Source: Myxococcus sp. (lineage in GTDB: Bacteria; Myxococcota; Myxococcia; Myxococcales; Myxococcaceae). Taken from it: a DNA stretch of 43,452 nucleotides. A program made the translations under genes and the position numbers. Each line of letters begins with the position of its first letter. Within the stretch, counting starts at the first letter, position 1. The DNA lies in assembly GCA_014879945.1 (NCBI GenBank), contig JACSRE010000178.1, forward strand, positions 1 to 43,452, in the 5' to 3' direction. Under the pieces are notes generated by a model. That model was not told the DNA's origin. It searched no databases and was given only the letters and a program-made list of their open reading frames with translations. This document shows positions 1 through 43,452 of the stretch, piece after piece.

Positions 1-774
1 CGCGTCGAGGAACGCGCGCACGTCGGGGTTTCGTGAGGCCTTCAGCTCGGCGACCGTGCCCTGGGCCACGATGCGCCGCCGCGCCAGCATCGCCATGCGA
101 TCAGAGATGCGGAACGCGCTGTCCATGTCGTGGGTGACGACGATCTGCGTGCAGCCCAGCTGCCGCTTCATCGAGAGGATCAGCTCGTCGATCACCCGCG
201 TCGAGATGGGGTCGAGGCCCGTCGAGGGCTCGTCGTAGAGGATGATCTCGGGCTCGATGGCGATCGCCCGCGCCAGCCCCACCCGCTTGCGCATGCCGCC
301 CGAGAGGTCGGACGGCCGCATGTGCTCGATGCCCGGCAGGTTCACCATCTTGAGGTTCTTCGCCACCCGGGCCTTCAGCTCGTCGTCCGAGAGCTTCAGG
401 TGCTCGTTGAGCGGGTAGGCGATGTTCTCGCCCACGGTGAGCGAGTCGAAGAGCGCCGCGCCCTGGAAGACCATCGACACCCGCTTGCGCACCTCACGGA
501 GCTCGAGCTCGTTCATGTGGGTGACGTCGCGGTCGTGGAGCAGCACCTGGCCCGCGTCGGGGTACAGCAGGCCGATGAGGATCTTCAACAGCACGCTCTT
601 GCCGGTGCCGGAGCCGCCGATGATGGTGAGCGTCTCGCCGCGCTTCACCTCGAGGTCGAGGCCCTCGAAGATCTTCTTGGCGCCGAAGGCCTTCCAGAGG
701 TTCACGAAGCGGATCACCGGCTCGGCGTCGTCGGCGGGCCCGGGCAGCGCGGTGCGTTGGGTCGTCTCGCTCAC
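1..774 (-). CDS. mlaF: Mla/Ttg2-type ABC transporter ATP-binding protein (3' end cut by window)
   Basis: This is the ATPase that powers phospholipid (or related lipid) movement between the two membranes together with the MlaE-type permease encoded just upstream. It starts with GTG at 774, two bases after the permease stop, and 258 codons are visible before the window edge. A Walker A (GGSGTGKS), the ABC signature (LSGGMRKR) and a Walker B followed by a D-loop (IILYDEPSTGLDP) are all readable on the minus strand, as is the switch-region His (VVTHD). The family is usually 250-280 residues, so only a few C-terminal residues should be missing. An MlaD-type substrate-binding gene would be expected further left, outside the window. 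The family call is firm; the exact substrate is not known. Confidence 0.93.
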   Translation of the reverse strand, partial: MSETTQRTALPGPADDAEPVIRFVNLWKAFGAKKIFEGLDLEVKRGETLTIIGGSGTGKSVLLKILIGLLYPDAGQVLLHDRDVTHMNELELREVRKRVSMVFQGAALFDSLTVGENIAYPLNEHLKLSDDELKARVAKNLKMVNLPGIEHMRPSDLSGGMRKRVGLARAIAIEPEIILYDEPSTGLDPISTRVIDELILSMKRQLGCTQIVVTHDMDSAFRISDRMAMLARRRIVAQGTVAELKASRNPDVRAFLDA

Positions 775-776
775 GG

Positions 777-1637
777 TCAGAAGGCCAGGAACAGCTTGGT
801 CATGAAGAAGTCCGACAGGCACACCGACACCGAGGTGATCGCCACCGTCTCGGTGGTGGCCATGCCCACGCCCTCGGTGCCGCCGGTGACCGAGAAGCCC
901 TTGAAGCAGCCCACCACCGCGATGATGAGGCCGAAGACGAAGCTCTTGAAGATGCCGCCGCCGAAGTCCATCAGCGAGGCGGTCTCGATGGCCGAGCGGA
1001 AGTACTGATCGTACGGAATGTCGTACTGCTGGTTCACCACCACCGAGCCGGCCACCAGGCCGAAGACGTCGGCGAGCGCGGTGAGCGCCGGCAGCACCAC
1101 CGCGCAGGCCAGCACGCGCGGCGTGACCAGCTTCTTGATCGGGTCGGCCCCCAGCGCGGCGATGGCGTCGATCTGCTCGGTGACGCGCATCGAGCCCAGC
1201 TCCGCGGTGATGCCCGAGCCGATGCGCGCGCCCACCGTCAGCGCGGTCAGCACCGGCCCCAGCTCGCGGAACAGGGTGAGGATCACCACCTTGCCCACCG
1301 TGTGCTGCACGCCGAACTTCGCCAGGAAGTAGGCGAACTGGAGCGAGAGCACCAGGCCGGCGAAGAGCGCCACCAGGGTGGCGATCGAGAGCGAGCGCAC
1401 GCCCAGCATCACGATCTGGTACGCGGTGGCGCCCAGCGCGAGCGGCGGCGTCACCGCGCGGCGCATGGCGCGGGTGAACATGAACACCATGCCGCCCAGG
1501 TCCATCCACCCCCGGTTGATGCGCGCCGAGAAGGGGATGATGGCCTCGAGCTCCTGCTTCACCAGCTCGGCGAGCTCGAGCTCGGTGGCCTCGGGCGCCT
1601 CGGGCGGCGGGGGCGTCTGCGGGGTCGGCTCGCTCAT
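777..1637 (-). CDS. mlaE: MlaE/YrbE-family ABC transporter permease
   Basis: A 286-residue inner-membrane permease of the MlaE (DUF140) family. It forms the membrane part of the lipid transporter with the adjacent ATPase. The first ~35 residues are Pro/Glu-rich and cytoplasmic. The rest shows several hydrophobic segments and the family-typical stretch with GARIGSGITAELGSM and a nearby Glu/Gln-Ile-Asp-Ala motif (residues ~135-160). Its ATG overlaps the stop of the upstream lipoprotein gene (ATGA), and the ATPase gene starts two bases after its own stop, so the three genes are surely one operon. The length is somewhat above the common ~260 residues because of the N-terminal extension. Confidence 0.93.
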   Translation of the reverse strand: MSEPTPQTPPPPEAPEATELELAELVKQELEAIIPFSARINRGWMDLGGMVFMFTRAMRRAVTPPLALGATAYQIVMLGVRSLSIATLVALFAGLVLSLQFAYFLAKFGVQHTVGKVVILTLFRELGPVLTALTVGARIGSGITAELGSMRVTEQIDAIAALGADPIKKLVTPRVLACAVVLPALTALADVFGLVAGSVVVNQQYDIPYDQYFRSAIETASLMDFGGGIFKSFVFGLIIAVVGCFKGFSVTGGTEGVGMATTETVAITSVSVCLSDFFMTKLFLAF

Positions 1638-2131
1638 GGCGCCGACTCCTGCGCGAAGCCCGCGACGAGGGCGTCGAAGGTGCTCTGCGCGGTGGCCCGC
1701 GCGCCCCGTGGCGAGACGTAGGTGAAGTCGTGCACGCAGCCGTTCTTCTTGAGCACCACCACCTCGACCTCGGCGGGCACCCCGTCGATCGACACCTCAT
1801 AGAGCGAGCGCAGCGCGGCCCGGCCGTCGATCGTCTCGTGCTTGCGGGCCGTCAGCGTGCGCTCGTCGAAGCCGAAGAGCAGGTGGGTGGTGAGCACCTC
1901 GAGCGAGGGGTCTCCGTGGTCCTGACAGACGGCGTTGAGGGCGATCAGGTGCCCCGAGCCTTTCGCCGTCCACGCCAGATCGTTGCCCGCGAACGACACC
2001 CGTCGCCAGCCCGCCTCGGGCGGCGCCGCCACCCGGTAGCGCACGTTGTCGCGGGCGAACTGCCCATCTCGCAGCCCGCCGCTACAGGCGCCCAGGAGCA
2101 GCAGACCCACATATGCCGACAGCCGACGCAT
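1634..2131 (-). CDS. small lipoprotein encoded with the Mla transporter
   Basis: A 165-residue protein beginning MRRLSAY, followed by a hydrophobic stretch and a lipobox L-G-A-C with the acylated Cys at residue 16. I chose the ATG at 2131 because the longer reading frame (from 2164) would put 11 polar residues in front of the signal peptide. The mature part has no domain I recognise; it contains two further Cys and a basic patch near the C terminus. The stop overlaps the start of the MlaE-type permease gene by four bases, which implies translational coupling. A periplasmic or outer-membrane accessory role in lipid transport is a guess from position only; it is not MlaA or MlaC by sequence. 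Confidence 0.8.
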   Translation of the reverse strand: MRRLSAYVGLLLLGACSGGLRDGQFARDNVRYRVAAPPEAGWRRVSFAGNDLAWTAKGSGHLIALNAVCQDHGDPSLEVLTTHLLFGFDERTLTARKHETIDGRAALRSLYEVSIDGVPAEVEVVVLKKNGCVHDFTYVSPRGARATAQSTFDALVAGFAQESAP

Positions 2132-2181
2132 CGGCCCGGAGCTAAACCCCACCCCGCCCCGCAAAGCACGAAAAGTTGACT

Positions 2182-2212
2182 CTACACGGGCGTTCAGGGA
2201 GCATACTGAACG
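2182..2212 (+). promoter_or_regulatory. LexA operator/promoter region of lexA
   Basis: Bases 2182-2197 fit the Myxococcus LexA-site consensus CTRHAMRYBYGTTCAG, as I recall it from published work, at 15 of 16 positions. The GTTCAG half is the right arm of that site and also the left arm of a perfect 7-base inverted repeat, CGTTCAG (2191-2197) / CTGAACG (2206-2212), separated by 8 bases. A -35-like TTGACT lies at 2176-2181, so a bound repressor would cover the promoter. The site sits 27 bases upstream of the lexA GTG start, as expected for autoregulation. Confidence 0.7.
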
Positions 2213-2238
2213 TTCGTTTCCGACTGAAAGGGTGTCCC

Positions 2239-2898
2239 GTGGAAGAGCTCACCGACCGTCAGAAAGAGATCCTCTCTTTCATCACCCGCACCTCGGAGGA
2301 GCGCGGCTTCCCGCCGACGATTCGAGAGATCGGCGAAGAGATGGGCATCGCCTCGACCAACGGCGTCAACGATCACCTCAAGGCGCTGGAGCGCAAGGGG
2401 TACCTCACGCGCGGCGAGCAGCAGAGCCGGTCGCTGGTGCCCACCAAGCGGGCCCGCCTGGTGCTGGGGCTGGGCCAGAACAAGCGTGACTCGACGATGA
2501 TCGACGTGCCGCTGCTGGGCCGGGTGGCCGCCGGCGCGCCCCTGCTGGCGACCGAGAACATCGAAGACTCGGTGCGCATCGACTCGTTCCTGCTGGGAGG
2601 CTCGGGCGGCAAAGAGGTGTTCGCGCTGCGGGTCAAGGGCGAGTCGATGATCGACGACGGCATCTACGACGGCGACTTCCTCTTCGTGCGCAAGGCGCCC
2701 AGCGCGTCGGCGGGCGACATCGTGGTGGCGCTGATCGAAGACGAGGCCACGGTGAAGCGGTACTTCCCCGAGGGCGACCGCATTCGGTTTCAGCCGGCCA
2801 ACAAGACGATGCAGCCGATCTACGTGCACAAGGCGCAGTTCAAGCAGACGATGATTCTGGGCAAGGTCGTCGGCGTGTACCGCAAGGTCGTCGGCTAG
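2239..2898 (+). CDS. lexA: LexA repressor, SOS regulator and self-cleaving protease
   Basis: A 219-residue LexA. The N-terminal winged helix-turn-helix (residues ~1-65) contains the recognition region around [10 protein letters not shown] and [18 protein letters not shown]. The autocleavage site is Ala98-Gly99 in VAAGAP. The catalytic dyad is Ser136 (KGESMI) and Lys173 (EATVKRYF). Activated RecA triggers cleavage and so derepresses SOS genes. I chose GTG at 2239 rather than the TTG at 2176: it has an AAAGGG ribosome site six bases upstream, gives the usual LexA N terminus (VEELTDRQ), and lies downstream of the operator. It is convergent with the TPR lipoprotein gene, with a single base between the stops. 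Confidence 0.97.
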
Positions 2899-2899
2899 C

Positions 2900-4054
2900 T
2901 CACGGGCACTTCGCGGGCGCGACGCGCGCGCAGGCCACCTTCACCAGCTCGGCCTTGCCCAGCTCCTTCGCGGCGCGGGCCAGCGCCAGCTGGAGCAGCT
3001 CGTTCTTCTGCTGCTCCTCCTCTGCCCCCACCGCCTCGAGCAGCTTGAGCCCGTCGGCCTTGCGGCCCAGGAGCCCGAGGAAGTGCGCCAGCTCCATCGA
3101 CTCCCGCACCTCTTCGCCGTTGGCGGTGGCGAGCGCCTTCTCGAGCTCCTTCTCGGCGCACGGCTTGTCCTTGCGGGCCAGGCACAGGCGGCCCAGGCCG
3201 ACGTGGTAGAGGGCCTGATCCTTCGCGGCGAGCGCCTTGTTCCAGGCGGCCTCGGCCTGCGCGAGGCGGCCCTGGCGGAGCTCGAGCTCGGCGACCAGCT
3301 CCCACGCGGTGGCGTCTTTCTCGGCGGCCTTCGCGTAGGCGGCGATGGCGTCGTCCCACCGGCTGACCTCGACGAGGCGATCGCCGAGCTCCTGAAAGAG
3401 CTCGGGCGAGGTGACGCCCTTGTCCCGGGCCTGCTCCAGCACCTCGAGGGCGCGGGCGGGCTTGCTGGCCCTGGTGAGCTCCTGCGCGGCCTTCACCACC
3501 AGCTCGACCTGCGCCTTGGCGGGCGCGGCGTCGGCGGCCAAGAGGTACCGCCGCACGGCCTCGTCGAGCTCGCCCCGCTCCAGCGCCGCGTCGCCGAGCG
3601 ACTCGTGGGCGTTGAAGTCGTTGGGGTTGAGCTCGATGGCCCTGGCGAGCGCCTGGGCCGACTTCTCCTTCTGCTCCTTGATGGCGTACAGCAGGCCCAG
3701 GCGGCTCCAGGTGGTGCTGCGCCTGGGCTCGAGCAGCAGGGCGGCCTCGAAGCGGGCGATGGCCTCGTCGACGCGCTGCTCGGTCATCAACAGCTCGCCC
3801 TCGGCGCCGGGGAGCCGCTTGTCGTCGGGCGAGAGCCGGCGCACCTCGTCGAAGTGCGCGTGGGCCTCTTTGAAGTCGCCCTTGAGGTACGCCGCGGTGG
3901 CGGCCACGTAGTGCCCGTCGGCCTCGACCTTCGGGTCCACGGGGGGCGGGTCTTTCTTGCAGGCGCAGGCGGCGCCGAGGAGCGCGAGGGTGAACAGGCA
4001 GACCAGCGCGCGGGGCGCGCGCGCCGCGGCGCTGCGGTGGGCGGCGGGCGGCAT
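2900..4054 (-). CDS. TPR-repeat lipoprotein
   Basis: A 384-residue protein made almost entirely of tetratricopeptide repeats after an N-terminal signal sequence. The hydrophobic stretch ends in LLGAAC with Cys30 as likely lipidation site (the -3 residue is Gly, so the lipobox is weak). About eight TPR-like units follow, for example around AAYLKGDFKEAHAHFDEV and IARFEAALLLEP. The longer open frame upstream (to 4534) is an antisense artefact over the next gene, so I use the ATG at 4054. It is the last gene of the operon with a second TPR protein and a phospholipase D-family protein. Such lipoproteins are scaffolds in the envelope; the partner is unknown. Confidence 0.82.
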   Translation of the reverse strand: MPPAAHRSAAARAPRALVCLFTLALLGAACACKKDPPPVDPKVEADGHYVAATAAYLKGDFKEAHAHFDEVRRLSPDDKRLPGAEGELLMTEQRVDEAIARFEAALLLEPRRSTTWSRLGLLYAIKEQKEKSAQALARAIELNPNDFNAHESLGDAALERGELDEAVRRYLLAADAAPAKAQVELVVKAAQELTRASKPARALEVLEQARDKGVTSPELFQELGDRLVEVSRWDDAIAAYAKAAEKDATAWELVAELELRQGRLAQAEAAWNKALAAKDQALYHVGLGRLCLARKDKPCAEKELEKALATANGEEVRESMELAHFLGLLGRKADGLKLLEAVGAEEEQQKNELLQLALARAAKELGKAELVKVACARVAPAKCP

Positions 4055-4059
4055 GGGCG

Positions 4060-4656
4060 TCACGCGCGACCGAGGCGTTGCAGCAGGCGCTGCTTGCTGT
4101 CGAGGGCCTGCGCGTGGTGCGGCGCGGCCGCGAGCAGGGCGTCGAGCGTCTGGAGCGCGTCGTCGGGCCGGTCGAGCGCGCTCAAGGCGGCGGCGCGGTT
4201 GTAGCGCGCGGTCTGGTGGGTTGGGTCGAGCGCGAGGGCGTCGTCGCAGGCCTTGAGCGCCTCTTCCTTGCGGCCGGCGACCAGCAGCGCCAGCCCATAG
4301 TTGGCGTGCACCTCGGGCAGCATCGGGCCCCAGCGCAGCGCGGCCTTGAGCACCTCGAGCGCCCGGGCCGCCGCGGTGGCGTCTCCGGCGCGGGCCTTCT
4401 CGAGCAGCGCGGCGCCGAGGTTGGAGCGGTACTCGGACACCTCGGGCTCGACGGCGACCGCCTTCTCGAAGTGGGCGATGGCCGCCTCGAGCTGCCCCTG
4501 CCTGAAGGCCAGCGCGCCCCGCGCGTACTGCCACAGCCCGCGCTCCTTCATCGCCGCGGGCGCCGCCTGCAGGGCCGCGACGGCGCCCGTCAGATCGCCC
4601 CGGTTCTCGAGCGCGCGCGCCTTGTCGAGGAGCGCGTCGAGCGCGGCGGTCGTCAT
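4060..4656 (-). CDS. cytoplasmic TPR-repeat protein
   Basis: A 198-residue protein with about five TPR units and no signal peptide, beginning MTTAALDALLDKARALENRG. The ATG at 4656 shares its A with the TGA stop of the phospholipase D-family gene (TGATGA), a classic translational-coupling arrangement, which is why I prefer it to the start at 4689. The next gene begins five bases after its stop. TPRs mediate protein-protein contacts, and position suggests a complex with one or both neighbours. No enzymatic motif is present. Confidence 0.82.
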   Translation of the reverse strand: MTTAALDALLDKARALENRGDLTGAVAALQAAPAAMKERGLWQYARGALAFRQGQLEAAIAHFEKAVAVEPEVSEYRSNLGAALLEKARAGDATAAARALEVLKAALRWGPMLPEVHANYGLALLVAGRKEEALKACDDALALDPTHQTARYNRAAALSALDRPDDALQTLDALLAAAPHHAQALDSKQRLLQRLGRA

Positions 4657-6035
4657 CAGAACGTCCACGCCGCGAGCGAGAGCGCCCACTGCTTCAAGTT
4701 GGTGACGAAGCTCTCTTTCTTCAGCTCCGCCATCGTCACCTGCGTCGTCTCTTTGAGGCCCCCGGCGAAGCGCTGCTCGAGCGACCTCGCCGTGCTGGGG
4801 TCGGTCACCGCCAGGGCGATCTCGGCGTCGGTGTTCTTGGAGCGGCCGTTGAGGTTGACCGAGCCGACGATGCTGAACTCGCCGTCGAAGGTGGCGGTCT
4901 TCGCGTGCAGCGTGCCGCCGTGCTTCTCGTAGATCTTCACGCCGGCCTTCATCATGTCGTCGTAGAAGTGGCGGGCCGCGTCCGAGACGAAGCCCATGTC
5001 GTTGGCCTCGCGGCTGTTGGTCATCACCTTCACGTCGACGCCGCGCCTGGCGGCCGCGATGAGGGCCTTGCGGACCTCGGGCGGCGGCAGGAAGTACGCG
5101 TTCTCGATGGTGATGCTCTTCTGGGCGGTGTCGATGGAGCGCGTGTAGAGCTTCGTGGCCGCCTCTTCGAGGCCCTTCACCTCGGGGTTGTGCTGCACCA
5201 CGCGCACCGAGGGGCCGCCTTCTCTGGCGACCAGCGGCGGGTACAGCTTCGCCTTCGCGGCCTCAGCGATGGGGGCGCCGGCCTCGTTCCAGTTGCGCAA
5301 GAACGCGTTCATCGAGTCGCGCACCGCGGGGCCCTCGAGCTTGATGTCGGTGTCGCGCCAGGCGTCGGTGCCGTTGCCCTGCTTGCCGCCGCCGCGCGAG
5401 AGCACCATCTTGCCCGAGCCGCCGAGCGCGTACTCGTCGGCGATGTTCATGCCGCCCAGCACCGCCTGCTGCCCGTCGACGATCAGGTTCTTCTCGTGCC
5501 AGCGATCGTTGATGTCCCACACCTTCCACTTCTCGCCGTAGGCGCGCACGTCGACGCCCGCGTCCTTCATCATCTGGAACATCTTCGGGTCGGCGCGCCC
5601 CGAGCCCATGGCGTCGTAGATGACGCGCACTTCGACGCCCTCTTTCGCCTTCGCCGCCAGCTGGTTGGCCAGCTTCCAGCCCGTCTCGTCGGAGTTGAAG
5701 ATGAACGTCTGGAAGCAGACCGAGTGTTTGGCGCTCCCGATCATCTTCTCGCGCTCGGCGAAGGACTGAACGCCGTCGTAGAGCATCGACACGGTGTTAC
5801 CGGCGACGTTGCGCGACTTCGTCTCGGAGTCGAGCCGCGCCTCGAAGGCCGCGGAGCGGAAGCCCGACGGCGGCGGGGCGGTGGGCGGCGGGGTGGCCAC
5901 CTTCTTCACCTGCGCGCCTTGCGCGGCCCAGCCCTTCTGGGGCTGCGTCACGGCGGGGGTCGAGGCCTGCGGCTGCGGCTTCGCGACGGTGGGCTGCGCG
6001 GCGGTCTGCGGGACGTTCGGGCGCTGAACCTTCAT
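4656..6035 (-). CDS. phospholipase D / cardiolipin synthase-family protein
   Basis: A 459-residue protein with two complete HKD catalytic motifs: H180-x-K182-x4-D187 (followed by GGMN) and H377-x-K379-x4-D384 (followed by GSVN). The paired motifs form one active site that transfers or hydrolyses phosphatidyl groups through a phospho-histidine intermediate. The first ~60 residues are Pro/Gln/Ala-rich and low in complexity, with no signal peptide or membrane helix, so it differs from ClsA (two N-terminal helices) and looks more like a soluble ClsB-type or secreted-type enzyme. It is the first gene of an operon with two TPR proteins. Family is firm; whether it makes cardiolipin or cleaves phospholipid cannot be read from sequence. 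Confidence 0.88.
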   Translation of the reverse strand: MKVQRPNVPQTAAQPTVAKPQPQASTPAVTQPQKGWAAQGAQVKKVATPPPTAPPPSGFRSAAFEARLDSETKSRNVAGNTVSMLYDGVQSFAEREKMIGSAKHSVCFQTFIFNSDETGWKLANQLAAKAKEGVEVRVIYDAMGSGRADPKMFQMMKDAGVDVRAYGEKWKVWDINDRWHEKNLIVDGQQAVLGGMNIADEYALGGSGKMVLSRGGGKQGNGTDAWRDTDIKLEGPAVRDSMNAFLRNWNEAGAPIAEAAKAKLYPPLVAREGGPSVRVVQHNPEVKGLEEAATKLYTRSIDTAQKSITIENAYFLPPPEVRKALIAAARRGVDVKVMTNSREANDMGFVSDAARHFYDDMMKAGVKIYEKHGGTLHAKTATFDGEFSIVGSVNLNGRSKNTDAEIALAVTDPSTARSLEQRFAGGLKETTQVTMAELKKESFVTNLKQWALSLAAWTF

Positions 6036-6084
6036 GCGCCAGTCTTAGCGCCCTCGCCTACCGCTCGTCACTTCCTCGCGACGG

Positions 6085-7530
6085 CTACCGCCCCACGCTC
6101 ATGGGCGACAGGAAGGCCAGCGGCTGCCGCTTGACGACCCCCGAGTGGGAGTCGGTGATGACGATGGTGAGCTCGAGCGGGCCTTTGACGAGCTCGCGCT
6201 TGATGCTCACCATCGCCGGCACCCGCGCGTCGGCCAGCGACGCCAGCTCGACGTCGGGCGTGCCGAGCACCACCTCGATGGGCACCGGCGCCTCGATGCT
6301 CAGGTGGAACCGCGAGGGCTCGGGGTTCTTGTTCACCAGGTGGATCTCGAAGGGGTTTCGCACCACCTCGGCGGTCATCACGAAGGGGTTGGAGCCCTTG
6401 GTGCGGATCACGTTCGACTCGAAGGGCGTGCGGGTGGCGAGGCTGAAGCCCAGGGTGCCGAGCGAGAGCAGCATCAGCGCGGAGTACACGGCCAGCCGTG
6501 GGCGCAGCACCGTGCGCCCCTTGCCGATGAGCTCGTGGTGCGAGGCGAAGCCGATGAGCTCGGGCGGCCGCTTGAGCTTGTGCATCACGTCATCACAGGC
6601 GTCGACGCACTGCAGGCAGGCCAGGCACTCCATCTGCATGCCGTTGCGAATGTCGATGCCGGTCGGGCACACCACGACGCAGCGGTTGCAGTCGACGCAG
6701 TCGCCCTTCGGCGCCGCGGCGGGCGCCTTCGACACCTTGCCGCGCGGCTCGCCCCGCTTCTCGAAGTACGAGACGGTGATCGAGTCTTTGTCGTGGAGCA
6801 CCGACTGCAGGCGGCCGTAGGGGCACAGCACCACGCAGAACTGCTCGCGGAACCAGGTGAAGTTGAACATCAAGACGGCGGTGAAGCCCATCACCAGCAG
6901 GAAGGCCTCGGGGTGCGCGCGCGGGCCGTCGAGGATCATCGCCAACAGCTCCCGCGGCCCGACGAAGATGGCGGCGGCGGCCTGGGCGATGTTGAGCGAG
7001 ACGAACAGGAACACGGCGTACTTCGCCGCGCGCAGGCCCAGCTTCCTGGCGCTCCACGGCGCGGCGTCGAGCTTGAGGCGCTGCTCGCGGCTGCCCTCGA
7101 AGAAGCGCTCGATGGGCCGATAGACGCCCTCGAGGAACACCGTCTGGGGGCACGCCCAGCCGCACCACACCCGGCCGCGCCAGGCGGTCAGCGCGAGCAG
7201 CCCGAAGGCGAAGCTCAGCACCAGCAGCAGCACCATCCAGAAGTCCTGGGCGTTGAAGGTGGCGCCGAAGAGGTAGAAGCGGCGCGCGGCGGCGTCGAGC
7301 TGAATGGCCGGCTTGCCGCCGATCTCGACGAGCGGCATCACCACGTAGAAGGCGATCAGCAGCGCGAACACCACGCGGCGCCGCGTCATCCACTTCCCCT
7401 TGACGTCGGCCGGCTGCATCTTGATGCGCGAGCCGTCGTGCTTCATCGTGCCCAACGTCGACGGCGGCACCGCGTGCGTGGGCAGCAGCGGAAGCCTGGT
7501 CGGCGGGGTGGGCTCGGTGGGCGACGTCAT
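6085..7530 (-). CDS. ccoG: CcoG/FixG/RdxA, ferredoxin-type cbb3 oxidase assembly protein
   Basis: A 481-residue membrane iron-sulfur protein needed for cbb3 oxidase maturation; in studied bacteria CcoG is a Cu(II) reductase that supplies Cu(I). The sequence shows about five membrane segments, the conserved CGWACPQTVF motif, a 2x[4Fe-4S] ferredoxin segment (CVDCNRCVVVCP and CLACLQCVDAC), and the FixG C-terminal Ig-like domain (last ~120 residues, periplasmic). It is the last gene of the cco cluster, 82 bases after ccoP. That gap could hold its own promoter, though I see no clear one. Its start has a GGAG-like site (TTAAGGAC) upstream. Confidence 0.95.
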   Translation of the reverse strand: MTSPTEPTPPTRLPLLPTHAVPPSTLGTMKHDGSRIKMQPADVKGKWMTRRRVVFALLIAFYVVMPLVEIGGKPAIQLDAAARRFYLFGATFNAQDFWMVLLLVLSFAFGLLALTAWRGRVWCGWACPQTVFLEGVYRPIERFFEGSREQRLKLDAAPWSARKLGLRAAKYAVFLFVSLNIAQAAAAIFVGPRELLAMILDGPRAHPEAFLLVMGFTAVLMFNFTWFREQFCVVLCPYGRLQSVLHDKDSITVSYFEKRGEPRGKVSKAPAAAPKGDCVDCNRCVVVCPTGIDIRNGMQMECLACLQCVDACDDVMHKLKRPPELIGFASHHELIGKGRTVLRPRLAVYSALMLLSLGTLGFSLATRTPFESNVIRTKGSNPFVMTAEVVRNPFEIHLVNKNPEPSRFHLSIEAPVPIEVVLGTPDVELASLADARVPAMVSIKRELVKGPLELTIVITDSHSGVVKRQPLAFLSPMSVGR

Positions 7531-7612
7531 GGCGGGGGTCCTTAAGGAGCGTTCATCACGGTGGATGCAACAGCCCTCGGGAGGGGTTCAGGGCGCCCCA
7601 CCGGGCCTTGGC

Positions 7613-8155
7613 CTACTCGACCGGGTCCCCCTGAGGCTCCTTGCCCGGCAGGTTCTTGCCCTTGAGCGACAGCACGTACGCGGTGACGTTGCGGGCCTTG
7701 GTGTCACCGATCACCGGTCCCCAGGCTGGCATGCCCTTGTCGGGGAAGCCCTCGGCCACGGCCTTCAAGATGGCAGTGCCGCTCGCGCCGTGAATCCAGA
7801 ACTTGTCGGTGAGGTTGGGCCCCACGAGGCCCTCGGCGTTGGCGCCGTGGCAGGCCGCGCACGTGCCCGCGTACACCTTCTGGCCTTCGGCGATCGCCTC
7901 GCTGCTGGCGGCCAGCGTGGTGAGCGCCTCTTCCGAGGTGGGGTTGGCGGTGGCGCGCTGCTTCTTCAGCGCGGCCACGTCGGCCTGGTACACCTCGGGC
8001 GGCGACGGGAAGGTGTCGGTGGTGTGGTACGCCAGCCAGTACCCGAAGCCGAAGACGATCGAGCCGAAGAGAATCACCAGCCACCACCGCGGCATGTGGT
8101 TGTCCTCTTCGAGGATGTCGTCGTACTTCCGCAGCGTCTTGTCGTCCGAGCTCAC
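7613..8155 (-). CDS. ccoP: CcoP, cytochrome c subunit of cbb3 oxidase, single-haem form
   Basis: A 180-residue membrane-anchored cytochrome c. The N terminus has the CcoP-type anchor (DNHMPRWW at residues 18-25, then one helix to ~44) and the family YQADVAALKK segment. One haem site is present, C99-x-x-C102-H103, with Met142 as likely sixth ligand. Classical CcoP has two haem c domains and ~300 residues, so one whole domain is lacking; no second CxxCH occurs. The GTG start overlaps the ccoQ stop by four bases (GTGA). It passes electrons from soluble or bc1-linked cytochrome c to the CcoNO core. Confidence 0.92.
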   Translation of the reverse strand: MSSDDKTLRKYDDILEEDNHMPRWWLVILFGSIVFGFGYWLAYHTTDTFPSPPEVYQADVAALKKQRATANPTSEEALTTLAASSEAIAEGQKVYAGTCAACHGANAEGLVGPNLTDKFWIHGASGTAILKAVAEGFPDKGMPAWGPVIGDTKARNVTAYVLSLKGKNLPGKEPQGDPVE

Positions 8156-8334
8156 GGCCGGGCCTCCTTCGAGGGCTCATCGTTCAGGGGGAGCGCGGCG
8201 AGCGGCTCGTAGTCGCCCTTGCGCTTGAAGAGGAACGTGCGCGCCACCAGCACCAGGAACGCGCTCAGGAAGATGACGAGCGCGAGCAGCGGCAAGGTGG
8301 TGGACTCCATGTTGGCGAAGAACTGTTTGTACAT
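8152..8334 (-). CDS. ccoQ: CcoQ/FixQ small subunit of cbb3 oxidase
   Basis: A 60-residue single-helix protein (hydrophobic residues ~14-34, then RTFLFKRKGDYEPLAALPL). Length, topology and position between ccoNO and ccoP match CcoQ, which stabilises the cbb3 complex. The ATG lies two bases after the ccoNO stop. The sequence is little conserved in the family, so the call rests on context plus topology. Confidence 0.88.
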   Translation of the reverse strand: MYKQFFANMESTTLPLLALVIFLSAFLVLVARTFLFKRKGDYEPLAALPLNDEPSKEARP

Positions 8335-8336
8335 GG

Positions 8337-10718
8337 TCAGCGCCCTCCGCCCGTGGCCGGCGCCGCGACGTCGGCAGGCGCGGCGGGCGCCGGCACCACC
8401 GCGTCTGAGGTCTTCACCGCGCTCTCGCCGTAGGGCACGCCGCGATCGCGCCCGAGCCGCTGCAGGTAGGCGATCATCGCCACCATCTCGCTGTCGGGCG
8501 CGACGGTGACGCCCTGGGCCAGCAGGTCCTTCGCGACCGCCTCGCCCTGGAGCTGCTGGTCGGCCTTCGCGTTGGCGATCTGCTCGGGCGTGTACGGCAC
8601 GCCGAGCGAGGTCATCAGGTCGAGCTTCTTCGCGCCCAGCCCCTGATCGATCTTGTCGTCAGCCAGCCAGCCGTACGACGGCATGTTGGAGCCCGGGCTG
8701 GTGGCGCGCGGATCCATCAGGTGCGTGTAGTGCCACAGGTTCGGGTACCGCCCGCCGATGCGGTGCAGGTCGGGCCCGGTGCGCTTGGAGCCCCACTGGA
8801 AGGGGTGATCGTAGATGAACTCCTCGGCGCGCGAGGCCTCGCCGTAGCGCTGGTACTCGTCGATCATCGGCCGAATCATCTGCGAGTGGCACACGTAGCA
8901 ACCCTCGCGCGTGTAGAGGTCGCGGCCCTGCAGCTCGAGCGCGGTGTAGGGCTGCTGCGCGCTCCCGGTGGCCGGCACCGCCTGCTTGATGAAGATCGTC
9001 GGCATCAGCTCGGCGACCCCGCCGATGAGCACCGAGATCAGCACCAGCGCCGTGAACGCGAAGGGCCGGCGCTCGATGATGCCGAACCACGAGAGCTTGC
9101 CGGCCGCGCGCTCGCGCTTCTGCACCAGGAAGGCGGCCTCGCCGATCACCAGCACCGCCACCGCGAGGATGATCGCGGGCACCAGCGAGACGAAGACGAA
9201 GGCGGTGGCCGCGGCGAAGGCCACGACGGTGAACCACATGGGGCGGCCGGTGATGACGTCGACCAGGGTGCCGGCCTCGGGGTCGGGGGTGCCCGGCGCC
9301 TCGACCACCACCTCGGTGCTGGCGACGACCGCCTGCTTGCCCGCGATGGTCTTCAGCAGGTTCCAGATCATCACCAGGAAGCCGGTGAAGTAGAGCGATC
9401 CGCCGATGAAGCGCACGATGTACATCGGGCGAATGGCGATCAGCGTCTCGACGAAGCTCGGGTAGGTGAGCGTGCCGTCGGCGCCGCGCGCCTGCCACAT
9501 GAGGCCCTGGTTCACCCCAGAGATCCACATCGAGACCATGTAGAGGACGATGCCGATGGTCGCGATCCAGAAGTGGGCGTCGGCCGCCTTCTTCGAGTGC
9601 AGCTGGGTGCCGTACATGCGGGGGACCAGCCAGTAGAACATGCCGGCCGCCATCAGCCCGTTCCAGCCGAGCGCGCCGCCGTGCACGTGCCCGATGATCC
9701 AGTCGGTGTAGTGGGCGAGCGCCGAGACTGACTTGATGCTCAAAAGCGGGCCCTCGAACGTCGACATGCCGTAGAAGGTGACGCCGGCGACGAAGAACTT
9801 GAGCACCGGGTCTTCGCGCACCTTGTTCCACGCGCCGCGCAGGGTGAGCAGGCCGTTGAGCATGCCGCCCCACGACGGCGCCCAGAGCATCACCGAGAAC
9901 ACCATGCCCAGCGACTGCGCCCAGTCAGGCAGCGCGGTGTAGAGCAGGTGGTGCGGGCCGGCCCAGATGTACATGAAGACCAGGGCCCAGAAGTGCACGA
10001 TCGAGAGCCGGTACGAGTAGACCGGCCGCTCCGCCGCCTTCGGCATGAAGTAGTACATGATGCCGAGGATGGGCGTGGTGAGGAAGAACGCGACCGCGTT
10101 GTGCCCGTACCACCACTGCACCAGCGCATCTTGCACGCCCGCGAAGGCCGAGTAGCTCTTGAAGAGGCTCAGCGGCAGCGCGAACGAGTTGACGATGTGC
10201 AGCACCGCCACGGTGAGGATGGTGGCGATGTAGAACCACAGCGCGACGTACAGGTGCTTCTCGTTCCGCTTTGCCAGCGTCCAGAAGAAGTTGATCGCGA
10301 ACACCACCCACACCAGCGCGATCATGATGTCGATGGGCCACTCGAGCTCGGCGTACTCCTTCGAGGTGGTGATGCCGAGCGGCAGCGTCACCGCGGCGGC
10401 GACGATGATCAGCTGCCAGCCCCAGAAGTGGAGCTTCGAGAGCAGATCGGACGCCATGCGCGTGCGCGTCAGCCGCTGGGTCGAGTAGTAGACGCCGGCG
10501 AACATCATGTTGCCGACGAAGGCGAAGATGACCGCGTTGGTGTGCAGCGGGCGCAGCCGCGAGAACGTCAGGTACGGCGACGAGAAGTTCAGCTGCCACC
10601 AGGCGAGCTCGGCGGCGATGTGCACGCCCACCAGCAGGCCGACGACGCCGAACAAGATGGACGCGAAGATGAACCGTCGGACGATCGCGTCGTCGTACTC
10701 GATTCGCTGGGTCTGCAT
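8337..10718 (-). CDS. ccoNO: CcoN-CcoO fusion, catalytic core of cbb3 cytochrome oxidase
   Basis: A 793-residue fusion. Residues ~1-460 are CcoN: about twelve helices with haem/CuB ligand motifs (RPLHTN at 56-61, WWYGHNAV, the paired His 256-257 in GPHHLLYT, and the GHVHGG segment near 345). Residues ~490-570 carry further helices that bridge to the CcoO part. Residues ~570-740 are the CcoO haem c domain, with C607-x-x-C610-H611 and the conserved [11 protein letters not shown] and MPSYGWL motifs. It reduces O2 with high affinity and pumps protons. The ATG overlaps the ccoS stop (TGATG) and has AGGAG upstream. Split ccoN and ccoO genes are usual; fused forms are known in some delta-proteobacterial lineages. 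Confidence 0.95.
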
Positions 10719-10936
10719 CAGATGGTCTCCTGATTGGGCTGCTTCGTTGAGGCGGCGGGTGGAGTTGAGGCGGCGGGTGGAGCGGACGGCGCCGTCACGT
10801 CGTCCTCCTCCAGCGGGGTGAGCGAGAGTCGATCGGCGTGCTCGAAGGTTCGTGACTTCACCGTGAAGACGAAGAGCACCACCGAGCCGAGCACCAACAT
10901 CAGGCTCACGAAGACCTGGAGGATCATCACGCTCAC
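10718..10936 (-). CDS. ccoS: CcoS, cbb3 oxidase maturation protein
   Basis: A 72-residue protein with one N-terminal membrane helix and the CcoS-typical segment [16 protein letters not shown]. CcoS is needed for cofactor insertion into CcoN. The GTG at 10936 overlaps the ccoI stop by four bases; an alternative ATG lies nine bases in (MILQVF). The C-terminal tail contains a small duplication, PPAAST twice, matching an 18-base direct repeat in the DNA near 10748-10783. The stop overlaps the ccoNO start. Confidence 0.92.
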
Positions 10937-13362
10937 GGCCGCACCCCGGCCAGCGACGGGCTTTGCGTCAGCCGATTGTCAGACGCAGCGCTTGCGCGGG
11001 GGAAGGCGCGCAGCCCCACGATCGTGATGGCGAGCAAGGCGAGCGTGCTCGCAGGCATGGTGATGGCGGCCAGTAGGGGCGACATCTTTCCCAGCAAGGC
11101 CAGCGAGATAGCGAACGCGTTGTAGGTGAGGCTCACGGCGAGAACCCTCTTCACGATCGCGCGCAAGTGCGCGGCGCGTGCCAGCGACTCCTTGATGGGC
11201 GACAAGCCCTCGCCGACCAGGAAGAAGTCGCTGCGGCCAGGCATGACGGGGCGGTCGATGGCGGGCGTGCCGGCGATCAAGGCCTTCGCGAAGGCCAGCG
11301 AGTCATTCACCCCGTCGCCGAGGAAGAGCGTGTCGGCCGCGTCGAGGCGCGCGACCGTCTCGGCCTTCTGCTCGGGCCGCTGGCCGCCGAGCGCGTGATC
11401 GGGCGCCACCCCGAGGCGCTCGGCCATCGCCGCCACCTTCGCGGGCTCGTCGCCGCTGATGAGCCAGACGTCGTAGCCGTGGTCCTTCAGCCAGCCGAGC
11501 TCCTGCCTGGCGTCGCTCCGCAGCGCCTCGCGGGTCTCGAGCCGGGCCACCAGCGCGCCGTCGCGCGACAGCAGCGTGGCCTCTTCGGTCGAGCCCGGCA
11601 CCGCCCAGCCGGCCCGGCCCAGCCGCCAGCGCCCATCGGCCCGGGCCCACTCCATGCCCTGCCCCTGCACCTCTTCGATGGTGGCCGTCAGCGCGTACTT
11701 CGTCGCCGGGCCCTCGAGCGCGCGCGCGACGGCGCCGCTCACCGGGTGACTCGAGCGCACCGCCAGGTTCCACGCCACCGCGCGCGCCTCGGGGCTCAGG
11801 CCTTCGACCCCTGCCGGGTCTGCCAGCTCCAGGCGCCCCAGGGTGAGCGTGCCGGTCTTGTCGAACAGCACCTTCTTCACCTTCACCAGGCGGTCGAGCA
11901 GATCGGCCGAGCGCACGAAGAAGCCGGCGCGGCGCAGGTGCGTCTGGGTGATCTCGTAGGCCAGGGGTATGGCGATGCCGATCGCGCACGGGCAGGTGAT
12001 CACCAGCAGCGACGCCGCGACGTTCACTGCCTCGTCGAAGCTCGACGGCAGCCACACCAGGAACCCGGCCACCGAGACGAGCAACACCTTCACCACCCAC
12101 TTGCGGGCCAGGTCGCTCCACAGCTGCTGGTGCTCGGGCGCCCTGCCCTCTCTGGCCGGCGGCTGGCGGAGCAGCTGCACCAGCGCCGACTCGGCGAAGG
12201 CGGTGCGCGAGACGACGTGAAACGCGCTCCGGCCGGCGTTGAAGCTCCCCGCCGGCACCGGGGCGCCGCGCTCCAGCTGGCGCGCCTTCGACTCGCCGGT
12301 GATCCAATCGGTGCTCACCTGCGCGGCGGCGTCGAGGAGCGTCGCGTCCACCGGCACCACGTCGCCGGGCGCCACCAGGAGCACGTCGCCTTCGAGCACC
12401 TTCGGCGCCCTCATCGTCACCAGCTGCTCGCCCTCGACCTTGCGAACGATCAGCCCCTCGGCGCCGTCGTCGTCGAGCAGGAAGCGGCGGTTGCGCTCGA
12501 GCAGGCGCTCCTGGAGGAAGCGGCCCAGCAGCATCAGGGTGATGAAGGTGTTGAGGGTGTCGAAGTAGGTGAGGTCGCCCCGCCCGGTGCGCATCTGCAC
12601 CAGCGACATCAGGTAGACGAGCGCGATGCCCACCGCGATCGGCAGATCGAGGTGCAGCATTCCCGACCTCAGGCCCCGCACCGCGGCGTTGAAGAAGGGC
12701 CAGCCGCCGACCACCACGGTGATGGTGGACAGCGCCAGCGACAGCCAGGTGAAGAGCGCGAACACCCCGTCACCGTCGGGGGCGAGCCCGAAGTAGAAGC
12801 TCACCGAGAAGAGCATCACGTTGATGGTGAGGGCCGCTGACACGCCCAGGCGCAGCGGCAGCTCGAGCGACCGCTTCGACGCCTCTTTCCGGCCCGGGCC
12901 GAACTGGTAGCCGAAGCCCTCGACGTCGCGCACCCAGCGGGACAGATCGGTCGCGCCCTTCTCGAACAGCAGCCGCACCTTCCCCAGCGCGGGGTTGACG
13001 GTGATCTCGGCGGCGCCCGGCTGCCGCGCGAACGTCTCGTTCATCAGCCACACGCAGGCCGCGCAGTGCACCCCCTGCACGTCCAACGTCAGGCTGCAGA
13101 TGGTGCCCTCGGCCGAGCGCTCGGCCTGCTCGATCAACGGCTCCAGCCAGGTGTGCGAGCGCACCGTCGGCGCCGAGGCCACCGGCGTCACCTCGCCGCG
13201 CGCCAGCTCGTAGTACCGGCCCAGCCCCTGCGCGTGCAGCAATTCATGCACGGCCTCGCACCCCTGGCAGCAGAACCGCGCATTCCTTGCATCGCGAGGG
13301 ACCGGGCTGCCGCAGTGTGCGCAGGGGCTCGCGGACGAGGTTTGGCGGGGGTCAAGGCTCAC
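10933..13362 (-). CDS. ccoI: CcoI/FixI copper-transporting P1B-type ATPase
   Basis: An 809-residue copper exporter that supplies CuB for cbb3 oxidase. In order: a Cys-rich N-terminal domain (C14-x-x-C17 and CCxxC at 31-35, of the kind common in CcoI-type ATPases), an HMA metal-binding domain with C100-x-x-C103, eight helices with the ion-binding CPC at 457-459, the phosphorylation loop D501-KTGT, the HP motif at 539-540, and GDGVND at ~682-687. I place the start at GTG 13362; the open frame continues upstream without a better start and there lies antisense to the SafE-like gene. It heads the ccoI-S-NO-Q-P-G operon. Confidence 0.93.
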
Positions 13363-13419
13363 GGCGCGCGCTGGAGTGCAGACGGCATGCCCGTTGAACG
13401 GTGGCCAGGCGTGGACGCG

Positions 13420-14085
13420 ATGACCGCTCCCCTCGTCATCGCCGGCGCCTCGAGCGCGCTGGTGGCCGGTGCGACCGGCAGCCTGCATTGCGCCTTGATG
13501 TGCGGCCCGCTGGCCTGCGCGGCGCTGCCGACGGGCGACGCGCGCCGGCTGGCGGCGGCGACCTGGAACGTCGGCCGGCTGACGGGCTACGCGCTGGTGG
13601 GCCTGGGCCTGGGGCTCACCGGCACCGCGGTGGCCAGCGTGCTCACCTTCTCGGTTCAGCCGTGGCTGCCCTGGGTGATGGCCCTCGGCCTCATCGCCAC
13701 CGCGCTCGAGCTGGGCAAGCACCTGCGGCCGCTGCCGGGCTTCTCGGCGCTCTCGCGGGTGATGGCCCGGCGCGCGGCGGGGCTCACGCCCGTCTCCCGC
13801 AGCTTCGTGATGGGGCTGTTGACGCCGTTCCTCCCCTGCGGCCTGCTGTACGGCGTCTTCCTGGCCGCCATCGCGACCTCGAGCGCGCTGGGCGGCGCCA
13901 CCGTGATGGCGGCGTTCGCGCTCGGCGCCGTGCCGGCCCTCGTCGGGGTCCAGGCCGGCGCCCACCTCGGCGCGCGGTGGCCCACGCTCACCTGGAGCCT
14001 GCGCAAGGCGGTGCCGTTGATCGCGGCGGGCGTCCTCATCTACCGCGCCGTGCTGGCGGCGACCCAGGGCCCCGCGTGCCACTGA
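13420..14085 (+). CDS. SafE/UreH-like membrane protein, probably copper-related
   Basis: A 221-residue polytopic protein of the sulfite exporter TauE/SafE (UreH-domain) family. The sequence has six hydrophobic segments and the two conserved repeats GSLHCALMCGPL (residues ~20-31) and MGLLTPFLPCGLLYG (~129-143), each carrying a Cys that could bind metal. Such genes are regularly found beside ccoI and ccoS, and a role in copper handling for cbb3 assembly is inferred from this. It is divergent from ccoI, with only 57 bases between starts. The start could also be the in-frame ATG at 13387 or GTG at 13411; I chose 13420 because the hydrophobic part begins directly after it. Confidence 0.85.
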   Translation: MTAPLVIAGASSALVAGATGSLHCALMCGPLACAALPTGDARRLAAATWNVGRLTGYALVGLGLGLTGTAVASVLTFSVQPWLPWVMALGLIATALELGKHLRPLPGFSALSRVMARRAAGLTPVSRSFVMGLLTPFLPCGLLYGVFLAAIATSSALGGATVMAAFALGAVPALVGVQAGAHLGARWPTLTWSLRKAVPLIAAGVLIYRAVLAATQGPACH

Positions 14086-14137
14086 GCGCGTCTCATCCCT
14101 CGCGAACCGGGGAACTGGGGCTACAGTCGAGGGCGCC

Positions 14138-15688
14138 TTGTTGGAGGAACACCTCGACCCAGCGCAGTTCCACGGCTTCGTCTCTGGCACCTTGACGCCA
14201 GCGGAGCGCGACGCCGCGCTCGTCCACCTCGACGGCTGCTCGCGGTGTCGCCAGCTGCTCTCGGCCCTCGCCTCCGACGGCCCCCAGGACACCACCGCCA
14301 CCATCGACGGCGCCGAGGCCGACCCCACCGTCGACCTGCGCAAGGCGCGCGCGGAGCACGCGCCGCTGCTGACCCCGAACCAGAAGCGCTTGCACTTCGA
14401 CGAGTCGACCGCGCCAGACGCCCGCCCGCTGCTCCCGACGGAAGAGAGCGTCTCGGTGAGACGACAGGCGCCGCTCCAGGTCGAGAACCTGCCGCTGCCC
14501 TCTGATCGCCTGGTGGGCCAGAAGCTGGGCGACTACCTGGTGCAGGAGCTGCTCGCCAAGGGGGGCATGGGCGCGGTCTACCGGGGCGTGCAGCCGCTCA
14601 TCGGCAAGCAGATCGCCATCAAGGTGCTGCTCAACCCGGGGCCCGCCGAGCTCAACTACGCCCAGCGCATGTTGGAAGAGGCGCGCACCGTCAACGCCAT
14701 CGGCCACCCGAACATCATCGACATCTTCAACTTCGGCGAGCTGCCCGACGGCCGCCCCTACCTGGTGATGGAGTACCTCGACGGCGTGTCGGTGAGCCAA
14801 TGGGTGCGCGCGCGCACCAGCGACGAGGCGCCGATCGCGCGCATCGTCACCATCCTCGATCAGATCTGCGCCGCCCTCGAAGCCGTGCACGTCGTCGGCG
14901 TGGTGCACCGCGACCTCAAGCCCGCCAACGTGATGCTGATGCAGCTGTCGTCGCCCGAGCCGCGGGTGAAGGTGCTCGACTTCGGCTTCGCCAAGAGCCG
15001 CGACGCGACGCTGCGAACGTCACCCGACATGGTGCTGGGCACGCCCGGGTACATGTCGCCGGAGCAGATCCAGGCCATCGGGGCCACGCCGCAGAGCGAT
15101 CTCTACGCCCTGGGGCTGATGGCCTTCTTCATGATCACCGGGCTCGACGCCTACGCCGACAAGAGCCCCATCGCGGTGCTGCAGCTCCAGCTCGCGAAGG
15201 AGCCCCCGTCGCTGCGCGGCCACCCCGGGGTGCCCGACGCGCTGGCCCAGCTCATCGCCGAGCTGACCCGCATCGACCCGCGCCTGAGGCCGGCCTCGGC
15301 CACGGTGGTGCGCGCGCGGCTGGCGGCCATCGCGGCCGACGCGCCCCAGCCCGTGGTGCCGAGCGCCGAGGCGATCACCCAGAAGGAGCGCCACCCGCCC
15401 GCGCCGCCGCGGCCCTCACGAGAGGCGAACACCCTCAAGCCGGGGCGGCAGGCGGTCGCCTTCGACCTGAAGAAGACCGACGTCGACCCCGCCCCCGGCC
15501 ACACCGCGCCAGAGCTCCCGTCGGTCGGGGCGCGTCGGCCCTCGTCCATCGAGGCGGCCGTCGACGGGGCGATGAGCGATCTCTCGCGCTCCCAGGTGCG
15601 GTCGGTGCGCGGCAGCCGCTGGCCCTGGCTCCTCGCCGTCGGCGCGGCGGTCGCGATGGGGCTGGCCACCTGGCTGGCGCTGCGCTGA
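14138..15688 (+). CDS. membrane-anchored Ser/Thr protein kinase with N-terminal zinc-finger
   Basis: A 516-residue Pkn/Hanks-type kinase. Residues 1-45 form an anti-sigma-type zinc finger (H30-x3-C34-x2-C37). Residues ~130-400 are the kinase domain: a glycine loop (AKGGMGAVYRG), Lys162, HRDLKPAN at 257-264, DFG at 281-283, and GTPGYMSPEQ in the activation loop. A Pro-rich linker leads to a C-terminal membrane helix (~495-515). All catalytic residues are present. The start is TTG 14138 (or the adjacent TTG 14141), with GAGGG at 14129-14133. It is convergent with a sigma-factor gene, four bases between stops. Substrates are unknown. Confidence 0.93.
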   Translation: MLEEHLDPAQFHGFVSGTLTPAERDAALVHLDGCSRCRQLLSALASDGPQDTTATIDGAEADPTVDLRKARAEHAPLLTPNQKRLHFDESTAPDARPLLPTEESVSVRRQAPLQVENLPLPSDRLVGQKLGDYLVQELLAKGGMGAVYRGVQPLIGKQIAIKVLLNPGPAELNYAQRMLEEARTVNAIGHPNIIDIFNFGELPDGRPYLVMEYLDGVSVSQWVRARTSDEAPIARIVTILDQICAALEAVHVVGVVHRDLKPANVMLMQLSSPEPRVKVLDFGFAKSRDATLRTSPDMVLGTPGYMSPEQIQAIGATPQSDLYALGLMAFFMITGLDAYADKSPIAVLQLQLAKEPPSLRGHPGVPDALAQLIAELTRIDPRLRPASATVVRARLAAIAADAPQPVVPSAEAITQKERHPPAPPRPSREANTLKPGRQAVAFDLKKTDVDPAPGHTAPELPSVGARRPSSIEAAVDGAMSDLSRSQVRSVRGSRWPWLLAVGAAVAMGLATWLALR

Positions 15689-15692
15689 ACGC

Positions 15693-16487
15693 TCAGGGCG
15701 TCGAGAGCTCGTCGCGCCGCAACACCTGGCTCAGGTGCAGCGAGATGGACTGCGCGACCTCGTTCACCAGCGAGTCGACGTCACCGCGCGCGAGCCTGGC
15801 CTTCTCGGCGAGCTGCGCGCGCATGGCCGCCATGATGGTGGCCTGGGCCGCTTCGATCCACCGCTGGGCGGTGGTGCGGTGCACCTGGAAGAGGCGCCCC
15901 AGCTCCTCGGTCGACACGCCGTCGACGAAGCGCATGCGCAGCAGGGTGCGCTCCTTCGGGGCGAGCTGCGCGAGCGCGTGGCGCAGCGCCTCCGAGACGA
16001 GCCGGGCGTCCTTCTTCGAGCGGGCGTGGGCCTCGGGCGAGCGCTGATCGCCGGCGAGGTGGGACAGCGCCTCGAGATCGTCGGTCGGGGCCTGCCCCAT
16101 GCCGCGCGTCGCCTGGAGCAGCTCGAGCTTGGTCGCCGTCGCCAACCAGCTCTTGAGCCTGCCCCGGCCGTCGTAGGTCGACAGGCGCGCCTCTTTGCCC
16201 TTCGGCGCCACCAGCAGTCGGGTGCGCACCCGCTGCGCCAGCTCCGAGGCCTCGATGGCGCGGCCGGCGGCGCGGCGCGCGAGCCCCTCGATGAGCTCGT
16301 CGATCTCGACCAGGGCCGCCGCGTTGCCCTGCAGCACCGCCCACACCAGCGCCAGATCGTCGGGCACGATCTCGACGGCGCCGCCGCGCGCGCGCGCCTG
16401 GACCCACTTCAGGCAGGCGGCCCTCGCGGCCGCGCTGGTGATCGCGAAGCGCTGCAGGTGACGATCGACCACGTCTTCGAGGTGCAC
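15693..16487 (-). CDS. RNA polymerase sigma factor, ECF-like
   Basis: A 264-residue sigma-70-family protein. A region-2-like helical part lies at ~60-125 (with DGRGRLKSWLATAT, the motif typical of ECF sigma factors in myxobacteria). Region 4 is at ~165-215, with the helix-turn-helix STEELGRLFQVHRTTAQRW. An extra N-terminal helical segment of ~55 residues makes it longer than a minimal ECF factor. Start is GTG 16487. No anti-sigma factor gene is adjacent; instead the convergent neighbour is a kinase that itself starts with an anti-sigma-type zinc finger. Its regulon cannot be read from the window. Confidence 0.85.
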   Translation of the reverse strand: MHLEDVVDRHLQRFAITSAAARAACLKWVQARARGGAVEIVPDDLALVWAVLQGNAAALVEIDELIEGLARRAAGRAIEASELAQRVRTRLLVAPKGKEARLSTYDGRGRLKSWLATATKLELLQATRGMGQAPTDDLEALSHLAGDQRSPEAHARSKKDARLVSEALRHALAQLAPKERTLLRMRFVDGVSTEELGRLFQVHRTTAQRWIEAAQATIMAAMRAQLAEKARLARGDVDSLVNEVAQSISLHLSQVLRRDELSTP

Positions 16488-16555
16488 GACGCACGGTGTA
16501 CCACGGGTTTTCGCGGTCTCGCTGCGCGGGGCTTTTGGCTACCCTGCACGCCGCG

Positions 16556-18091
16556 ATGACCTTCTTCGAGACGCTGGCAGCCGAGGCCCGTGACGCGCGC
16601 ACCGTGTGGATCCTCGGCGCGCTGCTCCTCCTCGTGCCGCTGGCGCGGCGCTTCGGGCACGACCGGCCGCGGCTACGGGCGGTGATGGTGTTCGCCTTCC
16701 TGCACGTGGTGACGCTGCTGGTCTCGAGCGGCTTCGTGGCGGCGGGGAGCCAGTTCGACGCGTACTTCCGCATGCCGGCGTGGGTCTTCGGGGCCACCGC
16801 GCTGGTGGGCGCGCTGGCGGCGGTGCTGTTCTCGGTGCTCCTGCCGCGGGTGAAGCTCGAGGTGCCGCGCATCGTGCAGGACGTGGCGGTCGCGCTGCTG
16901 TCGGTGGTGGCGGCGGTGACGGTGGCCGGGCGCGCGGGCGTCAACCTCTCGGGCCTCATCGCCACCAGCGCGGTGCTGACGGCGGTGCTCGGCTTCTCGC
17001 TGCAAGACACCATCGCCAACCTCGCCGGCGGCCTGGGGCTCCAGACCGACGACTCCATCGAGGTGGGCGACTGGATTCGGGTCGGCACCCAGCCCACCGA
17101 GCTCAACGGCCGCGTCGTCAGCATTCGCTGGCGCTACACCGCCATCGAGACCCGGAACTGGGAGACGGTGCTGGTGCCCAACCGGGTGTTGATGAACTCG
17201 TCGGTGATGGTGCTGGGCAAGCGGGGCGGGCAGCCGCAGCAGTGGCGCCGGTGGGTCTACTTCCACGTCGACTTCCGCGCTCAGCCCGGCGACGTCATTC
17301 AGGTGGTTCAGGCCGCGGTGCGCGGCGCGAAGATCGAGCGCGTCGCGAAGGACCCGGCGCCCAACGTGGTGATGATGGACATGGCCGAGTCCTACGGCCG
17401 CTACGCGGTGCGGTACTGGCTCAACGATCTCGCCGTCGACGACCCGACCGACAGCGAGGTGCGGCAGGTCATCTTCTTCGCGCTCGAGCGCGCGGGCATG
17501 CGGCCGGCGCTCCCCGCCCACGCGGTGTTCCTCACCCAGGAGACCGAAGACCGCGCCGCCAGCAAGACGCAGAAGCAGCTCGCCCGCAGGCGCCGCGTGC
17601 TCGAGACGGTCACGCTCTTCGCGCCGCTCTCTGAGGCCGAGAAGCAGGAGGTCGCCGAGAGCATGAAGTACGCGCCCTTCGCCCGGGGCGAGGTGATGAC
17701 GCGCCAGGGCGATCAGGCCCACTGGCTGTACCTGCTCGAGGACGGCGAGGCGACGGTGCGGGTCAGCGACGGCGTCACCGAGAAGCAGGTCGCGCGGCTG
17801 ACGGGCGGCTCGTTCTTCGGCGAGATGTCGCTGCTGACCGGCGAGCCGCGCGCCGCGACGGTGGTGGCCGAGAGCGAGGTCGAGTGCTTCAGGCTCGACA
17901 AGGCCGCGTTCGAGCTGGTGATCCAGCGGCGGCCCGAGGTGATGAACGAGGTCGCCGCCCTGCTGGCCAGCCGCCGCGTCGAGCTCGAGGCCGCGCGGGA
18001 GGGGCTCGACGCCGAGACCGCCCGCACCCGGCGCGCCTCGGCCGAGGTCGCCCTGCTCGACCGCATGAAGCGCTTCTTCAGGCTCGACTGA
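16556..18091 (+). CDS. MscS-type channel with C-terminal cyclic-nucleotide-binding domain
   Basis: A 511-residue protein. Residues ~15-145 hold four to five membrane helices. Residues ~130-230 contain the MscS pore-lining helix and beta domain (GFSLQDTIANLAGGLGLQ at 146-163, then VGDWIRV and VLVPNR). Residues ~350-465 are a cNMP-binding domain with the phosphate-binding cassette FGE at 421-423 and PRAAT at 431-435. A coiled-coil-like tail follows. The plan matches cyclic-nucleotide-gated MscS channels (bCNG type), which mostly respond to cNMP rather than tension. Start is ATG 16556; no clear ribosome site is visible. It overlaps the convergent K+ channel gene by 14 bases. Confidence 0.92.
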   Translation: MTFFETLAAEARDARTVWILGALLLLVPLARRFGHDRPRLRAVMVFAFLHVVTLLVSSGFVAAGSQFDAYFRMPAWVFGATALVGALAAVLFSVLLPRVKLEVPRIVQDVAVALLSVVAAVTVAGRAGVNLSGLIATSAVLTAVLGFSLQDTIANLAGGLGLQTDDSIEVGDWIRVGTQPTELNGRVVSIRWRYTAIETRNWETVLVPNRVLMNSSVMVLGKRGGQPQQWRRWVYFHVDFRAQPGDVIQVVQAAVRGAKIERVAKDPAPNVVMMDMAESYGRYAVRYWLNDLAVDDPTDSEVRQVIFFALERAGMRPALPAHAVFLTQETEDRAASKTQKQLARRRRVLETVTLFAPLSEAEKQEVAESMKYAPFARGEVMTRQGDQAHWLYLLEDGEATVRVSDGVTEKQVARLTGGSFFGEMSLLTGEPRAATVVAESEVECFRLDKAAFELVIQRRPEVMNEVAALLASRRVELEAAREGLDAETARTRRASAEVALLDRMKRFFRLD

Positions 18092-19103
18092 CCTCGGGGC
18101 CGAGCAGGTGCTCGAGCAGCTTGAGCTGCTCGGCGGTGCCGAGCGCGAGCAGATGGTCGCCCGCGATCAACTCGAACGCCCCGTCGGGGTTGGCGATGGG
18201 CTGCCCGTCGCGCACCACCGCGAGCACCGTCGCCCCCGAGCGGGCCCTGACCTGCAGCGACTCGATGCTCAGCCCGCCGTGGGCAACGACGACGTCGTCG
18301 ATGTTGAGCGCCTTGTTGCCGGTGGTGAGCGCCGTCTCGAGGAAGTCGACGACCCGGGGGCTCAACATCACGTGCGCGAGGCGGCGGCCGCCGATGGCGT
18401 AGGGGCTGATGGCGCGGTTGGCGCCCGCGCGGAGCAGCTTGTTGACCGAAGACTCGTCGACGGCGCGGCTGGCGATGAAGAGCTCGGTGTTCAACAGGCG
18501 CGCGCTCAAGATGACGTAGAGGTTGGTCGCGTCGCTCGAGGTGGTGACCAGCAGGCCTCGGGCACGCTTGACGCCTGCGGCGATGAGCGAGGCATCGATC
18601 GTCGCGTCGCTCGGCACCCAGGGGCAGTGGAGCCCCTCGCAGAGCACGCCGACCTCGGGGCGCGGGTCCACCACCACGAAGGGAACCCCCGAGGCGGCCA
18701 GCTCCGAGGCGGCCTCCCTGCCGACCCGGCCCGCCCCGGCGAGGATGAAGTGGCCCTCCATCGCGTCGATCTGCTTCTGCATCTTCTTTCTCCGTCGCCC
18801 TTCGCGTACCGAGTCGCTCGAGGCGTAGTCGAGCACCACCGTGAATGAGTAGAAGAGGCTGCCGATGCCGCTCCCCGCCAGCACCATCGTCAACACCCGA
18901 CCTGCATCACCCAGGGGGTGCAGCTCCGCGTAGCCGATGGTCGTGATGGTGATGAACGTCATGTAGAACGCGTCGAGCAGCGTCGCCCCGTGCGCGTCCC
19001 ACAGCACGCGGTAGCCGACGGTGCCGGCGACGTGCGTGGCCACGAGCAGCAAGCCCGGCACCCTCAACCGCTCCAGAAGCTGCTGTCTTTCAGGCCTGCT
19101 CAG
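18078..19103 (-). CDS. potassium channel with TrkA-N and TrkA-C domains
   Basis: A protein of ~341 residues of the Kch/MthK-like type. It has a helix at ~16-32, a pore loop with selectivity filter TTIGYAE (54-60), a second helix at ~70-92, then a TrkA-N (RCK) domain starting at FILAGAGRVGRE (~119) and a TrkA-C domain in the last ~80 residues. This makes a two-helix tetrameric K+ channel gated by ligand binding to RCK. No ATG fits. The best start is a rare CTG at 19103 with GAAGGAG five bases upstream (19109-19115); TTG and GTG codons 12-14 residues further in are alternatives. Its 3' end overlaps the MscS-type channel gene. Confidence 0.88.
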   Translation of the reverse strand: MSRPERQQLLERLRVPGLLLVATHVAGTVGYRVLWDAHGATLLDAFYMTFITITTIGYAELHPLGDAGRVLTMVLAGSGIGSLFYSFTVVLDYASSDSVREGRRRKKMQKQIDAMEGHFILAGAGRVGREAASELAASGVPFVVVDPRPEVGVLCEGLHCPWVPSDATIDASLIAAGVKRARGLLVTTSSDATNLYVILSARLLNTELFIASRAVDESSVNKLLRAGANRAISPYAIGGRRLAHVMLSPRVVDFLETALTTGNKALNIDDVVVAHGGLSIESLQVRARSGATVLAVVRDGQPIANPDGAFELIAGDHLLALGTAEQLKLLEHLLGPEVSRA

Positions 19104-19214
19104 CGTGACTCCTTCGAGGCGGGGGCCGCGGTGGCATCGTCGGTCAGCAACGGGCCTGCCGCAAAAGGCTGGCCGCCCTTGCCGCGCTGGAAGGCTTCTG
19201 CTTCGAGGGCGGTC

Positions 19215-20060
19215 GTGCCCGGCGTGATCCGACCCGCGAGACGTCCCCCCGGGTGGGTGCCCCCAGGGCCGCTCCCAGCCGGCGCGGCGGGGCGGCCTGA
19301 GCTCACCCCGAGAGACGACGAAGACCTCTGCTACCTCTGCGGCGAGTGGCGACTCTTTCAGAAGCTCGCGGGGCACCGCTGGAGCCTGGACGATCTGGTG
19401 ACGGCCTCGGTCGCGCGGCGGCACCTGGAGCACGCCAGGCGCCACGGCCCTCGTCAGGCGCTCGATCTCGGCTGCGGGCTCGGCAGCGTGCTGCTGATGA
19501 TGGCGTGGAGCGCGGAGGACTTCGAGGTCGTCGGGGTCGAGGCGCAGCCCGAGCGCGCCGCGATGGCGAGGCGCTCGATCGCCTTCAACGGCGTCGAGGG
19601 GCGCTGCCGGGTGCTGGACGGCGATCTTCGGAGCCTGGAGCTGGGGGCGCGGGTCTCGCTGGTCACCGGCACGCCACCGTACTTCCCACGGGGCACCGGC
19701 ACCGAGGCCGACGCTGAACACGTCAGCGCCTGCCGGTTCGAGCACCGCGGCGGCGTCGAGGCCTACCTGGCGGCGGCCGAGGCCCACCTCACCGAGGCCG
19801 GGGTGTTCGTGATGTGCGCCGCGACGCTCGAAGACGCGCGGGTTCGAGCGACGGTCACGCCGCTCCACGCCCGCGGGCTGCTGCACGTCGTGCCGCGCGA
19901 TGGAAAGGCGCCGTTGGTCAGCGTGTGGACCTTCACCCGCGAGCCGGGAGCGCTGGAGCACGAGACGCTGGTGGTGCGCGACGGCGCGGGCCAGTGGACC
20001 GCGCCGTTTCGCGCCGTGCGCCGCGAGCTGGGCCTGCCGCCCGACCCGCCGCGCCCGTGA
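19215..20060 (+). CDS. TrmN6/YfiC-like N6-adenine methyltransferase
   Basis: A class I SAM-dependent methyltransferase of ~281 residues. It has the SAM-binding motif LDLGCGLGSVLLMMAW, an acidic residue after beta-2 (GVEAQPER), and the catalytic-loop motif TPPYFPRG. The family motif is NPPY, so the first residue is Thr here. Closest overall architecture is the tRNA1(Val) A37 N6-methyltransferase group (COG4123-like). The start is uncertain: GTG 19215 has GAGGG five bases upstream; GTG 19224 and GTG 19257 are in-frame alternatives, and the first ~35 residues are Pro-rich and may not be conserved. It is convergent with hsp20, with three bases between the stops. Confidence 0.75.
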   Translation: MPGVIRPARRPPGWVPPGPLPAGAAGRPELTPRDDEDLCYLCGEWRLFQKLAGHRWSLDDLVTASVARRHLEHARRHGPRQALDLGCGLGSVLLMMAWSAEDFEVVGVEAQPERAAMARRSIAFNGVEGRCRVLDGDLRSLELGARVSLVTGTPPYFPRGTGTEADAEHVSACRFEHRGGVEAYLAAAEAHLTEAGVFVMCAATLEDARVRATVTPLHARGLLHVVPRDGKAPLVSVWTFTREPGALEHETLVVRDGAGQWTAPFRAVRRELGLPPDPPRP

Positions 20061-20063
20061 CGC

Positions 20064-20501
20064 TCAGCCGATCTTCACGTCGACCGAGCGCGGCAGCGCC
20101 TTCGGCGACTTGGGCATTCGAACCGTCAAGAGGCCGTCTTTGAACTCGGCCTTCACCTTGTCGGCCTCGACGCCCTCGGGCAGCGCGAACGAGCGCATGA
20201 ACGAGCCGTAGAAGCGCTCCACCCGGTGGTACTTCTTCGACTTGTCTTCCTTGTCGAACTTGCGCTCGCCCTCGATGCGCAGCAGCCCGTCGCTGACGTT
20301 CACCTTCACGTCGTCCTTCTTCACCTCGGGCAGCTCGCACTTCACCTGAAAGTCTTCGGCCGTCTCGAGGATGTCGACCGACGGCGCCCAGTCGACGGTC
20401 GCCAGCGAGTCCTTCTGGCCTCCGTTGCGACCCAGCGCTCGATTGAGGCGGGTGCTCATCTCTTCCAGTTCGCGAAACGGATCCCAGGTCGTGAGGTTCA
20501 T
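20064..20501 (-). CDS. Hsp20/alpha-crystallin small heat-shock protein
   Basis: A 145-residue small heat-shock chaperone. The N-terminal WDPFRELEEM segment is typical of class I bacterial Hsp20. The alpha-crystallin domain runs from ~38 to 135, with FQVKCELPEVKKDDVKV, the GERK segment and the AEFKDGLLTVRMPK motif. The C-terminal VDVKI resembles the I-x-I oligomerisation tail. ATG 20501 is preceded by AAGGAG seven bases upstream. The 147 bases between this start and the divergent kinase gene contain no CIRCE element that I can find. Confidence 0.95.
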   Translation of the reverse strand: MNLTTWDPFRELEEMSTRLNRALGRNGGQKDSLATVDWAPSVDILETAEDFQVKCELPEVKKDDVKVNVSDGLLRIEGERKFDKEDKSKKYHRVERFYGSFMRSFALPEGVEADKVKAEFKDGLLTVRMPKSPKALPRSVDVKIG

Positions 20502-20648
20502 GGCGTCGCTCCTTGAGGCGGCGTGGAGACCGCAGCGCGCTGGCCGCTCGCAGCTGGCGCTCGAGCCCAGCCTCAGCAAATGAAGGGCCAGCGCTCCTTC
20601 GGGAAGAAGGGGCGGGGCGCCGCGGCAAGGTGTGCGGGTTCTTCCAGA

Positions 20649-21554
20649 ATGATTGGAAATCCTTTCGCGTTAGAACCCCCGGTCGTGAGCTCCCAGCTGA
20701 TCCTCGACGGGAAGTACCGCCTGGTGCGCCCCGCCGGCTCGGGAGGCACGGCCCGGGTCTTCCTGGCCGAAGACACCGGCACCGGCGAGCGGGTGGCGGT
20801 GAAGGTGCTGCGCCGCCAGCTGCTCGACGATCACGAGATGCGCGCGCGGTTTCAGCGCGAGGCCGCCCTGCTGTGGCAGATCGATCACCCGGGCATCGTG
20901 AAGCTGCTGAAGTTCGAGGAGCGCGCGGCCGAGGGCCTGTTGCTGGTGCTGGAGTGGATCGAAGGCGTCAGGCTCGACGAGCTGACGGCCCGCGAGCCGC
21001 TCGCGCCCGAGATGCGCCTGGAGCTCTTCGCGCAGCTCGCCTCGGCGCTCGGGGCGATTCACCAGCTGGGCATCGCGCACCGCGACGTGAAGCCCGACAA
21101 CACCATGGTGACGGGCTGGCCCGACGCCCCGAGGCTCAAGCTGCTCGACTTCGGCATCGCGCGCTTCACCGACCCCAAAGAAGCGGCCCTCATGTTCCAG
21201 ACCAACGTCAACCGCGTCGGCGGCACGCCCTCGTACGTCTCGCCGGAGCAGGCCATGGGGCAGCCAGCCACCTCGGCCTCTGACGTCTACAGCCTCGGCG
21301 TCGTCGGCTACCAGCTGCTGTCGGGGGCGCTGCCCTTCACGGGTGGGCACTTCGACGTGCTCTCGGGGCACCTGCACGAGGCCCCGCCGAAGCTGGTGCC
21401 GCTCGACGACGCGCTGGTTGGGCACCACGCGCTGGGGGTGGTGATGGCGTGCCTCGAGAAGAAGCCCGAGAAGCGGCCTGCCGACGGCGCGGCGGTGGAG
21501 GCGCTCCTGCGCGCCCCGAAGAAGAAGGGGGTCTGGCCCTTCACCCGGCGCTGA
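20649..21554 (+). CDS. soluble Ser/Thr protein kinase
   Basis: A 301-residue Hanks-type kinase that is almost only the catalytic domain: glycine loop GSGGTARVF (30-38), Lys52 (VAVKVL), HRDVKPDN at 144-151, DFG at 167-169 and GTPSYVSPEQAMG in the activation loop. No transmembrane or sensor domain follows; the tail is a short basic segment. The open frame begins at 20523 but residues encoded there are unlike any kinase. I prefer ATG 20649; GTG 20685 is also possible. The bases 20650-20675 are unusually AT-rich for the window and could be promoter DNA, which would favour 20685. It ends five bases before the monooxygenase gene. Confidence 0.9.
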   Translation: MIGNPFALEPPVVSSQLILDGKYRLVRPAGSGGTARVFLAEDTGTGERVAVKVLRRQLLDDHEMRARFQREAALLWQIDHPGIVKLLKFEERAAEGLLLVLEWIEGVRLDELTAREPLAPEMRLELFAQLASALGAIHQLGIAHRDVKPDNTMVTGWPDAPRLKLLDFGIARFTDPKEAALMFQTNVNRVGGTPSYVSPEQAMGQPATSASDVYSLGVVGYQLLSGALPFTGGHFDVLSGHLHEAPPKLVPLDDALVGHHALGVVMACLEKKPEKRPADGAAVEALLRAPKKKGVWPFTRR

Positions 21555-21559
21555 CGGCC

Positions 21560-23023
21560 ATGAACGACGTCGAGGTGGTGGTCATCGGGAGCGGCTTCGC
21601 GGGGCTGGGCGCCGGCGTGGAGCTCAAGCGCCGGGGGCGCCCGTCCTTCGTGATCCTCGAGCAGGCCGAGCGCGTGGGCGGCGTGTGGCGCGAGAACACC
21701 TACCCCGGCTGCGCCTGCGACGTGCGGGTGCACCTCTACTCGTTCTCGTTCTGTCCCAACCCCGACTGGAGCCACACCTACGCGCGCCAGCCCGAGCTCC
21801 TCGAGTACCTGGAGCGCGTGGCGACCCAGTTCGGGCTGCGACCGCACCTGCGCTTCGGGCGACGCGTGGTCGAGGCGCGGTGGCACGAGGCCTTGGCGCG
21901 GTGGCAGGTGCGCTGCGAGAACGGCGAGGAGTGGTCGGCGCGATTCCTCATCGCCGGGCTCGGCGGGCTGAGCCGGCCGTCGCTCCCCGCGCTGCCAGGC
22001 CTCGAGGCCTTCACGGGGCCGGTCTTTCACTCGGCGCGGTGGGACGCCTCGGTCGAGCTCTCCGCGGCCCGGGTGGGGGTCATCGGCACGGGGGCGAGCG
22101 CGATTCAGTTCGTTCCCCACCTGGTGGACCGCGCGCGAGGCGTCACCGTGTTCCAGCGCACCGCCCCCTGGGTCCTCCCGCGGGGAGACAAGGCCATCAG
22201 CCCGGCGCTCCGCACGGTGCTCCGCGTCTTCCCGTTCGTGCAGACGCTGCTGCGCTGGGCGCTCTATTGGCTGCACGAGCTGCGGGTGCCGGCCTTCGTC
22301 AAGGCGCCCTGGCTGATGACGCTGGCGAGCCGCCTGGCCAGGCGCCACCTCGAGGCCCAGATCGCAGACCCCGCCGTGCGCGAGCAGCTGACGCCCGACT
22401 ACGCCCTGGGCTGCAAGCGCGTGCTGGTGTCAGACGACTACTACCCGGCCCTCACGCGCCCGAGCTGCGAGCTCGTCACTAGCCCGATCGAGGCCGTCGT
22501 GGAGCAGGGCGTGAAGACGCGCGATGGGCGGGTGCACCCCTGCGACGTGCTGATCTTCGGCACCGGCTTCGAGGTGACCGACATGGTCGGCGCGCTCTCG
22601 ATCTCCGGCCGCCACGGCGTCCACCTCGGTGACGTGTGGAGCCAGGGCGCGAAGGCCTGGTACGGCACGGCGGTACACGGCTTCCCCAACCTCTTCCTCC
22701 TGACGGGCCCCAACACCGGGCTGGGCCACTCGTCGATGGTGTTCATGATCGAGGCGCAGCTGGCCTTCGTGATGAAGACCATCGACATCGTCACCAACAC
22801 CGACGCGCGCTGGTGGCAGGTGCGCGACGACGCCGAGGCGGGCTTCAACGCGGCGCTCCAGCGCCGGCTGCAGAAGACCGTCTGGCTCAGCGGATGCCGG
22901 AGCTGGTACCTCGACGAGCGCGGCCAGAACGTCACGTTGTGGCCGGGCTTCACCTTCACCTTCCGCGCGGGGCTCTCGCGCTTCGACAAGCAGCTCCACC
23001 ACCTCGAAGGAGTCGAGACATGA
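21560..23023 (+). CDS. Baeyer-Villiger-type FAD/NAD(P)H monooxygenase
   Basis: A 487-residue flavoprotein. The FAD-binding Rossmann motif GSGFAG is at 10-15, and the second (NADPH) motif GTGASA at ~176-181. Between them lies F151-T-G153-PVF-H157-SAR-W161, which fits the FxGxxxHxxxW fingerprint of type I Baeyer-Villiger monooxygenases exactly. The GVWRENTYPGCACD stretch is also typical. These enzymes insert one O atom next to a ketone to give an ester or lactone, using O2 and NADPH. The ATG at 21560 is five bases after the kinase stop, and its stop overlaps the next start (ATGA). The natural substrate is unknown. Confidence 0.9.
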   Translation: MNDVEVVVIGSGFAGLGAGVELKRRGRPSFVILEQAERVGGVWRENTYPGCACDVRVHLYSFSFCPNPDWSHTYARQPELLEYLERVATQFGLRPHLRFGRRVVEARWHEALARWQVRCENGEEWSARFLIAGLGGLSRPSLPALPGLEAFTGPVFHSARWDASVELSAARVGVIGTGASAIQFVPHLVDRARGVTVFQRTAPWVLPRGDKAISPALRTVLRVFPFVQTLLRWALYWLHELRVPAFVKAPWLMTLASRLARRHLEAQIADPAVREQLTPDYALGCKRVLVSDDYYPALTRPSCELVTSPIEAVVEQGVKTRDGRVHPCDVLIFGTGFEVTDMVGALSISGRHGVHLGDVWSQGAKAWYGTAVHGFPNLFLLTGPNTGLGHSSMVFMIEAQLAFVMKTIDIVTNTDARWWQVRDDAEAGFNAALQRRLQKTVWLSGCRSWYLDERGQNVTLWPGFTFTFRAGLSRFDKQLHHLEGVET

Positions 23024-23856
23024 AGGCAGGACAGATCGTGGTCATCACCGGCGCGGGCTCCGGCATCGGCCGGGGCCTGGCGCAGCTGCTCGACGCCCGG
23101 GGGTGTGAGCTGGTGCTGGCCGACGTCAGCGCCGAGGGGCTCGACGAGACGCAGGGCCTCTTGAAGCGGAAGGCCTCGCTCCAGCGGGTGGACGTCTCGA
23201 AGCGAGATCAGGTCGAGGCGCTCGCGGCCGAGGTCCACTCCACGCACGGCCGGGTCGACGTGCTGGTGAACAACGCCGGCGTCACCGTCAACGACAGCGT
23301 CGCGCACGTCTCGTACGAGGACTTCGAGTGGGTGATGAACGTTAACTTCTGGGGCGTGGTGCACGGCACCAAGGCGTTCCTGCCCGCCATGCTGGCCCAA
23401 CGCTCGGGCGTCATCGCCAACGTCTCGAGCGTCTTCGGCATCGTCGCCTGGCCGCTGCAGGGCATGTACAACGCCTCGAAGTTCGCGGTGCGCGGCTTCA
23501 CCGAGGTGCTGTGGCGTGAGCTGAAGGGCACCGGGGTTCGCGCGGTGTCGATTCACCCCGGCGGCATCAAGACCAACATCACCCGCTCGATGCGTTTTCG
23601 AAGAGGCGCCACCGAAGACGCCAGCCACGCGACCGCGGTGCGCCTGTTCGACAAGGTGGCGAAGACGACCCCGGAGCAGTGCGCGCAGCGCATCGTCAGC
23701 GGCATCGAGCGGGGCGACAAGCGGGTGCTGGTCGGCTCCGACGCGGTGATGCTGGACCGGCTCCAGCGCACCTCGCCGACGGGCTACCCCGCGGTGCTGG
23801 AGTACCTCGAGCAGCGCTCGCAAGCCCGGCGCGCGAAGCGGAAGAAGGCCCCGTGA
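23020..23856 (+). CDS. short-chain dehydrogenase/reductase
   Basis: A 278-residue classical SDR. The cofactor motif TGAGSGIG is at 10-17, NNAG at 84-87, Asn109, a Ser at 136/137, and the catalytic Y150-x3-K154. Asp35 after beta-2 (LADVS) suggests NAD(H) preference. The C terminus is very basic (QARRAKRKK). It starts at ATG 23020 with GAAGGAG seven bases upstream and overlaps both neighbours by four bases, so it belongs to the monooxygenase operon. It would interconvert an alcohol and the ketone used or made by its partner; the substrate is not identified. Confidence 0.92.
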   Translation: MKAGQIVVITGAGSGIGRGLAQLLDARGCELVLADVSAEGLDETQGLLKRKASLQRVDVSKRDQVEALAAEVHSTHGRVDVLVNNAGVTVNDSVAHVSYEDFEWVMNVNFWGVVHGTKAFLPAMLAQRSGVIANVSSVFGIVAWPLQGMYNASKFAVRGFTEVLWRELKGTGVRAVSIHPGGIKTNITRSMRFRRGATEDASHATAVRLFDKVAKTTPEQCAQRIVSGIERGDKRVLVGSDAVMLDRLQRTSPTGYPAVLEYLEQRSQARRAKRKKAP

Positions 23857-24932
23857 AGCGGCGCGCGGCGCTGCTCTTCATCACCCTGCCCTTCGCGCTG
23901 GTGGCCTGGCTCTTCGTGCTGCCCTCGCCCATCGCGCCGGTGGCCTGGGAGCCCCCGCCACGCACGGCCATGGAGGGCGCCTTCGCGCCCAACGAGCGCC
24001 TCAAGGCCGTCGAGTGGTGGGCGAAGCAGCTGGTGGGCCCCGAGGCGATGTTCGTCGAGCCCGACGGCTCGCTGGTGACGGGCCTGAAGGATGGGCGCGT
24101 GGTGAGGCTCAGTCCCGGGGTCGACGCGCCGCAGGTGCTGGCCGACACCCACGGCCGGCCGCTGGCGCTCGCGCGGTACACCGACGGCCGCATCTTGATC
24201 TGCGACGCCTGGCGCGGGCTGCTGGCGATGGACGCCGACGGGGTGATCGAGGTGCTGGCCTCGGAGCACGGCGGCGTTCCCTTCAAGTTCACCGACGATC
24301 TCGACGTCTCGACGAGCGGCGCCGTGTACTTCACCGACGCCTCGGCCCGGCACGACTTCGAGCACTACAAGCACGAGCTGCTCGAGCACCAGCTGACGGG
24401 CCGCGTGCTGCGGTGGGACCCGCAGACCCGCCGCACCTCGCTCGTCGCCAGCGGCCTCAACTTCGCCAACGGCATCGCGCTCGCGCCCGACGAGTCGTTC
24501 CTGGTGGTGGCCGAGACCGGCGGGTACCAGCTGTGGCGGGTGTGGCTGACCGGCGAGAAGGCGGGCACCAAAGAGAAGTTCGGCCCGCCCCTGCCCGGCT
24601 TCCCCGACAACGTGAGGTACTCGAGGGCGCGGCGCGTCTTCTGGGTCGCCCTCGGCTCTCCGCGCAACGGGCTGGTCGACGCGCTCGCCCAGTGGCCCCG
24701 GGTGCGCGCGGTGATCCCCAACCTGCCGGACGCCCTTCAGCCCGCGCCGGAGCGGTACGCCTTCGTGGCGGCCGTCGATCTCGAAGGCCAGGTGGTGGAG
24801 TCGCTCCAGTACCAGGCCCCTGACAGCTACTCCCCCATCGCCAGCGCGCTCGAGCACGACGGCTACCTGTACCTGGGCAGCTTCGCGCGTGAGGGCGTCG
24901 CCCGGCTGAAGCTCGAGCCACCCGCGCCCTGA
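23853..24932 (+). CDS. membrane-anchored SMP-30/strictosidine synthase-like beta-propeller
   Basis: A 359-residue protein with one N-terminal helix (~5-23, signal anchor) and then a six-bladed propeller of the SMP-30/gluconolactonase/strictosidine synthase-like superfamily. Recognisable blade segments are PEAMFVEPDGSLVTGLKDGRV, FTDDLDVSTSGAVYFTDAS and LNFANGIALAPDESFLVVAE, similar to mammalian APMAP and plant SSL proteins. Many members are metal-dependent lactonases or arylesterases. The GTG start overlaps the SDR stop (GTGA). In this operon a lactone- or ester-opening step after the Baeyer-Villiger reaction would make sense, but activity is inferred. Confidence 0.82.
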   Translation: MKRRAALLFITLPFALVAWLFVLPSPIAPVAWEPPPRTAMEGAFAPNERLKAVEWWAKQLVGPEAMFVEPDGSLVTGLKDGRVVRLSPGVDAPQVLADTHGRPLALARYTDGRILICDAWRGLLAMDADGVIEVLASEHGGVPFKFTDDLDVSTSGAVYFTDASARHDFEHYKHELLEHQLTGRVLRWDPQTRRTSLVASGLNFANGIALAPDESFLVVAETGGYQLWRVWLTGEKAGTKEKFGPPLPGFPDNVRYSRARRVFWVALGSPRNGLVDALAQWPRVRAVIPNLPDALQPAPERYAFVAAVDLEGQVVESLQYQAPDSYSPIASALEHDGYLYLGSFAREGVARLKLEPPAP

Positions 24933-24962
24933 AAGCGGCCCCGCGGCCGCGAACGAAGTAGC

Positions 24963-25409
24963 GTGAGCAGCATGCTCTCGCTGGCGCTCACGCTGGTCCT
25001 CGCGCAAGGCTCGGTCCGCGTCGCGGTGCTCGACGTCTCGGCGCCAGACGCGATCTACGAAGACGTCTCGCGCGCGCTCACCGAGACGGTGTCGGACGAG
25101 CTCTTGAAGAAGGGCTTTCTGTCGAAGCGCGTCGACGAGAGCGAGCTGCCCGTCGAGGGCTGCCGCATCGGCCCGTGTCTGGGCGTCATCGCCAGGGCCC
25201 AGTCCGCCGACGTGCTGGTGATCGTCGACGCGACCGAGGGCGCGAAGGGGAAGGTCGACGTGGTGCTGAGCGCGATGCGCGGGCGTGACGGGCTGCCGCT
25301 GGCGGCGGGGCGGTGGGCGACGACGGGTGAAGGCAAGCCGGGCAAGCAGCTGACGAAGTTCCTGGTGGCGACCCAGAAGGCCGTCGCGAAGCTGGTGGCC
25401 GCGCCCTGA
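24963..25409 (+). CDS. secreted protein of unknown function
   Basis: I do not recognise a family with confidence. The 148-residue protein starts with a short signal peptide (MLSLALTLVLAQG, if the ATG at 24972 is used) and then VRVAVLDVSAPD, a beta strand/helix start reminiscent of the N-terminal domain of TolB- or CsgG-like periplasmic proteins. Two Cys (GCRIGPC, ~59-65) could form a disulfide. The C terminus is basic and helical. It lies alone between the propeller gene and the esterase gene, with 53 bases downstream, and the start has no strong ribosome site (GTG 24963 or ATG 24972). Confidence 0.65.
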   Translation: MSSMLSLALTLVLAQGSVRVAVLDVSAPDAIYEDVSRALTETVSDELLKKGFLSKRVDESELPVEGCRIGPCLGVIARAQSADVLVIVDATEGAKGKVDVVLSAMRGRDGLPLAAGRWATTGEGKPGKQLTKFLVATQKAVAKLVAAP

Positions 25410-25462
25410 CGTCGGCCTCGGTTCGGGGAGCGAATGGGCCCGCGCCCGGCTATGGGGCCTGC

Positions 25463-26290
25463 ATGCCGAGACGCTGGTGGTGGACTGCCTTCCTGCTGGT
25501 GGCCTGTGTTCCCGATCACGCCGTGCAGGGGCGCCCCTATGAGGTGCGGGTGCCGAACGGCTACGACGGCACGACGCCGCTGCCGCTGGTGATCATGGCG
25601 CACGGCTACGGCGTCACCGGCCGCGGCCAGGACATCTTCTTCCCCGTCTCAGGCCAGGTCGACGCGAAGCGGTTCCTCTACGCGATGCCCAACGGCACGG
25701 TGGACCGCCTCGGCAAGCGCTTCTGGAACGCGACCGAGGCCTGCTGCAACTTCGAGCACCTCGCGATCGACGACGTGGCCTTCTTCCGTGCGTTGGTCGA
25801 CGACATCAAGCAGCGGTACCCGGTGCAGCCCGGGCGCGTGTTCCTGGTGGGGCACAGCAACGGCGCCTTCATGTCGCTGCGCCTGGCCTGTGACGCGAGC
25901 GACGTCTTCGCCGGCGTGGTGGCGGTCGCGGGCTCGACCTTCGACGATGCCCAACGGTGCGGCGAGGGCCAGCCGGTGCCGATCCTCCTCGTTCATGGCG
26001 ATCAGGACACCGCCGTGCCGATCAACGGCCGCGACGGGCTCTACCCAGGCGCGAAAGAGACGGGCGCCAGGTTCGCGAGGCGAAACGGCTGCACGGGTGG
26101 GTGGAAGGACGGAGAGCGGCTCGATCTGCTCGGAAACGGCGACGCCGAGACGCAAGGGTCGACGATCGAGGGCTGCGCGCCACGGGGCGCGGTGGAGCTG
26201 TGGACGCACGAAGGCACCGGCCACCTGCCCCTCTACGACGCGCGGTGGACGTCACGCATCATCGACTGGCTCCAGGAGCGTGCACGATGA
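25463..26290 (+). CDS. PHB-depolymerase/feruloyl esterase-like lipoprotein hydrolase
   Basis: A 275-residue alpha/beta hydrolase of the LpqC/polyhydroxybutyrate depolymerase-like group. A lipobox L-V-A-C places the acylated Cys at 15. The oxyanion region is IMAHGYG (44-50), the nucleophile Ser132 in GHSNGA, the likely acid Asp182 in HGDQDTAVP, and the His near 257 in GTGHLPLY. Several Cys pairs suit an exported enzyme. The family cleaves polyester or aromatic ester bonds outside the cytoplasm; the substrate here is unknown. Its stop overlaps the start of the next gene (ATGA), indicating co-translation. Confidence 0.85.
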   Translation: MPRRWWWTAFLLVACVPDHAVQGRPYEVRVPNGYDGTTPLPLVIMAHGYGVTGRGQDIFFPVSGQVDAKRFLYAMPNGTVDRLGKRFWNATEACCNFEHLAIDDVAFFRALVDDIKQRYPVQPGRVFLVGHSNGAFMSLRLACDASDVFAGVVAVAGSTFDDAQRCGEGQPVPILLVHGDQDTAVPINGRDGLYPGAKETGARFARRNGCTGGWKDGERLDLLGNGDAETQGSTIEGCAPRGAVELWTHEGTGHLPLYDARWTSRIIDWLQERAR

Positions 26291-27003
26291 GCCGCGCGCT
26301 GATGGTGTCGGCGCTCCTCACGGCGTCCGCGTGCGCGACGGTGGCTCCGATGCAGACGGCGTCGGTCGTCGAGCAGGGTCGGCTCCGCGTCGGAGGGCAG
26401 CTCTCGGCGGCGGCGTTCTGCGGTGACGTGTCGCAGGGGCCAATCCTCGGGTTGACCCGCTGCACCGAGTACCCTGACGGCATCCCGCTCCCCGAGGTGC
26501 GCGCCAACGCCCGCTACGGCCTCGGCTCACGCTTCGACGTCGGCCTCTCGGCCCAGGCGCAGGGCCAGGTGCTGGCGCCCGAGCGCGTCTTCCAGTTCGG
26601 GCTCACCACCGATCTCAAGGGTGAGCTGCTGCGCCTCGACCAGGGGCGTGTCACGCACGTCGTCTCGACCGGGTTGCTGGGCGGCGCCGCGCTCTCGGGC
26701 CGCTTCGGGCTGCCGCTGTGGGCCCAGCTCGAGTGGGGCGTGCCGGTGTTCTATGGCCTCCAGCTCGCGCGGTGGGAGCTGGTGCTGGGCCTCTCGTTGA
26801 GCCAGCGGGTGCTCGTCTCGCGCGTCGGCCTCGAGCCGGTGCTGCCGGCGGTGCCCTCGGTGCGCGCCGGGGTGTCACTCGGCGTCTTCCGGCGCGACCC
26901 GGCCTCGTGGGCGCTTCAGCTCTCGTACCTGGTCGACCCGGCTCGGGCCTCGACCGGCGCCCTCCAGCTGCAGTTCGGTTGGTTCTTCGACCTCCGCCCC
27001 TGA
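26287..27003 (+). CDS. predicted outer-membrane beta-barrel protein
   Basis: A 238-residue protein with a signal sequence ending in TASAC (Cys16; weak lipobox). It then has alternating amphipathic strands rich in Gly, Leu and aromatic residues, such as LRVGGQLSAAAF, ANARYGLGSRFDVGLSAQ and LQLQFGWFF at the C terminus. The final Phe-rich strand is typical of outer-membrane barrels. No named family is recognised. The start overlaps the esterase stop by four bases, so the two are probably made together; it may help export or anchor that enzyme, but this is only positional. Confidence 0.65.
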   Translation: MSRALMVSALLTASACATVAPMQTASVVEQGRLRVGGQLSAAAFCGDVSQGPILGLTRCTEYPDGIPLPEVRANARYGLGSRFDVGLSAQAQGQVLAPERVFQFGLTTDLKGELLRLDQGRVTHVVSTGLLGGAALSGRFGLPLWAQLEWGVPVFYGLQLARWELVLGLSLSQRVLVSRVGLEPVLPAVPSVRAGVSLGVFRRDPASWALQLSYLVDPARASTGALQLQFGWFFDLRP

Positions 27004-27093
27004 GAGCGCGCACGCGACGACGGGCGCGGGGGTGGCGAGCAGGCCGCGCGTCGCCGGCGCGCCTCGGGGGACGAGCTGGGATACAACGAGCGC

Positions 27094-27690
27094 GTGAAGA
27101 AACTCGTCCTGGGTGTCCTCGGCGTCGCCGTCCTCGGGTTCCTCGTGCGGAACACGCCTCACTACTCGGTCTTCAGGCTCCAGCAGGGCCTGGCCGACGG
27201 CGACCTGCCGCTGGTGACGCGCTTCGCCGACCTGGGCGCGTTCGCCGAGCTGCCGGTGGACATCACGGTGGCCATGGCCTCGGCGGGCATGCGGGACGCG
27301 GCGGGAGTGGTGGGGGAAGCGCTGGTGAAGATCTTCGGCGGCGTGGCCGGCGCGACGGTGAAGCAGATCGGCGGCCAGCTCGCGACCCAGGAACTCCGCA
27401 GCCGCATCGAGCAAAAAGACCTGCTGAGCCTGCTCGGCGGCTTCGAGCCGAGGACTGGCTTCGGGTGGTACGGCGGCGTTCAGCTGCTGGGCGCCGACGC
27501 CGCCATCCTCACGATCGAGGGCACCTGCCCGTCGCGTGAACACAAGGGCGAGCGGGCCGAGACGCGCATGGGCATCGATCTGCGACGGGTGAAGGGCCCG
27601 GTGCTCGGCTTGCCGTCTGACTGGCGCGCCTCGGGCGTCGAGGCGAACTCGCTCAAGCAGCTGATTCGCGACTGCGCCTTCACCTTCTGA
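27094..27690 (+). CDS. DUF2939-like membrane-anchored protein
   Basis: A 198-residue protein with one N-terminal helix (~3-18), then a segment (NTPHYSVFRLQQGLADGD, VTRFADLGAF) that resembles the DUF2939 family, where a short 'pY..y.l..ai...D...f...vDf' pattern recurs. The rest is helical and ends in a Cys-containing segment (RDCAFTF). Start is GTG 27094. It stands alone, 90 bases after the barrel gene and convergent with the membrane-protein gene. No function is established for this family. My family assignment is by eye. Confidence 0.6.
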   Translation: MKKLVLGVLGVAVLGFLVRNTPHYSVFRLQQGLADGDLPLVTRFADLGAFAELPVDITVAMASAGMRDAAGVVGEALVKIFGGVAGATVKQIGGQLATQELRSRIEQKDLLSLLGGFEPRTGFGWYGGVQLLGADAAILTIEGTCPSREHKGERAETRMGIDLRRVKGPVLGLPSDWRASGVEANSLKQLIRDCAFTF

Positions 27691-27878
27691 ACCAGCGTCA
27701 CCTCGGCTGACAAGCGGCCGGTGGCGCCTTGGGGCCGCGCCGAAGCGGAGCGCCGCGTTCACCTGGGGTGAGCTCCACGGGGCGTCGAAGTCGCGCAGCC
27801 ACGTCACGCGCCCAGCTGACCGGGATCCGCCGACGGCGCCCTCGCCACCAGCCACGCCACGTGGGTCCCGAGGCTTCG

Positions 27879-28754
27879 TCACGGTGACTGCTTCGCCGCG
27901 CGCATCATTCCCCGAATGAGCCGGCCCACGCCGACGCCGATGAAGCCGGTGGCCACCAGGTAGCGCCCTCCCCCCGAGCTCGAGGCCAACGCGTAGGAGC
28001 CCACCGAGATGGCGAGGCCCACCACCAACAGCACCGCGCCGATGCCGAGGTCTGCCGCGGGGCTGACGGGCTCGTGGCTCACGCGCGCAACCCCCACGGC
28101 CGGGGCGAGCCCCGTGGCGGTCTGCACGATGGCTGAGCGCGCCCCGATGATGAGCGCCAGGGTGCCGCCCATCGAGACGAGCCCCATCACACCCAGGAAG
28201 AGCGGGTACCAGTCGCCCACCGCGCCGTAGTCGAAGAGCCGGAGCGAGAGCGCGACCCCTGCCGCCAGGCGCAGCACGCCGACGCCGCCCGCGACGAGCG
28301 CCACCAGGAGCGCCCAGGGCCGGCTCGGCCCACACAGCCGCACCGCGAAGACGAGGAAGACGACGCGCTCCGCCAGCCCCACCACCATCGATGGGTAGGA
28401 GAGGAGCGACCAGAAGGTGAGGTCGTCCTTCAGGAACAACCGCAGCAGGGTGAAGGCGAGGTCGAAGAGCGCGCCGACGGTGATGAGCCCAACCAACGCC
28501 CAGGCGAGCCCAGGCCGGTCGCTCGCGGTGCCGATGAAGACCACCCCGACCGCGAACACCACCGCGAGCCCAAGCCAGCCCAGCTGCATCGCGGCGTCGA
28601 GCGACTCGAAGGCGCTCACCGGCAGCACCCGGCTCACCAGCACGTTGACGAGCCACAGCGCCGCGGCGCCGATGGCGTAGCCCAGCAGGAGGTTGGCGCC
28701 CCTTTGGGCCGCGGGCTGGTCGGTGATGGTCACCGCGCGATGACCCCACACCAC
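27879..28754 (-). CDS. polytopic membrane protein of unknown function
   Basis: A 291-residue protein with about eight hydrophobic segments and no recognised motif. The C-terminal part has a Gly/Ser-rich segment between the last two helices (ASSSGGGRYLVATGFIGVGVGRLIRGMMRA). It lies 22 bases downstream of the ferredoxin gene in the same direction, so it may be the last gene of the large kor-nuo operon. Start is uncertain: GTG 28754 or 28751, or the GTG at 28733 (VTITDQ). The 188 bases downstream hold only an inverted repeat without a U-tract. Confidence 0.6.
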   Translation of the reverse strand: MVWGHRAVTITDQPAAQRGANLLLGYAIGAAALWLVNVLVSRVLPVSAFESLDAAMQLGWLGLAVVFAVGVVFIGTASDRPGLAWALVGLITVGALFDLAFTLLRLFLKDDLTFWSLLSYPSMVVGLAERVVFLVFAVRLCGPSRPWALLVALVAGGVGVLRLAAGVALSLRLFDYGAVGDWYPLFLGVMGLVSMGGTLALIIGARSAIVQTATGLAPAVGVARVSHEPVSPAADLGIGAVLLVVGLAISVGSYALASSSGGGRYLVATGFIGVGVGRLIRGMMRAAKQSP

Positions 28755-28776
28755 GCGGCGGGGTGCAACCGCGGCG

Positions 28777-29112
28777 CTACTTGAACGGCGCCGGGTCGAG
28801 CATCGCCCGCTTGCCCTGCTGGTCCTTGAAGGCCTCGGCCTCGGGCAGCGCGTCCTTCTTCTCCGAGATCTGCGGCCACTCGGTCGCGTACTTCGCGTTC
28901 AGCGCCGTGTACTCGGCCCACTGCGCCGGCAGCGAGTCTTCGGTGAAGATGGCCTTGGTCGGGCACACCGGCTCACACGCGCCGCAGTCGATGCACTCGG
29001 TGGGGTGAATGACGAGGAAGTTGGCGCCCTCGTAGAAGCAGTTGACCGGACAGACCTCGACACAGTCGGTGTACTTGCACTTGATGCAGGGCTCGGCGAC
29101 GACGTACGGCAT
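28777..29112 (-). CDS. fdxA: seven-iron-type ferredoxin (FdxA / Azotobacter FdI-like)
   Basis: A 111-residue ferredoxin. The Cys pattern fits Azotobacter ferredoxin I with an offset of one: C9, C17 and C50 for a [3Fe-4S] cluster, C21, C40, C43 and C46 for a [4Fe-4S] cluster, with C12 and C25 at the non-ligand positions. A C-terminal ~55-residue extension after the clusters is also usual for FdxA. ATG 29112 has AAGGAG six bases upstream; the frame upstream of it has no sense. It lies downstream of nuoN and the hemerythrin-like gene, and is a good candidate for carrying electrons from KorAB to the Nuo complex (inference). Confidence 0.93.
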
Positions 29113-29150
29113 GAGACGCTCCTTGGGGTGAAGGGTGGGTGCTGCGGTGT

Positions 29151-29603
29151 TCACTCGGTGTCGGCGTCGACGGTGACGATGTCGTCGCGCAGCACCTTGG
29201 GGGAAAGGCAGGTCTTCTCTTCCTCAGCCATGTCCCGCAGCAGGTCGGCGCTGAAGGCCCGCACCTGGCGGACCCACCCTGCGGGATCCGAGATGGCGTC
29301 GAGCGCGGCGAGGGCGCTGACCACCGCGCGCTGCGCGGCGTGCTCCTCGTCCATCGACTGCACCCGCGCGGGCCCCCACGCGTCGATCGTCTGGAGCACC
29401 GGCCGCAGCAGCCGCTCTTCGTGTTCGACGTGCCGCGTGAAGGACTCGAGCAGCGCCTGCACCTGCGCATGGGCCTCCTTGAGCGCGGCCACGTCCCCTT
29501 GCGCCGCGCGATCGAGCAGCCCCTCGACCGCCCTGAGCGCGATGCGCAGCCCTTCATGTTCGACGAGGATGATGCGGCGAATCTTGCTGTTCTCGAGCGT
29601 CAT
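29151..29603 (-). CDS. hemerythrin-like (HHE) di-iron protein
   Basis: A ~150-residue four-helix protein. Candidate iron ligands are His16 (VEHEGLR), His58 and His61-Glu62 ([11 protein letters not shown]), and His88 (DEEHAAQ). In the last helix the usual ligand His appears replaced by Asp124 ([10 protein letters not shown]), followed by the EEE motif. Hemerythrin-like domains bind O2, NO or iron, and some sense oxygen or protect Fe-S enzymes. The ATG at 29603 has GGAGG five bases upstream; GTG 29606 is also possible. It follows nuoN by 10 bases and precedes the ferredoxin gene, inside the presumed operon. Confidence 0.85.
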
Positions 29604-29613
29604 CACGGCCTCC

Positions 29614-31050
29614 TCAGTGCTTCGGCATGAACGCGCTGGCCGCCTTCGTGGCCTCGTCCACCAACGGACGCGGCCACAGGCCCAGCCCCACCACCGCCAC
29701 CAGACACACGACGATCGAGACCGTCAGCGGGAACCCCGCCTTCACTGGCTGGCTCGAAGCGCCCTCGGCCATGAAGGTCGAGCGCGCGACGCTCAGGTAG
29801 TAGAAGAGCCCCAGCACGGCGACGACGACGCCCACCACCACCAGCCCCGACAGCCCTGCCCGCCACGCCGCCAGGAAGACGAACAGCTTCGCCCAGAAGC
29901 CCACCACGAACGGAATGCCGGCCAGCGACAACAGAAACACGAGCAGCGCCGCGCCCAACCACGGCGAGCGCCGCGAGAGGCCCGCGAGCTTCGAGAGCTC
30001 GTACCCGCCGCTCTGCCGCGCCGCGGCGTGCACCACCAGGAAGGCGCCCAGGTTGGTGAAGACGTAGGTCGCGATGAAGAAGAGGGCCATCGCCACGCCC
30101 TCGGCTGAGTTGGCGCGGACCGCGAGCAGCACGTAGCCGATCTGCGCGACGCCCGAGAACCCGAGCAGCCGGCGCACGTCGAGCTGCGGCAGCGCGAAGA
30201 CGTTGCCCACCACCATGCTGGCGACGGCGAGCACCGCCAGGGCCGGCATCCACACCGCGTGGTGCTGCGCCCAGCCCGAGAGCATCACGACCGAGTACGC
30301 CGCCAGCCCGCCCGCCTTCGGCGCCACCGACAGGAACGCCACGAAGGGGGTCGGCGCGCCCTGGTAGGTGTCGGGCACCCACATGTGGAAGGGCACCGCG
30401 CCCAGCTTGAAGCCGAGGCCTGCGATCACCATCAGCATGCCCGTCGAGTGCAGCAGCGAGAGCGAGGCCGGCAGCGCCGAGAGCGCGGTCGACCCCGTCT
30501 CGCCGATGACGAGGGCCAGGCCGAAGAGCGTGAAGGCGCTGCTGGCGACGCCGGTGACGAACAACTTGAGGCCGGCCTCGGGGCCCAGCTTCGGCTCGTC
30601 AGCGGGCCCGTCGGTCTTCGCCCACGCCGCGAGCGCGTAGAGCGGAACGCCCATCAGCTCGAACGACACCAGGAGCAGCACCCAGTCGCGCGCCCCCGGC
30701 AGCAGCATCATGCCCGTGAGGCTGAACAGCATCAGCGCGTAGTACTCGGCCTGCCGGTGGGGCGTGCGCTCCTCGAGCCAGTCGATGCTGCCCAGCACCG
30801 CGAGGATGCCGGCGGCCAGGAACAGGCGCTTGAAGAACAACGTCCACGCGCCGGCCTCGTAGACCCCGTGCGGCGCGACGCCGGTGCCATCGACGAAGAA
30901 GGTGGCGACCAACACCGAGCCCAGGAGCGCCGCGGTCAGCCACCCCACCACGCGCCCGGGCAGCCTCGCGAACGCGTCGAGCGCCAGCACCACGCACGCC
31001 GACGCCGCGACGGCGAGATCGAGCGCGAAGAGCTGCAGCAGGGCGCTCAT
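29614..31050 (-). CDS. nuoN: NuoN, complex I antiporter-like subunit
   Basis: A 478-residue membrane subunit with about fourteen helices. The key Glu lies in LLLVSFELMGVPLYALAAW, and the family motif around the conserved Lys is GAVPFHMWVPDTYQGAPTP. It forms a proton channel next to NuoK and NuoM. The reading frame extends to 32352 upstream but that part is antiparallel nonsense over nuoM; the ATG at 31050 overlaps the nuoM stop (ATGA). Confidence 0.96.
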   Translation of the reverse strand: MSALLQLFALDLAVAASACVVLALDAFARLPGRVVGWLTAALLGSVLVATFFVDGTGVAPHGVYEAGAWTLFFKRLFLAAGILAVLGSIDWLEERTPHRQAEYYALMLFSLTGMMLLPGARDWVLLLVSFELMGVPLYALAAWAKTDGPADEPKLGPEAGLKLFVTGVASSAFTLFGLALVIGETGSTALSALPASLSLLHSTGMLMVIAGLGFKLGAVPFHMWVPDTYQGAPTPFVAFLSVAPKAGGLAAYSVVMLSGWAQHHAVWMPALAVLAVASMVVGNVFALPQLDVRRLLGFSGVAQIGYVLLAVRANSAEGVAMALFFIATYVFTNLGAFLVVHAAARQSGGYELSKLAGLSRRSPWLGAALLVFLLSLAGIPFVVGFWAKLFVFLAAWRAGLSGLVVVGVVVAVLGLFYYLSVARSTFMAEGASSQPVKAGFPLTVSIVVCLVAVVGLGLWPRPLVDEATKAASAFMPKH

Positions 31051-32594
31051 GGCAGCACCTGCGCGACCGCGGCCAGGGGCAGCTTGCCGAGGTAGCCCTG
31101 GCTGGCGACGTCGATGAAGTCGAGCAACAGCCGGGGCCAGAAGCCGAAGACGACGAGGAGCGCGCCCAGCGCCAACGGCGCAGCCCACTCGGTACGGTGC
31201 ACGTCGGGCAGCGCGGCGAACGCTCCGGTGGGCGCGGGGCCCCAGAAGATCGTCTTGCAGGCCCGCAGCACGTAGACCGCGGTGACGAACGCGCCCACCA
31301 CGCCGGGCACCACCCACCACGGGCTGGCGCCCTGCGCCGCGCCGACGAACACCATGAACTCGGCGACGAAGCCGGCGGTGCCCGGGAGCCCCAGCGACGA
31401 GAGGCACGCCAGGGTGAAGAAGCCCGCCACCACCGGCATCGGGTGCGCGAAGCCGCCCATGAGCGCGATGGTGCGGGTGTGCGCCCGCTCGTAGACGAGG
31501 CCGACGAGGGCGAAGAACAGCCCGGTCATGATGCCGTGCGCCACCATCTGGTAGACGGCGCCGTTCCACCCGGCCGCGTTCATCGTCGCGATGCCCAGCA
31601 TCACCACGCCCATGTGGCTCACCGACGAGTAGGCGATGATGTACTTGAGGTCCTTCTGGCTGGCCGCGCAGAGGGCTCCGTAGAGCACGTTCACCACCGC
31701 GACCGCCCCGACGATGGGCGCCCACCAGGCCGCGGCGTCGGGCACCAGCACCATGCCGATGCGCAGCACGCCGAAGGCGCCCAGCTTCATCAACACCCCG
31801 GCGTGGAGCATCGACACCGCCGTCGGCGCCGAGGCGTGCCCGTCGGGCGACCAGGTGTGGAACGGGAAGACGCCCGCCAGCGTGCCGAAGCCGAGCCACA
31901 CCAGCGGGAACACCACGTGCTGCACCGCGAGCGGGAACTTCGTGGCCTCGAGCACCTGCAGGTCGAAGGTGCGCGCGCCCGAGTGCTCCCACAGCAGGAA
32001 CATCGCCACGAGGATGGCGGCGGAGCCCACCAGCAACATCAACGTCAGCTTCATCGCGGCGTACTCGCGGCTGCCGACCTCGAAGCGCTTCCACGCGAAG
32101 GTGAACGGGCCCGCCGCCGGCACCTGGTGGCTCGAGCCCCAGATGCCGATGAGCAGGTACATCGGCAGCACCGCGATCTCGTAGAAGAGGAAGAAGACGA
32201 ACAGGTCTTGCGAGACGAAGACGCCGAAGACGCCCGCGACCAGCACCAGCAACAAGAGGAAGAACTCCTTGTCGCGCTTGTTCACCGACCAGCTCGCCAG
32301 CACGCCGGTGACGACGATCACCCCGGTGAGGAGCAACAGCGCCACGCCCCACCCGTCCACCGCCAGCTTCAGGTGCACCCCCAGCGACGGCACCAGGGGC
32401 ACGCTGTCGAGCAGCTGCAACCCACCCTGCGCGCGGTCGTACACGAAGGCCACCCGAAGGCTGGCCAGCAGCCCGCCGGTCGCCCCTGCCAGCGAGACCA
32501 GCCGCAGCGCCGTGCGCGACGTCGAGGGGATCAGCAGCAGCACCACCGCGGCCAGCGCCGGCGCGGCCATGGTGAGGGCGAGCAGGTGACTCAT
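31047..32594 (-). CDS. nuoM: NuoM, complex I antiporter-like subunit
   Basis: A 515-residue proton-channel subunit with about fourteen helices. The conserved Glu is in FFLFYEIAVLPMYLLIG, the Lys/His-bearing segment includes GVFPFHTWSPDGHASAPTAVS, and the C-terminal half carries GLPGTAGFVAEFMVF. Length is typical. Start and stop overlap nuoL and nuoN by four bases each. Confidence 0.97.
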   Translation of the reverse strand: MSHLLALTMAAPALAAVVLLLIPSTSRTALRLVSLAGATGGLLASLRVAFVYDRAQGGLQLLDSVPLVPSLGVHLKLAVDGWGVALLLLTGVIVVTGVLASWSVNKRDKEFFLLLLVLVAGVFGVFVSQDLFVFFLFYEIAVLPMYLLIGIWGSSHQVPAAGPFTFAWKRFEVGSREYAAMKLTLMLLVGSAAILVAMFLLWEHSGARTFDLQVLEATKFPLAVQHVVFPLVWLGFGTLAGVFPFHTWSPDGHASAPTAVSMLHAGVLMKLGAFGVLRIGMVLVPDAAAWWAPIVGAVAVVNVLYGALCAASQKDLKYIIAYSSVSHMGVVMLGIATMNAAGWNGAVYQMVAHGIMTGLFFALVGLVYERAHTRTIALMGGFAHPMPVVAGFFTLACLSSLGLPGTAGFVAEFMVFVGAAQGASPWWVVPGVVGAFVTAVYVLRACKTIFWGPAPTGAFAALPDVHRTEWAAPLALGALLVVFGFWPRLLLDFIDVASQGYLGKLPLAAVAQVLP

Positions 32595-34390
32595 CGCAGC
32601 ACTCCGATCAGCACCAGCGCCAGCACGCCCACCACGACCATCAGGGCGTAGTCGCGCACCAGGCCGGTCTGGAGCCGCCGCGCCGAGGTGCCGCCCTCGA
32701 GCGCGGCCCAGCCGGCGAAGTTCATCAGCCCGTCGATGAGGTAGCGATCAACCCAGCCCGCGAGCGCGCTCACGCCCAGGAGCCCCAGCCGATAGCCCCC
32801 CGCCCACGCGCGATCGACGAGCGAGAACGTGTCGAGGCGCTCCAGGACGGCGGTGAGGGGCGCCTTGCCACCACGGCCGAACACCACCACCGCGGCGCCG
32901 AGCCCGGCCAGCGACATCACCGTCGCGAGCACGGGCGTGAGGCCGAGGTGCAGGTGGTACTCCGCGCTCGTCTGCGTGGCGAGCCACCCACCGAGCACGC
33001 CTGAGGCGAGCGACGGAACCGCCAGCACCACCAGGGGCCCCGTCATGGCGAGGTTGCCCTCGTGGGCGTGCTCCGCGCGCGCCCCCGGCTCGCCCCAGAA
33101 GACCTTGATGACGACGCGGCCCATGTAGAACGCGGTGAGGAACGCGGCGAACAGCAGCATCGCCCACGGCACCCACGAGGCCTTCCCCTCGAGCGACGAG
33201 AGCACCAGGTCCTTGCTGAAGAAGCCCGCGAACCCCGGCACGCCCGCCAGCGACAGCGCGCCGATGACGAAGGCGCCGGTCGTCAGCGGCAGCTTCTTGC
33301 GCAGGCCCCCCATGTCGTCGATGGCGTTGGAGTGGACCGCGTGAATGACACTCCCGGCGGCGAGGAAGAGGAGCGCCTTGAAGAAGGCGTGGGTGCCGAG
33401 GTGGAAGAAGCCCGCGAAGGCCTGCCCTGCCCCGAGCGCCGCCACCATGTAGCCGAGCTGCGAGCAGGTCGAGAACGCGAGCACCTTCTTCAGGTCGCGC
33501 TGCACCAGCGCCAGGCCGGCCGCGAAGACGGCGGTGACGGAGCCCACCCACAGCATCACCTCGCGGGTGCCGGGGGCGAGCGCGAAGAGCGGGTCGGCGC
33601 GCACCACCAGGAAGACGCCGGCCGCCACCATCGTCGCCGCGTGCAGGAGCGCCGACACCGGCGTCGGGCCCTCCATCGCGTCGGGCAGCCAGACGTGGAG
33701 CGGGAACTGCGCCGACTTGCCCACCACCGCGACGAACAGCAGCCCCGTCACCCAGGTCGCCACCGCCGCGCTCGGCGCCGACGTCCACTCGAAGCTCCCG
33801 GTCGAGACGAAGAGCACCAGCAGCCCGAAGAGGAAGCCCATGTCGGCGAGCTTCGTCATCCAGAACGCCTTCACCGCCGCCTGCGCCGCTGACGGCCTGG
33901 CGAAGTAGAAGCCGATCAGCAGGTAGCTGCTCAGGCCGACGAGCTCCCAGCCGAAGAAGAGCTGAAGCAGGTTCGGCGAGACGACCACCACGTTCATGCT
34001 GAAGAGGAAGAGCGCGTGCAGGGCGAAGTAGCGGCCGAACGCCTTCGGCGGCTCGTCGTGCATGTACGCCACCGAGAAGAGCTGCACGCAGAGCGCGACC
34101 AGACAGACGATGAGCAGCATCACCAGCGAGACGCCGTCGATCAGCACGCCCACCTCGGCCAGCGGGCGGCCGGCCTGCTCGATCCACGAGGTGGTGGCGC
34201 GCGCGTCGGGGGCGCCGCCGAGCCGGGCGACCAGCAGCGCGATCGCCGCGCCCAGCGACGTCACCGTCGCCGCCAACGTGAGCCAGGCCGCCGGCGCGCC
34301 GCGGTGGCGCAGCGGGCTGACGACCAGGAGCAGCACCGCCGCCACGGCGGGCGCGAGGGTCGCGACCAGCGCCAGCGTCACCGGGCTCAT
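32591..34390 (-). CDS. nuoL: NuoL, distal complex I proton-channel subunit
   Basis: A 599-residue subunit. Conserved features are GWELVGLSSYLLIGFYF (key Glu), FPLHVWLPDAMEGPTPVSALLHAATMVAAG, and FFSKDLVL; a C-terminal region long enough for the lateral helix HL and its anchor follows. The start ATG 34390 overlaps the nuoK stop by four bases; the longer frame upstream is spurious. Together with NuoM and NuoN it would give three antiporter-like pump modules. Confidence 0.97.
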   Translation of the reverse strand: MSPVTLALVATLAPAVAAVLLLVVSPLRHRGAPAAWLTLAATVTSLGAAIALLVARLGGAPDARATTSWIEQAGRPLAEVGVLIDGVSLVMLLIVCLVALCVQLFSVAYMHDEPPKAFGRYFALHALFLFSMNVVVVSPNLLQLFFGWELVGLSSYLLIGFYFARPSAAQAAVKAFWMTKLADMGFLFGLLVLFVSTGSFEWTSAPSAAVATWVTGLLFVAVVGKSAQFPLHVWLPDAMEGPTPVSALLHAATMVAAGVFLVVRADPLFALAPGTREVMLWVGSVTAVFAAGLALVQRDLKKVLAFSTCSQLGYMVAALGAGQAFAGFFHLGTHAFFKALLFLAAGSVIHAVHSNAIDDMGGLRKKLPLTTGAFVIGALSLAGVPGFAGFFSKDLVLSSLEGKASWVPWAMLLFAAFLTAFYMGRVVIKVFWGEPGARAEHAHEGNLAMTGPLVVLAVPSLASGVLGGWLATQTSAEYHLHLGLTPVLATVMSLAGLGAAVVVFGRGGKAPLTAVLERLDTFSLVDRAWAGGYRLGLLGVSALAGWVDRYLIDGLMNFAGWAALEGGTSARRLQTGLVRDYALMVVVGVLALVLIGVLR

Positions 34391-34686
34391 CGCCTGGCCT
34401 CGCTGGCCAGCGCGAGCGAGGTGTCGCCGTGGCGCCGGTACAGGAGCATCACCAGGGCCAGCCCGATGGCCACCTCGGCCACCGTGAGCGCGAGGGCGAA
34501 CAGCACGAAGACCTGCGCTGACGGCCCGCCCCGGAAGTGGGCGAACGAGGCGAAGACGATGTTGGCCGAGTTCGCCATCAGCTCGACCGAGAGCAGCATG
34601 GCGACGGCCTGCCTCCGGGTCACCACGCCGTAGACGCCGATGGCCATCACCGCCGAGGCGAGCAGGATGCAACTGGTGAGCGTCAC
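34387..34686 (-). CDS. nuoK: NuoK, small membrane subunit of complex I
   Basis: A 99-residue three-helix protein of typical size. The family pattern QAVAMLLSVELMANSANIVF carries the functional Glu in helix 2, and a second Glu is in LTVAEVAIGLALVMLLYR. It starts with GTG 34686, overlapping the nuoJ stop (GTGA). Confidence 0.97.
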   Translation of the reverse strand: MTLTSCILLASAVMAIGVYGVVTRRQAVAMLLSVELMANSANIVFASFAHFRGGPSAQVFVLFALALTVAEVAIGLALVMLLYRRHGDTSLALASEARR

Positions 34687-35231
34687 GGGTTCACCTCGGG
34701 GGTCGCCGGCAGCGCCGGGGTGTCAGCGGCAGCGCCAGGCACCGCGTCGCGGCGCCGCACCAGCACCACCGCGCCGACGATGGCGGCCAGCAACAACAGC
34801 GACAGGGCCTCGAAGGCGATCAGGTACTCGTCGAGCAGCGCCCGCGCGAGCTCGGCGGTGGTGGCCACCTTCGCCGGCGAGGCGATGACGGGCGCGCTCG
34901 TCCACGTCACCACCGCGAGGATGACGAAGAGCGCGGTGGCGAAGATGAAGCCGCGGTCCTTCCCGTCGCTCTCGGCCGCCGCGTCGAGCCCCTCGTGACG
35001 GCGCGTCACCATGACGCCGAAGATCATCAGCGTCAGCAGGCCACCGACGTAGGTGAGCACCTGCACGCCGGCGAGGAACGGCGCGTTGAGCTGGGCGTAC
35101 AACACGGCCGTCGCCAGCAGCGTCACGCCCAGCCAGAGCGCCGCGTGAATGAGGTGGCGCGCCCGCACCACGAAGAGCGCCGAGACGATCATCACGAGCG
35201 CCACCGCCGTGAAGCCGGGGTCGAAGGTCAT
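34683..35231 (-). CDS. nuoJ: NuoJ, membrane subunit of complex I
   Basis: A 182-residue five-helix protein. The conserved third helix with a Tyr in VQVLTYVGGLLTLMIFGVMV includes the pi-bulge segment typical of NuoJ. The C-terminal ~25 residues are Ala/Pro-rich and vary in the family. ATG 35231 overlaps the nuoI stop by four bases. Confidence 0.96.
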   Translation of the reverse strand: MTFDPGFTAVALVMIVSALFVVRARHLIHAALWLGVTLLATAVLYAQLNAPFLAGVQVLTYVGGLLTLMIFGVMVTRRHEGLDAAAESDGKDRGFIFATALFVILAVVTWTSAPVIASPAKVATTAELARALLDEYLIAFEALSLLLLAAIVGAVVLVRRRDAVPGAAADTPALPATPEVNP

Positions 35232-36109
35232 GGGGTGCCTCCTTCAGGCTTCGTGGGTGAGGCGCCCGCTGGCGCTGCAGCACCGGCCTCGTCTCCGGGT
35301 TGAGGCGCGGCGACCTTTGGCGACCCGGCCGGCGCCGCGGCGAGGGGCGCCGCCTCGGGTGGCTCCACAGGCGTGCGCGTCACCGGCTCGTTCAGCAAAG
35401 CTGCAGCCCCTGAGTTGGCGGCATGAGACGCCATGGCCTCGGGAGCCGGGCCAGGTCCGCTCGTCGATGTCGCAGCGCCCGCCGAGGTGGAGCCGACCGA
35501 CGCCACGCCCAAAGCCTCGCTGGGCTTCGCGCTCGTTGGCTCAATCGCCGGCGCAGCGCCCACCGAGGGGGAGGCGACCGACGTCGCGGCAACGGGAGCA
35601 CCAGCCGGCGCCGGCTTCGGCGGCTTCGGGGGCGTCTGCATCTCCATCAGCTTCGTCCCATCGCCCCAGGCTCGCGTCTTCGCCTTCTCGTTCTCGTAGA
35701 GCTTCGCCATCGTCAGCACGAGCGCCTCGCGCCCATAGGCCGGCGGCTCCTGCTCGCGCGTCATCACGATGGCGTCGGTGGGGCAGACCTGCACGCACAG
35801 CTCACAGAAGATGCAGGCCGACAGATCGAGGGTGAAGTCGTCGGCGTAGCTGCGCTTCTTGCCGCTGATCGGCGAGTCACGCTTCGCGGGCCCCTTGATG
35901 GCGATGACCTTCGACGGGCAGATGCGCTCACACTGCAGGCACCCGATGCAGGCCTCGTCGCCGTCGGCCTCGTGCAGCAGCGCGAAGCTGGCGCGGTAGC
36001 GCTCGGCGCGCTCCCTGACCTCGTGCGGGAACTGCACGGTGGTGGGCGGGCGGGCGAAGCTCCTGGCCGCGGTGGCGATGCTGCGAAAGGCATCAAGGAA
36101 GTGACGCAT
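35228..36109 (-). CDS. nuoI: NuoI, 2x[4Fe-4S] subunit of complex I, with long C-terminal tail
   Basis: A 293-residue subunit, far longer than the usual 160-220. Residues 1-155 are the normal protein, with cluster motifs C54-x2-C57-x2-C60-x3-C64 and C99-x2-C102-x2-C105-x3-C109 (clusters N6a and N6b). Residues ~158-293 are a low-complexity Ala/Pro/Ser/Thr tail without Cys. It passes electrons to cluster N2 in the NuoB part. The stop overlaps nuoJ, and nine bases separate its start from the nuoH stop. The tail is in frame and codes without interruption, so it is probably real, but its role is unknown. Confidence 0.95.
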   Translation of the reverse strand: MRHFLDAFRSIATAARSFARPPTTVQFPHEVRERAERYRASFALLHEADGDEACIGCLQCERICPSKVIAIKGPAKRDSPISGKKRSYADDFTLDLSACIFCELCVQVCPTDAIVMTREQEPPAYGREALVLTMAKLYENEKAKTRAWGDGTKLMEMQTPPKPPKPAPAGAPVAATSVASPSVGAAPAIEPTSAKPSEALGVASVGSTSAGAATSTSGPGPAPEAMASHAANSGAAALLNEPVTRTPVEPPEAAPLAAAPAGSPKVAAPQPGDEAGAAAPAGASPTKPEGGTP

Positions 36110-36118
36110 GGTGCCCTC

Positions 36119-37087
36119 TCACCCGACGAAGACGACCCAGAGCGCCGCGCCCAGCACGAGCGCGACCCCGGTCGGCACCAGCCAGCGCCAGCACAGCGCC
36201 ATCAGCTGATCGGAGCGGAAGCGCAGCAGCGTCCACCGCACCCAGTACACGAACGCGAACAGGCCCAACGTCTTGGCCGCCATCCAGTGGAGGCCGGGCG
36301 CGAACGGCCCGTCCCACCCGCCGAGGAAGAGCGCCGCCGCCACCGCCGAGGCGATGAGCGTGTGCAGGTACTCGGCCATGTAGAACAGCGCGAACTTCAT
36401 GCCGGTGTACTCGGTGGTGATGCCCGCCACGAGCTCGCTCTCGGCCTCGGGGATGTCGAAGGGAATGCGGTTCGACTCGGCCAGCATGGCCAGCATGAAG
36501 AGCACGAAGGCGGGCACGCCCAGGAAGAAGGGCCAGGCGATCAGCCAGTGGTGCTGGGCCTGGTACTCGACGATCGCGCTCACCTTCATCGTGCCGGTGA
36601 GGATCACCGGCACCAGCGCCGCCAGCACCAGCGGCACCTCGTACGAGACCGACTGCGCGATGGCCCGCATGGCGCCCAGCAGCGCGAACTTGTTGTTGCT
36701 CCCCCACCCCGCGATGAAGACGGGCAGCACGCCGAGCGCGCCGATGGCCAGCAGGTAGAGCACCCCCGCGTCGAGATCGGCCCCGATGATGCTGGCCGAG
36801 AACGGCACCACCGCCGCGACCGCCAGCGCTCCGATGGCGCCCAGCGGCGGCGCGAGGTTGAAGAGCACCCGATCGGCCTCGTCGGGCACGATGTCTTCCT
36901 TCTGCAGCAGCTTCAGCACGTCGGCCACCGGCTGCAGCAACCCGAAGGGCCCGACCAGCGTGGGCCCCAGCCGGCTCTGCATGCGCGCCGCCATCTTGCG
37001 CTCACCCCACAGCGCCAGGGCCACCAGCGTCATGATGACGGTGATGATGCCGCCGCCGTAGAGCGCTCCGTGCGTGAAGTCGGTCAT
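36119..37087 (-). CDS. nuoH: NuoH, quinone-site membrane subunit of complex I
   Basis: A 322-residue subunit with about eight helices. The matrix-type loop RLGPTLVGPFGLLQPVADVLKLL and the later Glu-rich ESNRIPFDIPEAESELVAG are both diagnostic. It forms the quinone chamber with the NuoB and NuoD parts and links redox change to the pump modules. Its ATG overlaps the nuoD stop (ATGA). Confidence 0.97.
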   Translation of the reverse strand: MTDFTHGALYGGGIITVIMTLVALALWGERKMAARMQSRLGPTLVGPFGLLQPVADVLKLLQKEDIVPDEADRVLFNLAPPLGAIGALAVAAVVPFSASIIGADLDAGVLYLLAIGALGVLPVFIAGWGSNNKFALLGAMRAIAQSVSYEVPLVLAALVPVILTGTMKVSAIVEYQAQHHWLIAWPFFLGVPAFVLFMLAMLAESNRIPFDIPEAESELVAGITTEYTGMKFALFYMAEYLHTLIASAVAAALFLGGWDGPFAPGLHWMAAKTLGLFAFVYWVRWTLLRFRSDQLMALCWRWLVPTGVALVLGAALWVVFVG

Positions 37088-38271
37088 CGGTCGACCTCGC
37101 CCATGATGGGGTCGAGCGACCCGAGAATGGCGATGGCGTCGCTCACCGTCTGGCCCGGGAGCAGGTACGGCAGCGCCGAGAGCGCGTGCAGGCTGGGCGG
37201 CCGCAGCTTGAGGCGGTACGGGTGCTGGGAGCCGTCGGCGATCACCCAGGTCCCCAGCTCACCGCGCGGCGTCTCGATGCCCACGTACTGCTGCCCCGCG
37301 GGGAGCTTCGTCTGCACCGGGAGCTTGGTCGGCTTGCCGGAGTTGATGGGGCCCTCGGGCATGCCGTCGAGCAGCGCGCGGCACAGGCGCAGGCTCTCGA
37401 CCAGCTCGGCGACCCGCACCTCGGTGCGCGCGTAGCAGTCGCCGCCGCGCGCAGTCGCGACGTTCACCTTCACCTCGTCGTAGGCGTGAAAGGGCGCGTC
37501 GCGGCGCAGGTCGTGATCGACGCCCGAGGCGCGGAGGTTGGGGCCGGTCACCCCCAGCTCCAGCGCCAGCTCGCCGTCGAGCACGCCGACGCCGCGGGTG
37601 CGCTGCTCGAAGAGGTGGTTGTGGAGCGTCATCGCCAGGTACTCGGGCAGCCGGGCCTCGATGGTGTCGAGCGCCGCCTTCACCTTCGCGCCCCACCCGG
37701 CCGGCAGGTCGTGCCGGTTCCCGCCGATGGAGTGCGTGTTGTAGTGAAAGCGCGCGCCGGTGACGGCCTCGAAGAGATCGAGCACCAGCTCGCGCTCACG
37801 GAAGCAGTAGATGAAGACGGTCGAGCCGCCGCCCAGCGCGCCGCCGAGATCGAGCGAGAAGGTGCCCAGCCACAGCAGGTGCGAGGCCACGCGCTGCAGC
37901 TCGGCGAAGAGGGCCCGCATCCACCGCGCGCGCCGGGGCACCTCGAGCTTCAGCATCGCCTCGAAGGCCATGACCAGCGCCTGCTCGTTGGTCATCGGCG
38001 CGACGTAGTCGTTCTTGTCGACGATCGGCGGCAGCTGCACGTACGCCAGCTTCTCGCAGAGCTTCTCGACCGCCCGGTGCAGGTACCCGCAGTGCGGCAC
38101 CGCCTTGACGATGCGCTCGCCGTCGAGGAACAGATCCATGCGGAAGACGCCGTGCGTGGACGGGTGCTGCGGCCCGAAGTGCAACAGCATCAACTCGGCC
38201 TCGGGGTCGAGGGCGTCGATGGACAGGTACGGGTTGACGCGTGGGCGAACGGTGGCGGCGAGGGGCGTCAT
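37084..38271 (-). CDS. nuoD: NuoD, 49-kDa quinone-binding subunit of complex I
   Basis: A 395-residue subunit. The HPSTHG motif is at 36-41. Taking the mammalian quinone-ligand pair His59/Tyr108 as reference, His40 and Tyr89 (KNDYVAP) occupy the same spacing of 49. Other family motifs present are GNRHDL and the C-terminal DPIMGEVDR. It is a separate gene here, not fused to NuoC as in E. coli. Seven bases separate its start from the nuoBC stop. Confidence 0.97.
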   Translation of the reverse strand: MTPLAATVRPRVNPYLSIDALDPEAELMLLHFGPQHPSTHGVFRMDLFLDGERIVKAVPHCGYLHRAVEKLCEKLAYVQLPPIVDKNDYVAPMTNEQALVMAFEAMLKLEVPRRARWMRALFAELQRVASHLLWLGTFSLDLGGALGGGSTVFIYCFRERELVLDLFEAVTGARFHYNTHSIGGNRHDLPAGWGAKVKAALDTIEARLPEYLAMTLHNHLFEQRTRGVGVLDGELALELGVTGPNLRASGVDHDLRRDAPFHAYDEVKVNVATARGGDCYARTEVRVAELVESLRLCRALLDGMPEGPINSGKPTKLPVQTKLPAGQQYVGIETPRGELGTWVIADGSQHPYRLKLRPPSLHALSALPYLLPGQTVSDAIAILGSLDPIMGEVDR

Positions 38272-38278
38272 GATCTCG

Positions 38279-39466
38279 TCACCTCCAGGGCGGAGCGGGT
38301 GCGTCAGCGGGGAAGTCGCGCCGCAGGGGGAAGGTGGTGGCGTTCTCGGTCTGCATCAGCCGCCGCAGATCGGGGTGCCCTGCGAAGCGCACGCCCAGCA
38401 GGTCGAACTGCTCGCGCTCCTGCCAATCGGCCCCGGCGAAGACGCCGCTCAGGGTCAGCACCGGCTCGTCGGGCGCCAGCCGCACCGACCAGGCCGCCAC
38501 CTTCGAGCCCGGCCCGATGGTGCGCACCGCGGTGGTGAGCTCGAAGTGCTCGGGCTCGGCGGGGTCGGCGCCCTTGCGGCCCTTGCCGGCCAGCCAGTGC
38601 GTCGCCACCATGGTGACGAGCTGTCGGTAGCCCAGCGCCTTGAGCCGCCGGGCGAGCTCGAGGTGCTGCGCGAGGGGGATCACCGGCGGCCCATCGGCCG
38701 GCAGCTCGGTGACGCCCAGCTCGGCGAGCAGCGCCGCGAAGTCGCCGCCGACGAGCGGCGCCACCTGGGGCGCGGGGCCGGCCGCCACCTCGAGCGGGGC
38801 GCTCTCTTCATCGGCGGTCGGGTTGTCCGAGGCGCGCTCCTGCGCGAGCGTCTGCTCGGGCGAGCGGGTGGGCTCGGTGAGCCTGGGCACCGAGGGCTGG
38901 GTCACCTTCATCAGCCCCGGGTTCACCTCGGGCACCACCACCTCGCCCCGCCGCTGCCGCTGGATCTTCTCCTGCAGCCGCAGCATGCCGTGCATCAGCG
39001 CTTCGGGGTTCGGCGGGCAGCCGGGCACATAGACGTCCACCGGCATGAAGGTGTCGACGCCGGGAACCACGCTGTAGAGGTTCCGGTAGAAGTCTCCCGA
39101 GATGGCGCACGAGCCCATCGCGACGCACCACTTGGGCTCGGGCATCTGCTCCCACAGCTTGAGCACGCGCGGCGCCATCTTGGTGGTGATGGTGCCGGCC
39201 ACCACCATCACGTCGGCCTGCCGGGGCGTGGCGCGCACGATGACGCCCATGCGATCGATGTCGACCCGGCTCGCCGCCGTGGCCATGAACTCGATGCCGC
39301 AGCAGCTGGTCGCCATGGGGAAGATCCACATGGCGTTGGTGAGGCCCCAGGTGAGCAGATCGTCGAGCGCGGCGGTGCCGACGGTGAGGCCGGGCGTCTC
39401 GAGCAGCACCTGGTAGAGGGGGTGGCGGAAGTTGGCCCCGGTGTCGACGGTGCGCTGCGGGCTCAT
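38279..39466 (-). CDS. nuoBC: NuoB-NuoC fusion subunit of complex I
   Basis: A 395-residue fusion. Residues 1-~175 are NuoB (PSST), with all four N2 cluster ligands: Cys55, Cys56, Cys120 (GSC) and Cys150 (VPGCPPNPEA). Residues ~176-262 are a Pro/Glu/Ala-rich linker. Residues ~263-395 are NuoC (30 kDa), ending in the signature EREQFDLLGVRFAGHPDLRRL. Both domains look intact. ATG 39466 overlaps the nuoA stop by four bases and is preferred to the GTG two codons upstream. N2 reduces quinone. The usual layouts are separate nuoB and nuoC or a nuoCD fusion. Confidence 0.95.
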   Translation of the reverse strand: MSPQRTVDTGANFRHPLYQVLLETPGLTVGTAALDDLLTWGLTNAMWIFPMATSCCGIEFMATAASRVDIDRMGVIVRATPRQADVMVVAGTITTKMAPRVLKLWEQMPEPKWCVAMGSCAISGDFYRNLYSVVPGVDTFMPVDVYVPGCPPNPEALMHGMLRLQEKIQRQRRGEVVVPEVNPGLMKVTQPSVPRLTEPTRSPEQTLAQERASDNPTADEESAPLEVAAGPAPQVAPLVGGDFAALLAELGVTELPADGPPVIPLAQHLELARRLKALGYRQLVTMVATHWLAGKGRKGADPAEPEHFELTTAVRTIGPGSKVAAWSVRLAPDEPVLTLSGVFAGADWQEREQFDLLGVRFAGHPDLRRLMQTENATTFPLRRDFPADAPAPPWR

Positions 39467-39822
39467 TGCCACTGGAGCGCTCCTTTGCGGGTCGCCCAGG
39501 CCCAGCCGAGCATCAGCACCACCACGAACGAGGTGACGGCGACGAGGCCGCGCGCGCCGGCCTCACGCACGATGGTCGCCCACGGCAACAGGAAGGCCGT
39601 CTCGATGTCGAAGAGCACGAAGAACAGCGCCACCACGTAGTAGCGCGCGTGAAACCGCACCCAGGCCACGCCCGAGGGCACCTCGCCGCACTCGTAGGTC
39701 TGTCCCTTGAGGGGCTCCCGCTTCGTCGAGACGACCCGCAAGAGCCTGGCGCCCACCAACATCGAGCCCGCCACCGCGACGGCGACCAGGAGAAACGCGA
39801 GCAGGGCGAGGCCAGAGGACAT
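39463..39822 (-). CDS. nuoA: NuoA, membrane subunit of complex I
   Basis: A 119-residue three-helix subunit. The hallmark YECGEVPSG loop (with the Cys near the quinone site) and FHARYYVVALFFVLFDIETAFLLPWA are present. It is the first nuo gene and starts 19 bases after the stop of the ferritin-like gene. Confidence 0.97.
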   Translation of the reverse strand: MSSGLALLAFLLVAVAVAGSMLVGARLLRVVSTKREPLKGQTYECGEVPSGVAWVRFHARYYVVALFFVLFDIETAFLLPWATIVREAGARGLVAVTSFVVVLMLGWAWATRKGALQWQ

Positions 39823-39841
39823 GGTGCCTGGGTGCCTTTCG

Positions 39842-40378
39842 TCACTGCGGTGCGGGGCCGTCGCTGACGTCGACGCGGGCGAACCGGTCGTCGGGCGGCA
39901 GCTTCGCGAGCTCGGCCTTCACCAACTGTTGGTGCTCGACCTCCTCGTCGCGGAGCTCCTCGAAGAGCCTGCGCACCTCGGGCTTCTGCACGTGGCTGAG
40001 CACCGAGACGAAGAAGCGGTGGGCCTTCTCTTCACTGCGCAGGGCGGCCTCGAGCGCCTGCCGGGTCGTCATGTCGGCGCGCGCCTCGTCGTAGTCGGGC
40101 GCCTCGACGTCGAAGATCATCTCGCGCCGCACGGCGACGGGTTGGTCGTTGAAGTGCTTCTTGCGCTCCTCGAGCAGCTGCTGGCGGTGCAGCTCTTCGA
40201 TGCGCACCATCTTCGCGAAGAAGGCGGCGGCCCCAGGGGTTCGGTGCAGCACCAGCTGCGCCGAGAGCTCCTCGTAGCGATCGCGCGCCTCTTCTTCGAT
40301 CAGCACGGCCAGATCGAACGCGTCCTTCAGGGTCAGCGCGGCGAAGTCGATTCCCGGTGTCTGTGTCTGGCTGGTCAC
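39842..40378 (-). CDS. ferritin-like/rubrerythrin-type di-iron protein
   Basis: A 178-residue four-helix-bundle protein. Two ExxH motifs, E61-x-x-H64 (RIEELH) and E146-x-x-H149 (DEEVEH), with further Glu at 28-30 and 117-118, make a plausible di-iron site. There is no rubredoxin domain. Similar proteins act in peroxide reduction or iron handling. I use GTG 40378 with GAGGG six bases upstream; GTG 40390 would overlap the korB stop (GTGA) and is equally possible. It lies between korB and nuoA, in the same direction. Confidence 0.85.
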   Translation of the reverse strand: MTSQTQTPGIDFAALTLKDAFDLAVLIEEEARDRYEELSAQLVLHRTPGAAAFFAKMVRIEELHRQQLLEERKKHFNDQPVAVRREMIFDVEAPDYDEARADMTTRQALEAALRSEEKAHRFFVSVLSHVQKPEVRRLFEELRDEEVEHQQLVKAELAKLPPDDRFARVDVSDGPAPQ

Positions 40379-40386
40379 GGCGGCCC

Positions 40387-41259
40387 TCACTTCTGCAGGT
40401 AGGCTTCGAGGATCTGGTGTCGCGAGCGCGCCTTCCTGGCCTGCTCGGCCTGGCGCAGCTTCACCAGGGCCTCGTACGTCGGCGGCGGGTTGGGGTTGCG
40501 GTAGAAGACGCCGGTGTAGAGCTCGGTGCCGTACGAGCGCGCGAGATCGAGCGCGGCGAGCTGGTTCGAGGCGTCGTGCCCCAGGCTCGCCAGCGTCTTC
40601 ATGGTCGCCTTGTGCGCCTTGAGCTGCTGGTTGTCTTCGCCGAACGTCACGCACGGCGACTGGATGTTGACGAACGAGAAGCCGGGGTAGCGAATGGCCT
40701 CTTCGATCAACGCGGTCATGCCGGGCATGTCGGCGGGCGTGGCCTGGGCGACGAACCCCGCGCCGTAGGCGAGCATGTAGAGCAGCGGGTTGATCGGGTC
40801 TTCGAGGCTGCCCAGCGGCGAGGTGACGGTCTCGAGGCCGCGGGGCGAGGTGGGCGAGAGCTGCCCCTTGGTGAGCCCGTACACCTGGTTGTCCATCACC
40901 AGGTACGTCAGGTCCATGTTGCGGCGCACCGCGTGCGGCACGTGCCCGCCGCCGATCGAGAAGCCGTCGCCGTCACCGCCAGCCACCACCACCAGCAGCT
41001 CGGGGTTGGCCAGCTTCACGCCCTGCGCGATGGGGAGCGAGCGCCCGTGCACGCTGTTGAAGCCGTACGCGGTGGTGTACCCGGGAATGCGTGAGGAGCA
41101 GCCGATGCCCGAGATGAAGGCCACCTCGTGCGGCGGCCGGCCGATCGACGAGAGCGCGCGGTAGAGGCCCTGGAGCACCCCGAAGTCGCCGCACCCGGGG
41201 CACCAGATGGGCTTGAGGTCGCTCTTGTAGTCCTTCGCCTGAAGCACCGGCGCGTTCAT
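40387..41259 (-). CDS. korB: 2-oxoacid:ferredoxin oxidoreductase beta subunit
   Basis: A 290-residue thiamine-diphosphate subunit. The [4Fe-4S] ligands are Cys20 and Cys23 (WCPGCG), Cys54 (GIGCSS) and Cys203 (SPCVTF). The TPP/Mg motif runs from GDGD at 95-98 to N124-QVYG. With the fused alpha-gamma subunit it oxidatively decarboxylates a 2-oxoacid with CoA and reduces ferredoxin. The sequence and length match KorB of aerobic bacteria (2-oxoglutarate). No delta (ferredoxin-like) subunit is encoded nearby. Its start overlaps the korA stop by four bases. Confidence 0.94.
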   Translation of the reverse strand: MNAPVLQAKDYKSDLKPIWCPGCGDFGVLQGLYRALSSIGRPPHEVAFISGIGCSSRIPGYTTAYGFNSVHGRSLPIAQGVKLANPELLVVVAGGDGDGFSIGGGHVPHAVRRNMDLTYLVMDNQVYGLTKGQLSPTSPRGLETVTSPLGSLEDPINPLLYMLAYGAGFVAQATPADMPGMTALIEEAIRYPGFSFVNIQSPCVTFGEDNQQLKAHKATMKTLASLGHDASNQLAALDLARSYGTELYTGVFYRNPNPPPTYEALVKLRQAEQARKARSRHQILEAYLQK

Positions 41260-43019
41260 GACGGCATGCCCTTCTGCTCGAGCAGGCGCGCGACGAGCTC
41301 CGCGGGTTGAAAGGGGTTGGCGCCGCTGCGACAGAAGCTGCGAAGGCCCCTGGGCACCTCGGTGAACATGCGCAGCATCCGGTAGAGCTGGCCCTGGTGC
41401 GACAGCTCGACGAGCAGGCCGTGCCGGAGCGACTCGAAGAAGCTGGCGTAGACCTGCTCGGCGATCGGGTACAGCAGGTAGGGCACGAGCAGCTTGACGT
41501 CGTGGCCCTGGGCGGTCGCCAGCGCGTGGGCCTCGCGCGCGACGCCGGCGGTGCTGCCCCAGGCGATGAGGCCCAGCGGGGCCTTCGGGTCGCCCAACAG
41601 CTCGAAGAACTCGGCGCGGCGCTTGAGCGGCTCGAGCTTCTTGAAGCGCTTCTCATTCATCTTCGCGTGCATCACCCCGCCCGAGGTGGGGTCGCCCTTC
41701 TCGTTGTGCTCGATGCCGGCCGCCAGGTAGGTGCCGCCCTGAAGGCCCGGGTGGCTGATGGGGCTGACGCCGCTGTCGGTGAAGGCGAAGCGCGCGTACG
41801 GCTTCTCGGCCAGCTCGGCCGCGGTGGGCACCCGGCGCTCGACGATCTCGAGCTTCGAGGTGTCGATGAGATCGACCGCCTCTTTGCGCTGGGCGATCTC
41901 CTGGTCGGACAAGATGATCACCGGCGTCTGGTACTGCTCGGCGATGTTGAAGGCGTCGACGGTGACGCGGAAGGTGTCTTCGACGTCGGTGGGCGCGAGC
42001 ACCGGGCGCAGCACGTCGCCGTGCCCAGAGAAGGCCGCCTGAAAGAGGTCGCCCTGCTCCGGCTTGGTGGGCAGGCCGGTCGAGGGGCCGCCGCGCTGCA
42101 CGTTGAGCACCACCAGGGGCAGCTCCGCGATGGTGGCCAGCCCGAGGATCTCGGTCTTGAGGTCCATGCCCGGGCCGCTGGTGGCCGTCATCGACTTACG
42201 CCCCGCGAACGAGGCGCCGACGCTCGCGCCGATGCCCGCGATCTCGTCTTCACACTGGAGCACCGCGCCGCCGTACTTCCAGATCTCGCGGCTCAGCGTC
42301 TGCATCACCTCGGTGGACGGGGTGATGGGGTAGCCGCCGAAGAACTTCACGCCCGCGAAGAGGGCTCCGGCCGCGCACATGTCGTTGCCGTCGCAGAGCA
42401 TCTTCGAGCCCGGCGGCCCGGTCGGCCGCGCGATGACTGGTGGAGCGGGGAGCGGGTGCGCACTCGCGTACTCGATGCCTGCCGCCAGCGCCTTCTCGTT
42501 GGCCTCGAGTAGCCCTTCGGCCTTGCCGCCGAACTTCTTGGTGAGGCCCCGGGTGATGGCCGCGGCGGGAATTCCGAACCAACCTGAGAGCAGCCCCAGC
42601 ACCACCGACGTCTTGGCCTTGTCTGACCCGGCCGACTTCTTGGTGAGCTCGGTGATGGCGACGGGGATGAGCCGGTTCGGCACCACGCCGCGCGCCTTGA
42701 GCGTCTCGGGCGGCGGGCCTGCCTTCTCTTCGTAGATGAGGACGGTGGTGACCGAGAGCGGCAGCTCGGCGCCGAACTTGAAGAAGTCTTCCCAGTTCAG
42801 GGCCACCAGCACGTCGAGGGCGCCGCCGGGGTTGAGGACCTTCTTCGTCGAGAGGCGAACCCGGCACGAGGACTCGCCGCCGCGAATCTGCGAACCGAAG
42901 CTCTTGGTCATCAGCGCGTGGTAGCCCTCGGAGGAGGCTGCTGCGAGGAGCGACTCACCGGCGCTCACCACTCCGTCACCGCCCGCGCCCGCCATTCCCA
43001 GAATCAAGTCGTCGACCAT
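41256..43019 (-). CDS. korA: 2-oxoacid:ferredoxin oxidoreductase, fused gamma-alpha subunit
   Basis: A 587-residue fusion. Residues 1-~190 are the gamma domain (GMAGAGGDGVVSAGE at 8-22; SQIRGGESSCRVRLS). Residues ~205-587 are the alpha part with YPITPSTE at 230-237 and RGGPSTGLPTKPEQGDL at 309-325, a pattern typical of 2-oxoglutarate-specific enzymes. The two-gene korAB form is the one reported as relatively oxygen-tolerant in mycobacteria. ATG 43019 has no clear ribosome site upstream. It is the first gene of the presumed operon, and the promoter should lie to its right. Confidence 0.94.
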   Translation of the reverse strand: MVDDLILGMAGAGGDGVVSAGESLLAAASSEGYHALMTKSFGSQIRGGESSCRVRLSTKKVLNPGGALDVLVALNWEDFFKFGAELPLSVTTVLIYEEKAGPPPETLKARGVVPNRLIPVAITELTKKSAGSDKAKTSVVLGLLSGWFGIPAAAITRGLTKKFGGKAEGLLEANEKALAAGIEYASAHPLPAPPVIARPTGPPGSKMLCDGNDMCAAGALFAGVKFFGGYPITPSTEVMQTLSREIWKYGGAVLQCEDEIAGIGASVGASFAGRKSMTATSGPGMDLKTEILGLATIAELPLVVLNVQRGGPSTGLPTKPEQGDLFQAAFSGHGDVLRPVLAPTDVEDTFRVTVDAFNIAEQYQTPVIILSDQEIAQRKEAVDLIDTSKLEIVERRVPTAAELAEKPYARFAFTDSGVSPISHPGLQGGTYLAAGIEHNEKGDPTSGGVMHAKMNEKRFKKLEPLKRRAEFFELLGDPKAPLGLIAWGSTAGVAREAHALATAQGHDVKLLVPYLLYPIAEQVYASFFESLRHGLLVELSHQGQLYRMLRMFTEVPRGLRSFCRSGANPFQPAELVARLLEQKGMPS

Positions 43020-43452
43020 GTCGCGCGAGGGCGTGCATCATCTGCGCCGCGAGTTCATGGGAGGGAATGCGCCTGCACGGGGAGTTGGGTACGCAGGCGT
43101 TGCGCAAGATCGAACGCGAGACGCAACCAGCGGGGGCGTCGTCGCGCGAAGGCGTGCGTCGCGCGAGGCCAGCCAACGCGAGGTTGAGCCCCGGGCTCGC
43201 GATGGCTTGCGAGCGATCAATCTCGTCGCGCGCAAAGGTGCGCCACCGCCTCTGCGACGCGTGGCCTGCGCGGCGTCAATGCGCCTACCAACACCTGTAG
43301 GTGAACGCCGAGCGGGCCTTCGCCGAACGCGGCGACGCGTGGCCTGCGCGGCGTCATGGGCGCCCGCGAACACCTGAAGGTGAACGCCGAGCGGGTCTTC
43401 ACCAAACGCGGCGACGCGTGGCCTGCGCGGCGTCAATGCGCCTACCAACACC
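43020..43452. other. non-coding region upstream of korA
   Basis: These 433 bases contain no supported gene. The korA end presumably holds its promoter, but I see no clear -35/-10 or sigma-54 site. The motif GTCGCGCGARGGCGTGC occurs near 43020 and 43140, and a degenerate copy near 43225, in the same orientation. From 43254 to the window end lies the tandem repeat listed separately. Small reading frames here repeat the same peptide in shifting frames and have no plausible start signals. Confidence 0.6.
43254..43452. repeat. imperfect 78/79-base tandem repeat, running off the window
   Basis: Copy 1 spans 43254-43331 (78 bases), copy 2 43332-43410 (79 bases), and copy 3 43411-43452 before the window ends. 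Copy 3 is identical to copy 1 over its 42 visible bases; copy 2 differs mainly in the stretch after GGCGTCA. Each complete copy holds a short hairpin, CACCT-2-AGGTG (43292-43303 and 43371-43382). The 78/79 alternation breaks any reading frame, which argues against coding. Confidence 0.85.

Follow-up and report, generated by a model that had tools for sequence, protein, structure and literature searches.

An SDR-BVMO gene pair overlapping the gene of a predicted extracytoplasmic strictosidine-synthase-like propeller in Myxococcus sp.

Three overlapping genes of a soil myxobacterium (Myxococcus sp.) are interpreted here as two functional pieces: a cytosolic oxidation pair, consisting of a short-chain dehydrogenase/reductase (SDR) and a type I Baeyer-Villiger monooxygenase (BVMO), and a separately retained extracytoplasmic hydrolase with a strictosidine-synthase-like (SSL) propeller fold. 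The probability assigned to this reading is roughly 0.55. The original prediction of a three-gene set with 4-base overlaps proved real and could be placed exactly at positions 21560-24932 of the window (the whole stretch of 43,452 nucleotides that was analysed), with ATGA at the BVMO/SDR junction and GTGA at the SDR/propeller junction (Table 1). The SDR had been named first, but the actual gene order is BVMO-SDR-propeller. The triplet is probably one transcription unit. Only 5 bases separate the end of a kinase ORF from the BVMO gene, so this unit may start earlier, and U148 possibly belongs to the same transcript. A promoter and terminator scan returned no promoter-like sites and one terminator-like site versus 2.7 expected, which at 70% G+C says little about transcription. 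The order downstream is SSL-U148-ABH, and the N terminus of ABH (...LLVAC) provides a candidate lipobox, from which the protein is a putative lipoprotein. ABH belongs to a different Pfam family from the LipR/HSL-type hydrolases.

Table 1. Features of the three-gene locus and its flanks in the window
Feature	Description	Position	Strand	Remarks
Kinase ORF	Ser/Thr protein kinase	20523..21554	+	PF00069, E 2.9e-41; first possible start, real one may be further in
BVMO	Type I Baeyer-Villiger monooxygenase, FAD/NADPH	21560..23023	+	487 aa, start ATG
SDR	Classical short-chain dehydrogenase/reductase	23020..23856	+	278 aa, start ATG
SSL propeller	Strictosidine-synthase-like, six-bladed, predicted membrane-anchored	23853..24932	+	359 aa, start GTG
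U148	148-aa protein, hydrophobic N terminus	24963..25409	+	No Pfam match
ABH	Putative lipoprotein alpha/beta hydrolase (Abhydrolase_2/esterase-like)	25463..26290	+	PF02230, E 8e-11

Judged by its motifs, the product of the first gene is a type I BVMO. The exact FxGxxxHxxxW fingerprint claimed for it is present as FTGPVFHSARW, starting at residue 151. The second type I fingerprint has the pattern [AG]GxWxxxx[FY]P[GM]xxxD and was found as GGVWRENTYPGCACD (residues 40-54). Both Rossmann glycine motifs are in place (GSGFAG at 10 and GTGASA at 176), the PF00743 profile matched with an E value of 4.9e-13, and R287 aligns with R342 of the steroid monooxygenase 4aos, which we take to be the catalytic Arg. 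Both fingerprints were present in every one of 44 distinct sequences, a set that includes the window and five congeners. The best PDB match was steroid monooxygenase; given that all PDB matches are distant and fall in two aligned halves, this was dropped as a clue to substrate, and the nearness reflects which BVMOs have solved structures.

The SDR matched PF00106 (E 2.7e-55) and contains TGAGSGIG at 10, NNAG at 84 and D35. The classical Asn-Ser-Tyr-Lys set is complete (N109, S136/S137 and Y150-N-A-S-K154), and the protein is probably a secondary-alcohol dehydrogenase with NAD as the predicted cofactor.

A sterol had been proposed as substrate, a suggestion that found no support: the PF13249 (SQHop_cyclase_N) profile had no match in the window genome (G000), nor in congeners G001 and G004. 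A steroid route fed by self-made sterol was rejected as unsupported on this ground, an argument that does not extend to exogenous sterols. Matches to PF13249 were present in G002, G003, G005 and G006, all partial except one of 248 positions in G002. P450s occurred in all seven genus genomes, with nothing specific to a sterol route.

The propeller scored above the Pfam cut-offs for Str_synth (PF03088, E 1.6e-24), SSL_N (PF20067, E 3e-14) and SGL (PF08450, E 1e-11), and its AlphaFold2 model (pLDDT 88.7) shows six blades preceded by a helix at residues 2-22; the Str_synth and SSL_N profiles together with the six-bladed fold place it in the SSL family. Its N terminus is hydrophobic, with a mean hydropathy of 2.53 over 19 residues from residue 5. 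The description of the protein as anchored and strictosidine-synthase-like was thus upheld, anchoring being a prediction. The N-terminal helix and the positive-inside rule, a standard guide to topology, would place the propeller outside the cytoplasm. Among solved folds, the closest were TGW6 (Z 35.1) and strictosidine synthases, followed by the beta-propeller lactonase RPA3624 (Z 31.0) and Drp35 (Z 28.5). The catalytic Glu of the HFEQ motif that marks a true strictosidine synthase (Glu309 in R. serpentina) is absent from the propeller, which has A330 at the position aligned with 6n5v. Alignment to TGW6, with positions taken from an excerpt of PMC10958001, gave metal-ligand positions E64, D148, N206 and N253. 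These are four ligand positions of which at least two are acidic, as in the calcium-type sites of gluconolactonase, Drp35 and DFPase. TGW6, in which no calcium was found according to the same excerpt (PMC10958001), has one acidic residue fewer at its site. The E-D-N-N positions recurred in 63 of 80 SSL relatives (the best 80 of 219 loci); conservation of D252/N253 is partly by construction, since the patterns used to search for SSL loci themselves included LPGFPDN and FWVA..PR. The propeller is predicted to be a calcium-type esterase or lactonase acting outside the cytoplasm.

The triplet was found in the same order in the window genome and in five of six congeners (G002-G006), a recurrence taken to exceed chance, and the SSL gene adjoins the BVMO gene in all six genus genomes that carry this BVMO, the window included. 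Four of the five congeners with the triplet keep the 4-base BVMO/SDR overlap (the gap is 0 in G002), and four keep the SDR/SSL overlap (59 bases intervene in G003). The sixth congener, G001, retains the propeller in place, but neither of the other two genes was found there: the best match to the BVMO reached only E 2.8e-11, and no SDR orthologue was found at E<=1e-40. Given that G001 is a draft of 640 contigs, genome-wide absence of the two genes is not absolute. Its sister G003 (SSL 98/96, ABH 100/100, U148 100/98) has all three genes, so that loss from G001 is the simplest reading. The joint absence, with the propeller kept, argues that BVMO and SDR behave as a unit and that the propeller can persist without them. 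U148 lies downstream of SSL in all six congeners, G001 included. ABH likewise shows no tie to the BVMO, being present in G001, and none was found near SSL in G006. The pair of genomes G001 and G003 offers a natural comparison for the role of bacterial SSL propellers without a BVMO. To our knowledge, bacterial SSL proteins are widespread and mostly untested.

The presence of the triplet in other genomes, on which the original prediction had been made to depend, held within the genus and was not seen outside it at the loci covered. SSL was beside the BVMO at none of 29 non-genus Myxococcota loci, where a same-strand SDR neighbour was seen at 16 and an alpha/beta hydrolase at 7; these counts are lower bounds and a remoter SSL would be missed, because flanks reach only 1.5 kb in each direction at 15 of the loci (L167-L181), and no fewer than three more (L073, L075 and L083) lie near contig ends. 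SSL was also absent from nine annotated plasmid BVMO loci, picked non-randomly from 153 records with incomplete PLSDB gene tables and leaving out the unannotated H4; an alpha/beta hydrolase was near or joined in seven of these and an SDR in five. Across 53 non-genus genomes, a hand count gave three with both SSL and this BVMO, four with SSL only, nine with the BVMO only and 37 with neither, which is not a significant association (Fisher p 0.18). Viewed from the propeller, SSL relatives are spread over many phyla, and 75 of the 80 loci (best 80 of 219) lack a BVMO in the fetched flanks, some of which are short enough for neighbours to be missed. The remaining five are the triplet loci of G002-G006, and L091 is G001, so that none is an independent case. 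An SDR of a different type (29% and 26% identical) adjoins SSL in L150 and L161, and an SSL-SDR partnership may therefore recur. The usual third gene beside BVMO-SDR in relatives is an alpha/beta hydrolase. BVMO-SDR is thus a known, common module with SSL as an unusual neighbour; it can be viewed as a movable unit whose third gene varies by lineage.

The alcohol-ketone-ester-acid route of the original prediction survives in part. A functional pair of SDR (alcohol to ketone) and BVMO (ketone to ester or lactone) is well supported by the sequence motifs, the repeated adjacency and the joint absence from G001. The acid step fares worse, given that the propeller persists without the pair in G001, is mostly found without a BVMO elsewhere, was not seen at the 29 non-genus Myxococcota and nine plasmid BVMO loci, and has a predicted extracytoplasmic location. 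These same observations, with the lack of significant association outside the genus, make it doubtful that the anchored propeller opens the BVMO product to an acid at the membrane, even though the gene order, the 4-base overlaps, the lactonases among the nearer folds, the intact calcium-type site and the existence of BVMO-esterase operons such as acmAB of Gordonia (in an excerpt of PMC6215540) would all suit such a linear route. The propeller gives the impression of a separate neighbour of greater age, not of a proven last step. It is possible, though rather unlikely, that propeller and pair, although co-transcribed, share no substrate, the order reflecting general synteny. Conserved synteny was rejected as functional proof, because the five congeners with the triplet keep neighbours with no known link nearly as well (MscS channel in 5, U148 in 5, a kinase relative in 4, directly upstream of the BVMO and missing there in G006, and ABH in 4), so that triplet conservation barely rises above background. 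SSL neighbours elsewhere are also mixed: one cluster comprises 19 neighbour proteins (73 loci), its scanned member being an AMP-forming ligase, and another reads like prolyl-tRNA synthetase. Against an accident of position, the SDR stop still overlaps the SSL start in five of six triplet genomes, the window included, which suggests selection for joint expression; this, the constant nearness of SSL to the BVMO within the genus and the possible SSL-SDR partnership also weigh against the preferred reading of two pieces. Some BVMO family members oxidize heteroatoms, for example the prodrug activator EthA, and the BVMO might be a promiscuous detoxifier (S- or N-oxidation, ketone xenobiotics) with the SDR as a reductase and no catabolic route; the recurrence of SDR and alpha/beta hydrolase genes beside the BVMO suits the alcohol-ketone-ester route better, and this explanation is very improbable.

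In the preferred reading of two separate pieces, the SDR would use NAD+ in the cytosol to turn a secondary alcohol into a ketone, and the FAD/NADPH-dependent BVMO would insert oxygen into that ketone, yielding an ester or lactone. The likeliest substrate is a hydrophobic alcohol or ketone, either aliphatic or alicyclic. Cleavage of the ester would fall to a cytosolic hydrolase from another locus, for which the HSL-type hydrolase on contig G000:C231 speaks, though at only 39% identity. The propeller, presumably older at the locus and retainable without the pair, would have its active site outside the cytoplasm, with a calcium site of the gluconolactonase/Drp35 type, and would cut some ester or lactone there. 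Should the pieces cooperate, action before uptake, freeing the alcohol from an ester, would be more likely than action as the final step. In this reading the families, motifs, overlaps and distribution among genomes come straight from the sequences; the topology, the calcium site and the cofactors are predictions, and the substrates, the sequence of steps and co-transcription are inferred.

Comparable operons carry an alpha/beta hydrolase as third gene. The order BVMO - HSL/LipR-type hydrolase - SDR was found in G012, G032, other Myxococcaceae and Rubrobacter radiotolerans, and alpha/beta hydrolase - BVMO - SDR in Deinococcus sp. NW-56 and D. aetherius; BVMO identity to the window is 48-54% for the Myxococcaceae and Deinococcus operons and 41% for Rubrobacter. 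These operons resemble the window in the same-strand SDR and in 4-base overlaps at several junctions, but differ in having no anchored propeller. The window is nevertheless not unique in placing an anchored hydrolase next to a BVMO, since a hydrophobic N terminus is also seen in the BVMO-linked alpha/beta hydrolase of Deinococcus KNUC1210 (L188). In Mycobacterium tuberculosis, Rv3083 is presumably a BVMO and Rv3085 (sadH) an SDR. The mymA operon (Rv3083 monooxygenase, Rv3084 LipR esterase, to Rv3089) is like the window in combining monooxygenase and esterase, but its hydrolase, LipR, is directly behind the monooxygenase and an SSL propeller goes unmentioned in the excerpt of PMC10272862; the likeness is one of gene content. 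Activation of mymA by VirS requires the adjacent kinase PknK, according to the same excerpt (PMC10272862). In the window, BVMO and SDR adjoin on one strand as in a mymA-type operon, with no LipR/HSL-type hydrolase between or beside them: the SDR overlaps the BVMO directly, and an HSL-type hydrolase akin to the relatives' third gene (39% identity) is on another contig (G000:C231).

The acmA-acmB operon of Gordonia sp. TY-5 pairs an acetone monooxygenase (BVMO) with an esterase in two genes; its substrate is acetone, and it resembles the window in gene content (excerpt of PMC6215540). AlmA of Acinetobacter baylyi ADP1, a BVMO of long-chain alkane degradation, is described as a soluble group B flavin enzyme converting aliphatic ketones to esters, and is likened to the window BVMO by the reaction predicted for the latter (excerpt of PMC12449030). 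Among the openly licensed PMC papers covered, none was found that combined BVMO, strictosidine synthase and short-chain dehydrogenase, or that mentioned paraoxonase, hydrolase and calcium alongside strictosidine synthase-like; a small set of titles and abstract beginnings from them showed no myxobacterial BVMO operon. For the propeller, the nearest comparison is TGW6 of rice (PDB 8KG3, an IAA-glucose hydrolase), with an rmsd of 2.4 over 277 residues and 31% identity. We know of no BVMO or SDR link for either TGW6 or vertebrate APMAP. TGW6 differs in lacking the second acidic calcium ligand, as far as the excerpt of PMC10958001 goes. APMAP is described as a single-pass protein of type II whose six-bladed propeller lies outside the cell and has potential hydrolase function, and is likened to the window propeller by this description (excerpt of PMC5566180). 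It is conceivable, if quite improbable, that an APMAP-like anchored lactonase was recruited into translational coupling with BVMO-SDR in one Myxococcaceae lineage, giving a two-compartment relay that would make or break a membrane lipid ester or lactone (for example, a prey lipid or lipid signal), with the upstream kinase as regulator.

An exact FxGxxxHxxxW had been noted in the Baeyer-Villiger monooxygenase (BVMO), and this was borne out, with both type I fingerprints matching exactly; both were present in 44 of 44 distinct sequences checked, the window and congeners included. The top PDB match was steroid monooxygenase (4ap3/4aos), aligned as two halves, with BVMO R287 aligned to R342 of the steroid monooxygenase chain. 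PF00743 has one match in this genome, where the sole further match to the BVMO protein is a fragment at 8e-5. The short-chain dehydrogenase/reductase (SDR) is of the classical type and carries the expected motifs, and D35, following its second strand, suggests an NAD preference. Given that none of the NCBIfam matches listed (25 of 228 families) exceeded its own cut-off, a specific name for the SDR is not justified. A second SDR, 42% identical, is encoded on contig C234 of the same genome.

The window is one contig (C377, 43,452 bases) of a 7.7-Mb genome in 448 contigs, and the close named relatives of the locus are MAGs labeled Archangium sp., Archangiaceae, Myxococcaceae or Myxococcales. The BVMO, SDR and strictosidine-synthase-like (SSL) propeller genes follow in that order, the SDR being second and not first as originally listed, with 4-base overlaps at both junctions as originally noted, the BVMO start lying 5 bases past the end of a Ser/Thr kinase ORF. 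In the window, the kinase gene stands head to head with that of Hsp20; at the congener loci just one of them was found (kinase in G002-G005, Hsp20 in G006 and G001).

Features of the contig and their positions
Feature	Coordinates	Strand
CcoN-CcoO fusion, single 793-aa ORF (COX1, residues 12-441; FixO, 547-758); FixG-like and P-type ATPase genes close by	8337-10718	-
MscS-type channel, cyclic-nucleotide-binding domain at C-terminal end	16496-18091	+
Hsp20	20064-20579	-
Ser/Thr kinase	20523-21554	+
BVMO	21560-23023	+
SDR	23020-23856	+
Propeller (SSL)	23853-24932	+
148-aa protein of unknown family	24963-25409	+
Complex I gene run	39822 down to 31047	
ORF in this run combining Oxidored_q6 (NuoB-type) and Complex1_30kDa (NuoC-type) domains	38279-39472	-
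2-oxoacid:ferredoxin oxidoreductase genes, upstream of complex I run	40387-43019	

BVMO and SDR are a unit, and the propeller is independent of them in origin and retention, although its gene and that of the SDR overlap in most genomes of the genus. Of 195 genomes surveyed in the phylum, 59 carry a BVMO homologue at E ≤ 1e-80. Among 29 distinct non-genus loci (15 read with only 1.5 kb per side), the same-strand neighbors of the BVMO included an SDR in at least 16 and an alpha/beta hydrolase in at least 7, and SSL in none. At nine annotated plasmid loci, picked from 153 records, a hydrolase of this type was near or joined to the BVMO in seven (Deinococcus NW-56, D. aetherius, Deinococcus KNUC1210, B. 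glumae, Caballeronia, Gordonia and Rubrobacter) and an SDR was present in five (NW-56, D. aetherius, Gordonia, Rubrobacter and A. baumannii); SSL was found at none. The hydrolase gene lies between BVMO and SDR in Rubrobacter and genome G012, and the products are likely cytosolic, as their starts carry no obvious signal sequence; the KNUC1210 hydrolase has a hydrophobic N terminus. Congener G005 carries a second, more distant set (contig C310, locus L085), in which an SDR 47% identical to that of the window adjoins a BVMO of 31% identity; ahead of the set is a frame with an end that we read as resembling metal-dependent hydrolases, as at the A. baumannii plasmid locus.

In a sample of 60 genomes (this one, six congeners and others up to the order), an SSL match at E < 1e-60 was found in 14. 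The search for the triplet in other genomes, proposed originally, succeeded in G002-G006 but returned SSL alone in G001. Similarly, among the best 80 of 219 SSL loci, adjoining BVMO and SDR occurred in five, the same five congeners, with G001 (L091) again lacking both. The SDR/SSL overlap is kept in all triplet genomes except G003, which has a 59-base gap ahead of SSL. In G001, Hsp20 adjoins SSL, no BVMO relative was better than 2.8e-11 and no SDR was found at E ≤ 1e-40. The SSL, alpha/beta hydrolase and 148-aa protein trees pair G001 with G003 as sisters, the ion-channel tree leaving the two unresolved; one joint loss of BVMO and SDR accounts for the pattern in G001, as would separate gains. 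The 148-aa protein gene lies 3' of SSL in six of six congeners, G001 included, and accompanies it more constantly than BVMO or SDR. Outside the genus, SSL and BVMO were not significantly associated (3 genomes with both, 4 with SSL only, 9 with BVMO only, 37 with neither; Fisher p 0.18); the p of 0.003 obtained with the genus included can arise from shared ancestry alone.

At 73 non-genus SSL loci with readable neighbors, the biggest neighbor cluster held 19 proteins, the one scanned member being a PF00501 AMP-forming ligase, and at some loci DUF1302 and DUF1329 genes come next. In Solimonas/Nevskia-type gammaproteobacteria (L104-L106, L115, L120, L122-L124 and others), SSL adjoins an AMP-forming-ligase-like gene, and DUF1302/DUF1329 genes are also present at several of these loci, a hint that the substrate may be of lipid type. 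An SDR adjoins SSL at L150 and L161, where no BVMO was seen. On a Deinococcus plasmid, SSL lies amid SDR, MaoC, thioesterase and acyl-CoA dehydrogenase genes; no neighbors of these types were found for the P. aeruginosa plasmid SSL. Together, these neighborhoods give a weak indication that some SSL proteins act on lipid-type substrates.

The propeller exceeded the Pfam cut-offs for Str_synth, SSL_N and SGL, and its AlphaFold2 model (14-sequence alignment; mean pLDDT 88.7) comprises a helix at 2-22 followed by propeller strands. The nearest solved structure was TGW6 (Z 35.1, rmsd 2.4 over 277 residues). Strictosidine synthases came next (Z 31.7-33.9), then the RPA3624 lactonase (Z 31.0, rmsd 2.4 over 259 residues) and, further down, Drp35 (Z 28.5, rmsd 2.7 over about 269 residues). 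TGW6 is described as a hydrolase of IAA-glucose in which the calcium positions are partly conserved (Glu59, Asn167, Asn226 and Asn272), with one acidic residue against at least two in calcium-binding family members, and in which calcium was not found (PMC10958001). These positions align to E64, D148, N206 and N253 of the window propeller, whose predicted calcium site thus has two acidic residues in contrast to the one of TGW6. Among the best 80 of 219 SSL relatives, selected with patterns that partly impose conservation of N253, the combinations were E-D-N-N (63), E-N-N-N (11), E-D-N-G (4) and E-N-N-G (2); L039 and L040, the two most divergent rows of the family alignment, carry Ser at the second position. 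A330 occupies what we take to be the position of the catalytic Glu of strictosidine synthase. Given this replacement and the acidic calcium-type positions, the propeller looks like a hydrolase rather than a synthase. MKRR precedes the helix and about a dozen residues past it carry no positive charge; by the positive-inside rule, an extracytoplasmic propeller is expected from the sequence.

The linear route originally proposed, from alcohol through ketone and ester or lactone to acid, was well supported in two steps, the predicted oxidation of the alcohol to the ketone by the SDR and of the ketone to the ester or lactone by the BVMO, but the third, assigned to the propeller, is unproven. A lipid or sterol had been suggested as substrate; an endogenously synthesized sterol is unlikely, given that SQHop_cyclase_N has no match in the window genome. 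The BVMO module has known parallels in the M. tuberculosis mymA operon (PMC10272862), in acmAB (PMC6215540) and, from Thalassolituus, in the BVMO and esterase that are elevated on C28 alkane (PMC6304351).

Follow-up and report, generated by a model that had tools for sequence, protein, structure and literature searches.

A general question is how 2-oxoacid:ferredoxin oxidoreductases can work in organisms that live in air. The window analysed here, a stretch of 43,452 nucleotides from Myxococcus sp. (contig JACSRE010000178.1 of assembly GCA_014879945.1), bears on this question by offering two candidates for guard or maintenance proteins whose genes are linked, one rubrerythrin-like (FER) and one hemerythrin-like (HHE). 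An earlier reading of the sequence alone had placed the first gene between korB and nuoA and the second between nuoN and fdxA, and both genes were indeed found at these positions on the minus strand. The order on this strand is korA-korB-FER-nuoA-BC-D-H-I-J-K-L-M-N-HHE-fdxA, with the following features:

korA, 41256..43019, minus strand: fused gamma-alpha subunit of a 2-oxoacid:ferredoxin oxidoreductase (TIGR03710 552.7 bits, above the cutoff of 482.75; Pfam POR and POR_N)
korB, 40387..41259, minus strand: TPP-binding beta subunit (TIGR02177 266.6 bits, above the cutoff of 261.9; TPP_enzyme_C and PFO_beta_C)
FER, 39842..40378, minus strand: standalone rubrerythrin/COG1633-type ferritin-like protein, GTG start, 178 aa (Pfam Rubrerythrin 3e-12)
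nuoA, 39463..39822, minus strand: placed by position and conservation in relatives
nuoB-nuoC, 38279..39472, minus strand: single fused ORF (Pfam Oxidored_q6 and Complex1_30kDa in 397 aa)
nuoD, 37084..38271, minus strand: Complex1_49kDa, 1.7e-81
nuoH, 36119..37087, minus strand: placed by related-locus search and tblastn
nuoI, 35228..36109, minus strand: long Pro/Ala-rich C-terminal tail (TIGR01971 covers residues 10-134 of 293)
nuoJ, 34683..35231, minus strand: placed by position and conservation in relatives
nuoK, 34387..34686, minus strand: placed by position and conservation in relatives
nuoL, 32591..34390, minus strand: placed by position and conservation in relatives
nuoM, 31047..32594, minus strand: placed by position and conservation in relatives
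nuoN, 29614..31053, minus strand: placed by position and conservation in relatives
HHE, 29151..29606 (start at 29606 or 29603), minus strand: hemerythrin-like protein, 150-151 aa (Pfam Hemerythrin 1.1e-12)
fdxA, 28777..29112, minus strand: ferredoxin (NF045490 FdxA_Protbact 148.2 bits, above the cutoff of 135)

The genes are separated by 8 bp (korB/FER), 19 bp (FER/nuoA), about 10 bp (7-10; nuoN/HHE) and 38 bp (HHE/fdxA). A scan, weak at the G+C of this DNA, detected neither a sigma-70-like promoter nor, in the gaps around FER and HHE, a terminator-like site. It is plausible that korA to fdxA form one transcription unit and are transcribed together. The pN/pS ratios of FER (0.19-0.33) and HHE (0.35-0.46) are low and indicate purifying selection on both genes. 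The nuoB/nuoC fusion carries a long linker, and several relatives among L023-L030 have two separate matches in its place. Approximately 150 residues of NuoI (293 aa) past the 4Fe-4S part form the Pro/Ala-rich tail, the length of which differs among relatives. Downstream of fdxA, positions 27879-28754 encode a 291-aa protein that is probably in the membrane and has no Pfam match; it is kept near HHE/fdxA in L014, L016, L018 and L110 (56-63% identity).

The surrounding genes encode what would be a ferredoxin-based respiratory module. Both Kor subunits score above their family cutoffs, which identifies a two-subunit KorAB of the OAFO superfamily, and the substrate, judged by family, is probably 2-oxoglutarate. 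The cluster encodes NuoA-D and NuoH-N and lacks NuoEFG, as in an 11-subunit complex I. NuoF matches in this genome are confined to contigs C191 and C302, and contig C119 encodes the E1 of a conventional 2-oxoglutarate dehydrogenase, so the cluster appears to be an additional, ferredoxin-type electron route. In the proposed route, KorAB would oxidise a 2-oxoacid, FdxA, the presumed carrier, would take the electrons to complex I, and the complex I lacking NuoEFG would oxidise FdxA. In bacteria that are probably aerobic, an 11-subunit complex I would thus have a plausible source of electrons, with FER and HHE as soluble accessory proteins of the module. Clusters without fdxA have a different small ferredoxin-like gene upstream of nuoA (L020:6628-6840, L021:3556-3891). 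In several relatives a pyruvate:ferredoxin oxidoreductase of approximately 1175 aa is encoded beside kor or HHE (L011:133-3651, L122:1754-5269, L137:4788-6116, L118:3411-6950, L138:3357-6911), which suggests a second ferredoxin donor to such Nuo complexes.

FER is a rubrerythrin/ferritin-like protein in its predicted four-helix bundle, its ligand pattern and its Pfam match over cutoff. In the AF2 model (pLDDT 82.9) the helices span residues 17-44, 48-76, 105-127 and 133-158. The best PDB match is 2oh3 from Magnetospirillum, a member of COG1633 (Z 16.8 across 144 residues), and a profile of 33 FER relatives retrieves the same structure (E 2.9e-21). Six residues are putative di-iron ligands: E28, E61, H64, E116, E146 and H149. 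The first five are invariant in 33 FER sequences and H149 is conserved in at least 90%. The resulting spacing (E, ExxH, E, ExxH) is the established pattern of ferritin-like di-iron sites, and metal binding by FER is likely. An alignment of relatives also shows a conserved C-terminal tail. FER is not a classical rubrerythrin, as its 178 residues include no Cys, its Pfam matches are to Rubrerythrin/Ferritin only and the C-terminal rubredoxin domain is lacking. We also considered the iron exporter MbfA as an identity for FER and rejected it; the match to NF045676 (53.8 bits, cutoff 450) covers only positions 3-146 of 318, and it is the N-terminal domain of the MbfA model that is weakly matched, the second domain being missing.

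HHE is predicted by AF2, with confidence (pLDDT 91.3), to form a four-helix bundle with the hemerythrin fold. The closest structure is DcrH-Hr (3waq; Z 13.0, rmsd 2.2, 119 residues aligned), and although such a Z can be reached by chance among helical bundles, the Pfam Hemerythrin match agrees with it. Five of the seven hemerythrin ligands are retained (H16, H58, E62, H88 and E128), and these are invariant across 21 HHE relatives. The remaining two, His at positions 92 and 124 in hemerythrin, are replaced by Arg92 and Asp124 in the protein of the window and in 14 other HHE sequences, and by Leu and Asp in L107. The full set of five His is present in five relatives (L019, L020, L027, L028 and L121); a search of solved structures with the single sequence of one of these, from L028, matched no hemerythrin. 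The HHE of the window thus lacks the five His and two carboxylates of O2-binding hemerythrins, and with Arg and Asp at positions 92 and 124 canonical O2 binding is not supported. Because Asp is able to bind metal, the missing His at 124 does not imply that metal binding is lost. The claim that two di-iron proteins flank the nuo genes is therefore well supported for FER, whose ligand set is conserved, but not for HHE, which without two of the hemerythrin ligands is better described as hemerythrin-like with an altered site than as an established di-iron protein. The full ligand set of FER speaks against an absence of metal from both proteins.

Seven further hemerythrin-domain matches are found in the same genome (contigs C443, C403, C206, C201, C116, C420 and C324), of which four could be compared at these positions (L002, L007 and L008 were left out). 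All four have His124, and position 92 is Arg, Ala or His. Since Arg92 co-occurs with His124 in these paralogues, Asp124 is the more telling change, and we do not press a strict linkage of the two replacements. The HHE tree needs approximately two changes, so the covariation of Arg92 and Asp124 amounts to few events. The clade with the altered site probably serves a related function (chemistry of peroxide, NO or metals) instead of binding O2 reversibly.

In a rival reading, FER and HHE would not remove O2 but supply or recover iron, assembling or repairing the [4Fe-4S] clusters of KorAB, FdxA and NuoB/I as proposed for YtfE/RIC. Profile comparison places HHE nearest, among solved structures, to the repair protein YtfE (E 1e-8), FER has a ferritin-like fold and the weak MbfA N-terminal match, and the operon is rich in Fe-S proteins. 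However, HHE scores 19.1 bits against a cutoff of 204.7 for TIGR03652 and was rejected as a RIC/YtfE repair protein. In addition, recovery after damage is unchanged in a herA mutant of C. jejuni, so that the role of this hemerythrin is prevention rather than repair (PMC4257069). We regard iron supply or repair as unlikely, but worth keeping in view.

To determine if the arrangement is conserved, we surveyed 195 Myxococcota genomes. A close korB (E below 1e-110) is present in 17, and in 14 of these FER lies directly downstream of korB on the same strand (G000, which is the genome of the window, G162, G160, G102, G103, G149, G110, G141, G105, G084, G116, G155, G157 and G096). In two more (G030 and G027) HHE adjoins the close korB, and neither FER nor nuo is nearby. 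The last, G192, has both korB and a FER homolog, on different contigs. In the close relatives L011, L014, L016, L018, L110, L113, L115 and L136, HHE comes after nuoN; in L013, L027, L118 and L138 it is also in the vicinity but arranged differently. The pair might have been absent beside nuo in all relatives; instead, the arrangement recurs and is no chance feature of this one genome. Because the korB-FER genomes are mostly from one family, these counts are not independent, and loci in which the genes have been rearranged carry more weight.

In L019 and L020, korA-korB-FER-HHE lie together, facing the end of nuo. The korA-korB-FER genes are divergent from nuo in L021, and in L135 nuo does not follow them. 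Nuo clusters of the same type without a close kor (L023, L024, L026, L028, L120 and L122) have no FER. FER thus stays with kor where kor is displaced and is missing from these nuo clusters without a close kor, which suggests a tie to KorAB and not to nuo. HHE follows both OFOR genes and nuo: it accompanies nuo without kor in L028, is encoded divergently from the three-subunit OFOR of L121 and lies between a pyruvate:ferredoxin oxidoreductase (1.1 kb away) and nuoN in L118 and L138. It is hardly probable that FER and HHE are passengers present by ancestry with no functional tie. The cases do come mostly from one family, but the linkage outlasts several rearrangements, FER has stayed beside korB although its sequence changes faster, and both genes are under purifying selection. 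From these gene neighborhoods, the association of both proteins with the OFOR/complex I module is conserved and probably functional.

Of 18 Anaeromyxobacteraceae loci with FER homologs, two are beside any OFOR (L096 and L101, tail-to-tail with another OFOR); the 16 that lie away from OFORs indicate that FER homologs are not exclusive to these enzymes, and the neighbors of Anaeromyxobacter FER gave no functional lead. A profile search of other NuoH loci outside Myxococcota (Omnitrophota, Verrucomicrobia and others) found no FER or HHE beside homologous nuo genes, with two exceptions: a weak, distant FER match in L030 (labeled Deltaproteobacteria) and an HHE after nuoN in L022 (labeled Planctomycetota). 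In G014, a 29-aa stretch just upstream of FER (L127:5229-5315) is 76% identical to KorA and is perhaps a relic of lost kor genes.

The adjacency to korB raises the possibility that FER belongs to KorAB as a subunit with a structural, assembly or regulatory task, functionally replacing a delta-type subunit, and that HHE is another factor of this kind. In 14 of the 17 genomes FER comes immediately after korB, its C-terminal tail is conserved, and no korD gene is found in the cluster. However, G030 and G027 have close korAB genes without FER, the KorAB of M. tuberculosis is a two-subunit enzyme (PMC2773412), and conserved di-iron ligands would not be needed for such a role. We therefore consider an additional subunit improbable.

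A regulatory role is also conceivable, in which HHE, and perhaps FER, would sense oxygen or redox state and regulate the module. Hemerythrin domains are known as sensors of O2 or redox state (PMC9388753), and L107, L108 and L126 have a CBS-domain gene close to HHE. However, FER and HHE are single-domain proteins with no output domain and lie within the presumed operon, and we find sensing very unlikely. The small CBS-domain protein itself recurs beside korA, nuoA or HHE (L027:3290-3748, L028:6463-6969, L107:459-866, L108:8405-8767 and L126:6051-6431; checked by Pfam in L107 and L126) and is a possible regulator of the module.

The reading that we prefer, to which we assign a probability of roughly one half, is that the two accessory proteins guard KorAB and related enzymes from O2 or peroxide damage, or maintain them, as judged from genetic linkage, predicted fold and precedent. 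FER would be the KorAB-specific partner, most likely removing peroxide or O2 near KorAB or keeping iron safe for its [4Fe-4S] cluster. HHE would also be a partner, in its case of OFOR enzymes and of this complex I, and those of its relatives that have the canonical site and the same genomic role could bind O2 like C. jejuni HerA. This reading draws on the adjacency of FER and korB, the movement of FER with kor, the position of HHE beside several OFORs and the conserved ligands of FER. It also has a precedent: in C. jejuni, mutation of herA lowers the activity of Por and Oor after exposure to 21% oxygen, and HerB is also protective (PMC4257069). KOR enzymes are mostly inactivated by O2, which supports a guard for KorAB, but the two-subunit KorAB of M. 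tuberculosis is stable in air, which weakens the need for one (PMC2773412). Other observations against protection are that FER lacks both a rubredoxin domain and an evident reductase, that most FER homologs of Anaeromyxobacteraceae are away from kor and nuo, and that the HHE of the window lacks two ligands. A more ambitious version, that the two proteins form a dedicated guard genetically coupled to KorAB and a ferredoxin-fed complex I, so that aerobic myxobacteria can use an oxygen-sensitive route to respire 2-oxoacids, with Arg/Asp HHE contributing a new metal chemistry, is offered tentatively and is doubtful as a whole. The guard idea is directly testable, because the linked pair is accompanied by natural variants missing FER or HHE (G030, G027 and G157) and because the canonical and the altered metal site both occur within one hemerythrin family whose genomic role is the same.

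The closest functional parallel is in C. jejuni, where the hemerythrin-family proteins HerA and HerB serve 2-oxoacid:acceptor oxidoreductases that feed a complex I not using NADH (PMC4257069, PMC6682613); Por and Oor feed Nuo there, likely using flavodoxin or ferredoxin (PMC6682613). The statement in the sequence-only reading that no Kor-Nuo system with such partners had been described was thus too broad in function, although the genetic coupling appears to be new. The C. jejuni proteins are typical di-iron hemerythrins encoded at separate loci (Cj0241 and Cj1224), whereas here the HHE gene lies with kor/nuo, the site of its product is altered and a rubrerythrin-like protein is also present. 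In a strict anaerobe whose Nuo also lacks the NADH module, ferredoxin from a 2-oxoacid oxidoreductase is the proposed donor; the available part of that description mentions no kor, ferritin-like or hemerythrin genes as clustered with nuo. M. tuberculosis, an aerobe, likewise has a two-subunit KOR with a fused gamma-alpha and a beta subunit, but its operon includes Rv2452c and the molybdopterin-type gene Rv2453c and no ferritin-like, hemerythrin or nuo genes (PMC2773412). FER resembles rubrerythrin/COG1633 proteins such as 2oh3 in predicted fold and di-iron pattern and differs from rubrerythrin in lacking the rubredoxin domain and in its conserved linkage to kor. HHE resembles YtfE/RIC and the HLP of Mycobacterium kansasii, which has NO peroxidase chemistry, in combining a hemerythrin-like fold with a ligand set that is not that of hemerythrin (PMC8913304). 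It differs from RIC in scoring far below the family cutoff, and the mycobacterial ligand set includes a Tyr described as unique there (PMC8913304). Each protein family, the idea of a Kor-ferredoxin-Nuo route and the functional precedent for protection by hemerythrins are already known. A search of the open-licence literature found no paper on this gene cluster, and relative to that literature the coupling of rubrerythrin-like and hemerythrin-like genes to korAB-nuo-fdxA appears to be new, as does the hemerythrin site with Arg and Asp found in that position.
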